NCBI RefSeq assembly: GCF_900289045.1
Contig: NZ_LT985188.1
Coordinates: 2,480,001 to 2,544,000 of the forward strand
Reading direction: 5' to 3'
Source of the DNA: Micropruina glycogenica
GTDB lineage: Bacteria > Actinomycetota > Actinomycetes > Propionibacteriales > Propionibacteriaceae
DNA length: 64,000 nt
Shown here: positions 1 through 64,000 of the stretch, piece after piece
Position numbering within the stretch: position 1 is the stretch's first letter
Layout of the letters: each line of letters opens with the position of its first letter
Notes under the pieces: generated by a model
The model's input: only the letters and a program-made list of their open reading frames with translations
Told to the model about the DNA's origin: nothing
Database searches by the model: none
Translations under genes and position numbers: made by a program

Positions 1-345
1 GGGCAGCAGTGCGGTGCCGAACTCGCCGAACGACTCGGTGTGCGCCCAGACCGGCTTGTGTTCGCCGAAGCCTGCGAGCATGTCAGCGAGTTCGCAGCAC
101 TGGGCCGCGGTGAGCTGGCAGGTGCCGATGTGCACCAGCAGGCCGAGCACCGATTCATCGGACGCGGCCTGCCGCAAGCCCTCGCGCAGCGCCTTCATGG
201 TGGGCGCGTTGACCAGCTTCAACGCCTCCAGTGGGTTCGCCGGTGCTGCGCTGAGCACGGAAAAGTCGAGATCGAGTTCGAGAATGACGCGATCGCCCAC
301 CGGGGACTTGCGAAACAGAGACGACAGCGTGCCGAAGGGTTGCAT
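1..345 (-). CDS. sppA: Signal peptide peptidase SppA-like, 5' part only
   Basis: This open minus-strand frame runs off the left edge; 115 N-terminal residues are visible. The pattern fits the first half of actinobacterial SppA-type serine peptidases: a hydrophobic strand (VILELDLDF), a helix of the 'L..L..A..D..V.GLLVHIG' type, then 'GEHKPVWAHTESFGEFG', the family's 'GKPVVAYAETFGE' segment. The catalytic Ser and Lys lie outside the window. In this family the enzyme cleaves leftover signal peptides at the membrane. The ATG at 345 follows a TAGGCT box at 353-358 by 7 nt, so the message is probably leaderless. The family call is moderate because the catalytic half is missing. Confidence 0.7.
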   Translation of the reverse strand, partial: MQPFGTLSSLFRKSPVGDRVILELDLDFSVLSAAPANPLEALKLVNAPTMKALREGLRQAASDESVLGLLVHIGTCQLTAAQCCELADMLAGFGEHKPVWAHTESFGEFGTALLP

Positions 346-456
346 GCCGTCCAGCCTAGGTGCAGTGCGGATCGTGCCGGTCGCGCTCCGCCGAGACCGC
401 CGTCGGGCACCGCGACGTGCAGCCCCGAGCCTGGAATTGCGAGCGATGCGTCTCGA

Positions 457-522
457 GATTACGTCCGATTTCGAGGGCTCGACGCCTGCGCCGCCTCAAT
501 CGGGTTCACATCGGACGTAATC
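457..522. repeat. 13-bp inverted repeat in the sppA / lipoprotein gap
   Basis: GATTACGTCCGAT at 457-469 and its exact reverse complement at 510-522 flank a 40-nt spacer. The divergent genes start at 345 (minus) and 621 (plus), so this sits in their shared upstream region. The spacer is too long for a usual terminator. It could be a pair of half-sites or a leftover mobile-repeat end. I see no gene between 346 and 620. Confidence 0.6.
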
Positions 523-620
523 CCGCGACCTCGCACGCAACGCTCGCGGGCGTCTCGACGGGCACCGACCGGCCGGCACGGGCGAGTCGCTGGGCGGTAT
601 CGGCGCGTGCGTCGTTCAGC

Positions 621-1250
621 ATGGACTGTGTGACTGCACGTGACTGGCTTCGAACCATCGCCGTGACTGCCGGGGCGGCGCTCGCCGTCACCGGCTGCGC
701 ACGAACCCAACCGGGTGGGGTGGTGGCGCCGTCGCCGGGTGCGAGTGCGTCCGACACCCCGATGGTCGGCGAATCGCCCACCACAACGCCATCGGAGTCC
801 GCGAGCACGTCACCCACCGCCGCTACATCGACCTCGCCGACCAGTACTGCCTCGTCGGGGCCGGCGGTGAAGGCCACCGGAACCCTGAAGCTGTTCGCGC
901 CCACCAGCAAGAAGCTCGCCGGAACCTGCCAGAACAAGGCCGGCGCACCCACGCTGACTGTGGCCGATCGCAAGAACGACTTCTTCCACACCGTCGACGC
1001 CGCGGTGGTGCTGACCGGTGACAAGTCCGCGGTGTCGACCGTCACGATCGCGCTGGGCGAAGACTCCGACGAGATCACCCGCACGATCACCTACGACGCT
1101 GCCAAGCCGACGGCCGGGGTATCGGCCAAACTGGGCGTCAAGGGCGCGGTCTACACCGTGAGCGGCAAGCTCGCCAATGCCGAAGACGGCACCCCGGCCG
1201 GCACGATTCCGGTGACGCTGGTGATTACCTGCGCGAGCACGAAGTGGTGA
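621..1250 (+). CDS. Putative lipoprotein, Ser/Thr-rich linker
   Basis: A 209-residue secreted protein of unknown function. The N-terminus has Arg residues, a hydrophobic stretch (TIAVTAGAALAV) and a lipobox V-T-G-C with the lipidated Cys at residue 26. About 55 residues of Ser/Thr/Ala/Pro follow, a wall-spanning linker typical of actinobacterial lipoproteins. A compact beta-rich domain of about 125 residues contains two Cys, at CQNK and near the end at ITCAS, which could form a disulfide. The start is the ATG at 621; a GTG at 630 would also keep the signal peptide. It converges with the next gene, and a strong hairpin separates them. I do not recognise the domain. Confidence 0.8.
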   Translation: MDCVTARDWLRTIAVTAGAALAVTGCARTQPGGVVAPSPGASASDTPMVGESPTTTPSESASTSPTAATSTSPTSTASSGPAVKATGTLKLFAPTSKKLAGTCQNKAGAPTLTVADRKNDFFHTVDAAVVLTGDKSAVSTVTIALGEDSDEITRTITYDAAKPTAGVSAKLGVKGAVYTVSGKLANAEDGTPAGTIPVTLVITCASTKW

Positions 1251-1270
1251 ACCCGAACCGCTACCGCCGA

Positions 1271-1322
1271 AAGACAGTGTGAGTTAAGGCTTCGTCTGCA
1301 CTACCCGAACTCACACTGTCTT
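1271..1322. terminator. Bidirectional hairpin terminator
   Basis: AAGACAGTGTGAGTT at 1271-1285 is perfectly complementary to AACTCACACTGTCTT at 1308-1322, giving a 15-bp stem with a 22-nt loop. It lies between the convergent lipoprotein gene (stop 1250) and the NlpC/P60 gene (stop 1367), which is where a shared terminator is expected. The lower GC of the stem stands out from its surroundings. Confidence 0.75.
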
Positions 1323-1366
1323 CCGAAGGCTCACGGGCCTTCCGAAGGCGCACGGCCTTTGGAGGC

Positions 1367-3823
1367 TCACTTGGCGATCGTCACCGCGATGGTCTTGCTC
1401 TGCGAGTCGTAGCCGGTCTTGCGGCCCGTGACGCGCACGCTGACGGACTTGCCCTTGTCTTTGCTGGTCAGCTTGTACTTGGTCTTCGTGGCGCCCTTGA
1501 TGGCCGACGAACCCCGGTACCACTGGTAGCTGAGCTTCACCGCGCCCGGGCCCCAGTTGCCGCCGTCCACGGTCAGGGTGTGCCCCGACTTGCGGGTGCC
1601 CTTCAGCTTGGGCGTCTTCGGGCTGAGCGTACCCTTGGCCACCGCCGCGGTCGCCGCGGACGCCTTCGTCACGGTGGTGTAGCCGCTGGCCCGGCCGGTC
1701 ACCCGCACGGTGATCGTCTGGCCGGCCTCGGTGGCGTGCACCAGGGTCGTGGCCTTGGTGGCGCCCTTGATCGGCTTGGTGCCGGCGTACCACTGGTAGC
1801 TCAGCGTCACCGACGCCGGCGTCCACGCGCCCGGTTTGGCGGTCAGGGTCGAGCCGACCTTGGCGGTGCCCGTGATGGTCGGGGTGTCGCCGGTGAGCAG
1901 CTTCGGCACGGTGCTGGACGCCGCCGAGGTGCGGGTCACCGCGTTGTAGCCGGTCTTGGTGCCGCTCACGGCAACCTTGAGCGCGAACCCCGCGTCGTCG
2001 TCGGTGACCGTATAGGTGGCCTTGGTGGCGCCGTCGATCTTGGTGGCGCCGCGGTACCACTGGTAGGCCAGCGTCACCGGCGCCGGTGCCCACGTGCCCG
2101 CACTCGCGCTCAGTGTCTGCCCGACCGCGGCCTTGCCGGTCAGCTTCGGCGTGGGGGTGGTCGACAGGTTGAGCAGCGGCACGGCGGCTGTGGCGGCCGA
2201 GGTGCGCACCGTGGTGGTGTACAGGCGCTTGATGCCCGTCACCTCGACGCTGAGGGTCGACCCTGCGTCGGCGACAGTGAGTGCGTAGGTCGCCTTCGTT
2301 GCGCCGTCGACTGCCTTGGCGCCCCGGTACCACTGGTAGCTCAGGCTCACCGACCCCGGGCCCCAGGTGCCCGCCGAAGCGGTCAACGTCTGGCCCACGA
2401 CGGCCTTGCCGCTCACCTTCGGCGTGGCCGCCTTCAAGGTCATGAACAGCGCGGCCCAGGTGTTGTCGTCGGCGGCGCCGGTGACCGGACGTCCGGCGTC
2501 GGCCTGAAAGTCCTTGACCGCGGCAGCGGTGTCGGTGGTGTAGCTGGACGAACTGGCGGCGACATAGCCGTTGGCCTTCAGCAGGGTGTGCAGTGCGCTC
2601 ACCGAGCTGCCTTGGGCGCCGGCCGAGATCTTGGTGGTCAGCGAGGTCAGGGTGATCGGGCCGGCCTCACCGTCGGATTCGAGCCCCTTGGCCTTCTGGA
2701 ACTTCTTCACAGCCAAGACCGTCGCCGAGTCGTACTTGCCGGTGGTTGCCACGGTGTAGCCGGCTGCGCCCAGCAGGTACTGGGTGGCGGTCACGTTGGC
2801 GCCCGAGTCGCCCGAATCGAGCACGAGGCTGAACGGCACCACGTCGTAGTCGCGCAGGTCGTAGGTGTCGATCAGCTTGGTCAGCTCATCGGCGTAGTCG
2901 GCGGCCTTCTTGGGCTGCTCGACCTTGGCGACGGCCTTGACGTAGGCCGGAATGTCGTTGATCACCGAGCGGGCGGCGCTGTAGGCCGAGTCTTTCGCCA
3001 CGGCCACCGCGTGCGCGGCGAACGAATTGGTCACCGAGGTGTAGTTCGAGTAGGTGGTGCCCGACACCGACACGCAGCCCGACTGGAACGAGCTGGCGGC
3101 CGACGCGCTGACGCCGTCGCTGCCGGCCAGCACGAACTTCGTCTGCCGGCGTAGCCCGGCGTAGTAGCTGCGCTTCTTCCAGTAGCTCAGCGTGCTGCGC
3201 ACGACGCCGTACGCGCGTCCGCGGGCCTCGATGATGCGCCAGTCACCATTGGACAGCTTCTTGGTCAGCACCGCCACGTGGCCGATGCCGTTGCTGCGTG
3301 CGGGGTTGTTGCGCAGAAACACCAGGTCGCCGACCTTGGGTGAACCGGTGACCTTCTTGGTGGAGTTGTACTGGGCCGCAGCCAGGTCGGTGATGCGGTT
3401 GCCGGAGCGTCCGTAGAGCCACTCGACCAGTTCGGAGCAGTCGAACTTGGACGGGTCACTGTTGCTGATCGCTGCCTCGGCGCCGAGCACGTAGGGCTTG
3501 CCCACCTGGGCGTCGGCCAGCGCGGCGAACTGCTTGGCGGTCATCGACGCACTGCAGCGGGTGTCGAAGTAGTTGGTCGCCTTCTTGGCCACGCTCGAGG
3601 TGCCCCAATCGCTGGCCACGATCGCCTGCGCGATCGACACCGAGGCGGGCACGCCGTAGGTGCGCTGGGCCTTCTGGGCGGGCGAGACGACGCTGGCGAT
3701 GAACTTCTGCTTGGCGTCGGCGCTCACCGTGGCGGCGTTGACGCCGGGCACGTCGAACGGCGCGAGGCTGAGCGCCAGGGCAAGGCCGGCGGTCAGGGAC
3801 AGCAGTTTCGACGGGGATCGCAC
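1367..3823 (-). CDS. Secreted NlpC/P60 wall hydrolase with PG-binding and Ig-like repeats
   Basis: An 818-residue secreted peptidoglycan-active protein with a GTG start and a signal peptide ending near residue 30 (VNAATV). Domains in order: residues ~40-90 resemble the first helices of a glucosaminidase (SIAQAIVASDWGTSS) but break off. An NlpC/P60 core at ~95-225 has the catalytic Cys in FDCSELVEWLY and the His in GIGHVAVL. Two PG_binding_1-like domains span ~330-460. Four ~85-residue Ig-like repeats span ~465-818, each with a 'G..VG..L....G.W.P..V.L.YQWYRG...I.GATK..Y' pattern. NlpC/P60 enzymes cut stem peptides; the repeats probably hold the protein to the wall. It is a single gene, upstream and convergent with the lipoprotein gene. 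Confidence 0.88.
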   Translation of the reverse strand: MRSPSKLLSLTAGLALALSLAPFDVPGVNAATVSADAKQKFIASVVSPAQKAQRTYGVPASVSIAQAIVASDWGTSSVAKKATNYFDTRCSASMTAKQFAALADAQVGKPYVLGAEAAISNSDPSKFDCSELVEWLYGRSGNRITDLAAAQYNSTKKVTGSPKVGDLVFLRNNPARSNGIGHVAVLTKKLSNGDWRIIEARGRAYGVVRSTLSYWKKRSYYAGLRRQTKFVLAGSDGVSASAASSFQSGCVSVSGTTYSNYTSVTNSFAAHAVAVAKDSAYSAARSVINDIPAYVKAVAKVEQPKKAADYADELTKLIDTYDLRDYDVVPFSLVLDSGDSGANVTATQYLLGAAGYTVATTGKYDSATVLAVKKFQKAKGLESDGEAGPITLTSLTTKISAGAQGSSVSALHTLLKANGYVAASSSSYTTDTAAAVKDFQADAGRPVTGAADDNTWAALFMTLKAATPKVSGKAVVGQTLTASAGTWGPGSVSLSYQWYRGAKAVDGATKATYALTVADAGSTLSVEVTGIKRLYTTTVRTSAATAAVPLLNLSTTPTPKLTGKAAVGQTLSASAGTWAPAPVTLAYQWYRGATKIDGATKATYTVTDDDAGFALKVAVSGTKTGYNAVTRTSAASSTVPKLLTGDTPTITGTAKVGSTLTAKPGAWTPASVTLSYQWYAGTKPIKGATKATTLVHATEAGQTITVRVTGRASGYTTVTKASAATAAVAKGTLSPKTPKLKGTRKSGHTLTVDGGNWGPGAVKLSYQWYRGSSAIKGATKTKYKLTSKDKGKSVSVRVTGRKTGYDSQSKTIAVTIAK

Positions 3824-3865
3824 ATGGGCTAGCTACCTACACACGCGCGAGGATGGGCAAGGACG

Positions 3866-3969
3866 CACTTGAGGGTTGCTTTTCAGCATCTGTTCAGCAA
3901 TTGCCTGCGACTAGGTGTTTTGCGGACGGCAGCACTCAAGTTGGCCTTCAGGGTTCACTCGAGGGTTGC
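3866..3969. repeat. Direct repeat pair before the wall hydrolase gene
   Basis: CACTTGAGGGTTGC at 3866-3879 and CACTCGAGGGTTGC at 3956-3969 (13 of 14 identical) are 90 bp apart. They fill the short gap between the end of the ABC exporter gene (3971) and the hydrolase start (3823). They could be paired regulator sites for the hydrolase gene or remains of a small duplication. No gene lies in the gap. Confidence 0.45.
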
Positions 3970-3970
3970 G

Positions 3971-6172
3971 TCAGAGGCTCACATCGGCCTTCGGCGGTCC
4001 GACCCGGTGCGCCAGCAGGCTGCCGTCGGTGAACTCCACCGCGTCGTCGAACCTGGCCTCGACGGTGCCGGCCCCGAACTGCTCGTCGTAGAGGCGAGCG
4101 TAGAGGCCGCCGCGGGCCAGCAGGTCGGCATGTGTGCCCTGCTCGACCAGCCGCCCTTCTTCGATGCCGAAGATCACGTCGGCGCGCATGATCGTCGACA
4201 GCCGATGGGCGATCGCGAAGGTCGTCCGGTTCGCCATCGCGCGCTCCAGTGCCTGCTGCACCAGCCGCTCGGTGGCACTGTCCAGTGCCGACGTGGCCTC
4301 GTCGAGAATCAGAATGCGCGGGTCTTTGATCAGCACCCGGGCGATCGCCAGACGCTGCTTCTCGCCGCCCGAGAGCCTGAACCCTCGCTCGCCGGTGATC
4401 GTCTCGTAGCCGTCGGCGAAACTCATGATGCGGTCGTGAATGTTGGCCGCCCGGCAGGCCTCGACGATCTCGGCGTCGGTGGCGTCGGCCCGGGCGTAGC
4501 GCAGGTTCTCGGTGATCGTGCCGTGAAACAGGTACGGCTCCTGGGTGACCATGCCCACGGCGTCGGCCAGCGAGTCGAGCCTGATGGTGCGCACGTCGGT
4601 GCCTTCGATCAGCACCGCTCCTTCGGTGGCTTCGTGCAGCCGCGGAATCAGGTAGGTCAGCGTGGTCTTGCCCGAGCCGGACGGCCCCACGATGGCCGCC
4701 AACTGGCCCGGTCGCACGGTCAGCGTGATGCCCCTTAGCGTCCACCGTTCGGCGTCGCTGATGGTGCCGTCGCCGTCGAGGTCGACGCCCTGCGGCGGGT
4801 CGTTCACCACCACCCCTGCGGCGAAGCCGGGCAGGGTCTCGGCCGCGACCACGGTGCAGCCCGAAGCGTCGGGAATGGAGGCGACTGCAGGTACTTCGAG
4901 AGTTGGGACGCTCAGCGCGCGGTAGTCACGGCCGAAGCGACTCGACCGGGTGCCGCGCGATGGGCGACCCGGTTCCGACGCCGCTGTGGGTGCAGGAGCC
5001 GCCATTGCCCGGGGTGCGGGGTACCGGAACCACACGTCGTGCAGAGTTACTTCGCCGCGAAACTCGTGCTTGGCGATCGCTTTGGCGTCGGGTGCGTCAG
5101 TGATCGCCGGTTGCAGGTCGAGGTACTCGAACAATCGGGCGAAGAGCGCGTAGGAGGTCTGCACGTCCATGGTGACGCGCATCAGCCCCACCAAAGGCTG
5201 CTGCAGCCGGGCCTGCAGGGTGGTGTAGGCCACGATCGTGCCGGCGGTGAGCACCTGGCCGCCGATCAGCGTGCCGCCGTTGATCAACAGACCCGCCACC
5301 AGGTAGACGATGGCCGGGGTCAGCCCGAAGAACGTCGACACGATCGAGAAGAAGGTCTGACCGGTCATCGCCTGCTTGAGCTGCAGGCGGCTCTGCCGGG
5401 CGTTGGCGCGGCGATAGCGGGCGATCTCGATGTCAGTACGGTTGAACACCTTGGCCAGTAGTACGCCCGACACCCCGAGCGACTCTTCGGTGATGGCCGT
5501 CATATCTGACAGCGACTCCTGGGTGCGTTTCTGCAGCCGCTTGCGCCGAGCGCCGACGCGGGTCTGAATCACCATGAACACCGGCATCAGCACCAGCGAA
5601 ATGATGGTCAGCTGCCAACTGAGCAGCACCATCGATACGAACGCGGCGATCACGGTCACCGTGTTGCTCAGCATCGAGGTGGCGGTCGAGGTGAGCACGT
5701 TGCGCACCCCTGACACGTCGTTGGCCAGACGCGACTGAATGTCGCCGGTCTTGGTCGAGGTGAAGAAGGCGAGCTCCATCTTCTCCAGATGCTCGAACAG
5801 GGCGACCCGCAGGTCGGCCATCGCCGAGTTGCCGATGCGGTTGGTCAGGTAGGTCTGGCCCACCCCGATCAGCGCGCTGACCAGGGGTATCGCGATCAGG
5901 CCGGCGACCAGCCAGTACAGCCGCTCGAGATCGGGCGACCCGATCGCGCCGTCGGCACCGACCGGAAAGAGGGCGTCGTCGAAGACCGCCCGGGTCAGAA
6001 ACGGGGCGATGGCGCCGAGCGAGGCCGACACCAGCACGGTGACCAGCACCAGCGCCAGCCACCAGCGGTACGGGGCCAGCAGGCTGCCGATGCGACGCAG
6101 CATCGGCTGGCCGGGCGAGCCGGCCACACCGGGCCGGGCGAGGTCTTCGGCGGGCATGGTGCATCGTGGCAC
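3971..6172 (-). CDS. ABC exporter (TMD-NBD) with EF-hand-like insert
   Basis: A 733-residue half-transporter with a six-helix membrane domain (~30-330) and an ATPase domain. The nucleotide-binding parts are complete: A-loop Tyr at ~384 (WFRYP), Walker A 496-503 (GPSGSGKT), Q-loop (VTQEPYLF), signature LSGGEKQR, Walker B ILILDEATSALD, and the H-loop His. The A-loop and Walker A are normally ~25 residues apart; here they are ~112 apart. The ~85 extra residues contain DLDGDGTISDAE (464-475), a canonical 12-residue EF-hand calcium loop. The family exports lipids, peptides or drugs; the substrate here is unknown. The start is uncertain: GTG 6172 is very close to a GGAGG, and ATG 6157 is the alternative. 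Confidence 0.9.
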   Translation of the reverse strand: MPRCTMPAEDLARPGVAGSPGQPMLRRIGSLLAPYRWWLALVLVTVLVSASLGAIAPFLTRAVFDDALFPVGADGAIGSPDLERLYWLVAGLIAIPLVSALIGVGQTYLTNRIGNSAMADLRVALFEHLEKMELAFFTSTKTGDIQSRLANDVSGVRNVLTSTATSMLSNTVTVIAAFVSMVLLSWQLTIISLVLMPVFMVIQTRVGARRKRLQKRTQESLSDMTAITEESLGVSGVLLAKVFNRTDIEIARYRRANARQSRLQLKQAMTGQTFFSIVSTFFGLTPAIVYLVAGLLINGGTLIGGQVLTAGTIVAYTTLQARLQQPLVGLMRVTMDVQTSYALFARLFEYLDLQPAITDAPDAKAIAKHEFRGEVTLHDVWFRYPAPRAMAAPAPTAASEPGRPSRGTRSSRFGRDYRALSVPTLEVPAVASIPDASGCTVVAAETLPGFAAGVVVNDPPQGVDLDGDGTISDAERWTLRGITLTVRPGQLAAIVGPSGSGKTTLTYLIPRLHEATEGAVLIEGTDVRTIRLDSLADAVGMVTQEPYLFHGTITENLRYARADATDAEIVEACRAANIHDRIMSFADGYETITGERGFRLSGGEKQRLAIARVLIKDPRILILDEATSALDSATERLVQQALERAMANRTTFAIAHRLSTIMRADVIFGIEEGRLVEQGTHADLLARGGLYARLYDEQFGAGTVEARFDDAVEFTDGSLLAHRVGPPKADVSL

Positions 6173-6280
6173 AGCCTCCGCTGGTCGAGCCGTCGCGACA
6201 GCGCCGCGTCATTCCGGGCTTGACCCGTAATCTCATGACCGCGCACCAAGAGATCCCGGCGAGATTGTTGAGACGCACCG

Positions 6281-6328
6281 CTGGCCGAGCTTGTCGAGAC
6301 TCAGGGTTTCGACAAGCTCAACCAACCC
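6281..6328. repeat. Dispersed repeat, inverted pair (family A)
   Basis: Two facing copies of a short repeat (CCGAGCTTGTCGAGAC and GTTTCGACAAGCTC) separated by about 5 nt form a hairpin just after the transketolase stop codon. Other copies of this family lie at 20199-20220, 21343-21365, 35074-35096, 42887-42909, 52675-52697 and 53362-53414. Here the hairpin could also end transkelotase transcription. An unrelated repeat-like stretch (GTCATTCCGGGCTTGACCC) lies beside it at about 6209. Confidence 0.6.
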
Positions 6329-6338
6329 ACGAACACGC

Positions 6339-8408
6339 TCAGCCGATCAGCGCCTTGGCCTTCTCGACCGCCGCCTCGGCAGTGACGCCGAACTTCTCGA
6401 ACAGCAGCGCACCGTCGGCGGACGCCCCGAAGTGGTCGATGCCGACCGCTTCGGTGTTGGCGCCCAGGAGGTCTTTCCAGCCCACCGGCACGCCGGCCTC
6501 GACGACCACTCTGGGCACGTCGGCGGGCAGCACCTGCTGCTGGTAGTCGTCGCTTTGGGCGTGGAACCATTCCACGCACGGCATCGACACCACGCGGGCC
6601 GCAATGCCGTCGGCCTCCAGTGCTTCGGCAGCCTTCACCGCCACCTGCAGCTCAGACCCGGTGCCGACCAGCACCACCTGCGGGTCGCCGGAGGCCTCTT
6701 TGAGCACGTAGCCGCCCATGGTGGTGTTGGACGCCGCCGCGAAGCCGGAATCTTCGGACCGGTCGAGAATCGGCAGGTTCTGCCGCGACAGAATCAGCGC
6801 TGCCGGCTTGTTCCAGGTGCGCAGGATCTGCGCCCACGCCCACGCGGTTTCGTTCGCGTCACCCGGACGCACCACGTCGATGTTGGGCATCAAGCGCAGG
6901 CTCATCACGTGCTCGATGGGCTGATGCGTGGGCCCGTCCTCGCCGACGCCCACGGAGTCGTGGGTCCACACGAAGGTGGTCGGGGCGTGCGACAGGGCCG
7001 CGAGTCGCGGCGTGGTTCGCATGTAATCGCTGAACACCAGGAACGTTGCGCAGTACACGCGGGTGAGCCCGTCCATGGTGATGCCGTTGGCGATGTTGCC
7101 CATGGCGTGTTCGCGGATGCCGAAGTGCAGTGTGCGGCCGCCGGGGGCGCCGGTGAACTCGTGGCTGCTGCGGTCGGACGGAATGAAGCTGTTGACCCCG
7201 GCCATGGTGGTGTTGTTCGAGCCGGCCAGGTCGGCGGAGCCGCCCCACAGCTCGGGCACCGGCTGGGCCAGCGCCGACAGCACCTTGCCGGACGCTGCGC
7301 GGGTGGCCATCGAGCCGGGCTCGAAGACGGGCAGCGAGGCGTCCAGGTCGGCGGGCGCCTCTTTGGCGAGCACCCGGTCGAGCAACTCGGCGTGCTCGGG
7401 CGACGCGCTTCGCCACGCCTCGTAGCGGGGATCCCATTCGGCATGCAGCTCCTTGGCCCGCTCGACGGCGTTGGCGCGCACCCAGTCGACCAGTTCGCTG
7501 TCGATGGCGAACGGCTGGTCTTCGAAGCCGAGTTCGGCCTTGAGCCCCGAGATCTCGTCGGCACCGAGCTTGCTGCCGTGCACGCTGTGGTCGCCGGCCT
7601 TGTTGGGCAGCGGCCACCCGATGATGGTGGTGACCTTGATGAAGTGCGGCTTGTCGGTGATCTGCTTGGCCCGCTCGATCACGTCGTAGAGCTCTGCCAC
7701 CTTCTCTTCGTAGGTGGTGAAGCCGTTGGTGAAGTCGACGTGGTAGGTGTCCCAGCCGTAGGCGTCGTAGCGGGCCTGCACGTCTTCTGAGAAGGCGATC
7801 TTGGTGTCGCCCTCGATCGAGATGCGGTTGTCGTCGTAGATCAGAAACAGGTTGCCCAGGTCGAGCGTGGCGGCCATCGAACTGGCTTCGCCCGACACGC
7901 CCTCTTGCATGCAGCCGTCGCCGGCGATGCAGAACACGTTGTGGTCGAAAACCGACTCGCCGGGCGCGGCCTGCGGGTCGTACAGCTCGCGCGACCGGCG
8001 GGCGCTCATCGCGAAGCCGACCGAGTTGGCCACGCCGGCGCCCAGCGGGCCGGTGGTGCACTCGATGCCCTTGGTGAGGCCGAACTCGGGGTGGCCCGGG
8101 GTCAGCGACCCCCAGGTGCGCAGGCTCTCGATGTCGTTCAGTTCGAGCCCGAACCCGTTCAGGTAGAGCTGCGCGTACTGGGTCATCGACGAGTGCCCGG
8201 CCGACATCACGAACCGGTCGCGGCCCAGCCAGCGGGGTTCGTTGGGGTCGACATTCATCACCTTGGCGTAGAGCAGGTAGGCGATCGGCGCCAGCGAGAT
8301 GGCCGTGCCGGGGTGGCCGTTGCCGACCTTTTCGACCGCATCGGCGGCCAGGACGCGGGCGGTGTCGACCGCCTTCGCATCTTGCTCTGACCAGGTGAGA
8401 TTGCTCAT
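6339..8408 (-). CDS. tkt: Transketolase
   Basis: A 689-residue thiamine diphosphate enzyme of the non-oxidative pentose phosphate pathway. It moves two-carbon ketol units between sugar phosphates in the cytosol. Visible motifs are [13 protein letters not shown] near the N-terminus, the TPP/Mg binding stretch [13 protein letters not shown]...YDDNRIS, and the transketolase signature [18 protein letters not shown]. The C-terminal domain is complete, and the length matches bacterial transketolases. The start is set by ATG 8408 ([10 protein letters not shown]), preceded by GAAGGGA; upstream extensions lack family character. The usual actinobacterial partners (tal, zwf, opcA, pgl) are not next to it in this window. 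Confidence 0.97.
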
Positions 8409-8518
8409 GGGCGGTTCCCTTCGACTTTCACGCCTCGCTCGTTGAGACGTCCGTGGACCAAACACCGTCAACCCTATTGGTTCAGTGGCTGCCCTGGGGA
8501 GACACGGCCACAAAGTCT

Positions 8519-8529
8519 CACATTATGTG
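8519..8529. promoter_or_regulatory. Palindrome upstream of tkt, possible operator
   Basis: CACATTATGTG is a perfect 11-bp palindrome (CACAT/ATGTG) in an AT-rich patch at 8515-8550. Related half-sites follow (TCACATACATTCC). It lies about 110 nt upstream of the tkt start and about 60 nt downstream of the MFS stop codon. An operator or activator site for tkt is plausible. I see no gene in 8409-8591. Confidence 0.35.
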
Positions 8530-8591
8530 TGGAAATCACATACATTCCGTGCCAAGAGTGTGTGAGGCCCTGGAGCAGCGACTGGCCTTGC

Positions 8592-9920
8592 CTAGCTCTC
8601 GAGTGCCAGCCCGGCATGCTCGGGCAAGAACAGAGCCGCACCGGCGGCGAGCAGAAACGCCACGCCGAACACGCCGAAGACCAGCACCATGCCGCCGGCG
8701 CCGAGCAGCAGCGGCACGCTGAGCGGGGCGATCATCGACGCGATGCGGCCGAAGGCCGCGGCGGCGCCCGTGCCCTTGCCGCGCACCGCTGTCGGGTACA
8801 GCTCGGGGCCGACCGCGTACAGCGCACCCCACGCCCCCAGGTTGAAGAACGACAGCGCGCAGCCGGTCATGACGATCAGCACCTCGGTGGTGGCGAACCC
8901 GAACGCCGCCGCCGCGAAGGCCGAGCCGGCGAGAAACACCGACAGGGTGAGCCGCCGCCCCCACTTCTCGATCAGCCAGGCCGCCACGGCGTAACCGGGC
9001 AGTTGGGCCAACGTGATGATCAGGGTGAACTCGAAGCTGCGCACCAGCGGAAACCCGCGCTGCACCAGCAGGGTCGGAATCCAGATGAACGCCCCGTAGT
9101 AGCTCAGGTTGATGCAGAACCAGACCGTCCAGAGCGCGATGGTGCGGGCCCGGTAGGCCGGCGACCAGATCGAGTCGGTGCCGGCGGCCTTCGCCACCGG
9201 CGCGTCGGGGCTGGGCACCGGCTCGACACCGGCGGCCTGTTCGAAGTCGCGCACGGCGGCCTCGGCCTGCTCGACGCGTCCCTTCGACTCCAGGAACCGG
9301 ACGGACTCGGGCAGCCCCCAGCGGATCGCGGCGGCGTAGGCGGTCGGAATGACGCCGACTGCGAGGGCCCAGCGCCAGCCGTCCGGGCTCGATGGCACGA
9401 CCAGGTAGCCGATCAGCGCCGCCAGAATCCAGCCGATCGCCCAGAACGCCTCCAGAGCCACCACCACCCGACCGCGGATCGCCTTGGGCGCGTACTCGCT
9501 GACCAGAGTGGACGCCACGGGCAGTTCGGCCCCCAGGCCGACGCCGACGATGAACCGCAGCACGATCAACATGCCCACCGACGTGACCAGCGCCGAGGCG
9601 CCGGTGGCCACCCCGTACACCAGCAGGGTGAGGGCGAACACCTGGCGACGCCCGATACGATCGGCCAGCAGGCCGCCCAGCGAGGCGCCGATGGCCATGC
9701 CGACGAAGCCGATCGAGCCGATCCACGACAGGGTCGTCGAGTCGAGCTTCCATTGGCCGGCCAGGGCCGCCATGACGAACGAGATCAGCCCGACGTCCAT
9801 GGCGTCGAGCGCCCAGCCCAGGCCCGAGCCGACCAGCAGTCGTGCGTGCTTGCGGGTGAACGGCAACCGATCGAGTCGCTGCGACCTGGTGAGCGTCGTG
9901 TCGCTGACAGCTTCAGCCAT
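8592..9920 (-). CDS. MFS transporter, sugar-porter/NiaP-like
   Basis: A 442-residue major facilitator with about 12 membrane segments. It has the loop 2-3 motif GGLLADRIGRR, the 'GVGLGAELPVASTLVSEYAP' helix and 'PESVRFLESKGR' after TM6. These are features of the sugar-porter-like group that includes niacin and aromatic acid carriers, but the substrate cannot be read from sequence. The start is set by a strong Shine-Dalgarno AAGGAGG, 7 nt before ATG 9920. That SD lies exactly in the loop of a 7-bp hairpin (9920-9942). A TAGACT -10 box lies at 9951-9956. It is probably a single-gene transcript, followed by tkt on the same strand after 183 bp. Confidence 0.88.
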   Translation of the reverse strand: MAEAVSDTTLTRSQRLDRLPFTRKHARLLVGSGLGWALDAMDVGLISFVMAALAGQWKLDSTTLSWIGSIGFVGMAIGASLGGLLADRIGRRQVFALTLLVYGVATGASALVTSVGMLIVLRFIVGVGLGAELPVASTLVSEYAPKAIRGRVVVALEAFWAIGWILAALIGYLVVPSSPDGWRWALAVGVIPTAYAAAIRWGLPESVRFLESKGRVEQAEAAVRDFEQAAGVEPVPSPDAPVAKAAGTDSIWSPAYRARTIALWTVWFCINLSYYGAFIWIPTLLVQRGFPLVRSFEFTLIITLAQLPGYAVAAWLIEKWGRRLTLSVFLAGSAFAAAAFGFATTEVLIVMTGCALSFFNLGAWGALYAVGPELYPTAVRGKGTGAAAAFGRIASMIAPLSVPLLLGAGGMVLVFGVFGVAFLLAAGAALFLPEHAGLALES

Positions 9921-9942
9921 TATTGGTCCTCCTTGCCAATAA
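9920..9942 (-). promoter_or_regulatory. Hairpin presenting the MFS gene Shine-Dalgarno
   Basis: TTATTGG (9920-9926) and CCAATAA (9936-9942) are perfect inverted arms around a 9-nt loop that holds the AAGGAGG ribosome-binding site on the minus strand. The first arm touches the start codon. It may be an RNA element that presents or hides the SD, or a DNA operator just downstream of the TAGACT promoter. Confidence 0.4.
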
Positions 9943-9978
9943 ACGGCCACAGTCTAGTGGTGCGGCTCTGTACTGCCG

Positions 9979-10149
9979 ATGGGCCCGCAGTTCGGAACCG
10001 CGGCGGCTCACCAAGGTGGCCGGACCACCTACCGCCTGACCGATGGGGACGGCCACACGATCGTGGTACTCACCGGCCGGCGGACGGGTGGCGCCACGGC
10101 GCGCGTACCCACGGCACCGAGTGCCGGCGTGGTGGGCAAGGGGCGCTGA
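9979..10149 (+). other. Possible small ORF or gene remnant (56 codons)
   Basis: This 206-bp gap between two minus-strand genes contains a plus-strand frame, ATG 9979 to TGA 10149. Its middle reads RTTYRLTDGDGHTIVVLTGR, which looks like a beta-strand segment of a real protein. It has no SD and no leaderless promoter, and I recognise no family. It is best read as a remnant or chance frame. Confidence 0.15.
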
Positions 10150-10156
10150 TCGCCGG

Positions 10157-11185
10157 TCAGGGAGTGACGGCGATCTTGACGCCCAGCCGGTCGCGCACGG
10201 CGTCGTAGGCGGCCACGGCATCGTTCAAGTCGAAGCTGTGGGTGACGATCGCGTCGGCGTCGAGCGCACCCGACTCCAACAGCCGCACGGCGGCCTGTAC
10301 GTCGCGCCGCCGGGCGTTGCTGCCGCCGGTGACGACCAGTTCTTTGTAGTGCAGCAGGTTGACGTCGACCTCGGCGGTGGAACCCTTGGGAAAGCCGGCG
10401 AAGAAGTTCACCCGACCACCGGGACGGGCCAGGTCGAGCGCCACCGTGGCTAGTTCGGTGTCACCGATGCAGACTACGACGACGTCAGCACCGAGACCCC
10501 CCGTTGCGTCGGCGACGGCCTGTTTCAGCTCGTCCGGCCCCACGGCGAGCGCCCCGAGAGCCGCGGCCGGCTCGCGACGAGCCACCGATCGGTTCGACAC
10601 GATCACCTGCCCCGCGCCGGACGCCTTGGCCAACTGCAGGTGCAACAGCCCGATCGGCCCGGCACCCAGAATCGCCACCACGTCGCCGGGGTGCACGCGG
10701 TACTGGTTCAACGCGTTGATGCAGCACGACAGCGGCTCAGCCAGGGCCAGATGCGTCGGCTTCACCTCGGTGCGGGTGGTGATCAGGTTGCCCTGCGCCA
10801 CCGCCTGGGCAGGTATCAGGCAGTAGTCGGCCAGGCCGCCGTCGATCTCGTAGCCGATCAACCGCAGGTTCTCGCACAGGTGCTCATAACCCAACAGGCA
10901 GGTTCGGCAGTGGTTGCACGACAGCACGATCGAGGGGGTCGCCTGCTGGCCCACGTCGTAGCCGGTGACACCGTCGCCGAGGGCGGCGACTCGTCCGGCG
11001 ATCTCGTGGCCCATCACCACACCGGGCCGAACCCCCGCGGTCTTGGCGCCGCTGATGATGCGCAGATCGGTGCCGCACAGGGTGGTGGCCTCGACCTTCA
11101 GCAACACTTCACCGGGCCCGGGGGTTGGGTCGGCACGTTGCTGAAGCTCGACTCGCCCTGGTTGCACCAGCACCAACGCCCGCAT
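10157..11185 (-). CDS. Zinc-dependent alcohol/polyol dehydrogenase (MDR)
   Basis: A 342-residue medium-chain dehydrogenase. Catalytic zinc ligands are the Cys in TLCGTD and His-Glu in GHEIAGRV. Structural zinc is bound by the four-Cys cluster CNHCRTC...HLC. The NAD(P) fold has GAGPIGLLHLQLAK. It should oxidise a secondary alcohol or polyol (sorbitol-, threonine- or butanediol-dehydrogenase type); the exact substrate is not decidable. The start ATG 11185 has AGGAGG 4 nt upstream and a TAGACT -10 box at 11212-11217. An FGGY sugar kinase lies 2.5 kb away, which could support a polyol pathway, though the genes between are unrelated. Confidence 0.88.
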   Translation of the reverse strand: MRALVLVQPGRVELQQRADPTPGPGEVLLKVEATTLCGTDLRIISGAKTAGVRPGVVMGHEIAGRVAALGDGVTGYDVGQQATPSIVLSCNHCRTCLLGYEHLCENLRLIGYEIDGGLADYCLIPAQAVAQGNLITTRTEVKPTHLALAEPLSCCINALNQYRVHPGDVVAILGAGPIGLLHLQLAKASGAGQVIVSNRSVARREPAAALGALAVGPDELKQAVADATGGLGADVVVVCIGDTELATVALDLARPGGRVNFFAGFPKGSTAEVDVNLLHYKELVVTGGSNARRRDVQAAVRLLESGALDADAIVTHSFDLNDAVAAYDAVRDRLGVKIAVTP

Positions 11186-11251
11186 ATCGCCTCCTCGCGA
11201 TCAGGGTCGTCAGTCTAGAACGAAGCCAGGCGTCAGGGCTGAGCAGGATTA

Positions 11252-11289
11252 GGGGACGGTTCCGTGATCCGAATCAGAGAACCGCCCCC
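11252..11289 (-). terminator. Hairpin terminator after the Lrp-type gene
   Basis: GGGGACGGTTC (11252-11262) pairs with GAACCGCCCCC (11279-11289), 10 of 11 pairs, just after the Lrp/AsnC stop codon. It separates that gene from the zinc dehydrogenase promoter. There is no long U tract, as is common in this GC range. Confidence 0.6.
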
Positions 11290-11297
11290 TTGATGGC

Positions 11298-11777
11298 TCA
11301 GGCGCGCTGGTCGGACGCCCGGTGTTCGAGCAGCGGCCTGGTGCGGTTGCCCATCACCTGCGACAGAGAAATCACCGTGTTCGACCGCACCACGCCCTCG
11401 ATGGCCAGGATTCGGTTGGTGATGCGGTGCAGGTGGCCGGTGTCGCGGGCCACCACCTTGATCAGGTAGTCGGCGTCGCCGGTGGTGGCGTGCACCTCGA
11501 TCACCTCGGGCACCCGCGCCAGCGCCACGGCCATGCCCTCACCGAGCGCCTGGCTGATCGACAGCGACACGAAACCGACGATCGGGTAGCCCAGGCTGGC
11601 CGGCGAGATGCGCTGGCTGAACCCCAGAAACACGCCGTCACGGGTGAGTCGCTGCAGGCGCGCGTGCACGGTGTTGCGCGAGATGCCGAGCACCCGGGCC
11701 AACTCGAGAATCGACGCGTCGGAGTGGTCGTCCAAGGCCAGCAGAATGCGGGCGTCCAGGGGGTCGATCGTCGGCAT
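11298..11777 (-). CDS. Lrp/AsnC family transcription regulator
   Basis: A 159-residue regulator with an N-terminal winged helix-turn-helix (LDARILLALDDHSDASILELARVLGISRNTVHARL) and a C-terminal ligand-sensing domain with the 'HATTGDADYLIKV' and 'RSNTVISLSQVM' strands. Such proteins sense amino acids as octamers. It is divergent from pat, so it probably controls that aminotransferase and itself. The start is placed at ATG 11777, 7 nt after a CAAGAT box; ATG 11786 would overlap that box. The shared 99-bp gap carries TGTGC/GCACA half-sites and a GAAA-CCC-TTTC palindrome. Confidence 0.9.
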   Translation of the reverse strand: MPTIDPLDARILLALDDHSDASILELARVLGISRNTVHARLQRLTRDGVFLGFSQRISPASLGYPIVGFVSLSISQALGEGMAVALARVPEVIEVHATTGDADYLIKVVARDTGHLHRITNRILAIEGVVRSNTVISLSQVMGNRTRPLLEHRASDQRA

Positions 11778-11804
11778 GCTTGACATCTTGTCACCGATCT
11801 TCAG

Positions 11805-11848
11805 TGTGCGAGGGCATTATGCACATGAGAAACCCTTTCAGTTGTGCA
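11805..11848. promoter_or_regulatory. Candidate Lrp/AsnC operator region between lrp-like gene and pat
   Basis: TGTGC at 11805, GCACA at 11821 and TGTGCA at 11843 form spaced half-sites around the palindrome GAAACCCTTTC at 11829-11839. The arrangement sits midway between the divergent starts at 11777 and 11877, as expected for autoregulation by an Lrp-type protein. Confidence 0.4.
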
Positions 11849-11876
11849 GATGTTCGAAGGCTCGCATGATCCTCAC

Positions 11877-12959
11877 ATGAGCACAGCACCCAGCACGCCC
11901 CGCCTGCGATCGGCGGTCACCAGCCTGGCCCCCTACGTGGCCGGGCGTCGCGCCACGTCGGCAGGGATCGCTCCGCTGGCCTCGAACGAGAGCCATTTTC
12001 CGCCCCTGCCGTCGGTGCTGGCGCAGGTGGCTGCGAGCGCCGGGCGCATCAACCGTTACCCCGACAGCGCCGCGGTCGAACTGCGCGAGCGCATCGCCGC
12101 CCACGTGGGCGTGACGGCTGATGAGGTGGCGGTCGGCCCCGGCAGCGTCGGGGTGCTGCAACAGATCATCGAGTCGGTCTGCGACGCCGGTGACGAGGTG
12201 GTGTTCGCGTGGCGCTCGTTCGAGGCCTATCCGCTGCTGGTCACCCTGGCCGGCGCCACTCCGGTGCCGGTGCCGCTGACCGCCGACGAGGGTCACGACC
12301 TGCCGGCGATGGTCGCGGCGATCACCGACCGCACCCGCCTGGTGCTGCTGTGCACGCCCAACAACCCGACCGGCGTGACGATCGCCGGGGCCGACCTCGA
12401 CCGTTTTCTGGCCGCCGTGCCCAGCGACGTGCTCGTGGTGATCGACGAGGCCTACCTCGAGTACGCCACCGGTGAGCGGCTGGACGCCATCGCTCGCTAC
12501 CGCACCCACCCGAACGTCTGCGTGCTGCGCACCTTCTCGAAGGCGTACGGCCTGGCCGGGCTGCGGGTCGGCTACGGCATCGCCACGCCCGCCGTGGCCG
12601 CCGCCCTTCGCCGCACCGGCGTGCCGTTCGGGGTGAGCAGCATCGCCCAGGCCGCCGCGATCGCGTCCCTCGACGCCGCGGACGAGCTGGCCGGACGGGT
12701 GGCTGCGGTGGCCGCCGAACGCGACCGGGTGACGCTCGCGCTGCGCGCTCTGGGCTATGCGGTGCCCCGCTCGCAGGCCAACTTCGTCTGGCTGCGCACC
12801 ACCGACGCCGGACGCGAGCAGTTGCTGAGCGCCTTCGACGCCGCCGACATTCTGGTGCGCGGCTATGCCGGCGACGGGGTGCGCGTCACCATCGCCGACG
12901 CCGCCAGCAACGACCGGGTGATCAGGGTGCTGGCCGGGCTTGCACAGGCGGCGGCATGA
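11877..12959 (+). CDS. pat: Aromatic amino-acid aminotransferase (Pat/HisC2 type)
   Basis: A 360-residue PLP enzyme of aminotransferase class I/II. Motifs: LASNES, RYPD, VFAWRSFEAYP, CTPNNPTG, VVIDEAYLEY, and the PLP Lys in TFSKAYGLAGLRVGYG. The later pattern VPFGVSSIAQAAAIASLDAADEL and SQANFVWL matches the actinobacterial Pat (HisC2) group, which transaminates phenylpyruvate and similar keto acids, more closely than histidinol-phosphate aminotransferase. Histidine-pathway activity cannot be excluded. The start ATG 11877 is 6 nt after a CATGAT box, so probably leaderless. It overlaps the next gene by ATGA, and the divergent Lrp/AsnC gene is the likely regulator. Confidence 0.9.
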   Translation: MSTAPSTPRLRSAVTSLAPYVAGRRATSAGIAPLASNESHFPPLPSVLAQVAASAGRINRYPDSAAVELRERIAAHVGVTADEVAVGPGSVGVLQQIIESVCDAGDEVVFAWRSFEAYPLLVTLAGATPVPVPLTADEGHDLPAMVAAITDRTRLVLLCTPNNPTGVTIAGADLDRFLAAVPSDVLVVIDEAYLEYATGERLDAIARYRTHPNVCVLRTFSKAYGLAGLRVGYGIATPAVAAALRRTGVPFGVSSIAQAAAIASLDAADELAGRVAAVAAERDRVTLALRALGYAVPRSQANFVWLRTTDAGREQLLSAFDAADILVRGYAGDGVRVTIADAASNDRVIRVLAGLAQAAA

Positions 12960-13600
12960 CCTCGCCCGCACGCGTCACCCGTCCTGCGCAGCCCGAACAC
13001 CGGCCGCAGACCAAGCACGGCGTCGTCGAGGACGTGCTGGGCCTACTGGTGGGCACGGTGCTGGCGTCGTTCGGCCTGTTTCTGCTGCACTCCAGCAGCA
13101 CGGTGACCGGCGGCACCGCCGGCCTGGCCCTGTTGCTGAGCTACGCCCTGCCGGTGCCGTTCGGCGCGATCTTCGTGGCGGTCAACCTGCCGTTTCTGAT
13201 CGCAGCGATCTCACGCAAGGGCCTCGACTTCACCCTGCGCACGCTGCTGGCCATCGCTGTGCTGACGGCCCTGACCGCATTGCACACCGCGGTGGTGCCG
13301 CCCTTGACCCTGCCCCCGCTGTACGCGGCACTGCTGGGCAACGTGCTGGCCGGCGTCGGGCTGCTGATTCTGTTTCGCCATCGCGCCAGCCTGGGCGGTT
13401 TCAACATCGTCGGGCTGATCATGCAAGAGCGGCGCGGCATTCCGGCCGGCTACGTGCAACTGGTGCTCGACCTGATGGTGCTGCTGGCCTCGCTGATCGT
13501 GCTGCCGCTGCCACTGGTGGCCGTTTCGGCGCTGGGTGCGGTGGTGCTCAACGTCGCCATCGCGCTCAATCACCGGGCCGACCGCTACACCGGCTGGTGA
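12956..13600 (+). CDS. YitT-family membrane protein
   Basis: A 214-residue integral membrane protein with about five to six hydrophobic segments. The first is GLLVGTVLASFGLFLLHSSSTVTGGTAGLALLLSY in outline, with the STVTGGTAGLA turn typical of the YitT/DUF161 family. A second glycine-rich turn, ASLGGFNIVGLI, is the repeated half of the same fold. The family's function is unresolved. It overlaps pat by 4 nt (ATGA), so translation is coupled, and a role in moving or sensing an amino-acid-related compound is possible but unproven. Confidence 0.8.
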   Translation: MTSPARVTRPAQPEHRPQTKHGVVEDVLGLLVGTVLASFGLFLLHSSSTVTGGTAGLALLLSYALPVPFGAIFVAVNLPFLIAAISRKGLDFTLRTLLAIAVLTALTALHTAVVPPLTLPPLYAALLGNVLAGVGLLILFRHRASLGGFNIVGLIMQERRGIPAGYVQLVLDLMVLLASLIVLPLPLVAVSALGAVVLNVAIALNHRADRYTGW

Positions 13601-13626
13601 GCAGCCACCCATTTCATGTGCGGCAC

Positions 13627-13726
13627 GAGATCCCGGCGTGCGCCGGGATGACGGTGGGTGCGCCGGGATGACGGTGGGGTCACAGGGGCACGTCACTTCC
13701 GTCATCCCGGCGGGCGCCGGGATCTC
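13627..13726. repeat. Dispersed REP-like repeats (family B) between convergent genes
   Basis: This 146-bp gap between convergent genes holds GAGATCCCGGCGTGCGCC plus GGGATGACGG from 13627, a tandem partial copy of its right half (GTGCGCCGGGATGACGG), and an inverted copy GTCATCCCGGCGGGCGCC plus GGGATCTC at 13701-13726. Each unit is itself a near palindrome. Related copies lie at 26912-26940 and 26968-26994. Facing copies could fold into a shared terminator. Confidence 0.7.
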
Positions 13727-13747
13727 AGAACGCACAGCCGAAGGACA

Positions 13748-15238
13748 TCACCCCTGCTGGATCGCCGCCAGTTTGTGCTGCAACTCGACCGTGGCCGGGT
13801 GCAGGTGCCGGTAGATGTCGTACAACTCGTCGTAGCGCTCTTGGTTGTCGGGGTTGGGTTCGATGGTTCCCACTCGCGGCGACCAGTCGGCGTCTTCATC
13901 GATGAAGCCGCCGGCCACCCCGATCAGCATCGCGTCGCCGTAGCAGGCGCCCACCGACTGCTCGGTGATCTCTTGGGTGAGCCCCGTGATGTCGCTGATG
14001 ATCTGCGGCCACAGCCCGCCCTTGGTGCCGCCACCCACAGCGAACGCCTTGCGCCCCGAGCCGCCCGCGTCGTGCATGACTTCGAGCACGTGCCGTGCGC
14101 CGTAGGCGGTCGCCTCCATCAGCGCCCGGTACAGGTGACCGCGGCCGTGGTTCAGGGTCAGTCCGATCACCGTGCCTCGGGCGTTCGGGTCGAGCAGCGG
14201 CGTCCGCTCACCGGCGAAGTAGGGCAGGATCACGAGCCCGTCCGAACCGGGAGCGACCGCCTCGGCCTCTTTGCTCAGCTCGCCGAAGTCGGTGTTGCCG
14301 CAGACGTCGCGCAGCCACTTGGTGAGCGACCCGCTGGTCGCCATGCCGGACGCCAGGTTGTAGGTGTTCTCGAACAGGTGCGCGTTGCTCCACAACTGGG
14401 CCGACGGCAGTGATTCGTCGGTGACCAGCACGATCGACATCGTCGAGCCGTAGATCACCACCGCGTCGCCCGGCTTGCGCACCCCCACGCTCATCGCGTC
14501 GGCGAAGCTGTCCATGGTGCCGGCCGCCACCGGAATGCCCTCGGGCAGGCCGCTGCGCTGCGCACCCTCGACCGTGATGTGCCCGATCACCTCGGTGGGC
14601 CACTTCAGCTCGGGCATCGGCAGCCCCGGCGCGATGTCTTCGACCCACTTCTTGATCCAGCGGTTCTTGCCCACGTCGTACAGCGGCTCTGAGTAGCTGG
14701 CCGAGATGTGGTCGAGGTAGTACACGCCGGTCAACCGGTGCGCCAGAAACGTGTGCGCCATGAAGAAGTACCGGGTGCGGTCGTAGATCTCGGGTTCATG
14801 CCGGCGCAACCACAGGATCTTGGCGCCGATCGATTGCGCGTTCAGCGGGTTGCCGCACCGCTTGGTGATGCGGCTCTCACCGAACTTCTCGGTGAGCTCG
14901 TGCACCTCGGCCATGGCCCGGGTGTCGATGCCGTACAGAATGCCCGGCCGCAGCGGTACGGCGTTCTCGTCGGCGGGCAGAAAGCACGGCCCGATGCCGC
15001 TGATCGCCACGCCGGCGATCTCACCCTCACCGTCGGCGGCGGCCACGAGTTCGTCGCAGATGGCTTTGAAGTCGGCCCACCAAACGGTTTCGGCGTCGTG
15101 CTCGGCCCAGCCGTGTCTGGGCAGCGACAGGTGATGCGGTTGCTCCGAGAGCGCCACCACCTCGCCGTTCAGCCGCACCAGAACGCCCTTGGACGAGCCT
15201 GTTCCGATGTCGATACCGACCAGCAGTTGTTCGGCCAT
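13748..15238 (-). CDS. FGGY-family carbohydrate kinase (xylulokinase-like)
   Basis: A 496-residue ASKHA-fold sugar kinase. The N-terminal phosphate loop is GIDIGTGSSKGVLV. A Gly/Asp segment AGTMDSFADAMSVG and the C-terminal adenosine motif GGGTKGGLWPQIISDITG are present, as is the FGGY signature-2 region (YRALMEATAYGARHVLE). These enzymes phosphorylate pentuloses, polyols or glycerol; xylulokinase-like is the best general label. ATG 15238 is preceded by GAAGGGTG. The 240-bp leader upstream is rich in long-range inverted repeats. It is transcribed toward yitT, separated by REP-like repeats. Confidence 0.88.
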   Translation of the reverse strand: MAEQLLVGIDIGTGSSKGVLVRLNGEVVALSEQPHHLSLPRHGWAEHDAETVWWADFKAICDELVAAADGEGEIAGVAISGIGPCFLPADENAVPLRPGILYGIDTRAMAEVHELTEKFGESRITKRCGNPLNAQSIGAKILWLRRHEPEIYDRTRYFFMAHTFLAHRLTGVYYLDHISASYSEPLYDVGKNRWIKKWVEDIAPGLPMPELKWPTEVIGHITVEGAQRSGLPEGIPVAAGTMDSFADAMSVGVRKPGDAVVIYGSTMSIVLVTDESLPSAQLWSNAHLFENTYNLASGMATSGSLTKWLRDVCGNTDFGELSKEAEAVAPGSDGLVILPYFAGERTPLLDPNARGTVIGLTLNHGRGHLYRALMEATAYGARHVLEVMHDAGGSGRKAFAVGGGTKGGLWPQIISDITGLTQEITEQSVGACYGDAMLIGVAGGFIDEDADWSPRVGTIEPNPDNQERYDELYDIYRHLHPATVELQHKLAAIQQG

Positions 15239-15309
15239 GAGATCACCCTTCGCTGCGTGACGCTTCCGGTTCGGTCGAACCCAGTGTCGTGCGTCTGAGG
15301 TGACTTGCA

Positions 15310-15420
15310 CAGGTGGCGGTGTTCAGGGGCGCGCACCGCAAGGCCGACGAGGCAGGTGCACCGGGCCGTCCATCGACGAAGCAGAACACCGCGCAGTGGG
15401 TGCCTGGACGCCGCCACCTG
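15310..15420 (-). promoter_or_regulatory. Structured leader region of the FGGY kinase gene
   Basis: CAGGTGGCGG (15310-15319) pairs with CCGCCACCTG (15411-15420), and nested inside GGTGTTC (15318-15324) pairs with GAACACC (15384-15390). The nested arms overlap by two bases, so the two pairings partly compete. It lies 70-180 nt upstream of the kinase start. It could be an untranslated leader with alternative folds or just GC-rich coincidence. No gene is evident in 15239-15479. Confidence 0.35.
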
Positions 15421-15479
15421 CCAACTGACTCGGACCCATCACACTGGGGCAGGAAGTGGCACCGGGCTAGGGTCTGGGC

Positions 15480-16448
15480 ATGCGCATGCTGCTCACCGGA
15501 AGCAACGGCTTCGTGGGCGGCCACATCGCCGCAGCGGCTCGCCGACGCGGTTGGACGGTGCTGGGCCTGGGTCGCCAACCGGCGCCGGCAACGGCGGTTG
15601 ATCAATATGTGCGGCACGACCTCGGCGAGCCGCTCACGCTGAACGAAGCGGTGGACGTCGTGGTGCACTGCGCCGCCCTGGCCTCACCGTGGGCCCCTCC
15701 CGAGGCCTACCAGCGAGCCAACGTCGACGCCACCCGCAACGTGCTCGATTGGGCCGAGGGGCACGGCACCCCGCCGGTGCACTTCGTCTCGTCGTCGAGC
15801 GTGTTCTACACGGCCGCCGACCAGTTGAACCTCACCGAGCAGTCGCCGATTCCGGCCCCGGCCGACCAGCTCAACGCCTACTCGCGTACCAAGCTGGCCG
15901 GCGAACGGTTGGTCGGGCGGTACCCGGGCGCCTGGAGCGTGCTGCGCCCGCGGGCGGTGTTCGGCCCCGGTGACACCGTTCTGCTGCCCCGGGTGGTGGC
16001 CGCCGCCCGAGCCGGACGGCTGCCGCACTTCGTGCGCCGCGACCGGGCACCGGTGCTGGTCGATCTGACCCACGTCGAGGTGGTGGCCGGCTACGTGTGC
16101 GAGGCCGTGGCGCGCGGCGTGACCGGACCGGTCAACCTGACCAACGGCGAGCCGGTGCAGTTGTACCCGTTTCTGTTCTCGCTGCTCGACGACCTCGGGG
16201 TGCCCAGGCCGCGGCGTCACGTGTCGGTGGGGATGGCGATGGCGCTGGCCCGGGCGTCCGAGATGGTGTCGGCCCGACTGATGAACTACGCCGAGCCGCC
16301 GATCACCACGTTCGGGGTGGCGATGTTCGCCTACTCGAAGACGTTCGACATCACCCACTGCCGGGCCCTGCTGGGTGAGCCGGCCATGAGTATCGAAGCC
16401 GGCCGCCGCGACCTGGTGGCCTGGTGGCGGAGCAACGGTGTGGGCTAG
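15480..16448 (+). CDS. NAD(P)-dependent extended SDR (epimerase/3-beta-HSD type)
   Basis: A 322-residue extended short-chain dehydrogenase. TGSNGFVGG at residues 6-14 is the dinucleotide loop, and the catalytic Tyr134 and Lys138 are in AYSRTK. VSSSSVFY is the usual Ser strand. It resembles the 3-beta-HSD/OleD-like reductases that act on lipidic keto or hydroxy groups, as well as sugar epimerases. It opens the plus-strand half of the 15.5-21.3 kb cluster. The start is leaderless: TAGGGT at 15468-15473, then 6 nt, then ATG. Its stop overlaps the start of the damaged glycosyltransferase gene by 11 nt. Confidence 0.87.
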   Translation: MRMLLTGSNGFVGGHIAAAARRRGWTVLGLGRQPAPATAVDQYVRHDLGEPLTLNEAVDVVVHCAALASPWAPPEAYQRANVDATRNVLDWAEGHGTPPVHFVSSSSVFYTAADQLNLTEQSPIPAPADQLNAYSRTKLAGERLVGRYPGAWSVLRPRAVFGPGDTVLLPRVVAAARAGRLPHFVRRDRAPVLVDLTHVEVVAGYVCEAVARGVTGPVNLTNGEPVQLYPFLFSLLDDLGVPRPRRHVSVGMAMALARASEMVSARLMNYAEPPITTFGVAMFAYSKTFDITHCRALLGEPAMSIEAGRRDLVAWWRSNGVG

Positions 16449-17192
16449 ATCGATCGCCTGGGCGCTCGTCGGTGGCTATGCCGCACTCAGCGCGACTCGC
16501 ATCGCACTGGCGGTGCGCAACTGGCGAGGGGCCGCAGGGCACGAGGCGACCGAGCCACCCGAGCAGACCCCCGGGGGATCACAGTGCTACAGCCGATTCT
16601 GTCGGGCGATCCGGCGCTGCCCCGCGTGCTGGCCGAAAACCTGGCCAACCAGCCGTCCGCCCGGTTCATCTGGCTGGTGGACGCCGACGACCCCGAGGGC
16701 CTGCGCATCACGACCGAACTGGCCGACGGCAACCCGCGGGTCGAGGTGCTTCATTGCCCGCCCTGCCCGCCGCTGACCAACCCGAAGGTGTTCAAGCTGG
16801 CCCTGGGCGAGCCGCACTGCACCGACCTGGTGGCGGTGCTCGACGACGACACGGTGCTGCCGCCCGGCGCCCTGGACAGGGCCCGCGCTGCGCTCAGCGA
16901 GGCCGACCTCGCCACCGGGCTGCCCTGGTACGACAGCGGCGTCGGCCCCTGGAACGCGCTGGTGGCGGGCTTCGTCAACGGCAACGCCCTGGTGACCTAC
17001 TTTCCGCTGCTCGGCAACCACGGGCCGGCGGTGCGGGTGCGAACCCTGCGCGAGGCCGCGATCGCGCTCCCGCGCGCGCTCCGTCTGCCCAGGGCTCCGC
17101 TGCAACGCTTCGCCGCCATGGTGGCCGCGAGCGACCCGCTGGCCGCCGCCGAACGGACGCTGGCCCAGGTCACGTCCGATCGTGCGAGCTAG
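16438..17192 (+). pseudogene. GT2-type glycosyltransferase, frameshifted and C-terminally short
   Basis: The first ~46 codons from GTG 16438 encode a membrane-type N-terminus (ARSIAWALVGGYAALSATRIALA). The glycosyltransferase core continues in another frame from about 16578 (ITVLQPILSGDPALPR..LAENL). The switch needs one extra G at the tract CCCCCGGGGG (16568-16577). The core has a donor-binding LDDDTVLP and VNGNALVTYFPLL, then diverges and stops after ~200 residues. GT2/GT21-like enzymes usually continue with a second acidic motif and RW-type motif, which are absent. A shorter product could start at GTG 16584. Loss of function, a phase-variable tract and sequencing error are all possible. 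Confidence 0.65.
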
Positions 17193-17865
17193 TGGGTGCC
17201 AGTACCAGTCGCTCGGTGGCCGCCACCATGGCCTCGAAGTAGGCGTCGGGTTCGGTCATGCCGGGCATGCCGATGGGGTTGAGCAGTTCGTCGTACAGTG
17301 CGCCGTCGAGCAGGTGCCAGGCCGCCAGGCCGGCCAGCACGGTCTGCTCGCTCACCTCGACCCCGGCGAGCCGCAACAGGTTCGGCAACCCGGGCACGGC
17401 ACATGTCGCCGGGTCGAGCAGGGGGTCGGGCACCTGGCCCGCCGCCTCGGCGTCGGCGCCCAGGCGCAGCAGCAGCACGTGCAGGGCGTAGTGCTGGTCG
17501 GGCCTCGGGTGGCGCTGGGTCAGCACCGTGTTCTGAATCAGCTTCCACTCGTGCCGGTGGGCCAGGGTCCAGTCGCGCATCGTGTAGGCGAAGGCACGCC
17601 AGCGGCCGGCCAGGTCGGCGCGCGGAACGGCGTCGTGGGCCGCTTGAATCGACGCGGCCAGGTCGGCATGGGCGTGCTGCACCAGCAGGTCGAGCAGGTC
17701 TTCGCGCTTGGTCACGTAGCGGTACAGGGCGGACGGCACCAGGTCGAGTTCACGCGCGACGCCGCGAATGGTCAGCGCGTCCGCACCGCCCTCGGCGAGC
17801 AGTCGCTGGCCGGCCGCAATGATCGCGGACTCGGTGGTGTCGCGGTGCTCGGCACGTGTCGGCAT
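17170..17865 (-). CDS. TetR/AcrR family regulator
   Basis: A 231-residue repressor-type protein. The N-terminal HTH (ALTIRGVARELDLVPSALYRYVTKREDLLDLLV) is typical, followed by an all-helical ligand domain. It lies inside the lipid-type cluster, and its 3' end overlaps the glycosyltransferase remnant by 23 nt tail to tail. Two GAAC-N3-GTTC elements directly upstream of its start (17887-17897 and 17936-17956) are good operator candidates. It probably controls itself and the cluster in response to an acyl or aromatic ligand. Confidence 0.9.
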   Translation of the reverse strand: MPTRAEHRDTTESAIIAAGQRLLAEGGADALTIRGVARELDLVPSALYRYVTKREDLLDLLVQHAHADLAASIQAAHDAVPRADLAGRWRAFAYTMRDWTLAHRHEWKLIQNTVLTQRHPRPDQHYALHVLLLRLGADAEAAGQVPDPLLDPATCAVPGLPNLLRLAGVEVSEQTVLAGLAAWHLLDGALYDELLNPIGMPGMTEPDAYFEAMVAATERLVLAPTSSHDRT

Positions 17866-17886
17866 GTCACATCACTCCCAAGTAGT

Positions 17887-17956
17887 GAACACCGTTCTTG
17901 CATTGTGCCAGGATGGGTGAATAATGGAAACGCTAACAGAGAACATCGTTCGCTGT
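17887..17956. promoter_or_regulatory. Two candidate TetR operators
   Basis: GAACACCGTTC at 17887-17897 and GAACATCGTTC at 17941-17951 share the dyad GAAC-N3-GTTC and start 54 bp apart. The second extends to a 21-bp dyad, 17936-17956, with outer arms ACAG/CTGT. Both lie just upstream of the TetR gene in an AT-richer patch. Confidence 0.6.
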
Positions 17957-18031
17957 TCGGCTCGGGGGGACGTTGGGCACCCGGGGGGTGTGCTCCAGGC
18001 GGGCCAGAACGCGACATCGCATCTGCTGGTC

Positions 18032-18061
18032 GGCCCGGGTTGTGGTGACGCAGCCCGGGCC
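18032..18061 (-). terminator. Hairpin after the adenylate-forming enzyme gene
   Basis: GGCCCGGG (18032-18039) and CCCGGGCC (18054-18061) form a perfect 8-bp GC stem with a 14-nt loop, 30 nt beyond the stop codon at 18091. It lacks a U tract. It would separate the cluster's three-gene run from the TetR gene. Confidence 0.5.
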
Positions 18062-18090
18062 CAAGATCTTTGGCTTGTCGCCAACCCCGA

Positions 18091-19362
18091 TCACCGTTCG
18101 CGGCGCACTCGACGTCGCTTGTCGATGCTCGATTCCACCGGCCACGGCCGGCCACTGATGGCCGGCTCGGCGAACCCGCGCGAGCGCAGCAGGCGTTGCA
18201 GCGCCCGATGCGCCGAGGCCTGCGCGTTCGAGGGCCGTACCGCCAACCCCAGGCTGCCGTCCAGGCGCTGCACCAGGCGAAAGTCGTGCACCCCCGGCGC
18301 GGCCAGCACCGCGTTGCGCACGAAGTCGGCGAACAGGGGCCGCGTGGCGCCCGCCTGGTCGGGCAGCCACAGCACGTCGTCGGCCCGGCCCTCCACCCTG
18401 GCCACCGTGGCGAACGCCGACCCGCACGGGCAGTCGGGCACCCCGGGCAGCAGTACGTCGTTCAACCGGTAGCGAATGATCGCCTGAGTGGTGCGGTACA
18501 GGTCGGTGATCACCGGCGTGAAGCGTCCGGACGACTGGTCGATCACCTCACGCTCGACGTGCACCAGGTCTTCGTTGAGGTGCAGGATGCCGTGCTCGCA
18601 ACTGATGCCGAGAAAGCCCTCGGTGGCCTGGTAGATCTGCCGCGCGGGGCACCCGAAGCCGGACGCCACCCGCGAGGCCACGTCGTCATCGAGCACGTCC
18701 GCGATCGAGTAGATGGTGTGCGGAGCGAGGTCGGGCCTCGACACGCTCGACCGACGGGCGGCCAGGTCGTCGAGCACCTGAGGGGGCGCGGCCAGCACGG
18801 TGGGCGCGAAGGCTTGCAGACGCTCGGCGATCGCATCGGGCGGCAGCGCGAGATCGACGTAGCAGAACGTGATGCGTCCACCGTGCACCGCCTGGTACAG
18901 CGGGCCGCCCGAGCGCAGCACCAGCGCCACCCGGGCAGGTTCGCGCAGGCTGGGCAACGCCTTGGCCAGCATGACGCCGGCCCAGCGGGCCTGCTCGGCT
19001 GGGGTGGTGAGAAAGACGCCCTGCTGCCCCGACGTGCCCGACGACAGGCCGATCGACACGCCTTTCAGGGTGGCCTCGAAACTCCGATCGGCCTCGGCCG
19101 CGCGGGCCGCTGCCAGGCATTGGGCCAGGTCGAGGCCGCGGTCGTTGAGCCCGTCGAAGTGCCGCAACCAGGTGGCCTTGTCGAGCACCGGAAAGTCGGC
19201 CAGCGACGTGCCGGCGGCAGCGTAGAAGGGGTAGACCCGGCGGGCGCGGTTCAACACGTGCTGCAGCCGCCGTTGCTGATGCCGCTCGAGTTGCGCGCGG
19301 GTGCCGAAGCGGCGCGACCGGGTGGCCAGCGCGGCAGCCAGCACCCGCCAACGGTCAACCAC
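18091..19362 (-). CDS. Adenylate-forming enzyme, CapK/F390-synthetase-like
   Basis: A 423-residue ANL-type enzyme shorter than acyl-CoA synthetases and related to the phenylacetate-CoA ligase / coenzyme F390 synthetase branch. Its ATP loop is GLSSGTSGQQGVF. QATEGFLGISCEHG is the A5-type motif, and YRLNDVLLPG plus VEGRADDVLWL are the A7/A8-type segments. It should activate a carboxylate as acyl-AMP; substrate and acceptor are unknown. GTG 19362 overlaps the MBL gene's stop by 8 nt, so the two are translationally coupled. I recall a sporadic, conserved neighbourhood built around this enzyme class with KAS III-type and reductase genes, but could not check it here. Confidence 0.8.
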   Translation of the reverse strand: MVDRWRVLAAALATRSRRFGTRAQLERHQQRRLQHVLNRARRVYPFYAAAGTSLADFPVLDKATWLRHFDGLNDRGLDLAQCLAAARAAEADRSFEATLKGVSIGLSSGTSGQQGVFLTTPAEQARWAGVMLAKALPSLREPARVALVLRSGGPLYQAVHGGRITFCYVDLALPPDAIAERLQAFAPTVLAAPPQVLDDLAARRSSVSRPDLAPHTIYSIADVLDDDVASRVASGFGCPARQIYQATEGFLGISCEHGILHLNEDLVHVEREVIDQSSGRFTPVITDLYRTTQAIIRYRLNDVLLPGVPDCPCGSAFATVARVEGRADDVLWLPDQAGATRPLFADFVRNAVLAAPGVHDFRLVQRLDGSLGLAVRPSNAQASAHRALQRLLRSRGFAEPAISGRPWPVESSIDKRRRVRRER

Positions 19363-20182
19363 CGACGTACCCTCGGGCCTCGGCGATCGATGCGGTGCAG
19401 TGCGACGGCACGATCAGCAGGTGCGGATGCTCCGCGTGCAGCCTGGCCAGTTCGGCCACGATCGCTTCGTAACGCTCACGGTCGGCCCGCAGCACCCGTA
19501 ACGGCAGTTCGCCGTGGGTGAAGGCGCGGCGATGCCAGACGGCGTCACCGACCAGCAGCAGTCCGTCAGAACCTTCGGCGGGTAGCCACAACCCCAATTG
19601 GCCGGGTGTGTGCCCGGGCAGCCGCACGACCAGCGCCGAGTCGTCCCCGAACAGGTCGTGGCCCACCTCAAGCAGCCCGCCGAGCCCGGTGCTTCGCAGC
19701 GCAAGCTCGTCGAGGCTCAGCAGGCGCTGCTCGGCGTCGGCCGGCAACAGGTCGGGCACCAGCGCGTGCGCCGCGTTGCGCCACGCCGAGCGTTTGCGCC
19801 AATCGGGCGGCAGTTCACCCGGCCCCACCACGATGCGCGCGTCGGTGAAGTCCAACAGACCGGCGACGTGGTCGCCGTGCAGGTGCGACAGCACGATCAG
19901 CCGCACGTCGCCGGGGGCGAGGTCGCGCTCGGCCAACTGGGCGAGCACCGAGTCGGCCGGGCCGCAGGTCACCGGCAGCAGCCGGGCGTACAGCTGGTAG
20001 GGCCAGCGCGCGGTGGCGGTGTGAAACCGTGGTGCATAACCGGTGTCGTACAGCACCACTCCCCCGTCGGGGTGGTCGAGCAACGCCACCAGCGACGGAA
20101 ACTCGATCGATCGCCACGCTCCGCCACGGCGCACGAAGCGCTCCAGTTGCACGCAGTGGCCCGCCACCAACAGCTCAGTCAT
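19355..20182 (-). CDS. MBL-fold metallo-hydrolase
   Basis: A 275-residue metallo-beta-lactamase-fold protein with a complete metal site: LSHLHGDHVAG (HxHxDH), PGHTPGQ, GDAVW and VPSHC. The layout is like lactonases and other small ester or thioester hydrolases of the glyoxalase II/AHL-lactonase type. It lies between the condensing enzyme and the adenylate-forming enzyme, and overlaps the latter. A role as the thioester- or lactone-cleaving step of the cluster is reasonable, but this is inference from position. Confidence 0.87.
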   Translation of the reverse strand: MTELLVAGHCVQLERFVRRGGAWRSIEFPSLVALLDHPDGGVVLYDTGYAPRFHTATARWPYQLYARLLPVTCGPADSVLAQLAERDLAPGDVRLIVLSHLHGDHVAGLLDFTDARIVVGPGELPPDWRKRSAWRNAAHALVPDLLPADAEQRLLSLDELALRSTGLGGLLEVGHDLFGDDSALVVRLPGHTPGQLGLWLPAEGSDGLLLVGDAVWHRRAFTHGELPLRVLRADRERYEAIVAELARLHAEHPHLLIVPSHCTASIAEARGYVGG

Positions 20183-20198
20183 CCAGAGCCCACCGTGC

Positions 20199-20220
20199 GT
20201 TGGTCGAGCCTGTCGAGGCC
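20199..20220. repeat. Dispersed repeat (family A)
   Basis: GTTGGTCGAGCCTGTCGAGG lies in the 88-bp gap between the KAS III and MBL genes. It is a single copy of the family that recurs in other intergenic regions of the window. Its position inside an apparent operon suggests a late insertion that did not break transcription. Confidence 0.55.
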
Positions 20221-20270
20221 CCCGGGCGGTGAGCAGGTCGGGTCGGCAGCTGCAGAATCCATCGGGCCTC

Positions 20271-21260
20271 CTAGAACCTCAGCACTGCGGCACCGAACAT
20301 CAGGCCCGCACCGGTACCGATCAGCAGGGCCAGATCGCCGCGGCGCAGCCGTCCGGTCTCGACCGCAGCGGCCAGCGCGGTGGGCATCGACGCCGACACC
20401 TGGTTGCCGCGCTCGGCCAGCAGGTCGACCACCGACTCGGGCCGCACCCCGAGTCGTTCGCGCAAGAACCGCAGGCCCAGCGCGCTGGCTTGGTGCGGCA
20501 CCACGACCGCGACCTCGTCGAGTGTCACTCCCGCCTCGTCGAGCGTCTCGGCCAGAAACGCCGGCATGGCTCTGGCCACGAGTTTCATCATGCCCAGGCC
20601 GTCCATGGCGAACAGGTAGTCGGAGGCCTCGGGCGGCGGCGTGACGGTGTTCCAGCGAGTGCCGCCGGCCGGAATGCGGCACAACTGCGCCGCACTGGGG
20701 TAGGTGCGCAACCGCAACGACAGCAGGCTCGAACCCTGCCCCGCGGGCCCGACCACCGCGGCCGCCGCCCCGTCGCCGAACAGCGCGCTGGATTCGAGGT
20801 CGGCGTGGTTGAGCCCCTTCGACGCCACGTCGACGGCCACGACACCGACCCGGTGCCACATTCCGGCACCGATGCCGAAAGCGGCCTGCTGCACACCGGT
20901 CAGAAAGCCCAGGCACGAGGCGTTCACGTCGAACGCCTGCAGCGCGCCGTCGGCGGCGCCCAGCCGACGTGCGACCAGTACCGCCGTGGTGGGCATGGGT
21001 TGTTCTGGGGCTACGGCCGCCACGATCAGGGCGTCCAGATCGTCGATCACCAGGCCGGCCCGCCGCAGCGCCTGATCGAGCGCCGCCGCAGCCATGCTCA
21101 CCGACGAGTCGTGGGGCCCCACCCACTGTCGCACGCTGACACCCGACCGGGCCTGTGTGGTGCCGGGGGTGCGTGCGTACCGCTGGTCGAGTTCGGCCGA
21201 GGTGACCCGCACCGCCGGGGTGTGACTGCCCACCGACAGCAGGCGAACGGGCAGCGGCAT
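20271..21260 (-). CDS. Beta-ketoacyl synthase III (KAS III/FabH-like)
   Basis: A 329-residue thiolase-fold condensing enzyme. The active-site triad is complete: Cys116 in FDVNASCLGFLTG, His in VVPHQAS and Asn in RGNQVSASMP. FabH proteins start fatty acid chains from acyl-CoA; related enzymes (OleA, secondary-metabolite KAS III) join two acyl groups head to head. The surrounding genes are not FAS II genes, so a specialised role is likelier than housekeeping FabH. It heads the minus-strand run KAS III - MBL - adenylate-forming enzyme. The ATG at 21260 follows TAGCCT (21267-21272) by 6 nt, a leaderless promoter. Confidence 0.87.
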   Translation of the reverse strand: MPLPVRLLSVGSHTPAVRVTSAELDQRYARTPGTTQARSGVSVRQWVGPHDSSVSMAAAALDQALRRAGLVIDDLDALIVAAVAPEQPMPTTAVLVARRLGAADGALQAFDVNASCLGFLTGVQQAAFGIGAGMWHRVGVVAVDVASKGLNHADLESSALFGDGAAAAVVGPAGQGSSLLSLRLRTYPSAAQLCRIPAGGTRWNTVTPPPEASDYLFAMDGLGMMKLVARAMPAFLAETLDEAGVTLDEVAVVVPHQASALGLRFLRERLGVRPESVVDLLAERGNQVSASMPTALAAAVETGRLRRGDLALLIGTGAGLMFGAAVLRF

Positions 21261-21342
21261 GCCCGGAGGCTAGCGCACGCGAACGAGAGCTGGACGTCGG
21301 CTCCCCCACCGCCGGTGGAGTGGCTCGAGATCCCGGCCGGGT

Positions 21343-21365
21343 GTCGACAAGCCCGACCAACGTTG
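21343..21365. repeat. Dispersed repeat (family A)
   Basis: GTCGACAAGCCCGACCAACG lies just beyond the pullulanase stop codon at 21388, in the 127-bp gap before the KAS III promoter. It is a diverged copy of the family described at 6281-6328. No gene is present in this gap. Confidence 0.5.
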
Positions 21366-21387
21366 CGAGCTCAACCGGCGCAGCGAC

Positions 21388-24072
21388 TCAGCGGGGTTCG
21401 ACGAACACCGCGAAGCTGCGAGCCGGCACCGAGGCCCACTGGCCCTCGACCCGGGCCCGTTTCACCACCGGGTCGTGGCCGCCGGCCTGCACGGGGTGCA
21501 GCACGAACCGGCTGCTCAGGCCGGGGATGCGCAGCCGAACCGCGATCGGGGTCCCGTTGAACACCGTGACCAGGCCCGTCCACTGCTGCTGCACCGGCTC
21601 GCCGGCGCGGTCGTCGATGCGCATGACGATCACACCCGGGGGCTGATGGGCGGTGTTGCTCACCGGAAAGGTAACCTTGGTGCGCACTGCGTGCCCTGAA
21701 GCGAGGCGAAACAGCCTGGTCGACGCCCGCAGCCGCAACAGTTCGAGGGCCGCGAGGTGCGCCTGCTCGATGTAGAAAGGGGACGGCTTCTGCGCCGGGT
21801 CGGCCAGAAACGGCTGAAAGTAGCTCCACTTCGGGCCGTTGTCGTCGTGCGGCGGCAGGCCGGCGCCGAAACCGTTGTCGGTCATCGTCCAGTCGAGAAA
21901 GTTGAACCAGTCGCCCGAGTTGTACGAGTTTCGGTCAAGGCTCTTGCTGCGCAGAATGTCGGTGCCCGCGTGCCACATCACCGGGGCCTGGCCCAGCGTG
22001 GCCAGCGCCAGGCACAGCGTGTTCATGCGCACCCGCTCAGCCATCGGGGTGTCGGGGCGCAGCTTGAGGGTGAGGGCGTCGAACAGGGTCTCGTTGTCGT
22101 GGGCGTCCACGTAGTTGATCGTCTCGTCGGGCTCGGCGGCGTAGCCGGCGGGCTGGCCGTTGTACTCGAGCTCGTCGCCCCGCACGAACGCGTGGCGGCT
22201 GTTCGACGGCAGCCAGTAGTCGCGCAGGTTGCCGGTCAGGCCCAACTGAATCAGGTCGGTGTCGAGATTCAGCCGGTCGTGCTGGGTGTAGCCGTCGCCG
22301 TTCACCCACGCGTCGTTCGAAGCAGTGAAGAGGCCGGTGCCGAAGCCCTGGCCGCGCGGATCGTCGTCGAACGGCCCTCCCCCACGGACGGCGTCGCGCA
22401 GCCGGTCGTTGAAGGTGCCGATGCCGGTGCCGGCCAGGTTGCCCTGCCGCGCCTGCACGAAGCGGGCGTCGTTGGCCACCTCGCCGAAGTTCCAGCCCTC
22501 GCCGTAGATCGTCACCTGGGTGCCGTCCACGCCGTCGATCTCGGGCGTGAGCGCATCGAGCGCGGCGCGCACGGCAAGCATGTTGGCCCGGCTGTGATGA
22601 CCCATCAGGTCGAACCGAAAGCCGTCGACCTTGTAGTCGCGGGCCCAGAGCACCACCGAATCGATCATCAGCTTCTGGGCCATGGCGTGCTCGGTGGCCA
22701 CGTTGGGGCAGCAGGTGGAGTGCTCGGTGAACCCCAGCGGGTTGAGCCGGTGGTAGTAGCCGGGCACGAGGCGGTCGAGCACCGACTTGGTGTTCTGGCC
22801 GAAGCTCGCGGTGTGGTTGAACACCTGGTCGAGCACCACCCGCAACCCCATGCCGTGCAGTGCGCCCACCATGGTGCGAAACTCCGTCACCCGGCCCGAC
22901 CCCTCGGCGCTGGCCAGGCTCGAGCAGAACGACCCCTCGACGGCCTGATAGTGCCACGGGTCGTAACCCCAGTTGTAGGGGTTGCCCACCACGGTCAGCC
23001 GAATCAGCCGCTGCTGGGTGGGACTGTCGGGCGGCAGTGATCGCAGCTGGGCCTTGGCCGGCGGCTGCTGCCGGTCGCGGCTCTCTTCGACGGTGGCATT
23101 GTCGAACACCGGCAGCAACTGCACCGTGTTCAGCCCGGCCGCGGCCAGCCTGCTCAAGTGCCGGGTGCCCTGGCTGTCGCGGGCGAAGGCGAGAAAGCTC
23201 CCCCGCTCGTCTTCGGGCACAGTCTTGTCGTTGATCGAGAAGTCACGCACGTGCAGTTCGTAGATCACCTGGTCGACGGCGTGCTGCAGCCGGGGCGACG
23301 GGGCGTGACTCCACTGGGCGGGCATCAGGTCGGGGTCGTCCAGGTCGACGATCACCGAGTGGGTCGAGTTCACCGTCAGCGACACCGAGTAGGGGTCGGT
23401 GACCTGGTTGGTGACCACGCGCCGTCCGGACGGCGCGAACACCGCCACCTCCCACCGGTAGCGCGCCCCGCGCCAGTCGGGAGCGCCGGTGACCGCCCAG
23501 CAGCCGTCGGGTTCGCGGGTTGCCGGCAGCGGACGGCCCGGTGCGTGCAGGTCGTCGCCGACGCACCACAGCCGCAGTCCGGCCTGACGGGCCGTGGGCG
23601 CCCACACCCGCAGGGTCGGCACATCGCCTGCCCAACTCACGCCCAGTCGTGCAGCGGTGGCCGCGGCGTACAGTTCGTCCAGCACACCGGGAAGTTGCAG
23701 AGAGCCGGCGTTCACCAGCCGTCCCGAGGGCGCGTGCAGGCTGAGGGCCACCTGACCGCGCAGAATGTCTTCGGCGATGGCCGCCGTGGCGGGCATCAGC
23801 CGCAGAGCCAGGCAGCCGCCCAGATGTGGCCGCTGCGCCAGCACCGATTCGGGGAAGCCCTCGGGGTCGAGCCGCAGGTCTGCGGTGTTCCAGTTCACCG
23901 GTTCGCGGGCGGCGGGATCGATGCCGCCGTCGGGCGACCAGTGCAGTCGCCAGTCGAGTGCGTGCGGATCGACGCCGACGGGCACCGCGTCGACCGGCCA
24001 AGCGATCAGCCCACGCGACACCCAGTGGCCGGGGGCCAGGGTGAGGTCGGGTGCGCCGATCAAAGTGCGCAT
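21388..24072 (-). CDS. Type I pullulanase-type alpha-1,6-glucosidase
   Basis: An 894-residue GH13 debranching enzyme. An N-terminal beta domain (~1-160) precedes a CBM48-like module ([16 protein letters not shown]). The catalytic barrel has the type I pullulanase motif YNWGYDP ([13 protein letters not shown]), nucleophile Asp in [10 protein letters not shown], acid Glu in [13 protein letters not shown] and the stabilising Asp in [12 protein letters not shown]. It hydrolyses alpha-1,6 branches of glycogen-type glucans. No signal peptide is seen, so it is probably cytosolic and part of glycogen turnover. ATG 24072 overlaps the YbjQ stop as TGATG, and the two genes share one leaderless promoter. 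Longer upstream frames are YbjQ read in another frame. Confidence 0.93.
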
Positions 24073-24458
24073 CAGCGCATGATGCCGCGGGCCTTGGCGT
24101 CGGCGATGGACTGCGGGGTGGCCCCCGGCTCGCCCTCGGCGATCGGTACGACCGCCACGGCAGTGCCGTAGCAGCAGACCTCTGAGAACTGGGCCGCGAT
24201 CTCGCCGGTGTCGAAACGGCAGCCGATGATGGCGTTCGCACCGCGCTGGGTGGCCTGCTCCCACATGCGCGACATCACCTGCTGACGCGAGTCGTAGACC
24301 AGTTGGGTGTATTCGCTGACCTCGCCGCCGCCAATCGCACGAAAACTCGCCACGAAGTTGGCCCCGATGTTGGCCGACCGGACGGTCATGCCCATCACCT
24401 CGCCGAAGACCGCCTCGATGCGGTAACCGGGAATGTCGTTGGTGGTGACGATCAGCAT
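24072..24458 (-). CDS. YbjQ/UPF0145 family protein
   Basis: A 128-residue YbjQ-like protein (heavy-metal-binding DUF74 family), with IVTTNDIPGYRIEAVFGEVMGMTVRS, the helix of Gln/Arg pattern and RGANAIIGCRFDT. The fold forms pentamers; its function is not known. Two adjacent Cys (EVCCYG) are present. The start is leaderless: TACGAT at 24465-24470, 6 nt, ATG. It is translationally coupled to the pullulanase, a combination I have no explanation for. The 160-bp gap upstream also holds the citrate synthase promoter. Confidence 0.88.
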   Translation of the reverse strand: MLIVTTNDIPGYRIEAVFGEVMGMTVRSANIGANFVASFRAIGGGEVSEYTQLVYDSRQQVMSRMWEQATQRGANAIIGCRFDTGEIAAQFSEVCCYGTAVAVVPIAEGEPGATPQSIADAKARGIMR

Positions 24459-24619
24459 TGACTCATCGTAGACGTCGGGCGAGCGTGCCAGCGACGCGTG
24501 TCGCCGTGCGGCGCCGGCTGAGAACTGCGGTTGCGAGCACGCCGACCCACCCGTGCGTGCTGGGTCTCAGCAGTCGGCTGACATACGGCTGTAAACCGGG
24601 TCGGGTTAGTGTGCCCACC

Positions 24620-25887
<1,268 letters not shown>

Positions 25888-25891
<4 letters not shown>

Positions 25892-26508
25892 CCCAGTTGT
25901 GGGTCGGGCCGGTCACCCTGACAGGGTGGGGTGTTCGGCTGGTTCCGTTGAAGGCCGAGCACGCGCCGGGACTGGCGGCGGCGGCCGCCGACGGCGAGTT
26001 GTGGACGCTGCGGGTCACCAGCGTGCCCGCTCCGGGCGACGAGCCGGCCTACATTCACACGGCGCTCACCACGCCTGACCGGGTGCCGTTCGCGGTGCTC
26101 GACGAGGCCAGCGGGCTGGTGCTGGGCAGCACCAGCTACCACGACATCACTCCGGCGGTGAAGCGGCTCGAGATCGGTTACACGTGGTACGGCGCCAGCG
26201 CCCAGCACAGCCACGTGAACACCGCGTGCAAGCTGCTGCTGCTCACCCACGCATTCGAGGTGCTCGGCGCGGGTGTGGTCGGCTGGCGCACCGACAACGA
26301 GAACTACGCCAGCCAGCGCGCCATCGAACGGCTCGGCGCCACGCGCGACGGCGAACTGCGGCATCACCTGCGGCGACGCGACGGGTCGGTGCGCAACACG
26401 GTGATGTACAGCATGCTGGCGAGCGAGTGGCCGGCTGCTCGCGAGCGGCTGACCGAGCGAATCGGACGTCCACGCGACCCAGCGTCGATCACGCCCCCAG
26501 GGGCGTAG
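25888..26508 (+). CDS. GNAT family N-acetyltransferase (RimJ/RimL-like)
   Basis: A 206-residue acetyltransferase of the Acetyltransf_3 type. The N-terminal pattern VRLVPLKAEHAPGLAAAAADGELW is typical, as is the core RLEIGYTWYGASAQHSHVNTACKLLLLTHAFE and NENYASQRAIERLGATRDGELR. It would acetylate a protein N-terminus or small amine using acetyl-CoA. The target is unknown. The start codon appears to be TTG 25888, overlapping the citrate synthase stop (TTGA); TTG 25897 is an alternative. Translation is probably coupled to gltA. Confidence 0.87.
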
Positions 26509-26565
26509 CGCCACCTTCTCCAGCGAGCGACAGTGGAGGCACCACCGTGCGAAAGGTTGCCGACC

Positions 26566-26721
26566 ATGAGCCAGCAGAGCGCCGAACGTCCCCAAAGTGA
26601 AGCCGTCGATCCCGAGCAGCTGTCCGACGACGGCGCCGGCCTGGGCATGGGCGAGAAGAACACCTTCGAGCCCGAAGAGGAGCCGGACGCCGAGGTCGAG
26701 GCCGACCCCGAAGACACGTAG
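26566..26721 (+). CDS. Small acidic protein, unknown function
   Basis: A 51-residue, strongly acidic protein (middle segment GLGMGEKNTFEPEEEPDAE) with no hydrophobic segment. ATG 26566 has AAAGG 10 nt upstream. I do not recognise the family, but composition and RBS support a real gene, similar in style to the 68-residue protein at 38953. The stop codon lies inside a GACACGTAGCT motif (26713-26723) that is repeated in the adjacent 70-bp hairpin. Confidence 0.6.
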   Translation: MSQQSAERPQSEAVDPEQLSDDGAGLGMGEKNTFEPEEEPDAEVEADPEDT

Positions 26722-26751
26722 CTCGAACGTCGGATTCGGGGCCCCACGCTC

Positions 26752-26821
26752 AACGTAGCTGCCTTTGTGACACGTAGCTGCCTGCGTGCAGGCAGTCAGG
26801 TGTCAGAAAGGCAGTTACGTT
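26752..26821. repeat. 70-bp near-perfect inverted repeat
   Basis: The 34-nt arms 26752-26785 and 26788-26821 match at 29 of 34 positions around a 2-nt loop (core TGCCTGC-GT-GCAGGCA). The motif GACACGTAGCT in the left arm also occurs at 26713-26723, over the preceding stop codon. It is far longer than an ordinary terminator here. It could be a miniature repeat element, a strong terminator or a processed RNA hairpin. The rest of the gap, up to ychF at 27187, holds family B repeats and no gene. Confidence 0.8.
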
Positions 26822-26911
26822 GCCGTGAGGGCTGTCGGACGCCCTCGGCGCACTACGCGTCATGCCGCGCGACCTGCCGTCATCGGCGCTGATGCGTCAT
26901 GGCCGCGTGAT

Positions 26912-26994
26912 GCGTCATCGCGGCGGACGCCGGCATCTCGTCAGCCTCATCGCCACGGTCAGTACCCGTCATCCTGGCGGACGCCGGGATCTCT
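26912..26994. repeat. Dispersed REP-like repeats (family B)
   Basis: Two same-orientation copies, GCGTCATCGCGGCGGACGCC.. at 26912-26940 and GTCATCCTGGCGGACGCCGG.. at 26968-26994, lie in the 465-bp gap before ychF. TGATGCGTCAT also occurs twice just upstream (26890-26918). They are related to the copies at 13627-13726. Confidence 0.6.
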
Positions 26995-27186
26995 GTCGGG
27001 GACGGCTCGACGCCGAGCGAGGTCACCTGATCCCGCTGAGGTCCGCCCGTTCCCTCTCTGCCTGGCGTTTCAGCGATGAACTGCGGCGTCGGCCCGAGCG
27101 GTGCATGAAAGCACCCGACTATGCGCATTCGTTTCACCGACACCCTCGATTCGTGCCGCCCCGACGTGCCCCCGTAACCTGTCGGC

Positions 27187-28260
27187 GTGGCTTTGACAAT
27201 CGGCATCGTCGGGCTGCCCAATGCGGGCAAGTCCACCCTGTTCAACGCGCTCACCCGCAACGAGGTGCTGGCGGCGAACTACCCGTTCGCGACCATCGAA
27301 CCCAACGTGGGGGTGGTCGGGGTGCCGGACGAAAGGCTGCCGCAGCTGGCGAAGATCTTCGGCTCGCAGGCGATCATTCCCGCCACCGTGTCGTTCGTCG
27401 ACATCGCCGGCATCGTCAAGGGCGCTTCCCAGGGCGAGGGCATGGGCAACGCGTTCCTGGCCAACATCCGCGAGGCGGACGCCATCTGCCAGGTCACCCG
27501 GGTGTTCCGCGACCCCGACGTCACCCACGTGGACGGCGCGGTCAACCCCGGCAACGACATCGACACGATCAGCACCGAGCTGATCCTGGCCGACCTGCAG
27601 ACGCTCGAGAAGGCGCTCCCCCGGCTGGAGAAGGAGGCCCGGCTCAACAAGGACCGCAAGGCGGTGCTCGACGCGGTCACCGAGGCCCGCGACGTCCTCG
27701 ACTCCGGACGCGGCGTCTTCGCCGCCGGTCTCGACCGCGAACCGCTCAAGGAACTGTTCCTGCTCACCGCCAAGCCCTACATCTACGTGTTCAACTGCGA
27801 CTCCGACGAGCTCACCGACACCGCCCTGCTGGAGAAGATGCGCGCCCTGGTCGCGCCGGCGGAGGCGATCTTCCTGGACGCCAAGATCGAGTCCGAACTC
27901 GTCGAGATGGAGCCGGACGAGGCCCGCGAGTTCCTCGAGGAGATGGGCATCGGCGAGCCCGGTCTGGACGTCCTGGCTCGGGTCGGCTACGAAACCTTGG
28001 GCCTGCAGAGCTACCTCACCGCAGGCCCCAAGGAGTCGCGCGCCTGGACGATCCGCAAGGGCGCCACCGCTCCCGAGGCGGCCGGGGTGATCCACACCGA
28101 CTTCCAGAAGGGCTTCATCAAGGCGGAGATCGTCAGCTTCGACGACCTGGTCCGGCTGGGCGGCATGCAGCAGGCCAAGGCGGCCGGCAAGGTGCGCCTG
28201 GAGGGCAAGGACTACGTGATGGCTGACGGCGACGTGGTCGAGTTCCGATTTAACGTATAG
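27187..28260 (+). CDS. ychF: Redox-regulated ATPase YchF (Obg family)
   Basis: A 357-residue TRAFAC GTPase-fold ATPase. The P-loop is GLPNAGKSTLF, with the G3-like motif FVDIAGIVKGAS. NCDSDE sits in the NxxE position that replaces NKxD and gives ATP preference. A coiled coil (~130-200) and a C-terminal TGS domain (YETLGLQSYLTAGPKESRAW..) follow, ending VVEFRFNV. YchF binds ribosomes and RNA and affects stress responses. It is leaderless: TAACCT at 27175-27180, 6 nt, GTG. A short sequence resembling its 3' end recurs at 29422-29445, suggesting an insertion at its 3' end. Confidence 0.96.
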   Translation: MALTIGIVGLPNAGKSTLFNALTRNEVLAANYPFATIEPNVGVVGVPDERLPQLAKIFGSQAIIPATVSFVDIAGIVKGASQGEGMGNAFLANIREADAICQVTRVFRDPDVTHVDGAVNPGNDIDTISTELILADLQTLEKALPRLEKEARLNKDRKAVLDAVTEARDVLDSGRGVFAAGLDREPLKELFLLTAKPYIYVFNCDSDELTDTALLEKMRALVAPAEAIFLDAKIESELVEMEPDEAREFLEEMGIGEPGLDVLARVGYETLGLQSYLTAGPKESRAWTIRKGATAPEAAGVIHTDFQKGFIKAEIVSFDDLVRLGGMQQAKAAGKVRLEGKDYVMADGDVVEFRFNV

Positions 28261-28293
28261 CGTTATTGACGAATCTCGTTATATCCTGGCCCC

Positions 28294-28574
28294 CTGATCA
28301 GGTCGTTCGGCGACAAGAAGACCGAACGGCTGTGGCGTCGCGAGCGCGTGCAGTCCATTGATCCAGGATCCATCGCGTCGCACTACGCAAGCTTCGTCAG
28401 GTGGGATCGGCGGAGGTCCTGGAGGACCTCCCTGCCCCGCCCGGCAACCGGCTCGAGGCTCTCAAGGGTGATCGGGCCGGACAGCACAGCATCAGGATCA
28501 ACGACCAGTGGCGGATCTGCTTCATGTGGACCGACGCCGGACCGGAGGAGGTGCAGATCGTTGACTACCGCTGA
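28294..28574 (+). pseudogene. higB: HigB-type toxin, frameshifted
   Basis: The reading pattern [23 protein letters not shown] (in short pieces) from about 28294 matches the N-terminus of RelE/HigB toxins. It then continues in another frame: [36 protein letters not shown], then DQWRICFMW to TGA 28574. One base is missing near 28364-28372 (GATCCAGGATCC). The likely original start reads CTG. HigB toxins are ribosome-dependent mRNA endonucleases; this copy should be inactive unless CTG initiation and frameshifting occur. The frameshift puts its N-terminal part in frame with higA. Confidence 0.8.
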
Positions 28575-28863
28575 CAGGATCGAACCGATCCACCCGGGCG
28601 AGGTCCTCATGGAGGACTTCATCGAGGGATTCGGCATCACGCAGAACAAGCTGGCGGTGTCGATCGGGGTGCCGCCGCGGCGGATCAACGAAATCGTGCA
28701 CGGCAAGCGAGGCATCACGGCGGACACCGCGCTGCGCCTTGCGAAGTACTTCGGGACCTCGGCGGAGTTCTGGATCAACCTGCAGAGCCACTACGAGCTG
28801 GCCCGCGCGGAGGATCTCGCGGGCGAGCAGATCGCGTCGATCACCCCGTTCAGCGTCGCTTGA
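28561..28863 (+). CDS. higA: HigA-type antitoxin
   Basis: A 100-residue XRE-type antitoxin with a TTG start at 28561 overlapping the end of higB by 14 nt, the normal toxin-first HigBA order. It contains [23 protein letters not shown], a helix-turn-helix ([36 protein letters not shown]) and [13 protein letters not shown], all standard for HigA. It would bind HigB and the operon promoter. Because HigB is broken, this is likely an orphan antitoxin. It is followed, with a TTGA overlap, by a P-loop kinase gene. Confidence 0.9.
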
Positions 28864-29381
28864 CCGGGCATCTCATCGTGATCTCCGGTCTGCCCGGGGT
28901 CGGCAAGACGAGCATCGCCGAGATCATCGCTGCGCGCACTGGGTCGGTCCACCTGTCCATCGATGCGGTCGAGGAGTCGATCCTCGCCTGCGGCCTGCCC
29001 TCGGGGTGGCAGGTCGGCGTCGCTGCGTACGAGGCTGCGCGTGCGATGGCGGAGCAGAATCTGCGGCTCGGCCACGATGTCGTCGTCGATGCGGTCAACG
29101 ACAGCGAACCGGCTCGGCAGACCTGGCGTAGTGCGGCCTCGCGAACGGGTGCACATCTCGAGTTCGTGCACCTCGTGGTCTCCGATGGGCAGGAGCATGA
29201 GCGGCGGCTCAACGGCAGGGATCGTGGCCTCGTCCACGTCGGCGAACCCACGTGGGCGGACGTGCAGCGCCGTCGCACCGAGTACGCCGCGTGGTCCGAT
29301 GAGGTTCTTGAGTTCGACACCGCGGGACGGACTACCGACGAGGTCGCGCTGCTACTGATCACCCGCTTCAGCAAGAGCTGA
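28860..29381 (+). CDS. Small P-loop kinase (AAA_33/zeta-like)
   Basis: A 173-residue nucleotide-binding protein. The Walker A is GLPGVGKTSIAE, a central DVVVDAVND carries the likely acidic residues, and a C-terminal Arg-rich helix (RRLNGRDRG) is present. It resembles the AAA_33 group, which includes small-molecule kinases and zeta-toxin-like proteins. The substrate is unknown. The TTG start overlaps the higA stop, so it was probably expressed with the toxin-antitoxin operon, possibly as a third member. Confidence 0.75.
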   Translation: MTGHLIVISGLPGVGKTSIAEIIAARTGSVHLSIDAVEESILACGLPSGWQVGVAAYEAARAMAEQNLRLGHDVVVDAVNDSEPARQTWRSAASRTGAHLEFVHLVVSDGQEHERRLNGRDRGLVHVGEPTWADVQRRRTEYAAWSDEVLEFDTAGRTTDEVALLLITRFSKS

Positions 29382-29421
29382 GCCGACGTCACCGCTGATG
29401 GTCTCTTCGTGCCGGAACTCG

Positions 29422-29445
29422 GTGGAGTTCAGGTTCACCGTATAG
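29422..29445 (+). pseudogene. Duplicate-like ychF 3' tail
   Basis: Codons V-E-F-R-F-T-V-stop at 29422-29445 match the last codons of ychF (V-E-F-R-F-N-V-stop) at 19 of 24 nucleotides, and TAGCG follows both stops. This is what remains when an element inserts at a gene's 3' end and supplies a new end. The match is short, so chance is possible. The surrounding 29382-29682 holds no recognisable gene. Confidence 0.4.
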
Positions 29446-29682
29446 CGCTACCGGCCGCAGTACCGCGCTGGGCATCGGATCGTTGCGGTCACGCCGCCGG
29501 ACACGTCGTGACCAGCTCTCGAGCCCAAATGCGCCGTCGGCGCGACACCAAGGGCCTTCCCACGCCGGCACCGCCCTGATCGACCGTGGCCGGACGCGGA
29601 ACAGCCATCGGTGTTGGGCCCGATCACGGGAGACCACGACCGCTTGAGCGCATTGGCGCCCGGTTCGATCAGCGAGGGGCGA

Positions 29683-30102
29683 TCAGTTGATGATCTCGGC
29701 GTCGTTCTCGAGCAGGGTCGCCTTTTGCCGCCGCCAGGTCTCGCGCACCTCGGGCGTCAACGGCGTCCAGTCGTGGATCTCCTCCACGACGATCATCGGT
29801 GCGACGGTGCGGAACGAGCGGGTCGGGTTGCCGGGGAACTTCGTGTCGGTGACGTTGGGATCGTCCTCGTACTCTCCGCTGGGCTCGACGCGGTAGACGT
29901 GCGGTTCGGCGTCGCCCGGCGCCAGCATCACGGCGATCTCGGCAGCAAGCCCCGCGCCGTCGCGCAGGGCGGTGAAGTAGACGTGGTTCATCACCACCTC
30001 GGGGCGGTAGTTGGATCTGTGCCCGGCGGTGAGCAGATCGCCCGGCGTCAGCTCTGCCCTGGTGCCGTGGAAGAAGGGCCCTGCGTCCATGTCCGGCGAC
30101 AT
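29683..30102 (-). CDS. arr: Rifampin ADP-ribosyltransferase
   Basis: A 139-residue protein matching Arr enzymes, which move ADP-ribose from NAD+ to a rifampin hydroxyl and so inactivate the drug. Diagnostic segments are FFHGTRAEL, GDLLTAGHRSNY, NHVYFTAL, HVYRVEPSGEYEDDPNVTD and KFPGNPTRSFR. Length equals known Arr proteins (~140 residues). The start is ATG 30102; ATG 30090 is a possible alternative. It lies in the accessory region and is read opposite to the kinase gene. Activity is not shown by sequence alone, but all core motifs are present. Confidence 0.93.
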   Translation of the reverse strand: MSPDMDAGPFFHGTRAELTPGDLLTAGHRSNYRPEVVMNHVYFTALRDGAGLAAEIAVMLAPGDAEPHVYRVEPSGEYEDDPNVTDTKFPGNPTRSFRTVAPMIVVEEIHDWTPLTPEVRETWRRQKATLLENDAEIIN

Positions 30103-30259
30103 CGCACGATGATCGCACACCGCTGATGGACGCGTCCGGACCTTCCGCGTTCTCACTGGACAACCCCTTGTGAGGCGCGGTTCGCGGTGATCAGTGGGCA
30201 GCCTGAGCCAGCCTCGACGTCCCGCCCCGGCACCCGGCCTCCCCCAACAAGGGCGGGTC

Positions 30260-30460
30260 TCACCAATCATGGATCGGGCACACCGAGCCGCCTGCCGCGA
30301 CGGCCCGCTTGTGGGTTTCGATCGTGTCCTCGTAGAACTCGCGGGCCTCCTCGACCCCTGCGGGCGTGAAGCCGCGACCCACAGCCAGGCACTCCTCGAA
30401 AGAATGGCCCTGGATCGCCCGCGCCATCAGCGACCCCACCTGGTCATCGCTCAATGCCAT
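30260..30460 (-). CDS. Small conserved-looking protein, unknown function
   Basis: A 66-residue soluble protein beginning MALSDDQVGSLMARAIQGHS and ending in VCPIHDW. ATG 30460 has a clear GGAGG 5 nt upstream, which decides the start over an earlier ATG at 30472. The composition looks like a folded helical protein. I do not recognise it. It lies between arr and a degraded regulator gene in the accessory region. Confidence 0.55.
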   Translation of the reverse strand: MALSDDQVGSLMARAIQGHSFEECLAVGRGFTPAGVEEAREFYEDTIETHKRAVAAGGSVCPIHDW

Positions 30461-30544
30461 CTCACCCTCCACTCATCACGGTAGGCGTCGGGTCTGACAG
30501 TTCTCGGCGCAGCCGACCCTTCGCCGGGGGCCTAGTGTTCCGTC

Positions 30545-31000
30545 ATGGAACTGCGGGTTGTGGGGCGACGATCCGCCGCCGAGCGCAGAACGCACCCTGC
30601 GCAGCTATGTGTCGCGGCTGCGGAGCGCGACCGGTCCGTCGATCGTGGCCTCCGCGGGCGGCTTCACGCTGCGCACCACCACCCTCGCGGTGGACGCCGC
30701 CGATTTCGAATCCGAGGTGTCCGCGGCGCGGCTGCAGGAGCCGGCCGAGGCCGCGCGCACGTTGGACGCGGCTCTGCGGCGCTGGCGCGGGGACGCCTTC
30801 GGCGCCCTCGCCGAACTGGACGCCGTGGCCGCCGCCGCGCGAGCGCTGGAGCAACGCCGGCTGGGCGCCCGGCATGACCTCGCCGAGGCGCAGCGACGCA
30901 GCGGCGACCTCGGTGCGGCCGTCGCAAGCGCCGAGGCGCTGCTGGCGGAGTCGCCCCTGGACGAGGGCGCCTGGGAGACCCTGATCCGCGGCCTGACCGG
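30545..31000 (+). pseudogene. Truncated SARP/AfsR-type regulator remnant
   Basis: ATG 30545 begins MELRV, the usual start of SARP regulators. About 50 codons of the winged helix are then missing and the sequence resumes out of frame as LWGDDPPPSAERTLRSYVSR (from 30558). The bacterial transcriptional activator helices follow (EPAEAARTLDAALRRWRGDAF, ALEQRRLGARHDLAEAQRRSG) up to DEGAWETLIRGL near 30995. There it joins the antisense start of another gene. SARPs activate secondary-metabolite clusters; this copy has lost its DNA-binding half and C-terminus. Confidence 0.75.
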
Positions 31001-31070
31001 CGCCGTCGAAGATCTTGTCGGCGAACAGCTCGGTGCTGAGCGGAGAGTCGAGTTCGTGGGTGGTGGTCAT
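31000..31070 (-). pseudogene. 5' fragment of a lost gene, aldehyde-dehydrogenase-like start
   Basis: ATG 31070 has a very strong ribosome-binding site (AGGAGGTGAC) and encodes MTTTHELDSPLSTELFADKI.. before the frame runs into SARP sequence near 31000. The opening resembles the N-terminus of some benzaldehyde/aldehyde dehydrogenases, but the fragment is too short to be sure. It marks the other side of the deletion joint that truncated the SARP gene. Confidence 0.4.
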
Positions 31071-31220
31071 GTCACCTCCTGAAGTCGGTGTAGCGACAGC
31101 ATGCGGACGTCGCATTGCAGCGGCGATGCAGCCCGGATGCATGAGCCCCGACCGCCGACGCGGGTGAGCGCGCACACCCCTCATCGGGCGCCGGCCGCCC
31201 CGACTGGTAGGAAGGTACGC

Positions 31221-31769
31221 ATGCTGACCGACTTCGTGCGCGATCACGCCTTCACCATCGCCTGGTTCGGCCTGATGACCATGGTCTGGCTCGGCTGGGC
31301 GCAGGAGGATCCGCCCGAACGGTTGCGGCTGCCGTTGGGCGTCGGTTCGGGGCTCGGCCTGGTGCTCACCGGGCTCTTCGTGTACCCAGTGGTGACGCAC
31401 TGGCGCACCGACAGCGCCCTGACCGGCCAGTACGCCTGGTTCGGGGTGCTCGTCGGTCTCGAGGTGCTCGCCGCGGCGATCGGCTGCGTAGTGCTGTGGC
31501 GCCGGGGAGCGTCCCGGTGGATGGCGTGGTGGGTGGCGTTGGTGGTCGCGGTGCACTTCCTGGGCCTGGCGGTGATGCTGCGCGATCCGGCCGTCGCCGC
31601 ATTGGGCGTGCTGCAGGCCGTGGCGCTGTTCGTACTGGTGCCCCGGCTCAGGGCCGGCCAGACGACGTCCAGCCGTCTCGTCGGTCCGGTGATGGGGCTC
31701 AGCCTGCTGCTGTTCGCCGCGGCCTCCGCGGTCGTGTTCGTCGTCCGTCACGGCGCCCCCTGGGCCTAG
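31221..31769 (+). CDS. Integral membrane protein, unknown function
   Basis: A 182-residue protein with about six hydrophobic segments, e.g. FTIAWFGLMTMVWLGWA, LGVGSGLGLVLTGLFVY, WFGVLVGLEVLAAAIGCVVLW and VMGLSLLLFAAASAVVFVV. ATG 31221 has AGGAAGG 5 nt upstream. The frame upstream of this start has no protein character. No family is recognised. It sits between decayed genes and the YdeI-like gene and is tail to tail with the latter. Confidence 0.7.
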   Translation: MLTDFVRDHAFTIAWFGLMTMVWLGWAQEDPPERLRLPLGVGSGLGLVLTGLFVYPVVTHWRTDSALTGQYAWFGVLVGLEVLAAAIGCVVLWRRGASRWMAWWVALVVAVHFLGLAVMLRDPAVAALGVLQAVALFVLVPRLRAGQTTSSRLVGPVMGLSLLLFAAASAVVFVVRHGAPWA

Positions 31770-31799
31770 CGGACGCCGACGCCCACTCCCTCGACCGCG

Positions 31800-32138
31800 T
31801 CAGCCGAGCGCCCGGCGTCCGGCCGGCGTCATCCGGCCCTCGCGTTCGAGTTGCTCGGCGATCAGCCGGTTGCGTTGCGACAGCGTGCCGCGGCCGCGGC
31901 GAGGGGTGAAGCGCTGCAGGTAGGAGTCGGCGTCGTAGCCGCGTCGGGTGCTTTCGCTCCACCCGTACGCCAGGCCCGCCTCGAGCAGTTCGTGGAAGCG
32001 GACCGAGGGACGGGTGCTGCGCGCCTTCGACAGCCGGACCCAACCGCCCGGGTGTGAGTCGTGGTGGGCCGCCAGCCAGGCCCACAGGCCCGCGACGTCG
32101 GCGAACTCGAGGACGTCGTCCGCGGGGCGCTGGGTCAT
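31800..32138 (-). CDS. YdeI/OmpD-associated family protein
   Basis: A 112-residue protein of the YdeI-like group: DVAGLWAWLAAHHDSHPGGW, VRFHELLEAGLAYGW, YDADSYLQRFTPRR and EGRMTPAGRRAL are the family's conserved blocks. The usual 'GWIDG' reads GWSES here. The function is unclear; the E. coli relative is linked to antimicrobial peptide resistance. It has a leaderless promoter: TAGCCT at 32145-32150, 6 nt, ATG. Confidence 0.85.
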   Translation of the reverse strand: MTQRPADDVLEFADVAGLWAWLAAHHDSHPGGWVRLSKARSTRPSVRFHELLEAGLAYGWSESTRRGYDADSYLQRFTPRRGRGTLSQRNRLIAEQLEREGRMTPAGRRALG

Positions 32139-32246
32139 GGCGGGAGGCTAGCCGGCTGGACTGACAGACGTGCAGCGTGCAGCGCTCCGCCGCGGCGGCT
32201 CCGTCTCGACCCCCAAGTACGGCCGCTCGGGGTGTGGCCGGGCGGG

Positions 32247-33746
32247 TCAGGACGCCGCGAGCTCCTCCTCCATGGCGGTGAACTCCTGCTGCACCTCGGC
32301 GTTCTGGGTGAAGGTGGCGTTGCTGACCACGATCGCCACCGCCAGGTTGAGCAGGAAGCCGGGCACGATCTCGTACATCACCGAGTGCAGCGCGTCGATG
32401 CTGCCCCAGACGAACACGGTGACCGCGCCGGCCACCATGCCGGCCAGGGCGCCGGTGGCGGTGAGCTTGCGCCAGTACAGCGACAGGATCACCAGCGGGC
32501 CGAACGCAGCGCCGAATCCGGCCCAGGCGAAGGCGACCAGTTCGAGGATGGCCGAGTTCTGGTCCAGCGCCATCAGCCCGGCGATGATCGCCACGACCAG
32601 CACCCCGAGTCGACCCAGCACGAGCTGCTGCTTGGCGGTCGACTTCCGGCCGACCATGTTGTAGAGGTCCTCCACCAGCGCCGAGGAACACACCACCAGC
32701 TGGCTCGACATCGTCGACATGATCGCGGCGAGCACGGCGGCGAGCACCAGGCCCGCGACGAACGGATGGAAGAAGATGCGGCTGAGCAGCAGGAACACCG
32801 TCTCGGGATCGTCCAGCGGCAGGGCGGGGTCGCCGGCGAAGTAGGCGATGCCGATCAGTGCGGTCAGGATGGCGCCGACCGCGGTGAGGATCATCCAGAT
32901 CAGGCTGACCCGGCGGGCCACCACGGCCTCCTTGGCGCTGCGCAACGCCATGAAGCGGACGATGATGTGCGGCTGGCCGAAGTAGCCCAGCCCCCAGGCC
33001 GCCGTGGAGACGATGCCCAGCGTCCACCAGAACGCGCCCTTCTCACCGAAGCCGGCGAACAGGTTGAAGGCGTCCGGGTTGACCGAGGTGGCCGATCCCA
33101 GCGCCGCTCCCCAGCCGCCGAGTTCGACGATCGCGATGATCGGCACGATCACCAGCGCGGCCACCATCAGCAGCCCCTGCGCCACGTCGGTGAGGGTGGC
33201 GCCCAAGAAGCCGCCGAAGAGCGTGTAGATCAGGGTGATCCCGGCCACCAGCACCATGCCGAGCAGGTAGTCCCAGCCGAACGAGCTGACGAAGAACTTG
33301 CCGGCGGCGACCATGCCCGAGGACACGTAGAAGGTGAAGAAGACCAGGATCACCACCGCCGCGGTGATGCGCAGTGGCCGCGCTTTGCCCTTCAGCCGCT
33401 TGGCGAAGAAGCTCGGAATGGTGATCGCGTCGTCGGCGATCTCGGTGTAGGCGCGCAGCCGGGGCGCCACGAACTTCCAGTTCAGCCACGCCCCGACGGT
33501 AAGACCGATCGCGATCCAGGCCTCGACCAGGCCGGCCGAATAGATGGCGCCGGGCAGGCCCATCAGCAGCCAGCCCGACATGTCGGACGCGTTGGCCGAC
33601 AGGGCCGCGACCGAGGGCCGCAGGCCGCGCTCGGCCAGCATGTAGCCGCTCAGGTTCGCAGTCTTGCGATAGGCGTAGTAGCCGATGCCGAGCATGACCG
33701 CGAAGTACAGGACGGTGGCCAGCATCTGGTAGGTCTGCTCGGACAT
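32247..33746 (-). CDS. putP: Sodium/proline symporter (SSS family)
   Basis: A 499-residue membrane carrier with 13 expected helices. Conserved blocks include ALSANASDMSGWLLMGLPGAIY in TM2, GGFLGATLTDVAQG, WGLGYFGQPHIIVRFMAL and the sodium-site helix AAIMSTMSSQLVVCSSAL. These match PutP, which imports proline with Na+. ATG 33746 has GGAGGAGCGC directly upstream. A TACGGT-type -10 box is visible in the 99-bp gap upstream. No proline catabolic genes are nearby. Confidence 0.93.
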   Translation of the reverse strand: MSEQTYQMLATVLYFAVMLGIGYYAYRKTANLSGYMLAERGLRPSVAALSANASDMSGWLLMGLPGAIYSAGLVEAWIAIGLTVGAWLNWKFVAPRLRAYTEIADDAITIPSFFAKRLKGKARPLRITAAVVILVFFTFYVSSGMVAAGKFFVSSFGWDYLLGMVLVAGITLIYTLFGGFLGATLTDVAQGLLMVAALVIVPIIAIVELGGWGAALGSATSVNPDAFNLFAGFGEKGAFWWTLGIVSTAAWGLGYFGQPHIIVRFMALRSAKEAVVARRVSLIWMILTAVGAILTALIGIAYFAGDPALPLDDPETVFLLLSRIFFHPFVAGLVLAAVLAAIMSTMSSQLVVCSSALVEDLYNMVGRKSTAKQQLVLGRLGVLVVAIIAGLMALDQNSAILELVAFAWAGFGAAFGPLVILSLYWRKLTATGALAGMVAGAVTVFVWGSIDALHSVMYEIVPGFLLNLAVAIVVSNATFTQNAEVQQEFTAMEEELAAS

Positions 33747-33845
33747 GCGCTCCTCCTCGGTTGGGCCGCAGGGGTGGGCCGCTTCCGGGCACCGTACCCC
33801 AGCCCCGACGGCGCTGTCCCGGTATCGCGGCTCCCCTCTGCCCGC

Positions 33846-34232
33846 TCAGCCGGTCAGGCTGCTGACGGCCAGCACCAGGATGGAGCTGTTGCAGAAGAAG
33901 GTGAGCACCGAGTGCATCATCACCCGCCAACGGTCGCGCCGACCGGTCACCGTCACGTCGGTGGTCGCGAAGGTGGTGCCGATCAGGATCATGAACGCCG
34001 CCACGAGGCCCACGACCGCCGTGATCAGGGACGCGCTCAGCGACGTCCAGCGCACCACGACGTTGGCCTGCACCCTGGTCGGCGGGAACGGACGGCGGTG
34101 CAGGCTGTCCAGGCCGACGGTCACCACCATCACCAGGAGGTAGCGGGTCCCGACCAGGCACCAGATCAAGCAGCGGACCCGGCTCGCCCTCGAGGGCTTC
34201 GCTGACCACTGCCATCCCGACAGCGGCGACAC
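33846..34232 (-). CDS. Membrane protein resembling the C-terminal half of DUF1345
   Basis: A 128-residue protein with three hydrophobic segments. The end, TTFATTDVTVTGRRDRWRVM.. and HSVLTFFCNSSILVLAV, matches the closing 'sDv.v....R....H..lSF..nt.ilA' block of DUF1345 proteins, which are usually ~210 residues. The N-terminal half does not look like that family, so the gene may be a truncated or rearranged copy. It ends the accessory stretch before the pfl genes. Confidence 0.5.
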   Translation of the reverse strand: MSPLSGWQWSAKPSRASRVRCLIWCLVGTRYLLVMVVTVGLDSLHRRPFPPTRVQANVVVRWTSLSASLITAVVGLVAAFMILIGTTFATTDVTVTGRRDRWRVMMHSVLTFFCNSSILVLAVSSLTG

Positions 34233-34261
34233 CGGGTGCCGCAGCGGTCACCGGCGCAACC

Positions 34262-35125
34262 TCAGAAGCAGGTCAGCCCACGACTCGAGAAGATCGCCCG
34301 CGTCGACGCGACCAGTTCGGCCGACGGCGGCGCCGTCTCGGCCAGTTCGTAGCTCAGCCCGAGTTCGGCCCACTTGCCGCGCCCCATCTGGTGGAACGGC
34401 AGCACCTCCACCCGGGTCACGCAACCCAGGGACGCCGCGTAGTCGGCGATCGATGCGATGGTCGCCGGGTCGTCGGTGAGGCCGGGCACCAGCACGAACC
34501 TGATCCAGGTCTCGATGCCGAGGGCGTCCAGCCGGCGGCCGAAGTCCAGGGTGGGCTGCAGCCGGCGTCCGGTCACCCGGTGATAGGTGGGCTCGTCGCC
34601 GGCCTTCACGTCCAGCAGCACCAAGTCGACATCGGCCAGCAGGTCGTCGTCGGCGTTGCGGCCCAGAAAGCCCGAGGTGTCGATCGCTGTGTGCACGCCC
34701 AACTCTTTGGCCCCGCGCAGAATGCGTCGCGCGTAGGCCGGCTGTTGCAGCACCTCGCCGCCCGACAGGGTGATGCCGCCCCCGGTCGCGGCGAACACGC
34801 CCCGGTAGCGCCTGATGCGGGCCAGCAGGTCGTCGGCGAGCACCGGCACGCCCCGGTTCGCGGTCATGGTGTCGGGGTTGTGGCAGTACAGGCAGCGCAG
34901 CGGGCACCCCGCCAGAAACGTGGTCATGCGGGTTCCGGGGCCGTCCACGGCGGTGACCAGCTCCCACGAATGCACAGAACCGACCTCGCCGGTTCGCTGG
35001 CCGATCAGCAGCTCGCCGCGGCTGAGGTGGTCGGCGACCGGAATGCCGCCGAGCATGCGGGCGTGCACGGGACGGGTCTCGACAAGCTCGACCGGCGACG
35101 GACGCTCGACCAGTGCGACCGACAT
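34262..35125 (-). CDS. pflA: Pyruvate formate-lyase activating enzyme
   Basis: A 287-residue radical SAM enzyme that makes the glycyl radical on PflB. The CxxxCxxC iron-sulfur motif is CPLRCLYC, preceded by VDGPGTRMTTFLAGC and followed by HNPDT. GGGITLSGGEVL and DVKAGDEPTYHRVTG are further PflA blocks. The normal protein begins near SVHSWELVTAVDGPG (residue ~49). The extra N-terminus contains VELVETRP, the in-frame translation of a dispersed family A repeat (35074-35096). It starts 2 nt after pflB on the same strand, so the pair is an operon. Confidence 0.95.
   Translation of the reverse strand: MSVALVERPSPVELVETRPVHARMLGGIPVADHLSRGELLIGQRTGEVGSVHSWELVTAVDGPGTRMTTFLAGCPLRCLYCHNPDTMTANRGVPVLADDLLARIRRYRGVFAATGGGITLSGGEVLQQPAYARRILRGAKELGVHTAIDTSGFLGRNADDDLLADVDLVLLDVKAGDEPTYHRVTGRRLQPTLDFGRRLDALGIETWIRFVLVPGLTDDPATIASIADYAASLGCVTRVEVLPFHQMGRGKWAELGLSYELAETAPPSAELVASTRAIFSSRGLTCF
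35074..35096. repeat. Dispersed repeat (family A) inside pflA
   Basis: GGGTCTCGACAAGCTCGACC sits within the 5' end of pflA and is translated as VELVETRP. All other copies seen in the window are intergenic. It shows the repeat can be accepted in a coding region, at the flexible N-terminus. Confidence 0.6.
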
Positions 35126-35127
35126 CG

Positions 35128-37392
35128 TCAGACCGACTCGTGGAAGGTGCGGGAGAGGACGTCGAGCTGCTGCTCGCGGGTCAGCTTGGTGAAGTTCACC
35201 GCGTAGCCGGAGACCCGGATGGTCAACTGCGGGTAGTCCTCCGGGTGTGCCATCGCGTCGAGCAGGGTCTCCTTGTTCAGCACGTTGATGTTCGCGTGGT
35301 AGAGGCCCTCGCCCATGCCGGCGTCCAGAATGCCGACCAGGTTGGCCACCCGCTCGGCCTCGGTGCGGCCCAAAGCCGGCGGGGTGATCGTGTTGGTGAG
35401 CGAGATGCCGTCCAGCGCGTCGTCGTAGCTGAGCTTGCCGACGCTGAGCATCGAGGCGAGCATGCCGTGGGTGTCGGCGCCGTTCTGCGGGTTGGCGCCG
35501 GGCGCGAACGGGGTGCCGGCACGGTGCCCGCAGGGGAACGACCCGGTGGCCTTGCCGTAGACCACGTTGCTGGTGATGGTGAGCACCGACTGGGTGGGCA
35601 CCGCGTCGCGGTAGAGCTTCAGCGACCGGATCTTGTTCATCACCGTGCTGACCACCAGGGACGCGATCTCATCGGCCCGGTCGTCGTCGTTGCCGTAGCG
35701 GGGGAACTCGCCCTCGGTGAGGTAGTCGACCACCAGGCCGGACTCGTCGCGGATCGGGGTGACGGTGGCGTACTTGATCGCGGCCAGTGAGTCGGCGACG
35801 ATCGACAGCCCGGCGATGCCGCAGCCCATGGTGCGCACGATCTCGTCGTCGTGCAGCGCCATCTCCATCGCCTCGTAGGCGTACTTGTCGTGGCAGTAGT
35901 GAATGATGTTGAGCGCCTCGACGTAGGTCTCGACGGCCCAGGTGAGCATCTCGTCGTACTTGGCCCACACGGTGTCGAAGTCGAGCGGAGCGTCGCCCTC
36001 GATGCCGGTGAAGTCGGGCACGATCAGCTTGCCGCTCATCTCGTCGCGGCCGCCGTTGATCGCGTACAGCAGGGTCTTGGCGGCGTTCAGCCGGGCGCCG
36101 AAGAACTGCATCTGCTTGCCGATCGCCATCGGCGACACGCAGCAGGCGATCGCGGTGTCGTCGCCCCAGTGCCGGCGGATCTCGCCGTCCGACTCGTACT
36201 GGATCGCGGAGGTCTCGATCGAGATCTGCGCGCAGAAGTCCTTGTAGCCCTGGGGAAGCTCGTCGTCCCAGTAGATGGTGATGTTGGGCTCGGGGGCGGG
36301 CCCGAGGTTGCGCAGGGTCTGCAGCAACCGGAACGAGGTCTTGGTGACCAGGGTGCGACCGTCGTCGGCGAAGCCGCCGTCGGACCAGGTGGCCCAGTAC
36401 GGGTCGCCGGAGAAGATCTGGTCGTAGTCGATGGTGCGCAGGAACCGGACGATGCGCAGCTTGGTGACCAGCGCGTCGATCGCCTCCTGCACGCCCTCCT
36501 CGTCGATCAGGCCGGCGGCCAGGTCGCGCTCGGCGTAGACGTCGAGGAAGCCGGACAGCCGGCCGATGCTCATCGCGGCGCCGTCCTGGCTCTTCACGCT
36601 GGCCAGGTAGGCCAGATAGGTCCACTGCACGGCTTCGATGAAGGTGACCGCGGGGCGGGCGAGATCGAAGCCGTAGGACGCACCCAGCTTCGTCAGCTTC
36701 TTCAGGGCCTTGATCTGCTCGGCGTGCTCCTCGCGGTAGCGCGCCCAGTTCTCGCTGAACGGCTGGTCGACGACGGCGTCCAGGTCGGTCTTCTTCGCCG
36801 CGATCAGCCGGTCGACGCCGTAGAGCGCCACCCGACGGTAGTCGCCGATGATCCGGCCGCGTCCGTAGGCGTCCGGCAGGCCGGTCACGATGTGCGAGCT
36901 GCGGGCCGCGCGGATGCGGGGGGTGTAGATGTCGAAGACGGCTTCGTTGTGGGTCTTGCGGTACTTGGTGAAGACGCTCTTGACCGCGGGATCGATCTCG
37001 AGACCGGCCTCTTTGATCGCAGTCTCGACCATGCGCCAGCCGCCGTTCGGCATCATCGGACGCTTCAGCGGCACGTCGGTCTGCAGGCCCACGATGACGT
37101 CGTCCTCGGCGCAGATGTAGCCGGCCGGGAAGGCGTCCACGTCGGCCGGAATGTGGGTTTCGACGTCGTAAACCCGCTTGGCCCGCTCAACCGACAGGTA
37201 GTCGCGCTGCAGGGTGTTCCACACCGTGAGGGTCTTGTCGGTCGGTCCGGCCAGGAAGGCAGCGTCACCGTGATAGGGGGTGAAGTTGCGCAAAATGAAG
37301 TCGCGCACGTCGATGCGTTCGGTCCACACACCCGGGGCGAAACCGTCCCAGGCGTCAGCGGAAAGGGTGGGGGCGGGGGCCACGGCGGTCAA
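35128..37392 (-). CDS. pflB: Pyruvate formate-lyase
   Basis: A 754-residue glycyl radical enzyme that splits pyruvate with CoA into acetyl-CoA and formate under anoxic conditions. The catalytic Cys417-Cys418 pair lies in IACCVSPMA and the radical Gly729 in RVSGYAVNF, matching E. coli positions 418/419 and 734 closely. The start is taken as TTG 37392, with GAGGAG 6 nt upstream; a GTG at 37467 would add 25 basic residues and has no RBS. A promoter (TTGGTG, 18 bp, TATAGT) lies at 37509-37538, with an 8-bp inverted repeat over the -10. It is cotranscribed with pflA. Confidence 0.97.
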
Positions 37393-37502
37393 AGCGATCT
37401 CCTCGGGTGCAGCGCGCCGGTTCGCGCGCTTACTGCTCCATTCGCTCCGTTTGGCCTTGTGAGCCACGCAATTCTCGCAACGGTGCGATATTGGTTCATG
37501 TG

Positions 37503-37538
37503 ACTACTACTATAGAACGTAGTAGTAACCGCCACCAA
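37503..37538 (-). promoter_or_regulatory. pflBA promoter with overlapping dyad
   Basis: On the minus strand, TTGGTG (37533-37538) and TATAGT (37509-37514) are 18 bp apart, a good sigma-A-type promoter. ACTACTAC (37503-37510) and GTAGTAGT (37519-37526) form a perfect inverted repeat with an 8-bp spacer across the -10 region. That placement suggests repression. The remaining gap to 37685 holds no gene. Confidence 0.55.
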
Positions 37539-37685
37539 ATGGGTGTCCGAGGCGTGGACTTCGCATGCCCACTACGCTCCGAGCCGGCCACCATCGCGCC
37601 CACAGGGATCAGGCGCAGGCCCGCGCGCCGAGGCTACCCGGCCGGTCGAACGACACGATCGCTTTGGTTTGCCAGCCTCAGCGCC

Positions 37686-38939
37686 TCAGCCGGCGTAGAA
37701 GGCCTGCAAACCCTGCGCCAGCCATTCAGGGTCGCGCACGCCGCACAGCTCGCGCGCCGAGTGCATGCTGAGCAGCGGAATGCCGATGTCGACGGTGCGA
37801 ATGCCCAGCCTGGTGGCCGACAACGGCCCGATGGTCGAACCGCAGGGCACCGAGTTGTTCGACACGAAGTCTTGGGTGGGTACGCCGGCCACCGCGCAGG
37901 CCCGGCGCCAGGCGGCCTCACCCACCGCGTCGGTGGCGTAGCGCTGGTTGGCGTTGAACTTGATCAGCGGCCCGGCGTTGCACAAGGGACGGTGTCCGGG
38001 GTCGTGCAGGTGCGCATAGTTGGGGTGCACGGCGTGCCCGGCGTCGGCAGAGACCAGTAGCGATCGAGTGCGAGCCGCGGCAGCCTGCTGCCCGGTCCAA
38101 CCCAGGGCGTCGGCCAGCCGGGTGAGCAGCATGTCGAGCAGGGGCCCGGACGCCCCCGTAGCACTCGCCGAGCCGACCTCCTCGTGGTCGAAGCAGGCCA
38201 GCACGCAGATCTGATCGGACTCGTCGGCGGCGGCGAGGGCGACGAGGCCCGCGTGCACGCTGGCCAGGTTGTCGAGCCGCGGGCTGGCGAACAGCTCGCC
38301 GTCGAGCCCGAAGCGCGCGGGCGGTTCGGTGACGAACGCGCACAGGTCGTGGCCGGCTACGTCGGCCGGATCGACGCCGGCGCCGGCGGCCACCAGCGCC
38401 AACAGGTCGGCCTCGGGGTGCCCGACCGCGAACACCGGGTGCAGATGCTGTTGCCGATCGAGCACCAGGCGCTCGTGCACGCTGCGATCGAGGTGCGGAG
38501 CCACCTGCGGAATGCGCAGCAGGGGCCCGGTGGCCACCAGCACGACCTCGCCGTCGGCGGTCACCAGGCGGCCGGCGAGGCCGAACTCGCGGTCGAGCCA
38601 CGAGTTGGGCAGCGGGCCGCCGTAGACCTCCATGCCGGCCTGCTGCCAGCCCAGGGCCTCGCTCGTGGGGCGTGGCTTGAGCACGAAACCCGGCGAATCG
38701 GTGTGTGCGCCGACGATGCGAAAGCCGGTTGGGTTCGAGGTGCGCGGCAGCCGCCAGGCGAGCACCGAGCCGTCCCTGACCGCCACGTAGCCGCCGGGGT
38801 CGGCCGGCAGCGGGTCCGCCGGCGCGAGCTCGGTGAAGCCCTGCGCCACCAGCCGGTCGGCGGCCTCGCGGGCGGCATGAAAAGACGAGGGCGCGGCGGT
38901 GACGAAATCTGCCAGCCCCTGCAGGTGCGACCCGGCCAC
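37686..38939 (-). CDS. apeB: M18 family aminopeptidase
   Basis: A 417-residue aspartyl-aminopeptidase-type metallopeptidase. Metal and active-site blocks are visible: GAHTDSPGFVLKP (His, Asp), SWLDREFGLAGRL, SPRLDNLASVHA, CFDHEEVGSASATGA (Asp-His-Glu-Glu), SADAGHAVHPNY, NSVPCGSTIGP and GIPLLSMHSARE. It removes N-terminal acidic or hydrophobic residues from peptides in the cytosol. The start is taken as GTG 38939, just after the upstream gene's stop; ATG 38981 would overlap that gene by 29 nt. It is cotranscribed with the small acidic protein gene. Confidence 0.93.
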   Translation of the reverse strand: MAGSHLQGLADFVTAAPSSFHAAREAADRLVAQGFTELAPADPLPADPGGYVAVRDGSVLAWRLPRTSNPTGFRIVGAHTDSPGFVLKPRPTSEALGWQQAGMEVYGGPLPNSWLDREFGLAGRLVTADGEVVLVATGPLLRIPQVAPHLDRSVHERLVLDRQQHLHPVFAVGHPEADLLALVAAGAGVDPADVAGHDLCAFVTEPPARFGLDGELFASPRLDNLASVHAGLVALAAADESDQICVLACFDHEEVGSASATGASGPLLDMLLTRLADALGWTGQQAAAARTRSLLVSADAGHAVHPNYAHLHDPGHRPLCNAGPLIKFNANQRYATDAVGEAAWRRACAVAGVPTQDFVSNNSVPCGSTIGPLSATRLGIRTVDIGIPLLSMHSARELCGVRDPEWLAQGLQAFYAG

Positions 38940-38952
38940 GTCGCCGGCTTTA

Positions 38953-39159
38953 TCAGGCGTCGGGATGGTCGCCCTTTTCACCCTCGGGGGTGCGGCCCCA
39001 GGGGGCGTCCTCGCCGCGGCGCTTCAGGACGTTCTCTGCGGTGTAGCCCTCTTCGGCGTTGTCGGGTTCGGCGGCGCGATAGCCGTACTCTTCGCCGGGC
39101 ATCTCAGGAGCCACCTGGTAGGCGTTGTGCTCGCTGGCGTCGTGGGGAGTTTCACTCAT
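38953..39159 (-). CDS. Small hydrophilic protein, unknown function
   Basis: A 68-residue charged protein rich in Glu, Asp and Tyr (YQVAPEMPGEEYGYRAAEPD) with no hydrophobic segment. ATG 39159 has AAGGAG 5 nt upstream, a strong start signal. It precedes the M18 peptidase gene by a short gap. Such proteins occur in many actinobacteria without known function; the family name is not known to me. Confidence 0.7.
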   Translation of the reverse strand: MSETPHDASEHNAYQVAPEMPGEEYGYRAAEPDNAEEGYTAENVLKRRGEDAPWGRTPEGEKGDHPDA

Positions 39160-39325
39160 GACGGCTCCTTTTGCGCGGAAGTTCACGCTTAGAGTGCTTC
39201 GGATCACACATCGTTGCGTACCCGGTGTTGAGCTTAGCCGCGGCCCGGCGAAGTCCACTAGCGCAAATGCGGCCGCCGAGCGTCGGTCACCGATTTTGTC
39301 GGTGCCGCCCGGCAAGATCGTCGGC

Positions 39326-40900
39326 ATGGAGATGGTGTGGGTTCTGGTCGCCGCGGTGTTGGGCGCCGCCACCGGCGGCGTGGTGGTCCGGCTGGTGCTG
39401 CGCGCCGAGGCCGGCGCCCTGCGGGCCCGTGACGACGCTGTCGATGCCGCGGCCAGGTCAGAGGTGGCCGACGCCAAGCGCGAGGCGTCCGCAGCGCGCT
39501 CCGAACTGTCCGACGCCCGGCGCGAGGCCGCCGATGCCCGCACCGAACTGGCCCGCCAGGTCGCCCAGTCCGAGCGTTCGCGTGCCGATGTGGCCGAGGC
39601 TCTGGCGCGGGCGGCCGAGGCGATGAGCGAGGCTGCCGAGGTGTCGTCCAGGCTCGCCGCGGCGGTGGCCGAGCGTGACGCCGCCCGCCAGCGCGCCGAT
39701 GAACTCGCCGGTGACCGCGAGGCCATGGTGGCGCAGTTCAAGGTGCTGTCGAGCGAAACCCTCGAGCGCCAGGGCAAGTCGGCCGACGCCAGCGCCGAGC
39801 AGCGGCTGCGGGCCACCGAACTGCTGATGAAGCCGGTGCAGGATTCGCTCGAGGCGTTCAACCGCCGGCTCGGCGAGGTGGAGCAGGAGCGGGTACGGCT
39901 CACCACCGAACTGGTGGGTCAGGTCACGTCGGTGCGCGACACCGGCGAGCGGCTGCGCCACGAAACCCGGGCGCTGGTCACCGCCCTGCGCAAGCCGCAT
40001 GTGCGCGGCAACTGGGGCGAACAGCAACTCAAGCGGGTGGTCGAGATCTCGGGCATGGTCGACCACTGCGACTTCGTCACCCAGCAGACCACCAGCACCA
40101 CCGCAGAGCAGGTGGTCCGGCCCGACCTGAAGGTGCTGCTCGACGGTGACCGGTTCGTCTGGGTCGACAGCAAGGTGCCGCTCAGCGCCTTCATCGACGC
40201 CCACGAGACCGACGACGACGCCGTGCGTGAACGCAGCCTGCAACTGTTCGCCAAGAACGTCCGCACCCACATCGACCAACTCTCGGCGAAGTCGTACTTC
40301 AAGTCCGATCCGGGCACGCCCGAGTTCGTGGTGCTGTTCCTGGCCAGCGAGGCACTCGCCGCCGAGGCGTTCAGCCAGGCACCCGACCTGAACGAGTACG
40401 CCGGTGCGCGCAACATCGTGCTGGCCAGCCCCACGACGCTGATCGCGATGCTCAAGGCCGTCGCCTACGGCTGGAAGCAGGCCGCGCTGGCCGAGTCGGC
40501 AGCCGAAGTCTCGGCCTTGGCCCGCGAACTGTACGACCGGCTCGGCACGCTCGGCGGTCACTTCGACCGCATCGGACGGTCGCTCACCGCATCGGTGCGG
40601 GCCTACAACGAGGCCGTCGGGTCGATCGAGGGCCGGGTCTTCCCCACCGCGCGGCGGTTGCGCGATCTGCACGTCGCGAGCAAGCAACTCGATGAGGTGC
40701 ACGCGGTCGAGGCCGCCGTCCGTCCGATCACCGCGCCCGAGCTGGTCGAGAACGCCGCCCAGGTCACACCGATGATCGGTGCCCGTCGCGACGACGACGA
40801 GACAGCGGCGCTGGTGCGGCCACAACCTGCCCTCGACGAGCTGCTGGCACACGAGTCGGCCGCCGCAGACCCGTCCCGCACCAGGCGCACCGCTGGCTGA
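39326..40900 (+). CDS. rmuC: DNA recombination protein RmuC
   Basis: A 524-residue protein with an N-terminal membrane segment (VWVLVAAVLGAATGGVVVRLVL), a long Ala/Arg/Glu coiled coil (~30-150) and the RmuC nuclease-like domain: RGNWGEQQLKRVVEISGM, PDLKVLLDGDRFVWVDSKVPL, FVVLFLASEAL, ASPTTLIAMLKAVAYGWKQ. RmuC limits inversions at short inverted repeats, notable in a genome with many such repeats. The start is probably ATG 39326, 7 nt after CAAGAT (39313-39318), leaderless. A few nt separate it from the ilvA promoter. Confidence 0.95.
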   Translation: MEMVWVLVAAVLGAATGGVVVRLVLRAEAGALRARDDAVDAAARSEVADAKREASAARSELSDARREAADARTELARQVAQSERSRADVAEALARAAEAMSEAAEVSSRLAAAVAERDAARQRADELAGDREAMVAQFKVLSSETLERQGKSADASAEQRLRATELLMKPVQDSLEAFNRRLGEVEQERVRLTTELVGQVTSVRDTGERLRHETRALVTALRKPHVRGNWGEQQLKRVVEISGMVDHCDFVTQQTTSTTAEQVVRPDLKVLLDGDRFVWVDSKVPLSAFIDAHETDDDAVRERSLQLFAKNVRTHIDQLSAKSYFKSDPGTPEFVVLFLASEALAAEAFSQAPDLNEYAGARNIVLASPTTLIAMLKAVAYGWKQAALAESAAEVSALARELYDRLGTLGGHFDRIGRSLTASVRAYNEAVGSIEGRVFPTARRLRDLHVASKQLDEVHAVEAAVRPITAPELVENAAQVTPMIGARRDDDETAALVRPQPALDELLAHESAAADPSRTRRTAG

Positions 40901-40928
40901 GGTGCGGGCCAGCGGCGAGAATGTCGCC

Positions 40929-42170
40929 ATGAGCGTCACCGCGCAGAGCATCGACGAGGCGGCCGAACGGTTGGCCGGGGTGGTCATTCAGAGTCCGCTG
41001 CAGTACAACGAACGGCTCTCTGCGGCCACCGGCGCGAAGGTGTGGCTCAAACGTGAAGACCTGCAGCCCGTGCGCTCGTACAAGCTGCGTGGGGCGTACA
41101 ACCTGATCGCACAACTCAGTGCGGCCGAACGCACCGCGGGCGTGGTTTGTGCCAGCGCCGGCAACCACGGCCAGGGCGTCGCCTACGCCTGCGCCCGGCT
41201 GGGCATCAAGGCACAGATCTTCGTGCCGAGCACCACCCCGCGGCAGAAGCGGCAGCGCATGCGCCAACTGGGTGAGGGCTGGGCCGAACTGATCGTGCGC
41301 GGCGACACCTACGACGAGGCCGCCGCGCTGGCCCAGGAGGTGGCCGCCGAACAGGGCTTCACGCTGGTGCCGGCCTTCGACGACGAGCGCACCATCGCCG
41401 GTCAGGGCACCGTGGCTGCCGAGATCGTCGCGCAACTGGGCCGCGCACCCGACACGCTGATCGTGCCCGTGGGCGGCGGTGGCATGATAGCCGGCTGCCT
41501 GACCTGGCTGGCCGAGCGCCACCCCGGCACCAAGGTGGTGGGCGCCGAACCGTCCGGGGCCGCGTCCATGTCGATCGCACTCGAAGCCGGGCGGCCGCGC
41601 GACCTGCCCAAGCTCGACACCTTCGTCGACGGTGCGGCGGTACGGCGGGTCGGCGAGCTCACGTTCGCCATCGCGCAGCGGTTCAAGCCCCACATGTTCT
41701 CGGTGCCCGAAGGCCGCATCTGCTCCGAGATGCTGGCCCTCTACCAATCCGACGGCGTGATCGCCGAGCCGGCGGGGGCGTTGGCGTCCGCGGCTCTGGG
41801 CGTCTATCGGCCCTCGGCCGCGCGGGTGGTGGTGGCGGTGGTGTCGGGCGGCAACAACGACCTCTCGCGCTACGCCGAGATCGAAGAACGGGCCCTGGTG
41901 TACGAAGGCCGCAAGCACTACTTTCTGGTCAACTTTCCGCAAGAACCCGGGGCCCTGCGCCGCTTTCTCGACGAGGTGCTCGGCCCCGACGACGACATCA
42001 CCCTGTTCGAGTACGTCAAGCGTTCGAACCGTGAAACTGGGCCTGCTCTGGTGGGCATCGAGCTCGGCGAGCCCGAGGGCCTGGGCGTACTGCTCGACAA
42101 CCTGAACCGCAGCCGGCTGACGGTCGAAAGGGTGTTGCCCGACAGCCCCTTCTACCGTTTTCTGGTCTGA
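40929..42170 (+). CDS. ilvA: Threonine ammonia-lyase
   Basis: A 413-residue PLP enzyme that converts threonine to 2-oxobutanoate, the first step to isoleucine. The PLP Lys is in SYKLRGAYN; CASAGNHGQGVAYAC, PVGGGGMIAGC and SGGNNDLSRY are further conserved blocks. One ACT-like domain covers ~330-413 (KHYFLVNFPQEPGALRRFL), as in short actinobacterial forms that respond to isoleucine. GAGAAT at 40917-40922, 6 nt before ATG, suggests leaderless initiation. The downstream membrane protein gene overlaps its stop as TGATG. Confidence 0.95.
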   Translation: MSVTAQSIDEAAERLAGVVIQSPLQYNERLSAATGAKVWLKREDLQPVRSYKLRGAYNLIAQLSAAERTAGVVCASAGNHGQGVAYACARLGIKAQIFVPSTTPRQKRQRMRQLGEGWAELIVRGDTYDEAAALAQEVAAEQGFTLVPAFDDERTIAGQGTVAAEIVAQLGRAPDTLIVPVGGGGMIAGCLTWLAERHPGTKVVGAEPSGAASMSIALEAGRPRDLPKLDTFVDGAAVRRVGELTFAIAQRFKPHMFSVPEGRICSEMLALYQSDGVIAEPAGALASAALGVYRPSAARVVVAVVSGGNNDLSRYAEIEERALVYEGRKHYFLVNFPQEPGALRRFLDEVLGPDDDITLFEYVKRSNRETGPALVGIELGEPEGLGVLLDNLNRSRLTVERVLPDSPFYRFLV

Positions 42171-42826
42171 TGGCGCTCTACGCACGCCCTTCGTGGCAGT
42201 TGACCCGACAGGTCACCACCGACGTGTTCGTCGTGGTCTGGACGGGCGTGTGGTGGTTGGCCGGCCGCGCGCTCGACGGGGTGATTCGCGGGCTGGCCTC
42301 TCCCAGCCGTGCGATTCAAGACGCCGCCGGCTCGATGCAGGACGGGTTCGAAGAGGCCGCCCGAAGCGTCGAAACCGTCCCGTTGGCGGGCCCCACGCTG
42401 CGCAAGCCGTTCGACGCCGCGGCCAGCGGTCTGCAGCAGGTGTGGCAATCGGCGCACGATCAGGTCGTCGGCATCGAACAAGTCGCCACCATGACCGGCT
42501 TGCTGACGTTCGCGATTCCGGTGGCGATCATTCTGGCGCTGTGGCTGCCGGTGCGCATTCGGTTCATACGCAACTCCAGGGCCACGGCTCGCTTCATCAG
42601 CACCCAACCCAACCTCGAGCTGCTCGCGCTGAGAGCGCTGGCCACCCAGCCGTTTCATCGACTCGCCCAGGTGTCGAACGATCCGCTGGCGGCCTGGCGC
42701 GATGGTGACGAACAGGTGATCGACGCCCTGGCCGAACTGGAACTGCGGCGCAACGGATTGCGCCGTCCGCGTGTGGCGAGGCTGCCGGACCCGCCCGCGA
42801 TCGAAGGCCGCACCCAGCCCAGCTGA
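42170..42826 (+). CDS. Membrane protein, unknown function
   Basis: A 218-residue protein with an N-terminal hydrophobic region (FVVVWTGVWWLAGRALDGVI), a soluble helical middle (SMQDGFEEAARSVETVPLAG..) and a second membrane segment (TFAIPVAIILALWLPVRI), then a basic helical tail. No family is recognised, though the layout resembles small actinobacterial envelope proteins. It is translationally coupled to ilvA (TGATG). A family A repeat lies about 60 nt after its stop. Confidence 0.75.
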   Translation: MALYARPSWQLTRQVTTDVFVVVWTGVWWLAGRALDGVIRGLASPSRAIQDAAGSMQDGFEEAARSVETVPLAGPTLRKPFDAAASGLQQVWQSAHDQVVGIEQVATMTGLLTFAIPVAIILALWLPVRIRFIRNSRATARFISTQPNLELLALRALATQPFHRLAQVSNDPLAAWRDGDEQVIDALAELELRRNGLRRPRVARLPDPPAIEGRTQPS

Positions 42827-42946
42827 CTCGGCCTGTCCCGTTTCACGCGTTGCTGGGTGCGTTGGCGACAGGCGCAACCAGAGAGAGGTCTCGACAAGCT
42901 CTACCAACGACACGCTCGACCGACGACCGAACGCGACCAGGGAGCC

Positions 42947-43906
42947 TCAGGCCTTTGCGGCCTTCAGGTCTCGGCGCAGTTCGGGGGGTAGGGCGAACAC
43001 CAGGTTCTCTTCGGTGAGCCGCTCTTCGACAGCGGCCGGAAAGCCACGCTCCTGCAGGTGATCGAGCACGCCCTGCACCAGTTCGTCGGGCACCGAGGCG
43101 CCCGACGTGACGCCCACCGAATCAACCCCCTGCAGCCACGCCTCGTCGATCTCACCGGCGTTGTCGACCCGGTAGGCCGCCTTGGCCCCCGCTTCGAGCG
43201 CCACCTCGACCAGCCGCACCGAGTTGGACGAGTTGCGCGACCCCACCACGATCACCAGGTCGGCCGTGCCGGCGATCTGCTTGACCGCCGACTGGCGGTT
43301 CTGGGTGGCGTAGCAGATGTCATCACTGGGCGGGTCGATCAGTTGCGGGAACTTCTCGCGCAACGCACCCACGGTCTGCCACGTCTCGTCCACACTCAAG
43401 GTGGTCTGCGAGAGCCAGGCCACCTTCGTGGGATCGTCGACCTCGACCCCTGCAACGTCTTCGGGGTGTTCGACCAGGGTGATGTGCTCGGGCGCTTCAC
43501 CGGTGGTGCCCTCGACCTCTTCGTGCCCCGCGTGCCCGATGAGCAGAATCTGCAGGCCCTGGCCGGCGTAGCGCCGCGCCTCGTTGTGCACCTTGGTGAC
43601 CAGCGGGCAGGTGGCGTCGATGGTTTTCAGCCCCCGCTCGGCCGCTTCGGCGTGTACGGCCGGCGACACCCCGTGCGCCGAGAACACCACGGTGGACCCG
43701 GTGGGCACCTCGTCGAGTTCGTCGACGAACACCGCACCGCGCGCCTCGAGGTCTTCGACCACGTGACGGTTGTGCACGATCTGCTTGCGCACGTAGACCG
43801 GGGCGCCGTACACGTCGAGCGCACGCTCGACGGTGATGACGGCGCGGTCGACGCCCGCGCAGTAACCACGCGGGGCGGCGACGACGACACGCTTGGACTC
43901 GGTCAT
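42947..43906 (-). CDS. ispH: 4-hydroxy-3-methylbut-2-enyl diphosphate reductase
   Basis: A 319-residue iron-sulfur enzyme, the last step of the MEP isoprenoid pathway. The three cluster Cys are in [21 protein letters not shown] and [11 protein letters not shown]. The [10 protein letters not shown] block and [10 protein letters not shown] are also conserved. The start is ATG 43906, 7 nt after TAGAAT (43914-43919); a longer frame to 43930 overlaps this promoter. It is normally close to xseA-xseB in actinobacteria, and here a 6.8-kb gene lies between. Confidence 0.96.
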
Positions 43907-43945
43907 GGCGGCCATTCTATCGGCCGCCACGACCGGCCCAGCGGT

Positions 43946-46900
43946 TCAGTCCCGGCGCCGGCGACGAGCCACCACCAGCGCACCCACGCCGCCGAGCGAC
44001 AGCAGCAGGCCGATCAGCACGCCCTCGAGCGAGGCGTTGGTGCCGGTCTGCGGCAGCGGCGGGTTGGGTCCGTCGGGCTTCGGCGGCGTCTCGTGCGTTG
44101 TCGTGCACACCGTGCACTCACCACCGGGGCCGGGTGTGGCCACGTTGCGGAACGACACGTCGTAGGCGTCTGTGTTGACGTTCACCGTGTACGACAACGT
44201 CGCCTGTTCACCCGGCGCCAGATCGGGCACCGCCCAGGTCAACGTATTGCCCGTGACCGAACCACCTGCACCGACGGCGCCGAGGCTTGCATGCTGCAGC
44301 ACGTCCGACAGGTCGTCGGTAACCGACGCACCGGTCAACGTCGCTTCGGCGCTGGTGTTGGTCACCGTCAGCGTGTAGGTGATCGTGCTGCCCACCGCGA
44401 CCGTCGAACCGGACGCCGGATCAGAGGTCTTCTGCAGCGACCACGACGGGGTGTAGTGCTGTGTCGTGGTCGGGCACTCGCCGTCCTCCCACGGCACGTC
44501 GAGCGGCGTCACCGCGAGGCCCAAAGCGCGTCGAGCGTCGTCGCCGACCGGCACGCAGGGGCTGCTGCCGGGCGAGGTCACCTGGTTGCGCAGGGTCACG
44601 TTCCACGCATCGTCGTTGACCCGAACCGTGTAGGTCACCGTCACGAACGGGCTGTCGAGCACCGGAACCGTCCACGTCAACGCGGAACCCGTGATCGAAG
44701 CGGTACCGGCAGTCGTGGTGGGGCCGGTTACCAGGGTCGCGTTGTTCAGCACCGCCGACAGATCGTCGTTGACCACGACGTTCTGCGGGTCGACCCCGTC
44801 GCCACGAATCACGGTGACCGTGTACGTGATCTCGTCGCCCGGCTGCACGGTCGAACCCGACAGCGGGTTACTGCTCTTCGAGATCGCCCACTGCGGCGGC
44901 ACCGGGGTGTTGACGACCGTGCAGGTGACGTTGTCGCCTTCGGCCAGGGTGACGGCGTCGTCCGTCACCGCGACCGGTGACTGGTCGGCCGCCACACACC
45001 TCCAGTCGGACGCGGTGTAGTTGGCCGGCCCCGACTCGCTGAGCGTGTATTCGCCGACCTCTACGGCCGCTGCGGTGACGGCAGGCGAACCGGTGACTCC
45101 GTTGATCGGGCTGGGGCCGGACGCGCTCAGCGTCCAGTCGGTGGCGACTGCCGTGCCCATGTTGTTCGGATCGTCGATCTGCTTGACGAGCGTGAGCGTC
45201 GGAGCGACCGCGGTGTTCGTGATGGTGCACGTCACGTTGCCGGCGTTGGGCACGGTCACGACGTCGTCGGCAACCACACCCCCGGTGCACTGCCACAGGC
45301 TGCCGTCGAAGCCGGCTGGGCCGGTCTCGCTGAGCTGGTAGTTGCCCGCGAACACCTCGACCGCGTCGACGCCGCCCGGCGTGGCCGGGTCGCCGTTACC
45401 GGAGACCGGATCCTGGCCGGTGATGCCTTGCGGGGTGGCGGTCAACGTCCAATCGGCGGGCACGCGGGTGGTGCCCGAGTTGTTCGCGTCGACCACCTTG
45501 ACCAGCGTCAACTGCGCCGGCAGGTCGGAGTTGACGATGGTGCAGGTCACGTCGGTGCCCAGCGGCACAGTGACCGCCGCACCAGTCAGGTCGGCATCGC
45601 CGCAGTTCCACTCACCCGCGGCGTAACCACCCGGGCCACCCGCCTCAGACAGGTTGTACACGCCGGTCTGCACCACCGCACCGGTCACCGCTGGCGAGCC
45701 GGACACACCCGAGATGGACAGCGGGCCCACGCCGGTCAGCGTCCAGTCGGTGGCGATGGCGGTGCCGCCGTAGTTGTTCTGCACCTGCTTGACCAGGGTC
45801 AAGGTCGGGGCGATCGCGGTGTTCGTGATCGTGCAGGTCGCGTTGCTGCCGGCCGCCAGGGTCACCGACGACTCCGTCGAACCGGTGCCGCCCGTGCACA
45901 CCCAAGCAGAGGCCGAGTAGCCGGGAATCGTCGACTCCGACAGTTGGTAGGTGCCCACGTTGGCCGTCGCGTCGGTCACGCTGGCCGAGCCGGTGGCACC
46001 ACTGATCCTGGACGGGCCGTCGGCGGTCAACGTCCACGCCGTCGCCGCGGTGGTGGCGCCCGTGTTGCCGTTGTCGACGACCTTCACCAGGGTCAGCGTC
46101 GGGGCAACCGCCGTGTTCGTGATCGTGCAGGTCACGTCACCGCCGTTGGGTACGGTCACAGTGCTGCCGGTGACTGTGGCGGTGCCGCAGTTCCAGGCCG
46201 ACGCCGTGTAACCGCTCGGACCGTCCGTCTCAGACAGCGTGTAGTTGCCGGCCGGAACGGTCTGGGCGGTGACCTCAGCAGAGTTGCCTGCACCGGTGAC
46301 CGTGATCGAGCCGGCGGCAGACAGCGTCCAGTCAGCCGGGGTGGCCGTCGCACCGGTGTCGCCGTTGTCGACCACCTTGACCAGGGTCAGCAGCGCCGGC
46401 TGGTCGGTGTTGACGATCGTGCACGTCACGTTTGAGCCCGCCGTGATCGTGACCGTCGAACCCGACACGGTGGCGCCCGTGCAGCTCCAGGCCGACGCGG
46501 TGTAACCGGTGGGCCCGGCCTCAGACAGCGTGTAGACCCCGACCGGAACCACAGCATTGGTCACCGCGGCCGATCCGGTCTGGCCAGTGATGGCCGAAGC
46601 CGCGCTGGTGGCGGTCAGTTGCCAGGCGGTGGGCACGGCGGTACCGCCGTTGGCGTTCACGACCTGCTTCACCAAGGTGAGCCGTGGCGCGATCGCGGTG
46701 TTGGTGATGGTGCAGGTGACGTTGCCGCCGTTGGGCACGGTCACGGCGCCGGCAGCTAACGTGCCGCCGACACAGCTCCACGACGACGGCGTGTAGCCAG
46801 CCGGCCCGCCGGCCTCTTGCAGGGTGTAGCTACCTGCCGGGACGCTCTGGTTGGTCACCGCTGCGCTGTTGCCCGGCCCGCTGACGGTCGCCGGCCCCGT

Positions 46901-49900
46901 GGCCGACAACGTCCAGTTCGCCGGCACGGCGGTCGCGCCGGTCGTGCCGTTGTCGACCACCTTCACCAGGGTCAGCCGGGCGGGTTGATCGGTGTTGGTG
47001 ATGGTGCAGGTGGCGTTCGAGCCCAGCGCCAGCGTGACCGTACTGTTCGTGAGCGTGGCGCCCGTGCACGTCCAAGCAGAAGCCGTGTACCCCGGCGGGC
47101 CGTCGGTCTCGGTCAGGGCATAGGCGCCCACCTGCACCGCGGCGTTCGTCACCGCAGCCGATCCGCTGGTGCCGGTGACCGTGACCGGCCCGGTACCGGT
47201 CAGAGTCCATGCCGTTGGCAGGGCGGTGCCGCCGTTGGCGTTGACCACTTGCTTCACCAGGGTGAGCCGCGGTGCGATGGCGGTGTTGGTGATCGTGCAA
47301 GTGGCAGAACTGGCCAACGCCAGGGTCACGCTCGTCGCGGTCGTCGACGCCGCACCGGTGCACACCCAGTTCGAGGCGGTGTAGCCCGCCGGGCCGGCCT
47401 CGGACAGATTGAAGGTGCCCACGGGAACCGCGGCATTGGTGACAGTGCCTGAGCCGGTGGCACCTGTGATCGTGCTGGGCCCGGCAGCCGTCAACGTCCA
47501 TGCCGTTGCCGCGGTGGTGGCACCTGTAGTGCCGTTGTCAACCACTTTGACCAGGGTCAAGCGCGGCTGAATCGCGGTGTTCGTGATGGTGCAGGTGGCC
47601 GACGCGCCGTTGGGCAGCACCAGTGAGTTCCCGGTGAGGGTGCCCCCGGTGCACGACCAGGTGGACGCCGTGTAGCCGGCGGGCCCACCCGATTCCGACA
47701 GGGTGTAGGTGCCGGCGTTGACCGTCTGGTTGGTCACGGCGGCCGAGTTGCCCGGCCCGGTGACGGTGGTGGGGCCGGACGCGGTCATGGTCCAGTTCGC
47801 CGGTACTGCAGTGGCGCCGGTGGTGCCGTTGTTGACCACTTTGACCAGGGTGAGCTGAGTCGGCTGGTCGTCGTTGACCAGGTAACACGTGCCGCGCTGA
47901 CCCGCCGTTAGCGTCACGTTGGTGGCGTTGACGCGAGCGCCGCCCTCGATAGAACACTGGATGGAGGTGTTGGCGTAGCCCGTCGGGCCGGTCTCACTCA
48001 ACGCGTACGACACGCCGGGACGCACGGTGAAGTACTGCGCATCGGTCGCGGTTGCGCCGGGGCGCGTGACGGGCAGCAGCCCGCTGGGAAAGGTGCCGGT
48101 CGGTGTCGCGGTGAGATTCCAGTTGGCCGGCGTGGCCGTGCCGCCGTTGTTGTTGATCACCTCTTTGACCAGGCGCAACTCGGCCGTCCGGTTCGTTGCG
48201 GTGCACCTGACCCGACTGCCGAGAGGGACTCGGACGCCGCCGTTGATGCCGTCGGCGAAGCCCGGCACGACGTTGCCGGCGGCGTCGATCTCGACACACG
48301 CCATCGAGCCGGTCGACAGCGGGTTGCTCTCGAGGTTGGTGCGGTTGTCGTCCTGGACGTACTCCGGCGGGCCACCCGACTCACGCAACTGGTACACCAC
48401 CCCGGGGGTCACCACCACGTTGGTCGCGGCGGCGCTGTCGCTGGCTCCGTTCGGGCCGGCGAGCGCGCCGGTCGGGGCGACGGCCTGCAGGTTCCATGCC
48501 GTGGGCAGGGCCGTTCCGCCGACGACCTCCTTGACCAGCGTGAGCCGGGCCGTACAGGTGACCACGTTGGTCACCATGAAGGTGTTGGTGGCAGTGCTCA
48601 GCGTGGCCGTGTAGGGCAGCGCGCTGGACGTGGTCGAACCGGTCCGCACGATGGTGGAACTGGTCAACGTGCACAGTTCAGGCATCGTGACGGTTTCGGC
48701 AACGGTCGCGGTGTTGCCGATGGAGTAACCGGTGCGGACGACTCCCCAGCCCTGGTTGCTCGCCGCCGCGCCGTTGGGCCCGGTCAGGGTCAACTGGGCC
48801 TGGAAGTCACCCGGCTGGTTGCCGTTGAGATAGCTGGTGCCGTTGATCGTCCAGGTCTTGTCGACCTGGATGGTGGCCGGCGGTTGCGGTGCCCGGTTGT
48901 ACATGGTGCAACTGATCGCCGCCGATGACGGGGCATTGACCGTGAACCCCAACGTGGTGTTCGTGATCGTCACCGCCGCGCCGGTGGTCAAGTTGGTACA
49001 GACGGCGTTCTGGCTGCTCTGGGTGACCAGGGTGTAGCCCGATTGCTGGGTTTCGGTCACCGTTACCGGCGCAGAACTGGTGCCTCCGGGAAAGGTGAGC
49101 GGGAAGTTGACGGTGCCGGTGCCGTCACCGATGGTGGTGCGGCTCGCCGGCAGGCCACCGATCGCCGAGTTGGAGCTGCTGCCGGCGAAGGTCCAGCCGG
49201 CCCCGGCGACCGTGGCTCCGGAGATGTTCTCACCGGTGTTGGCGGAGGGGACGATCATCTTGGTCACCGACACCGAACCGGTGCAGTTGCCGAGCGCGAG
49301 GTTGCGCAGCGCCGTGCCGGCCGCGCCGTAGGTCGCCGCCTGGTAGTAGTCGGCGACCGCGCCGTTGCTGCCGTTGTAGGCGGTGGGACCCGAGATGGCG
49401 GCCAGGTTCTGGGCGGTCGCCGAGTCGCTGACACCGGCGCCGACGCCGAGCGCGATCACCCGGGCGCCCTGGCTGCGGATCGCGTTGGCCGAGAAGATGC
49501 CGTTCTCGACCTCGCGCAGCCGGGTGAAGTCACCGGGGCCCGAGGCCGGGTTGTTGTAGAAGGTGGGGTTGCCGTCGGTGATGATGATCACGATGTCGGG
49601 CACGTCGGTCGCATTGGCCACCGCTGCCAGCCCCACGTCCCAGTTGGTGCCGCCACCGGCGGTCCAGGTGGAGTAGCGGGCCTTGAAGGCGGTGCCCTGG
49701 GCAGCCGTGGCCACCGAGGTGAGGGCCGGGTAGTTCTGTGACGCGTTGTCGGCCGGCGTACCGCCGGAGAAGCTGAACAGCGACATGCGCGACGGAGTGC
49801 CCTGCAGGGCGTTGACCAACGTGTCGGCCGCTCCCCGGAGCGCGGTCACCTGGCTGCCGACCGAGCCGGACAGGTCGAGCAACAACGCCACGTCGAGACC

Positions 49901-50713
49901 ACACGACGTCGGCAGGGTCGGGTTGGTCTTCGACAACTGCCAGATACCGCCCGAGGCCGTCCGGTTGGTGTTGCCGGACCCGACCATGAAGTCCTCGGTC
50001 GAGGTGTAGGTCTGGCCGCTCTGCAGTTGCGGCGTCTGGAACTGGTAGGCCGTGGTCTGCGAGTTCGTGCCGTCCCCCTCGCCGGTGCGCAGGGTCTGGT
50101 TCAACAGCCAGCCGCTGGGTGCCGAGATGGCCTTCACGTAGAAGCGGGCATTGCGGTTCGCCCCGCCGGGCTGGGTGTTCGGGACGGTGAAGTTGCAGTC
50201 GCCGTCTGCGTCAGATGTGCAGGTGTAGGACGGCGTCGTGGCGGTGGTCGTCGTATACAGGCCGAGCACCACGCCGGCCAGGCCCGTCACTCCGCTCACC
50301 CCGGTGCGGTTGCCGCCCACCTTGACGTTGACGATGCTCGAGTTGGTCGGAGGTGCCGGGATGGCCGCGGCGCTGATCCCGGTGCCGGCCGACGGCTTGC
50401 CCGAGGCGATCACCGAGGACTCCCCCGAGGGGGTGACCGTCTTACCCGTCGGGCTCGCGGTGGCGCTGGCCGTTGCAGACGGCTCGGCCGAAGCTGTAGT
50501 GGAGGGCTTGGGTTCGGCGGTGGCAATAGCGGTGTCCGACGGCGTTGCGGTGGGCGACGAGTCGTCGCGGGCCGCCGGGGTTGCGGGGTCCGAAGGACTC
50601 GGTGTGGGATCGGCCCACGCGGCGGTCGGGAGCCCACCGAACGTGACGAATACCGCCAGGGCACCAATCAGCGATTGGCGAACCCGCAATCGGCGGGTGC
50701 GGGCAGAAAGCAC
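43946..50713 (-). CDS. Giant LPXTG-anchored vWA/SpaA-repeat surface protein
   Basis: A 2255-residue surface protein. Signal peptide (RQSLIGALAVFVTFGGLPTAAWA), then a Thr/Ser/Pro linker. A vWA domain has MIDAS parts DLSGSVGSQ, AGGGTNWDVGL and IIITDGNP. Next come about 12 Cna-B/SpaA-like repeats of ~80 residues, each beginning LTLVK..V and ending CTITNT; two 'isopeptide/DUF11-like' domains (ITYTVTV..., LSDVL); and LPQTG, a hydrophobic helix and RRRRRD for sortase anchoring. It resembles pilus-tip or adhesin proteins. The start is probably GTG 50713, with GAGGGGG upstream. No sortase or pilin is nearby. Confidence 0.92.
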   Translation of the reverse strand: MLSARTRRLRVRQSLIGALAVFVTFGGLPTAAWADPTPSPSDPATPAARDDSSPTATPSDTAIATAEPKPSTTASAEPSATASATASPTGKTVTPSGESSVIASGKPSAGTGISAAAIPAPPTNSSIVNVKVGGNRTGVSGVTGLAGVVLGLYTTTTATTPSYTCTSDADGDCNFTVPNTQPGGANRNARFYVKAISAPSGWLLNQTLRTGEGDGTNSQTTAYQFQTPQLQSGQTYTSTEDFMVGSGNTNRTASGGIWQLSKTNPTLPTSCGLDVALLLDLSGSVGSQVTALRGAADTLVNALQGTPSRMSLFSFSGGTPADNASQNYPALTSVATAAQGTAFKARYSTWTAGGGTNWDVGLAAVANATDVPDIVIIITDGNPTFYNNPASGPGDFTRLREVENGIFSANAIRSQGARVIALGVGAGVSDSATAQNLAAISGPTAYNGSNGAVADYYQAATYGAAGTALRNLALGNCTGSVSVTKMIVPSANTGENISGATVAGAGWTFAGSSSNSAIGGLPASRTTIGDGTGTVNFPLTFPGGTSSAPVTVTETQQSGYTLVTQSSQNAVCTNLTTGAAVTITNTTLGFTVNAPSSAAISCTMYNRAPQPPATIQVDKTWTINGTSYLNGNQPGDFQAQLTLTGPNGAAASNQGWGVVRTGYSIGNTATVAETVTMPELCTLTSSTIVRTGSTTSSALPYTATLSTATNTFMVTNVVTCTARLTLVKEVVGGTALPTAWNLQAVAPTGALAGPNGASDSAAATNVVVTPGVVYQLRESGGPPEYVQDDNRTNLESNPLSTGSMACVEIDAAGNVVPGFADGINGGVRVPLGSRVRCTATNRTAELRLVKEVINNNGGTATPANWNLTATPTGTFPSGLLPVTRPGATATDAQYFTVRPGVSYALSETGPTGYANTSIQCSIEGGARVNATNVTLTAGQRGTCYLVNDDQPTQLTLVKVVNNGTTGATAVPANWTMTASGPTTVTGPGNSAAVTNQTVNAGTYTLSESGGPAGYTASTWSCTGGTLTGNSLVLPNGASATCTITNTAIQPRLTLVKVVDNGTTGATTAATAWTLTAAGPSTITGATGSGTVTNAAVPVGTFNLSEAGPAGYTASNWVCTGAASTTATSVTLALASSATCTITNTAIAPRLTLVKQVVNANGGTALPTAWTLTGTGPVTVTGTSGSAAVTNAAVQVGAYALTETDGPPGYTASAWTCTGATLTNSTVTLALGSNATCTITNTDQPARLTLVKVVDNGTTGATAVPANWTLSATGPATVSGPGNSAAVTNQSVPAGSYTLQEAGGPAGYTPSSWSCVGGTLAAGAVTVPNGGNVTCTITNTAIAPRLTLVKQVVNANGGTAVPTAWQLTATSAASAITGQTGSAAVTNAVVPVGVYTLSEAGPTGYTASAWSCTGATVSGSTVTITAGSNVTCTIVNTDQPALLTLVKVVDNGDTGATATPADWTLSAAGSITVTGAGNSAEVTAQTVPAGNYTLSETDGPSGYTASAWNCGTATVTGSTVTVPNGGDVTCTITNTAVAPTLTLVKVVDNGNTGATTAATAWTLTADGPSRISGATGSASVTDATANVGTYQLSESTIPGYSASAWVCTGGTGSTESSVTLAAGSNATCTITNTAIAPTLTLVKQVQNNYGGTAIATDWTLTGVGPLSISGVSGSPAVTGAVVQTGVYNLSEAGGPGGYAAGEWNCGDADLTGAAVTVPLGTDVTCTIVNSDLPAQLTLVKVVDANNSGTTRVPADWTLTATPQGITGQDPVSGNGDPATPGGVDAVEVFAGNYQLSETGPAGFDGSLWQCTGGVVADDVVTVPNAGNVTCTITNTAVAPTLTLVKQIDDPNNMGTAVATDWTLSASGPSPINGVTGSPAVTAAAVEVGEYTLSESGPANYTASDWRCVAADQSPVAVTDDAVTLAEGDNVTCTVVNTPVPPQWAISKSSNPLSGSTVQPGDEITYTVTVIRGDGVDPQNVVVNDDLSAVLNNATLVTGPTTTAGTASITGSALTWTVPVLDSPFVTVTYTVRVNDDAWNVTLRNQVTSPGSSPCVPVGDDARRALGLAVTPLDVPWEDGECPTTTQHYTPSWSLQKTSDPASGSTVAVGSTITYTLTVTNTSAEATLTGASVTDDLSDVLQHASLGAVGAGGSVTGNTLTWAVPDLAPGEQATLSYTVNVNTDAYDVSFRNVATPGPGGECTVCTTTHETPPKPDGPNPPLPQTGTNASLEGVLIGLLLSLGGVGALVVARRRRRD

Positions 50714-50953
50714 GACGAAATCCCCCTCAACGACACAACTGTCCCCACGGCGACGTGGGGACGGTCGTAAGACTAAGCGAATCTCGGCATGACAACGAAG
50801 GTTGCTGAACACTTGGTTGAGATCTACTAGGGAAACACGCTTCATCAGACGACGATCGTTATCAAACCGTTATCGCTCTCACGACAAATCGTGCCGCGCG
50901 GGAAGCGGAGGCATGAATCGCCCACCCCAGACGCCGAGACTAGGGTGCCTTAA

Positions 50954-52183
50954 GTGAGCCTGCAGTCGAGCCCCGATCAGCCCCAGCCGCTGCGCGTGGT
51001 GGTGCAGCAGACCAAGGCCTGGGTCGAGCGCTGCGGCACCGTGTGGGTGACCGGCCAACTCATCGAACTCAAGCGCCGGTCCGGGGCCGTCACGCACTTT
51101 CTGACCCTGCGCGACGCGGTGGCAGAGGTGTCGATGTCGGTGACCGCGTCGACCGCCGTGCTCGACGCTGCCGGGCCGTTGGCCGAGGGCATGGAGGTGG
51201 TCGCGCTGGTGCGGCCCACGGTCTGGACGCGCAACGGCTCGCTCAACTTCGAGTGCACCGACCTGCGCACCGCCGGTGAAGGCCGGCTGCTGGCCGCGAT
51301 CGAGCAACGCAAGCGCATGCTGCAGGCCGAGGGGCTGTTCGATCCGGCCCGCAAGCGTGCACTGCCGTTTCTGCCCCGCGGCGTCGGCCTGGTCACCGGC
51401 CAGGGCAGCGCCGCCGAGCGCGACGTGCTGCAGGTGGCCCGACTCCGCTGGCCGGGGGTGCGGTTCGTCGTCCGGCACGCGGTGATGCAGGGCCAGGGTT
51501 GCGTCGAGGACGTCCGCGAGGCGCTGGGGGTGCTTGATCGCGATCCGAGCGTCGACGTGATCGTGGTGGCCCGCGGCGGGGGTTCGGTGCAGGACCTGCT
51601 GCCGTTCTCGGACGAGTCGCTGGCCAGGGCGGTGTTCGCCTGCCGCACCCCCGTGATCAGTGCGATCGGCCACGAGCCCGACACCCCGATCATCGACCTG
51701 GTCGCCGACGTGCGGGCGGCCACCCCCACCGACGCCGCCAAGCGGGTGGTGCCCGACGTGGCGAACGAGCGGGCGATGGCGAGCCAGGCCGTGCAGCGAC
51801 TGCGTGGGGCGATGCTGCGCCTGATCGACCGCGAGGTGCAGACCGTCCACGCCCTGCGCAGTCGGCCGGTGCTCGCCGACCCATTGGGGCCGCTCACCGT
51901 ACAAAGCGACCGACTGGACGAGCTGCGGCGGCGCTGCCGACGGGCCGCCCTGGTGCGGTTGCGTGAGGACGCCACATGGGTTGAGCACACGCTGAGCCGG
52001 GTGCGCGCGCTGTCACCGCGGGCGACGCTGCTGCGCGGATACGCAATTCTGAGCGACGCCGACGGGCTGACCATCGATTCGACCGCGGCCGTCGAAACCG
52101 GACAGGTGCTGAGGGCGATGCTGGCCGATGGCACACTGCACGCGCAGGTCACCGAGGTGGACCGCAGAGAGGACCCAGCATGA
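50954..52183 (+). CDS. xseA: Exodeoxyribonuclease VII large subunit
   Basis: A 409-residue nuclease subunit. An N-terminal OB fold (WVTGQLIELKRRSGAVTHFLTLRD) is followed by the catalytic core: PRGVGLVTGQGSAAERD, VDVIVVARGGGSVQDLLPFSDE and TPVISAIGHEPDTPIIDLVADVRAATPT. A long coiled coil (~270-350) binds small subunits. The complex digests single-stranded DNA to oligonucleotides. It is leaderless: TAGGGT at 50941-50946, 7 nt, GTG. It overlaps xseB by ATGA. Confidence 0.96.
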   Translation: MSLQSSPDQPQPLRVVVQQTKAWVERCGTVWVTGQLIELKRRSGAVTHFLTLRDAVAEVSMSVTASTAVLDAAGPLAEGMEVVALVRPTVWTRNGSLNFECTDLRTAGEGRLLAAIEQRKRMLQAEGLFDPARKRALPFLPRGVGLVTGQGSAAERDVLQVARLRWPGVRFVVRHAVMQGQGCVEDVREALGVLDRDPSVDVIVVARGGGSVQDLLPFSDESLARAVFACRTPVISAIGHEPDTPIIDLVADVRAATPTDAAKRVVPDVANERAMASQAVQRLRGAMLRLIDREVQTVHALRSRPVLADPLGPLTVQSDRLDELRRRCRRAALVRLREDATWVEHTLSRVRALSPRATLLRGYAILSDADGLTIDSTAAVETGQVLRAMLADGTLHAQVTEVDRREDPA

Positions 52184-52398
52184 CCGAGCAGACCCTCACC
52201 TACGAGCAGGCCAGGCAGCGCCTGGTCGAGGTGGTGCAGCAGCTCGAGTCGGGCTCGGTGCCGCTGTCGGCGGCGATGGAGCTGTGGCAAGAGGGCGAGT
52301 CGCTCGCCCGGCGCTGCCAGGAGTGGCTGGACGGCGCGCGCACCCGCATCGAGCAGACCCAGAGCGTCGAAGCGCAAGAATCTGCGGCTGATCAGTAA
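52180..52398 (+). CDS. xseB: Exodeoxyribonuclease VII small subunit
   Basis: A 72-residue helical hairpin protein with the family pattern YEQARQRLVEVVQQLESGSVPLS...LWQEGESLARRCQEWLDGA. Several copies bind the XseA coiled coil. ATGA overlap with xseA couples their translation at the expected ratio-setting joint. The stop is followed by about 95 nt before an unusual mini-gene. Confidence 0.95.
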   Translation: MTEQTLTYEQARQRLVEVVQQLESGSVPLSAAMELWQEGESLARRCQEWLDGARTRIEQTQSVEAQESAADQ

Positions 52399-52438
52399 CG
52401 ACTGCGCGATACCTTTCGCCCAGTTCTGATCGAACGAT

Positions 52439-52456
52439 CGATTCATATGCGAATCG
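52439..52456. promoter_or_regulatory. Dyad upstream of the mini-gene promoter
   Basis: CGATTC-ATATGC-GAATCG at 52439-52456 is a 6-bp perfect inverted repeat with a 6-bp spacer in an AT-rich patch. It ends about 25 bp upstream of the TATATT -10 box (52481-52486), overlapping or just above the -35 zone. That position fits a regulator site. GATCG also occurs twice just upstream (52429-52440). Confidence 0.5.
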
Positions 52457-52493
52457 TCCAAGATACCGGTAGGCTTGTGGTATATTAGTCTCC

Positions 52494-52604
52494 ATGACCA
52501 CGAAGCTTCCCGGAGGTGAACCAATGAGCACGCTCGATCGCTGGCTGGCTTCCCTCAGGATGATCACGGTGCAGGACATGCGCATTCAGCGCGACCTGCG
52601 CTGA
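52494..52604 (+). CDS. Candidate leaderless mini-gene (36 or 26 residues)
   Basis: The -10 box TATATT (52481-52486) is followed by 7 nt and ATG 52494, the leaderless layout used elsewhere in the window. A second in-frame ATG at 52524 has GGAGGTGAACC before it, a strong SD, so a 26-residue form could also be made. The product is basic and amphipathic (RWLASLRMITVQDMRIQRD). It has no membrane helix, no amino-acid run typical of an attenuator leader and no recognised family. A 12-bp terminator hairpin follows at 52641-52669, so it is a self-contained ~180-nt transcription unit: peptide gene, leader or small RNA. Confidence 0.5.
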   Translation: MTTKLPGGEPMSTLDRWLASLRMITVQDMRIQRDLR

Positions 52605-52640
52605 GGGACCCCGAGCCCGGCCAAGCACGCGTAGTATCCG

Positions 52641-52669
52641 CGCCCCTTCGTTCATCGAACGAGGGGGCG
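52641..52669 (+). terminator. Hairpin terminator of the mini-gene
   Basis: CGCCCCTTCGTT (52641-52652) pairs with AACGAGGGGGCG (52658-52669) over 12 bp with one G-U pair and a 5-nt loop, followed by TTCT. A family A repeat starts 6 nt later. It closes the short unit that begins at the 52481 promoter. Confidence 0.7.
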
Positions 52670-52712
52670 TTCTCGCTGGTCGAGCCTGTCGAGACCCGGG
52701 TAGCGTCGAGGC

Positions 52713-53231
52713 GTGAACCTCAGGCCCGCCGTCGTGTGCGCGTGCCTGGTGCTGGTCGGCTGCAGCGCACCGGCGGTCAACGCGCCGGAGACCGCGACGA
52801 GCACCACCGCGAGCCCGGCACCCACCACGACCACGACGGCCACCACGACGGCCTACTCGACCGCTCGCTTCGCCACCACGCACCGCTGGCCCGACGGCCT
52901 GTCGATCAAGGTCGGCAAGCCGGCGCCGTTCGTGCCCAGCGGCTGGGTGCGCGAGGTGAACGCCTTCACCCAGTTTCGGGCGCTCACCGTCACCGTGGCC
53001 AATCGCACCGGCGCCACGTTCGATCTGCGCGACCTGCAGATCGTCGGACGCTCCGGCGGACGTGCAGCCGACCCCGTCCATGATCCCGGCAAGGTCGGCC
53101 CCGCGCCGCCGGCGAAGGTGGGCAAGGGCAAGACCGTCACGTTTCGCATCGCCCTGGGGGTGAAGAAGGCGGACGACCTGCAACTGCAGGTCACCCCCGA
53201 CGCCGACCACCAGCCGGTGGTGTTCCGCTGA
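52713..53231 (+). CDS. Putative lipoprotein, DUF4352-like
   Basis: A 172-residue secreted protein. GTG start, hydrophobic core and lipobox LVGC with Cys at residue 17, then a Thr-rich linker. The C-terminal domain (~50-172) has the pattern of DUF4352-like beta sandwiches: REVNAFTQFRALTVTVANRTGATFDLRDLQIV...KTVTFRIALGVKKADDLQLQV. The function is unknown; such domains often sit on the cell surface. It is leaderless: TAGCGT at 52701-52706, 6 nt, GTG. Confidence 0.8.
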   Translation: MNLRPAVVCACLVLVGCSAPAVNAPETATSTTASPAPTTTTTATTTAYSTARFATTHRWPDGLSIKVGKPAPFVPSGWVREVNAFTQFRALTVTVANRTGATFDLRDLQIVGRSGGRAADPVHDPGKVGPAPPAKVGKGKTVTFRIALGVKKADDLQLQVTPDADHQPVVFR

Positions 53232-53361
53232 CCCGTAATGGAGACGGTTCCGATCATCGTTCACCTCGAGAGTAAAACCCGTAGTCAAACCGCTACAGAA
53301 CAGGCAAGGGTGGGGCCCCTCGTCCGTCCCCGTTACCGTTCACCGAGCCTGACGAGACCGA

Positions 53362-53414
53362 GTTTCGACACGCTCAACCAATCAAGTCGCGGTCAGGACG
53401 AGCTCGACCAGCGA
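53362..53414. repeat. Dispersed repeats (family A) after acs
   Basis: GTTTCGACACGCTCAACCAA (from 53362) and GACGAGCTCGACCAGCG (from 53398) lie between the lipoprotein gene and the acs stop codon. With an upstream degenerate facing copy (GAGCCTGACGAGACC) they could fold as a terminator for acs. The gap 53232-53419 holds no gene. Confidence 0.5.
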
Positions 53415-53419
53415 AAGCC

Positions 53420-55309
53420 CTAGTCCTCGAGTGTGGTGAGGTCGCCCTCGTCCTGACCCAACGCGCGCGCCTTGAGCACCCGGCGCATGATCTTGCCCGA
53501 GCGTGTCTTGGGCAGCTTGTCGGGAAAGTCGATGGCGTCGGGCTTGGCGATCGGCGACAGGTGCGCGGCCACGTGCTTGCGCAGTTCCTCGCCGAGTTCC
53601 TTCGACCCCTCCACGCCCACGCGCAGGGTGACGAACGCGTGGATGGCCTGGCCCTTCACCTCGTGCGGCAGGCCGACGACCGCCGCCTCGGTGACGTCCG
53701 GATGCGACACCAGCGCCGACTCCACCTCGGCGGTGCCGAGCCGGTGCCCGGAGACGTTGATCACGTCGTCGGTGCGGCCGATGATCCACAGGTAGCCGTC
53801 GGCGTCCTTGCGCGCAGCGTCGCCGGCCAGGTACACCCCGGGGTACTTGGCCCAGTAGGTGTTCACGAACCGTTCGTCGTCGCCGTACAGGGTGCGGAAC
53901 ATCGCCGGCCACGGGTTCTTCAGCACCAGGAAACCCTCGTCGCCGTCCGGCACCTCGTCGCCGGCCTCGTTGTAGATGGCGGCGTCCTGACCGAAGAACG
54001 GCTTGCCCGCCGAGCCCGGCTTCTGCGGCTCGCCCGGCACCTGGGTGATCTGGAACATGCCGGTCTCGGTCTGCCACCAGGTGTCGATCACCGGGCAGCG
54101 CTCCTTGCCGATCACCCGATGGAACCACTTCCACGCCTCGGGGTTTATCGGCTCGCCGACGGTGCCCAGCAGCCGCAGGGAGCTCAGGTCGTGCCGGTTG
54201 GGCCATGCCTCGCCGAACCGCATCAGCGACCGGATCGCCGTCGGTGCGGTGTAGAACTGCGTGATGCCGTAGTACTCGACCAGTTGCCACCAGCGGGACG
54301 GGTAGGGGTACGTCGGTCCGCCCTCGAACAGGAACGTGGTGGCGCCGGTGAGCAGCGGGCCGTACACCAGGTAGGAGTGCCCGGTCACCCAGCCCGGGTC
54401 GGCGGTACACCACCAGCGATCCTCGGCGCGCATGTCGAAGCTGTACTTCAGCGTGGTGTAGGTGCCCACCATGTAGCCGCCGTGGGTGTGCAGGATCGCC
54501 TTCGGCTTACCCGTCGAGCCCGAGGTGTACAGAATGTAGAGCGGGTGTTCAGAATCGAGCTTCTCGGTTTCGCACTTGCCCTTGGCGATCGGCAGCGCCT
54601 GCAGGTCGTGGTACCAGTGGTCGCGCAGCGGGTCCATGGTCACCTCGCTGCCGGTGCGTTTCACCACGATCACGTTTTCGACCGTCGGTGAGAACCGAAC
54701 CGCCTTGTCGACGATCTCTTTCAGCGGAAAGACGCTGCCGTTGATCCACGACCCGTCGGCGGTGATGACCAGTTTCGACTGCGAGTCGTCGATGCGGTCG
54801 GTCAGCGCGTCCGAAGAGAACCCGGCGAAGATCACCGAATGGACGGCGCCGATCTTGGCGCAGGCGAGCATGGCGAAGAACACCTCGGGGATGCGCGGCA
54901 GGTAGATGGTGATGCGGTCGCCCTTGACCACGCCCATCGCCTTCAGCACGTTCGCCATCATGTTGACCTGGCGGTTGAGTGAGAAGTAGCTGAAGGTGCG
55001 GCGCTCCTGGCCGTCCTCGCTCTGCCAGATCAGGGCCAGCTTGTTCTTGTTGGGCCCCTTGAGGTGCCGATCGAGGCAGTTGTGCACGATGTTGACCTCG
55101 GCACCGGTGAACCACTTGAAGAACGGTGCCTTCGAGCGGTCGAGCACCGCGTTCCACGGCTTGAACCATTCCAGTTCATTGGCCCGATCGGCCCAGAACT
55201 TGTCGGGGTCGGCCAGCGCCTCGGCGCGCAGCGCGTCGGCGTCGGGTACGTGGGAGTTGATCGCGATCGAGGGGTCGGGGTAGACGACATCGCCTTCGAG
55301 GTCAGCCAT
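53420..55309 (-). CDS. acs: Acetyl-CoA synthetase (AMP-forming)
   Basis: A 629-residue ANL enzyme that converts acetate, ATP and CoA to acetyl-CoA. The N-terminal ACAS region (DPDKFWADRANELEWFKPW) is present. The ATP loop is YTSGSTGKPKA, with WWCTADPGWVTGHSY, TWWQTETGM, the hinge region GRTDDVINVSGHRLGTAEVE and the C-terminal acetylatable Lys in KTRSGKIMRR. The length fits Acs. ATG 55309 has AGGAGA about 8 nt upstream. With PFL it would link formate-type fermentation and acetate reuse. Confidence 0.96.
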   Translation of the reverse strand: MADLEGDVVYPDPSIAINSHVPDADALRAEALADPDKFWADRANELEWFKPWNAVLDRSKAPFFKWFTGAEVNIVHNCLDRHLKGPNKNKLALIWQSEDGQERRTFSYFSLNRQVNMMANVLKAMGVVKGDRITIYLPRIPEVFFAMLACAKIGAVHSVIFAGFSSDALTDRIDDSQSKLVITADGSWINGSVFPLKEIVDKAVRFSPTVENVIVVKRTGSEVTMDPLRDHWYHDLQALPIAKGKCETEKLDSEHPLYILYTSGSTGKPKAILHTHGGYMVGTYTTLKYSFDMRAEDRWWCTADPGWVTGHSYLVYGPLLTGATTFLFEGGPTYPYPSRWWQLVEYYGITQFYTAPTAIRSLMRFGEAWPNRHDLSSLRLLGTVGEPINPEAWKWFHRVIGKERCPVIDTWWQTETGMFQITQVPGEPQKPGSAGKPFFGQDAAIYNEAGDEVPDGDEGFLVLKNPWPAMFRTLYGDDERFVNTYWAKYPGVYLAGDAARKDADGYLWIIGRTDDVINVSGHRLGTAEVESALVSHPDVTEAAVVGLPHEVKGQAIHAFVTLRVGVEGSKELGEELRKHVAAHLSPIAKPDAIDFPDKLPKTRSGKIMRRVLKARALGQDEGDLTTLED

Positions 55310-55402
55310 GAGGTGAATCTCCTGGGTTGGCGCCGGGTTGGTGTGAAAGCGAGACTAACGGGGCCACGCACCCGGTGGAAGGGACGCTCCGGTGCGAGCC
55401 GG

Positions 55403-55951
55403 CTACTGGTCCCGCAACGTGGCGGCGAAGGTTTCCAGCTCGCTGTAGGCCACGTCGCCGCTGACCACCACCGTGCTGGCTTGGCCGGTGCGCACCAGCA
55501 GCCGGGTGCGGCCATCAGGGCTCACGTAGCGCTGCCAGGGCACGTCGGCGATCACCGACTCGCCGTCGCTCACCGCGTCTTTCGACACCTCGCGAATCAG
55601 CCCGCGCGAATCGGTGTCGCGCTGATCGAGGCCCAGGTACATGCGGTCGGTGGTCAGGTAGCCCAGCTGCAGGGTGTTGCCCACCGCGGGCTGCTGGTTC
55701 AGCCCCGGCTGGCCCACCTTCGTCCACCGGGCCCGCACCACGGTCCAGCCGGCCGGAACGCTCGCGGGCACCGCGATCGCGTAGGGCGATTCGGCCTTGG
55801 CCGCGGCCACCACCGGCTGCCAGTCGACGGCGGTGACCTGCGGTTCGGGAATACGGCTGAACCACCAGTAGATGAGCACGACGGGCAGCAGCAGAATGAC
55901 CACCGCCATCACCATTTGGGCGAAGGTTGGACTGGGACGACGGGCTGCCAC
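55403..55951 (-). CDS. DUF4245 membrane-anchored protein
   Basis: A 182-residue protein with one N-terminal membrane helix (MVMAVVILLLPVVLIYWWF) and an outward domain: VDWQPVVAAAKAESPYAIAVPASVPAGWTVVRARW, QLGYLTTDRMYLGLDQRD, and VVVSGDVAYSELETFAATL. These are DUF4245 features, a family often near xseB and glpX in actinobacteria. Its function is unknown. The start is probably GTG 55951, 6 nt after AACAAT (55958-55963). It is divergent from the PAP2 gene, and the two promoters nearly touch. Confidence 0.85.
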   Translation of the reverse strand: MAARRPSPTFAQMVMAVVILLLPVVLIYWWFSRIPEPQVTAVDWQPVVAAAKAESPYAIAVPASVPAGWTVVRARWTKVGQPGLNQQPAVGNTLQLGYLTTDRMYLGLDQRDTDSRGLIREVSKDAVSDGESVIADVPWQRYVSPDGRTRLLVRTGQASTVVVSGDVAYSELETFAATLRDQ

Positions 55952-55982
55952 CCGCCCATTGTTGCCCACTACGCTCGATGCC

Positions 55983-56600
55983 ATGTCAGCGACCACCCGT
56001 GCGGCGCTCGGCGTGGCCGCTCTGGTGGCCGCGAACGTGGCGGCCGGACGCCTGATCACCGGCCCGCTACGCGACCTGCCGGCCGAGCATCGGCTCAACC
56101 ACGACCTGCGGGCGCGCGGTGGCGATCGCACCACCACACTGGCCAACGCCCTGTCGCGCAGTTCGGACACCTCACGGGCGATCGCCCTGACCGGTCTGCT
56201 GCTGACCCGTGGACGCGGCCGGGCCGCGGCCGTGCCCGGCCTGGCGATGGCTTTGGCGTCGGCCACCCACGTGATCAGTTCGGCCCTGGTGGGCCGCGAG
56301 CGTCCGGCGCTGGAACGACTGGGCACCCACCAACCCACCAGCAGCTTTCCCAGCGGACACGTGGGTGCGATGACCGCCCTGGCCGTGGTGCTGGGCCGGC
56401 TCGCCGAACCGCTCCCCCGCCCGGCGCGGGTGGTGGCACGCGCCGCTCTGGTGGCCTACCTGGGCGCGCTGGGCTGGTCGCGGCTCTACAACGGCCAGCA
56501 CTACGCCAGTGACGTGCTGGCCGGCTACGTGAACGGCGTGGCGTGTGGCCGAATGGCCAGGGCGGCCCTGACCGAGGACGCTCCCGAACGGATCGCCTGA
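55983..56600 (+). CDS. PAP2-family phosphatase
   Basis: A 205-residue membrane protein with the three PAP2 motifs in compact form: VGRERP (in place of K..6..RP), SSFPSGHVGAMTAL and SRLYNGQHYASDVLAG. Several hydrophobic segments surround them. Family members remove phosphate from lipid phosphates or isoprenyl diphosphates at the membrane. The substrate is unknown; undecaprenyl or phosphatidate-type lipids are typical. It is leaderless: TACGCT at 55970-55975, 7 nt, ATG 55983. Confidence 0.88.
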   Translation: MSATTRAALGVAALVAANVAAGRLITGPLRDLPAEHRLNHDLRARGGDRTTTLANALSRSSDTSRAIALTGLLLTRGRGRAAAVPGLAMALASATHVISSALVGRERPALERLGTHQPTSSFPSGHVGAMTALAVVLGRLAEPLPRPARVVARAALVAYLGALGWSRLYNGQHYASDVLAGYVNGVACGRMARAALTEDAPERIA

Positions 56601-56693
56601 GCCGAAGGCGGCGGATCCCCGGGCTCCAGTGACAGTCGCCCCCATGCGCACCGTGGTCGAGTTCTAGGCGCTGGCCCCGGATTCGGCGGTGTT

Positions 56694-57059
56694 GTGGCTG
56701 CGCTGCTGGGTACCCCTGGTCGGCTGGTTCAGCCTGGTTACGGCATCAACGAACTGGCCGGTCACGTATCGACGCTGCTGGTGGGCCAGGAGATCCTGGG
56801 CACCACCATCATCGTGTTCGGCATCGTCGCCTGGGTGGCGTGCCTGGCGTTGGCGATCCACGGCCTCGCGCCCGCCCTGCACGCCGTGAGCGCACCCGAG
56901 GGCACCGCCGTCGCGGCACTGGCCGCCTCACTGCCGGGCGTCGCGTTGCCGTGCAGGGGTCACCGGGCCACGATAACGGCGTGGAGGCACGCACCGAGAT
57001 CTTGGCCCGTTCGAACACCCCGCACGGCGAGATCGCCCTGCGCCGTCGCGGCGACGTGA
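56694..57059 (+). pseudogene. Membrane-protein-like fragment, unclear
   Basis: The 380-bp gap between the PAP2 and spermidine-synthase-like genes contains a frame reading GYGINELAGHVSTLLVGQEI, IVFGIVAWVACLALAIHGLA and VAALAASLPGVAL. This looks like part of a membrane protein. The frame extends upstream without a convincing start and overlaps the next gene by 79 nt. I read it as a gene remnant; a short expressed protein is possible. Confidence 0.25.
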
Positions 57060-57637
57060 TCGAGCTGATCGTCAACGGCGTGTTCGCCATGGACTCGACC
57101 CAGGTGACGAGCGAAGTGGACTTGGCCGACGCGGCCGGCGAGCGGCCGGGTGTGGTGGTGGTCGGGGGGTTGGGGCTGGGGTACACCGCGGCCCGGCTGC
57201 TGGCCAACGGTGCCCGCTTCATGCATGTGGTCGAGTTGGCCCGTCCGTTGATCGACTGGGCCGTGGCCGGTGTCACCGAGCAGCTGCAGCTTGTCGCCCA
57301 CGACCCCCGGGTGCGGCTGCACCACGCCGACATCGCCGAATGGTTGCCGCGCCGCGAAGAATCGTTCGACGCGATTCTGCTCGACGTCGACAACGGCCCG
57401 GGCTTTCTGATTCACGACCACAACGCGCGGGTCTACGCCGCCGACTGGCTGGCGAGCGCCGTCGACCGGTTGGCGCCCGGCGGGGTGCTGGTGATCTGGT
57501 GCGAGAGCCCGTCGCCCGACCTGGCGCTGGCACTGGCCGCCTTGGGTGAGGTGACCGAGCGAGTGGTGACCGTCGAACGCGAGGGACGCATCTTCGACTA
57601 CGCCCTCTACCTGCTGCGCCGTGACGATACGTCGTAG
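56981..57637 (+). CDS. Spermidine-synthase-like methyltransferase-fold protein
   Basis: A 218-residue Rossmann-fold protein of the polyamine aminopropyltransferase class. PGVVVVGGLGLGYTAARLL is the nucleoside-binding glycine loop, HADIAEWLP and AILLDVDNGPGF match the acidic strand motifs, and GGVLVIWCES closes the fold. It lacks the full N-terminal beta domain of true spermidine synthases, so activity on polyamines is uncertain. GTG 56981 is chosen because VEARTEILARSN is where family similarity begins. Its stop codon forms part of the mog -10 box. Confidence 0.78.
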   Translation: MEARTEILARSNTPHGEIALRRRGDVIELIVNGVFAMDSTQVTSEVDLADAAGERPGVVVVGGLGLGYTAARLLANGARFMHVVELARPLIDWAVAGVTEQLQLVAHDPRVRLHHADIAEWLPRREESFDAILLDVDNGPGFLIHDHNARVYAADWLASAVDRLAPGGVLVIWCESPSPDLALALAALGEVTERVVTVEREGRIFDYALYLLRRDDTS

Positions 57638-57646
57638 CGTGGTGTC

Positions 57647-58150
57647 ATGACCGACATCGTGGGGGCCGTGATCACCGTCTCAGACCGGGCCAGTGCCGGC
57701 GAGTACGTCGACCGGTCCGGCCCCCGAGCCGTGGAGTTGCTGGCGCAGCACGGGGTGAGCGCCGACGTCACGGTGGTGCCCGACGACCCGGCCGAGATCA
57801 GGCGCGGCATTCGCACGGCGATCAAGGCCGGGGCCCGGGTGGTGCTGACCACCGGCGGCACGGGCATCGGGCCGCGCGACGTCACCCCCGAGGTGACCGC
57901 GGAGCTGTTCGACCGGCGGCTGCCCGGCATTACCGATGAGATTCGCCGGCGCGGGGCCCAGCACGTGCCCACCGCGGTGCTGTCGCGGGCCGAGGCGGGC
58001 ATCGTCAAGCTGAAGAAGTGGCCGCCCGCGTTCGTGGTGAACGCACCCGGGTCGACCGGTGCGGTGGCCGACACGATCGCCGTGGTCGGCCCCCTGATCG
58101 CACATCTGCTCGATCAGTTGGACGGCGGCGGCCACTCGCGTTTCGACTGA
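57647..58150 (+). CDS. mog: Molybdopterin adenylyltransferase (MogA/MoaB type)
   Basis: A 167-residue MoCF-fold protein that adenylylates molybdopterin before molybdenum insertion. Conserved: VITVSDRASAGEYVDRSGP, VVLTTGGTGIGPRDVTPE and VVNAPGSTGAV. It is leaderless: TAGCGT at 57635-57640, which includes the stop codon of the preceding gene, then 6 nt, ATG. It is convergent with the moeB-moeA-moaC operon and overlaps the last gene of that operon by 37 nt tail to tail. Confidence 0.93.
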   Translation: MTDIVGAVITVSDRASAGEYVDRSGPRAVELLAQHGVSADVTVVPDDPAEIRRGIRTAIKAGARVVLTTGGTGIGPRDVTPEVTAELFDRRLPGITDEIRRRGAQHVPTAVLSRAEAGIVKLKKWPPAFVVNAPGSTGAVADTIAVVGPLIAHLLDQLDGGGHSRFD

Positions 58151-60771
58151 GCGAGGACGACGTTCCACTGCTGGGCCGCCGACGCATTGTGGGCTTTGAC
58201 ATCGAACGAGTAGCCCGTGGGCACCCGACCCGCCACGAACGCCTGCAGCCCGTCGAACAGCTCGGCGGCGGTGAAACCGGTGAGGTATTGCCCCTCGGGC
58301 ACCATCACCGACGGCGCCGAGGCGAAGCGCGCCAGTACGATCGGGAGGCCAAGTTGTCGCGCCTCTGCCACCGCCAGCGAATAACCTTCGTGGGTCGACG
58401 GCAGCACGAAGCAGTCGGCCTGGTCGAGCACCGTGAACGGGTTGCGCAACTGGCCGGTGAAGCAGACCCGGCCGCCCAGTTCGGGCCCGGCGGTCAGTTG
58501 CCTCAGTTCGGCCAGCATCGGCCCGCCACCCACGACGAACAAACGAGAGTTGGGGTGTTGGCCCACGAAGTCGGCGAACGCAGCGATGAGCTCGACCAGA
58601 TTCTGCTGCGGCGACAGCTCACCCATGGTGACGAAGCGCCGGTACGGCTCCCCCGAATCGGGCGCAGGGGCGGAGTCGTTCAGTTGCGCCGTGTGCACCG
58701 TCGCGTTCGCGTCGACGCTGACGTCGGCGACGATCAGACTGGGCCGCACCCGCCATTCATCACGCCACGCACGTGCCTGATTCAGCAGGCTGGGCACCCG
58801 GTCAGGGTCGATCATCGCCTCGGCGGCCACGAACGTGACCGTGGGAAAGGCCGCCCTCGCGCGTGTGAGCAGGTGCGAACTCGGCACCACCACCGCATCG
58901 GCGGCACGATAGAGCGCAGTCAGCGCCCCCCTAGTGAGGGATCTGTCGCCACCCCCGGCCGGTTTCGCGGCGGTCAGCCAGTCGAGTTCGGCGGCCACGT
59001 CCGTTGGCCTGCTGATCAGCAAGGCGCCCTGCGTGTTCTGCCTGGCCATCCATGCGAAAAGCCCCGGGCGCCTGCTGGCGTCCACGATGACGTCGAACTG
59101 TGCGTCGCCGAAACGGCGCCGCCACTCGCGCTCCAGCACCGGCTGCAGGTTCATCCGGCGGACAAGAACGTCAGGCCCGTGCCGACTCAGATACCCCAAG
59201 GCGCGCGCCTCGTTGGGCAGCAGCGCCGAGCCGGCCGCGCGCACGAAGACCCGTACGGTGGTGAGCCGTTCGATGTTGGCCCGGCTCGCCTTGGCCTCGC
59301 CACACGCGACGCTCACGTCGTAGTGAGCCGGATCAAGGCCGGCCGCCAGCGCCAGCACTGCCTCGGTGTCGCCGTGATCGTCCAGTTCGGCGGCATGGAT
59401 CAGGACTTTGGTGAGACCCGGATCGTCGAGCCGCACGATGGCACCCTCGGGCGCCTCACCGCGAAAGACCGCGTCGACGGTGCGCTTCGCAGCGTGCCCG
59501 TCGTCGCCGGCGCACACCATCGCCTTCAGCCGGGCGTAGCGCTCGGCGCAGTCATGCGACACGGCACCGAGGTCATTGATCCATTCGGCGATCGTTGCGG
59601 CGTCGTCGGTGACCGGCCCAGGAAGCTCGTCGGGGGTGAAGTACAACCCGCGCTCGGCGGTGTAGTCAGCCAGATCGGGCACGTAGAACAAGATCGGACG
59701 ATCGGTGAGCATGAAGTCGAAGAAGATGCTCGAATAGTCCGAAACCAAGATGTCGACCGCAGCCAAGAGCGCATTTGCGTTGACATGCCGGGGAACGTAA
59801 CGGCCGCTCTGCTTCTGCTCGTCGGTGAGCCGGTTGTAGTGAAAGGTGTGTGGTTTGACGAGCACCTGGTACTCGTCGGTGTCGATGCGCTCGTGCAGCG
59901 CGTTTCTGAACTTCTCGAGCTCGTCGGTGCCGGCCCGCACGTTACCGATGGTGCCCCGCCACGTCGGGGCGTAGAGCACGATCTTCTTCTGCGGGTCGAT
60001 CTCCACACCGCGCGAACGCAGATCGTCGATCACCTGCGCTCGAGAGGCGGTCAGCAAGGTGTCGTTGCGGGGGTACCCGAGTTGCAGCAAGCACCCCCCG
60101 TAGAGGCCACGCAGCCGGTACGAGTCGGCGTACATTCTGGTGGTCAGCGCGTTGGGCGAGATGAGGTAGTCGGCCATCATCAAGTCGCGCAACACATTGC
60201 GGCTGACGAGGTTGCCCCTGGGCGCGTCGAAACCCATGCGCTTGACCGCTCCGGCACTGTGCCAGCTGTTGACGTACACCTGGCCCGGCCGCTTCGTGAA
60301 ATAGGCCGGAAAGACCGCGTTCTGAATCAGGTACGTGGCAGTGGCCAGCGCCTTGCGGTATTCGTCGGTCTTGAAGCGAACGAACCGGACGTTCGGTCGG
60401 TGCGCGTATTCGGCCCTTCGCCGCGCCAATTCGGTGACGCTGTCGAGCACCCACACGTGTTCGAGGTGGGCAAACTTCGGATCGTCGAGCAACTCGCGAA
60501 AGATCGCGTAGGGATTGCATGACATGGCCGACCCCGAATGGGTCTGATACAGCACCACGTGGGGGTTGCGCTTGATTGAGCGGTAGTAGCGAACCCATTG
60601 CCGTGCATCGTGACCGGACGAGTCGTCGGCACCCGCCGTGACGAAAAAGGCGGCCCGCCGCCGAGCATTTCGCAACCGCGCGAAGAGCTTTCGCACTGGG
60701 GCCCGGGCAGCGGACAGATCCATGCGGACAAGCCCTTTCTCGACCCCTCGGCGAACGATCAAGGCGACCAT
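58114..60771 (-). CDS. CDP-glycerol phosphotransferase fused to a GT4-type glycosyltransferase
   Basis: An 885-residue two-domain polymer synthase. Residues ~70-440 match CDP-glycerol/ribitol glycerophosphotransferases of the TagB/TagF type: YVNSWHSAGAVKRMG, LGYPRNDTLL, KKIVLYAPTWRGT, VLVKPHTFHYNR and LVSDYSSIFFDFMLTDRPILFY. Residues ~480-880 form a GT-B glycosyltransferase with RFVTMGELSPQQNLVELIAAF, LFVVGGGPM and CFVLPSTHEGYSLAVAEARQLGLPIV. It probably builds a wall teichoic-acid-type or glycosylated polyol-phosphate polymer. The start could be ATG 60771 or ATG 60723 (AAAGGG upstream). It follows moaC by 36 nt, an unexpected operon partner. Confidence 0.88.
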   Translation of the reverse strand: MVALIVRRGVEKGLVRMDLSAARAPVRKLFARLRNARRRAAFFVTAGADDSSGHDARQWVRYYRSIKRNPHVVLYQTHSGSAMSCNPYAIFRELLDDPKFAHLEHVWVLDSVTELARRRAEYAHRPNVRFVRFKTDEYRKALATATYLIQNAVFPAYFTKRPGQVYVNSWHSAGAVKRMGFDAPRGNLVSRNVLRDLMMADYLISPNALTTRMYADSYRLRGLYGGCLLQLGYPRNDTLLTASRAQVIDDLRSRGVEIDPQKKIVLYAPTWRGTIGNVRAGTDELEKFRNALHERIDTDEYQVLVKPHTFHYNRLTDEQKQSGRYVPRHVNANALLAAVDILVSDYSSIFFDFMLTDRPILFYVPDLADYTAERGLYFTPDELPGPVTDDAATIAEWINDLGAVSHDCAERYARLKAMVCAGDDGHAAKRTVDAVFRGEAPEGAIVRLDDPGLTKVLIHAAELDDHGDTEAVLALAAGLDPAHYDVSVACGEAKASRANIERLTTVRVFVRAAGSALLPNEARALGYLSRHGPDVLVRRMNLQPVLEREWRRRFGDAQFDVIVDASRRPGLFAWMARQNTQGALLISRPTDVAAELDWLTAAKPAGGGDRSLTRGALTALYRAADAVVVPSSHLLTRARAAFPTVTFVAAEAMIDPDRVPSLLNQARAWRDEWRVRPSLIVADVSVDANATVHTAQLNDSAPAPDSGEPYRRFVTMGELSPQQNLVELIAAFADFVGQHPNSRLFVVGGGPMLAELRQLTAGPELGGRVCFTGQLRNPFTVLDQADCFVLPSTHEGYSLAVAEARQLGLPIVLARFASAPSVMVPEGQYLTGFTAAELFDGLQAFVAGRVPTGYSFDVKAHNASAAQQWNVVLAQSKREWPPPSN

Positions 60772-60807
60772 ACACGAAGGGCAACTGCCGTGTGATCGGC
60801 ATCTGGC

Positions 60808-61281
60808 TCAGGGTTGGTCGCGCACCCAATCACCGCTGCGGCCACCCGATTTGGCCGTGATGCGACATTGCGTGATCGCCACGGAACGATCGACGCCTTT
60901 CACCATGTCGACGACGGCAAGCGCCGCCACCGCAACCGCGGTCAGCGCCTCCATTTCGACGCCCGTGCGGTCGGCGGTTCGAACGGTGGCGGTGATCTCG
61001 ACGCCCGTGTCGGTGATGGCCAGGTCGACCACCGCGCCGTGCACGCCGATCACATGCGCCAGGGGCAGCAGGTCGGGCACCTTTTTGGTAGCCGCAATTC
61101 CCGCCACCCGGGCCACCGCCAGCACGTCGCCTTTGGGCACGGCGCCCGTGCGCAGCGCCTCGACGACCTCGGCCGAACACGTCACGCTGCCCTGCGCCGT
61201 CGCCTGACGAACGCTCGGCTGCTTGGCCGTCACGTCGACCATGCGGGCCGCCCCCTCGTCGTCCAGGTGAGTGAACTGCAT
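60808..61281 (-). CDS. moaC: Cyclic pyranopterin monophosphate synthase
   Basis: A 157-residue MoaC that completes cyclic pyranopterin formation from the MoaA product. Conserved: GAARMVDVTAKQPSVRQATA, KGDVLAVARVAGIAATKK, PDLLPLAHVIGV, EITATVRTADRTGVEMEALTAV and DMVKGVDRSVAI. The catalytic Lys and His are retained in these blocks. It lies 4 nt after moeA. The partner moaA is not in the window. Confidence 0.96.
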   Translation of the reverse strand: MQFTHLDDEGAARMVDVTAKQPSVRQATAQGSVTCSAEVVEALRTGAVPKGDVLAVARVAGIAATKKVPDLLPLAHVIGVHGAVVDLAITDTGVEITATVRTADRTGVEMEALTAVAVAALAVVDMVKGVDRSVAITQCRITAKSGGRSGDWVRDQP

Positions 61282-61285
61282 CGGA

Positions 61286-62497
61286 TCAGACTTCCATGAG
61301 CATGACGGGCTCGCCAGCGGTGACCACGCTCTGCTCGTCCGGCACCACGGCCAGCCCGTCGGCCAGGTGCAGCGAGGCCACCAGGTGTGACCCCGACCCG
61401 CGGCGATGGCTGGGCCGCACGAAGGTGCCGTCAGGGCGTTCCTCGACGCGCACCGGAAGGTACTGCCGCCGGCCCGGAGGGCCCGACCAGCCCTCGGCCG
61501 CTCGCACGACCCGGGCTCGCTCGCCTCGGCGCCGTCCCGTACAGACGTCGAGCAGGGGGCGTCCGAACACCCTGAACGAAACGAACGAGCTCACCGGGTT
61601 TCCGGGAAACGCCAGCAGTGGCACCCCGTTGATGCGGCCGTAGCCCTGCGGCTTGCCCGGCTGCATGGCGACCGAGCAGAACTCCAGCCCGGCGCCCAGC
61701 TGCCGCAGGGGTTCGTAGACGCCCGCAGAAACCCCGCCCGTGGTGAGTATCAACTCGACCGGCGGCAGCCCGCCCAGCAGTGCCGCAAGTTCGGTGGGGT
61801 CGTCGCCACACCGGCCCGCCCATGCCACGTCGGCGCCGGCCTCGCCTGCCAGCGCCGCGAGCATCACCGAATTCGAGTCGTGCAGTTCGCCATCGGCAAG
61901 AGCCGAACCCGGTTCGACCAGTTCGGCCCCGGTGGCCAGCACCGCCACCCGCGGCCGAGCCCAGACGAGCAACGAGCTCACCCCGACCGCGGCGGCCGCG
62001 CCGAGGGCCGCGGGGGTGACCAGATCCCCCGCGGCGAACACCGGGTCACCGGCCGCCAGATCGTCCGCCATTCGCCGCACGTGGGCGCCCGACCGCACGG
62101 CTGCACGAATCTCCACCCGCGAGGGCAGGGGCACAGCACCCGCCGGCTGATCGGTCTGCTCGACCGGCACCACCGTGTCGGCCCCGATCGGCACCCGTCC
62201 CCCGGTCATCACTCGCACCGCACTGCCCGGCACGACCCTGGGAATCGGCCCGCTCACCGCTGCGCTCTCACCCACCACCGTCAGGCTCACCGGCACGACG
62301 GCCAGGTCGGCGGCCCGCACCGCATAGCCGTCCATCGCCGAGTTGTCGAACGGTGGTACCGATACGGCCGCGGCCACGTCGACGGCCAGCACCCGTCCGA
62401 GCGCCGCGTCGAGAGGCACGGTCTCGACCCGACGTGGCGAGTGCCCCAAGGTGAGCACCCGGGCCAGGTAGTCCTCGACCGTGAGCAGGGCCGGCAT
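61286..62497 (-). CDS. moeA: Molybdopterin molybdenumtransferase
   Basis: A 403-residue MoeA that inserts molybdate into adenylylated molybdopterin. Visible: FDNSAMDGYAVRAADL, RVMTGGRVPIGADTVVPVEQT, the MoCF core VAVLATGAELVEPG, DSNSVMLAAL, LTTGGVSAGVYEPLRQL, and MQPGKPQGYGRINGVPLLAFPGNPVSSF. Domain IV is complete. Its ATG overlaps the moeB stop by one base (TGATG), and moaC follows after 4 nt. Confidence 0.96.
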   Translation of the reverse strand: MPALLTVEDYLARVLTLGHSPRRVETVPLDAALGRVLAVDVAAAVSVPPFDNSAMDGYAVRAADLAVVPVSLTVVGESAAVSGPIPRVVPGSAVRVMTGGRVPIGADTVVPVEQTDQPAGAVPLPSRVEIRAAVRSGAHVRRMADDLAAGDPVFAAGDLVTPAALGAAAAVGVSSLLVWARPRVAVLATGAELVEPGSALADGELHDSNSVMLAALAGEAGADVAWAGRCGDDPTELAALLGGLPPVELILTTGGVSAGVYEPLRQLGAGLEFCSVAMQPGKPQGYGRINGVPLLAFPGNPVSSFVSFRVFGRPLLDVCTGRRRGERARVVRAAEGWSGPPGRRQYLPVRVEERPDGTFVRPSHRRGSGSHLVASLHLADGLAVVPDEQSVVTAGEPVMLMEV

Positions 62498-63261
62498 CAG
62501 CGCACCCCCGGCCGCACCGGCAACAGATCCCAGCGGCCGGCGGCCGCATCGACCACCAGCAGCCGGCCGATCAACGGCCGGCCGAACCCCGCGAGCAGTT
62601 TGATCGCCTCGGTCGCCATCACCGAACCCACCTGTGACACCATGGCCCCCAACACCCCGATCTCGGTCGCCAGCGGATAGCTTCCCGGCTGGGGTTCGGA
62701 CGGAAAGAGGTCACGCAACCAGATCGCCCGACCGTCATCGGTGGGCACCCCGAACACCGACACCTGCCCCTGCATGCCGACAGCGGTGCCCCAGACCAGC
62801 CGCACCCCGGCTGCTGCGCAGGCGTCGGACACCAGGTACTTGGCGCCGTAGGTGTCGCAGCAGTCGAGCACCAGGTCGACGCGCGGCAGCAGGTCGGCGA
62901 GCGACTGCGCGGTGACGTACTCAGCAACGACGTCGACACGGACGTCGGGGTTGAGGTCGGCCACGCGTGCCGCTGCCGACACCGCCTTGTTCACCCCCAC
63001 CAGTCCTTGGCCGTGAATCACCTGGCGCTGCAGGTTCGCCGTCTCGACCACGTCGCCGTCGGCGATCACCAGCCGTCCGACCCCGGCGGCGGCGAGATAG
63101 GTGATCACGGGCGAGCCCAACCCCCCGGCCCCGACGACCAGCACTGACGAATCCAGTAGTCGCCGCTGCCCGTTATCGCCCAGGCCCACCACGTCGATGT
63201 TGCGGCGATACCGCTCGCGCTGCGACTCACTCAACCCCGCCGACGGCTCACGTTGCTGCAC
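62497..63261 (-). CDS. moeB: MoeB/ThiF-family adenylyltransferase, zinc Cys lost
   Basis: A 254-residue E1-like protein that should adenylylate MoaD (or a ThiS-like) C-terminus. ATP binding: VLVVGAGGLGSPVITYLAAAGVG, with the Arg-rich segment LQRQVIHGQGLVGVNKAVSAA and VLDCCDTYGAKYLVSDAC. The CxxC zinc site usual after 'CYRCLFP' is absent: the segment reads WLRDLFPSEPQPGSYP, and the usual CAEAGVLG reads LATEIGVLG. There is no rhodanese domain. It is leaderless: TAGGTT at 63268-63273, 6 nt, GTG. It heads moeB-moeA-moaC-polymer synthase. Confidence 0.9.
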   Translation of the reverse strand: MQQREPSAGLSESQRERYRRNIDVVGLGDNGQRRLLDSSVLVVGAGGLGSPVITYLAAAGVGRLVIADGDVVETANLQRQVIHGQGLVGVNKAVSAAARVADLNPDVRVDVVAEYVTAQSLADLLPRVDLVLDCCDTYGAKYLVSDACAAAGVRLVWGTAVGMQGQVSVFGVPTDDGRAIWLRDLFPSEPQPGSYPLATEIGVLGAMVSQVGSVMATEAIKLLAGFGRPLIGRLLVVDAAAGRWDLLPVRPGVR

Positions 63262-63354
63262 CGCTACAACCTAGTGCCAGCCGTCGCCGCGCGGTTTTTG
63301 TACGCGCCCGGGCGGCCACCCGAAGTCTGGAGCAGTAATCGAGGTCGGCCCATC

Positions 63355-63377
63355 GGCGTGTTGGATTGACACACGCC
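63355..63377. promoter_or_regulatory. Dyad in the promoter of the FN3 protein gene
   Basis: GGCGTGT (63355-63361) and ACACGCC (63371-63377) are perfect inverted arms around 9 bp. The region also has TTGGAT (63361-63366), 18 bp, TACGCT (63385-63390), a possible promoter. The dyad covers the -35 zone. The gap 63274-63429 holds no gene. Confidence 0.4.
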
Positions 63378-63429
63378 CTATGCCTACGCTCAGAAAACTC
63401 ACCTTCTTCTCAACTCGGGGAGCTTCATC

Positions 63430-64000
63430 GTGAAAGCCTTGCGGGCCGTTCTGATCCTCCTGCTGGTAGCGCTGGTTGGACCCGGCACCTGGCTGACGCC
63501 GGCGAGCGCCGCCGCACTGCCCGCCCCGAGCGGCCTACACGTGCTGAGCACCAGCACGACCGCGATCTCGTTGGCCTGGAAATCGAGCGGCAGCGAAGCC
63601 AGTTACCTGGTGGAGTTCGACACCGACGCCTCGTTCAAGGGCCCCAAGTCAACCACCGTGACGGCCGCCGGTGCCGATCTGACTGGGCTAGCCAAGGGCA
63701 CCGTCTACTACGTGCGCGCCACCGCCGTCGACGAAGACGGCAAGGTCTTGAGCAAGACCTCGACTGCGCTGAAGACCGAGACCCGGGCGTCGGGCTACAC
63801 GCACCTGGCCCCGTTGGGCCTGAAGGTGTCGAAGGCCACCACCACGTCACTGTCGTTCACCTGGCAGAGCCGAGGCAGCGGCATTCGCTACCGGGTCAGC
63901 TACGCCACCAAGTCGTCGTTCTCGAATGCGGTCTACGACCGAGAAACTTCCACCTCGCTCACCGTGAGCAAGTTGCAGCCCAACACCACCTACTACGTCA
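63430..64000 (+). CDS. Secreted fibronectin type III domain protein, 5' part
   Basis: The gene runs off the right edge; 190 codons are seen. GTG 63430 has GGGGAG about 7 nt upstream. The signal peptide (LRAVLILLLVALVGPGTWLTPASA) is followed by two fibronectin type III-type repeats: LPAPSGLHVLSTSTTAISLAW.., with TVYYVRATAVDEDG, and LAPLGLKVSKATTTSLSFTW, with NTTYYV. Such repeats occur in secreted actinobacterial hydrolases and adhesins. The catalytic part, if any, is outside the window. Confidence 0.85.
   Translation, partial: MKALRAVLILLLVALVGPGTWLTPASAAALPAPSGLHVLSTSTTAISLAWKSSGSEASYLVEFDTDASFKGPKSTTVTAAGADLTGLAKGTVYYVRATAVDEDGKVLSKTSTALKTETRASGYTHLAPLGLKVSKATTTSLSFTWQSRGSGIRYRVSYATKSSFSNAVYDRETSTSLTVSKLQPNTTYYV

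Follow-up and report, generated by a model that had tools for sequence, protein, structure and literature searches.

The genes at positions 15480–21260 of the window analysed here (64,000 nucleotides of the Micropruina glycogenica contig NZ_LT985188.1) raise the question of whether they act together in one pathway and, if so, what that pathway makes. In profile searches, the six genes reported from this region by an earlier note were recovered at the same coordinates, each matching the family named for it: an extended SDR, a glycosyltransferase, a TetR regulator, an adenylate-forming enzyme (ADE), a metallo-beta-lactamase-fold (MBL) hydrolase and a KAS III condensing enzyme. The overlaps previously noted are also present, with the SDR and glycosyltransferase ORFs sharing 11 nt (16438–16448) and the MBL and ADE genes 8 nt (19355–19362).

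All four of the KAS III, SDR, MBL and ADE genes were found in 76 of 80 homologous loci collected with the ADE as seed, and the loci with this core are spread over 14 NCBI phyla, 7 of which are represented by non-MAG records. When the search was reversed and seeded with the KAS III, the ADE gene adjoined the KAS gene in all 21 plasmid records matched, and the full core was present in all 18 that were fetched. Strong ADE matches occur in 11 of 147 genomes of the window's family, each with a KAS match within about 2.5 kb, and a version of the core is carried by 671 of 5426 complete E. coli genomes (about one in eight), including Nissle 1917. Distances in the six core protein pairs are correlated at 0.80–0.86 (75 rows), values reached by 0 of 500 permutations. 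Two exceptions are plasmid pMPPla107, which has an ADE of the core kind without the other core genes, and plasmid pBASL58, in which the core genes extend over 10 kb with others interspersed and the SDR is shorter. The association of the core genes therefore exceeds chance, and since the neighbourhood is conserved far beyond close relatives, it is not an arrangement peculiar to them. A co-functioning cluster of acyl/lipid type, as the earlier note had it, is borne out in this form; of its six genes, however, only four belong to the conserved core, the TetR gene being a local neighbour and the glycosyltransferase one of several alternative modules. The conserved unit is thus a four-gene core with variable accessory genes.

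The TetR regulator (17170–17865, minus strand), assigned by family matches, is missing next to the cluster in those relatives from the Propionibacteriaceae that were inspected, and when used as a query over the 80 loci it found TetR-family matches in one (L061). The operators suggested for it are unsupported, as the inverted repeats in the 236 bases upstream of the gene are all either short or GC-rich. A scan of 15300–21500 for sigma-70-like promoters gave no match, which is a weak test for such an organism.

The KAS III (20271–21260, minus strand) matches PF08541/PF08545 and, by tree, fold and residues, belongs to a clade containing CorB and MxnB. C116, H256 and N286 are conserved in 76 of 76 alignment rows. 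The predicted structure (pLDDT 95.7) is closest to MxnB/CorB, narrowly ahead of FabH, and PqsD is also among its fold matches. In a tree with FabH and OleA, the cluster KAS enzymes fall outside both clades: CorB and MxnB are nested inside the cluster group, the rows of FabH come together in a separate clade (96*) to which the cluster group is sister, and OleA is separate. That a spare FabH simply happens to lie next to unrelated genes is extremely improbable; the KAS III does score on the FabH model TIGR00747 (210.5 bits, under the cut-off of 292.1) and is sister to FabH, but conservation over 14 phyla, the reciprocal seeding and the separation from FabH in the tree already contradict this. 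The enzyme was also rejected as a housekeeping FabH, since it lies outside the FabH clade and a search of 20 cluster-bearing genomes gave, in every one, one or more additional KAS III-type matches away from the cluster (at C1:1284787 in the window genome). Cluster KAS enzymes match PRK07204 in 40 of 40 cases at E ≤ 1e-10, and general FabH models likewise, with the window protein scoring 278.2 on PRK07204, under the cut-off of 402.

Membership of the KAS III in the OleA clade was rejected as well. OleA is represented in the tree by three rows, including one with a full-length match (664 bits) to the OleA structures 3row/3s21; the entry 3s23 is described as OleA of Xanthomonas campestris (PMC5724707). 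The window protein reaches 113.4 bits on the OleA-type model PRK09258, under the cut-off of 285, and none of the 20 cluster-bearing genomes contained a PRK09258 protein over that cut-off. In addition, the catalytic glutamate (OleA E117, PpyS E105) is absent: the column has E in 3/3 OleA and 5/5 other PRK09258 rows in the MAFFT alignment and V in CorB and MxnB, whereas the cluster rows have I (47), M (14), L (14) or H (1) (n = 76), with M89 in the window protein. M89 aligns with CorB V94, which is given as the counterpart of PpyS E105 in PMC4578411. CorB and MxnB, the pyrone-forming ketosynthases of corallopyronin and myxopyronin, which turn two beta-ketoacyl chains into an alpha-pyrone, are the closest solved relatives in sequence and fold and share a hydrophobic residue at this position, although the kinship is one of sequence and fold only, at 33–34% identity. 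These two enzymes serve PKS/NRPS megasynthetase pathways (PMC5724707) and join two acyl chains (PMC5724707; PMC4578411).

The other core enzymes also keep their catalytic residues, in keeping with the earlier statement that the visible catalytic residues of the SDR, KAS III and MBL proteins are intact. In the SDR (15480–16448, plus strand, 322 aa), identified by profile matches and residue conservation, S104, Y134 and K138 are present in 78/78 rows. Its best NCBIfam model is OleD (NF042422; 132.8 bits, cut-off 580), and cluster SDRs match OleD models in 26/26 cases, no other model giving a lower best E-value, and HpnA in 26/26 more weakly. The MBL hydrolase (19355–20182, minus strand) matches Pfam Lactamase_B and, by sequence, solved MBL structures; its metal-site motif is present, with H100, H102, D104, H105, H191 and D213 in 79/79 rows and H261 in 78/78. 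Cluster MBLs match AttM-type lactonases in 27/27 cases, but the window protein (62.2 bits) does not reach the cut-off of the AttM/AiiA AHL lactonase family (390) and is best called lactonase-like. The ADE (18091–19362, minus strand) passes the cut-off of TIGR02304 ('F390 synthetase-related protein'; 318.8 versus 251.9 bits). Cluster ADEs match this model in 34/34 cases at E ≤ 1e-10, and K415 is present in 78/78 rows. Its predicted structure (pLDDT 93.0) has PaaK1 (2y27) as best fold match, and the aryl-acid ligases NatL2, AjiA1 and ClxA are among its fold neighbours. We know of no function attached to the names TIGR02304 and PRK07204.

The core resembles OleABCD in having a thiolase-fold condensing enzyme, an OleD-like SDR, an AMP-forming enzyme and a hydrolase, and the parallel drawn earlier, to condense, reduce, activate and hydrolyse, fits the families found here (OleD-like SDR, lactonase-like MBL and PaaK-fold AMP ligase). 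That the core belongs to OleABCD, or works by nearly the same mechanism, is not supported, since the KAS lies outside the OleA clade and lacks its glutamate. OleABCD contains an enzyme of the OleC-type fold and, in OleB, an alpha/beta-fold hydrolase. The ADE was rejected as an OleC-type beta-lactone synthetase by its TIGR02304 membership and PaaK fold, the hydrolase as OleB by its MBL matches, and the SDR as OleD proper by its score far under the cut-off; the core is further set apart by extra genes of head-group type. A head-to-head pathway of Ole type run by other families would condense two fatty acyl chains and, by reduction and adenylation, turn them into a beta-lactone that the MBL opens or decarboxylates. 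Its end product would be an olefin, a ketone, an alpha-alkyl-beta-hydroxy acid or a beta-lactone, and a polar head would not be the point of the pathway. The consistent OleD and lactonase matches, the adenylating enzyme and the joining of two chains by CorB/MxnB (PMC5724707) are compatible with it, yet we consider it unlikely, as the KAS lacks the base of OleA/PpyS (75 of 76 rows have I, M or L there), no OleD match over the admittedly strict cut-off occurs in 33 cluster genomes, and an olefin product would leave the head-group-type accessory genes unexplained.

These accessory genes constitute a new observation: different loci pair the core with different, interchangeable modules, several of them of lipid head-group families. 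They include i) an HpnI-like GT21 with a GT1 resembling macrolide-type glycosyltransferases, ii) GT4 with PAP2_C, iii) PAP2 with FA_hydroxylase and a desaturase, iv) a sulfotransferase, v) DUF3419, and vi) ATP-grasp with GNAT, the commonest (37/80 loci), for which no role in lipid heads is established. At 9 of the 80 loci no accessory module turned up beside the core; four of these loci (L040, L058, L072 and L074) are either short or reach the end of a contig. The list is incomplete and biased because the families were found chiefly by BLAST with chosen examples. Going by their families, the GT21, PAP2_C and DUF3419 members would act on lipids. Similarly, HpnA and HpnI, which the SDR and GT21 resemble, are hopanoid sugar-head genes and so provide a lipid-head context, although both proteins score far under the family cut-offs. 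In Kuenenia and Desulfotalea, FASII gene clusters include a gene that resembles acyl-CoA ligases and carries the annotation F390 synthetase; a part in head-group attachment has been proposed for it (PMC2649909). The likeness to the core, an F390-synthetase-type gene in a lipid cluster, is one of annotation.

The pqsABCDE genes of alkylquinolone signalling combine a KAS III, an AMP ligase and an MBL hydrolase and are not known to include an SDR. The core shares these three activities but has an SDR, an MBL nearest to lactonases and a ligase of a different family. A small diffusible signal or antibiotic could be made in the pqs manner, with the AMP ligase starting, the KAS III extending with malonyl, the MBL releasing as thioesterase, the SDR reducing and GT, GNAT or sulfotransferase tailoring or detoxifying. 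The shared gene set, PqsD and the aryl-acid ligases among the fold matches, the macrolide-type GT1 and the TetR genes that five annotated plasmid records show next to the KAS gene are in line with this; nevertheless, it seems quite improbable given that HpnI-like GT21, PAP2_C, fatty-acid hydroxylase, desaturase and DUF3419 point to lipids and that no recurrent exporter lies beside the core in the annotated records examined, some of which have sugar and sulfate importers.

We therefore favour, with a probability of about 0.55, a single KAS III-SDR-MBL-ADE pathway for an oxygenated lipid backbone derived from fatty acyl chains, to which lineage-specific accessory enzymes add a polar head or whose chains they modify. 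The gene set, its conservation, the intact catalytic residues and the destruction of the glycosyltransferase are observed; for substrates, order and product we propose the following. The KAS III would load an acyl chain on Cys116 and join it to an activated thioester, either malonyl- or 3-oxoacyl-ACP/CoA, in a condensation giving a (2-alkyl-)3-oxoacyl product, without deprotonating a plain acyl chain as OleA does; the MBL may then cleave a thioester or lactone, the OleD-like SDR would reduce the 3-oxo to a 3-hydroxy group, and the ADE could adenylate the carboxylate and pass it to a nucleophile, either its own hydroxyl (giving a beta-lactone) or a head-group amine or hydroxyl. In the window's lineage, GT21 and GT1 would glycosylate the product. 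No acyl carrier protein gene was detected near the core with E. coli AcpP (0 tblastn matches), a weak test.

More tentatively, and as a possibility short of even odds, the core may make a class of bacterial membrane lipid backbone that has so far gone unrecognised and is comparable in function to diacylglycerol or ceramide. Horizontal transfer would then have spread the core over 14 or more phyla, with heads of each lineage's own (sugars, sulfate, amino-acid or betaine-like, phospho-heads). We found no product assigned to the four-gene core in the literature. A backbone with exchangeable heads would be a new membrane or signalling lipid class in gut, oral, soil and plant-associated bacteria and would give the orphan family TIGR02304 a function; its presence in E. 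coli Nissle makes the core testable in a probiotic.

The glycosyltransferase ORF is damaged, as had been noted, with a frame change near 16557–16584 and a deletion junction at about 17009/17010. Its first part (16438–17009, plus strand) is the N-terminal half of a GT21 of HpnI/ceramide-glucosyltransferase type (PF13506, 31.3 bits), which by homologue comparison shares 63% identity with residues 50–191 of a 383-aa homologue (L001) before the match ends. Downstream of the junction (17010–17192, plus strand), an in-frame GT1/EryCIII-like C-terminal remnant shares 57% identity over 51 aa (E 5e-05) with residues 353–403 of the 414-aa GT1 of the sister genome G017 (L122:10120–11364, minus strand). 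In G017 both glycosyltransferases are separate long ORFs flanking ORF196, which is absent from the window strain. On this alignment evidence, a deletion in the window ORF has evidently joined the N-terminal half of GT21 to the end of another glycosyltransferase, so that the proposed glycosylation step would be lost and a bare backbone expected, unless another enzyme takes over. GT21 is intact in just one of the five core-bearing genomes of the genus and missing or broken in four; therefore, glycosylation is not essential to the role of the core. The window strain and its relatives, with the same core with and without sugar-attaching genes, provide a natural experiment. It is very doubtful that the cluster is itself a decaying remnant without present function in this strain. 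Such decay would agree with the loss of both glycosyltransferases and ORF196, the state of GT21 in the genus, the lack of an ADE match in one of six genus members (G040, 80% complete) and the fragmented KAS and MBL matches in the draft genome G058; however, in the window the four core ORFs are complete and keep their catalytic residues, and the core is kept in three relatives without a GT21 match, as far as the drafts show.

Five genes were assigned in the window by ORF and family scans: an extended SDR (15480–16448, + strand), a TetR gene (17170–17865, − strand), an adenylate-forming enzyme, ADE (18091–19362, − strand), a metallo-beta-lactamase-fold protein, MBL (19355–20182, − strand), and a KAS III (20271–21260, − strand). 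A sixth, a broken glycosyltransferase ORF (16584–17192, + strand), is preceded by out-of-frame sequence from 16438. The scans concur with the gene families that the earlier note had given to all six. At 318.8 bits, the window ADE exceeds the 251.9-bit cut-off of TIGR02304 ("F390 synthetase-related protein"), whereas the top models for the other three core enzymes stay below theirs: PRK07204 for KAS III (278.2 vs 402 bits, followed by general FabH models, also sub-cut-off), OleD for the SDR (132.8 vs 580 bits) and AttM-type lactonases for the MBL (62.2 vs 390 bits). The genome is a single contig of 3.84 Mb. Elsewhere in the window, TRF gives no array with the period of about 270 bp hinted at by the 13-mer GTACCACTGGTAG, which occurs four times (1517, 1787, 2054 and 2327) at that approximate spacing.

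The core proteins of the homologous loci conserve the positions which, from family knowledge, we take to be catalytic. In alignments that include ORFs with N-terminal extensions, the invariant residues are C116, H256 and N286 of KAS (76/76 rows), S104, Y134 and K138 of SDR (78/78), H100, H102, D104, H105, H191 and D213 (79/79) and H261 (78/78) of MBL, and E248 (81/81) and K415 (78/78) of ADE. Every one is present in the four core proteins of the window, as the earlier note had claimed for SDR, KAS III and MBL. Some further alignments of the core proteins took in subsets picked by ORF length and spread. The cluster MBLs match AttM-type AHL lactonase (27/27) and 4-pyridoxolactonase (26/27), and the predicted ADE fold (pLDDT 93.0) resembles PaaK and PaaK-like ligases. 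One weak probe for a dedicated carrier protein found none.

An ADE-seeded scan of GTDB species genomes gave 82 relatives, the best 80 of which, many of them MAGs, were kept as loci. Co-occurrence of the families, proposed in the earlier note as a check, holds for the four-gene core: KAS, SDR, MBL and ADE are all present in 76 of the 80 loci, which span 14 phyla by NCBI rank with Melainabacteria counted separately. By a count from titles, records not titled as MAGs fall in 7 phyla (Actinomycetota, Pseudomonadota, Bacillota, Fusobacteriota, Cyanobacteriota, Chloroflexota and Verrucomicrobiota). Three of the four loci lacking the full core (L009, L040 and L058) run into contig ends, although L040 retains 2.5 kb and L058 8.8 kb further upstream than its last core gene, with no SDR or KAS match in either. 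The fourth, the myxococcal locus L048, has no recognisable MBL and carries a radical-SAM/B12-domain gene (L048:7336–8949) between KAS and SDR. In the family of the window strain, some ADE match (E ≤ 0.001) occurs in 35 of 147 genomes and a strong one (at least 224 bits) in only 11, the next best being 74.7 bits; all 11 have a KAS match within about 2.5 kb of ADE. The best KAS matches of the other 136 genomes reach at most 143.4 bits, in the FabH range, and the weakest cluster KAS scores 143.3 bits, so that the two ranges are not separable by score alone.

The distribution is patchy: among 396 genomes sampled from the window phylum and 398 from that of genome G150, the cluster was found in 2 and 8, respectively (E ≤ 1e-50, each count including the centre genome). 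Pairwise protein distances (75 rows) correlate in all six pairs of core proteins (r 0.80–0.86; none of 500 row permutations as high), a correlation to which shared species history contributes. A KAS tree was built from 62 rows, in which the clusters are represented by 33 of those 80 loci together with the window and four loci from plasmids. It was computed quickly, with SH-aLRT values and no bootstrap; OleA, whose reference rows came from a PRK09258 search, was chosen as the root. The tree unites distant phyla, placing Acidobacteriota with Actinomycetota, and Fusobacteriota with Streptococcus and Jonesia, which suggests that the core has been transferred as a unit. We conclude that the cluster is a real, widespread, apparently mobile and uncharacterised lipid-type pathway. 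No paper describing the four-gene set was recognised in full-text literature whose coverage takes in few subscription papers and preprints.

Since the first scan was ADE-seeded, a second, KAS III-seeded scan was run in the plasmid collection. ADE lies within a few kilobases of KAS in all 21 plasmid records with a KAS match at E ≤ 1e-30 by tblastn (17 by match coordinates, four by individual inspection). The full core is present in all 18 of these examined in full; for the remaining three, from Ketogulonicigenium, ADE coordinates only were used. The ADE-seeded direction, resting on the best 20 of 64 ADE records, is less clean: 17 of the 20 are among the 21 KAS-seeded records, and a Rhizobium rhododendri plasmid (L202) has the full core. 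Plasmid pBASL58 of Pseudomonas sp. Leaf58 has a shorter SDR and the four genes scattered among others across 10 kb, and pMPPla107 of Pseudomonas amygdali (L119) carries a TIGR02304-type ADE alone, with no KAS, SDR or MBL nearby. Four plasmids bearing the core are typed conjugative (L188, L192, L193 and L195; Ketogulonicigenium pYP1, Novosphingobium pTHN, Rhizobium anhuiense pRA_T24_1 and Rhizobium pMK-2). E. coli Nissle 1917 has a seven-gene version (L189:4001–10882, with the four core genes at L189:4001–8088), flanked by narI on one side and the tyrosine tRNA genes/purU on the other; it consists of KAS, SDR, MBL, ADE, PAP2, a member of the sterol desaturase/hydroxylase family and an acyl-CoA desaturase. 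Of 5426 complete E. coli genomes, 672 match this version, 671 of them across 80% or more of its length. A table of a virulence screen in Pseudomonas syringae pv. actinidiae (PMC9823363) lists a transposon mutant in a gene named "Coenzyme F390 synthetase" (IYO_RS29540).

The nearest solved chains to the window KAS III by sequence are CorB and MxnB, and its structural model, a confident one (pLDDT 95.7), is likewise closest in fold to these two, narrowly above FabH structures. In the KAS tree, the comparison with FabH and OleA that the earlier note had proposed, the cluster KAS form one group that includes CorB and MxnB (support 93, unstarred); the FabH clade (starred, 96) is sister to this group and OleA (starred, 98) is farther away. 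Identification of the window KAS III as the housekeeping FabH, for which the sub-cut-off FabH matches might speak, is rejected on account of this topology, those scores themselves and the presence of another KAS III gene in the same genome. According to PMC4578411, MxnB and CorB group with FabH and apart from OleA, and a glutamate that deprotonates the first acyl chain in OleA (E117) and PpyS (E105) is replaced in them by V94. When the window KAS is matched to the solved chains, its M89 falls opposite V94. In our MAFFT alignment the column is E in every OleA row (3/3) and every other PRK09258 row (5/5), and V in CorB and MxnB, while 14 FabH rows show F, T, L, M or A. Among the cluster KAS, 75 of the 76 rows carry I, M or L at this position. 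Given this residue, the cluster KAS are unlikely to activate a plain acyl chain in the OleA manner and more likely use a malonyl or 3-oxoacyl nucleophile. In PMC5724707, MxnB is described as joining two carrier-bound beta-keto chains via two tunnels. Apart from the cluster, several extra adjacent KAS III-type matches occur in Propionibacterium sp. oral taxon 192 (G148:C1:1061357–1067265).

The likeness to OleABCD drawn in the earlier note is fair as to logic: the cluster shares with Ole the tasks condense, reduce, activate and open a lactone or thioester, and has an OleD-like reductase. OleD models match 26/26 cluster SDRs with the lowest best E-value among all models; HpnA (26/26) and a thioester-reductase model (25/26) match more weakly, and the first match of the SDR profile to solved structures is a sterol-4-alpha-carboxylate 3-dehydrogenase. 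Unlike in Ole, however, the other steps use other families, and membership of OleABCD, compared feature by feature, does not hold. OleD above its cut-off is absent from 33 cluster genomes, and among the long ORFs examined in G193 and G187, two genomes with high-scoring OleD-like genes, no oleABCD operon was recognisable.

The damaged glycosyltransferase of the window, recognised as such in the earlier note, can be explained by comparison with the sister genome G017, where SDR-GT21-ORF196-GT1 faces KAS-MBL-ADE (L122). A carbohydrate-kinase-like gene, recognised by eye, adjoins the SDR in both genomes (window 13748–15310; L122:14388–15929) and marks the loci as syntenic and orthologous. The window ORF (16584–17192) resembles GT21 through residue 191 of 383, the GT21 start lying in a different frame, and from 17010 corresponds to residues 353–403 of the 414-residue GT1 (57% identity, E 5e-05). 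This GT21 front fused to a GT1 end indicates that a deletion removed ORF196 together with the back half of GT21 and the greater part of GT1. A second GT21 homologue was not found in the window genome, nor any GT21 in G058, G073 and G087 (drafts 84–89% complete), which retain the core as far as the drafts show, the KAS and MBL matches of G058 being fragmented. In most of the genus, the core persists although its glycosylation module has been lost. In G058, SDR and ADE stand some 11.7 kb apart (L185:1030–12700), separated by genes that look by eye like ABC-transporter and NanE-like ones; the sequence examined there includes a run of N, so that a scaffold join may account for the linkage. The GT21 of G017 contains an insert of about 50 residues with short repeats (PAGMT/SAGVT-like; DNA CCCGGCGGACGCC) at L122:12850–13150.

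The count of accessory genes covered both strands up to 6 kb from the core, and some of those counted may be chance neighbours, such as the GT4 of L012 (opposite strand, 22% identity). ATP-grasp and/or GNAT genes occur near the core in 36 of the 80 loci, GT21 and/or GT1 in 27, GT4 and/or PAP2_C in 4, and PAP2, fatty-acid hydroxylase and/or desaturase in 3; one further locus has both the first and last kinds, and 9 loci have none of the accessory families looked for. Plasmid loci add a sulfotransferase beside the core (Ketogulonicigenium and Paracoccus), a Rieske protein and a DUF3419 protein (Rhizobium pMK-2, 145.8 bits; two Shinella oryzae plasmids and the Rhizobium rhododendri plasmid). Ceramide glucosyltransferases belong to the GT21 family, PAP2_C is known from sphingomyelin synthases, and the betaine-lipid enzyme BtaA is a DUF3419 member. 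The cluster GT21 matches HpnI weakly (80.4 bits, cut-off 310), and the best models for the GT4 of L022, all far below cut-off, are glucosaminyl-phosphatidylglycerol synthase, glucosyl-diacylglycerol synthase and BshA. The shared trait of these enzymes would be modification of lipid hydroxyls, and we therefore favour a model in which the core makes a lipid backbone that receives exchangeable heads. Of all the modules, the model accounts least well for the most frequent, ATP-grasp/GNAT.

A role of the window TetR as pathway regulator, acting through the candidate operators of the earlier note, was rejected: no good palindrome or convincing operator was found, and the gene is not conserved, having no counterpart among the Propionibacteriaceae relatives examined. 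In five annotated plasmid records, however, a TetR gene adjoins that for KAS, so that TetR-type regulation may recur.
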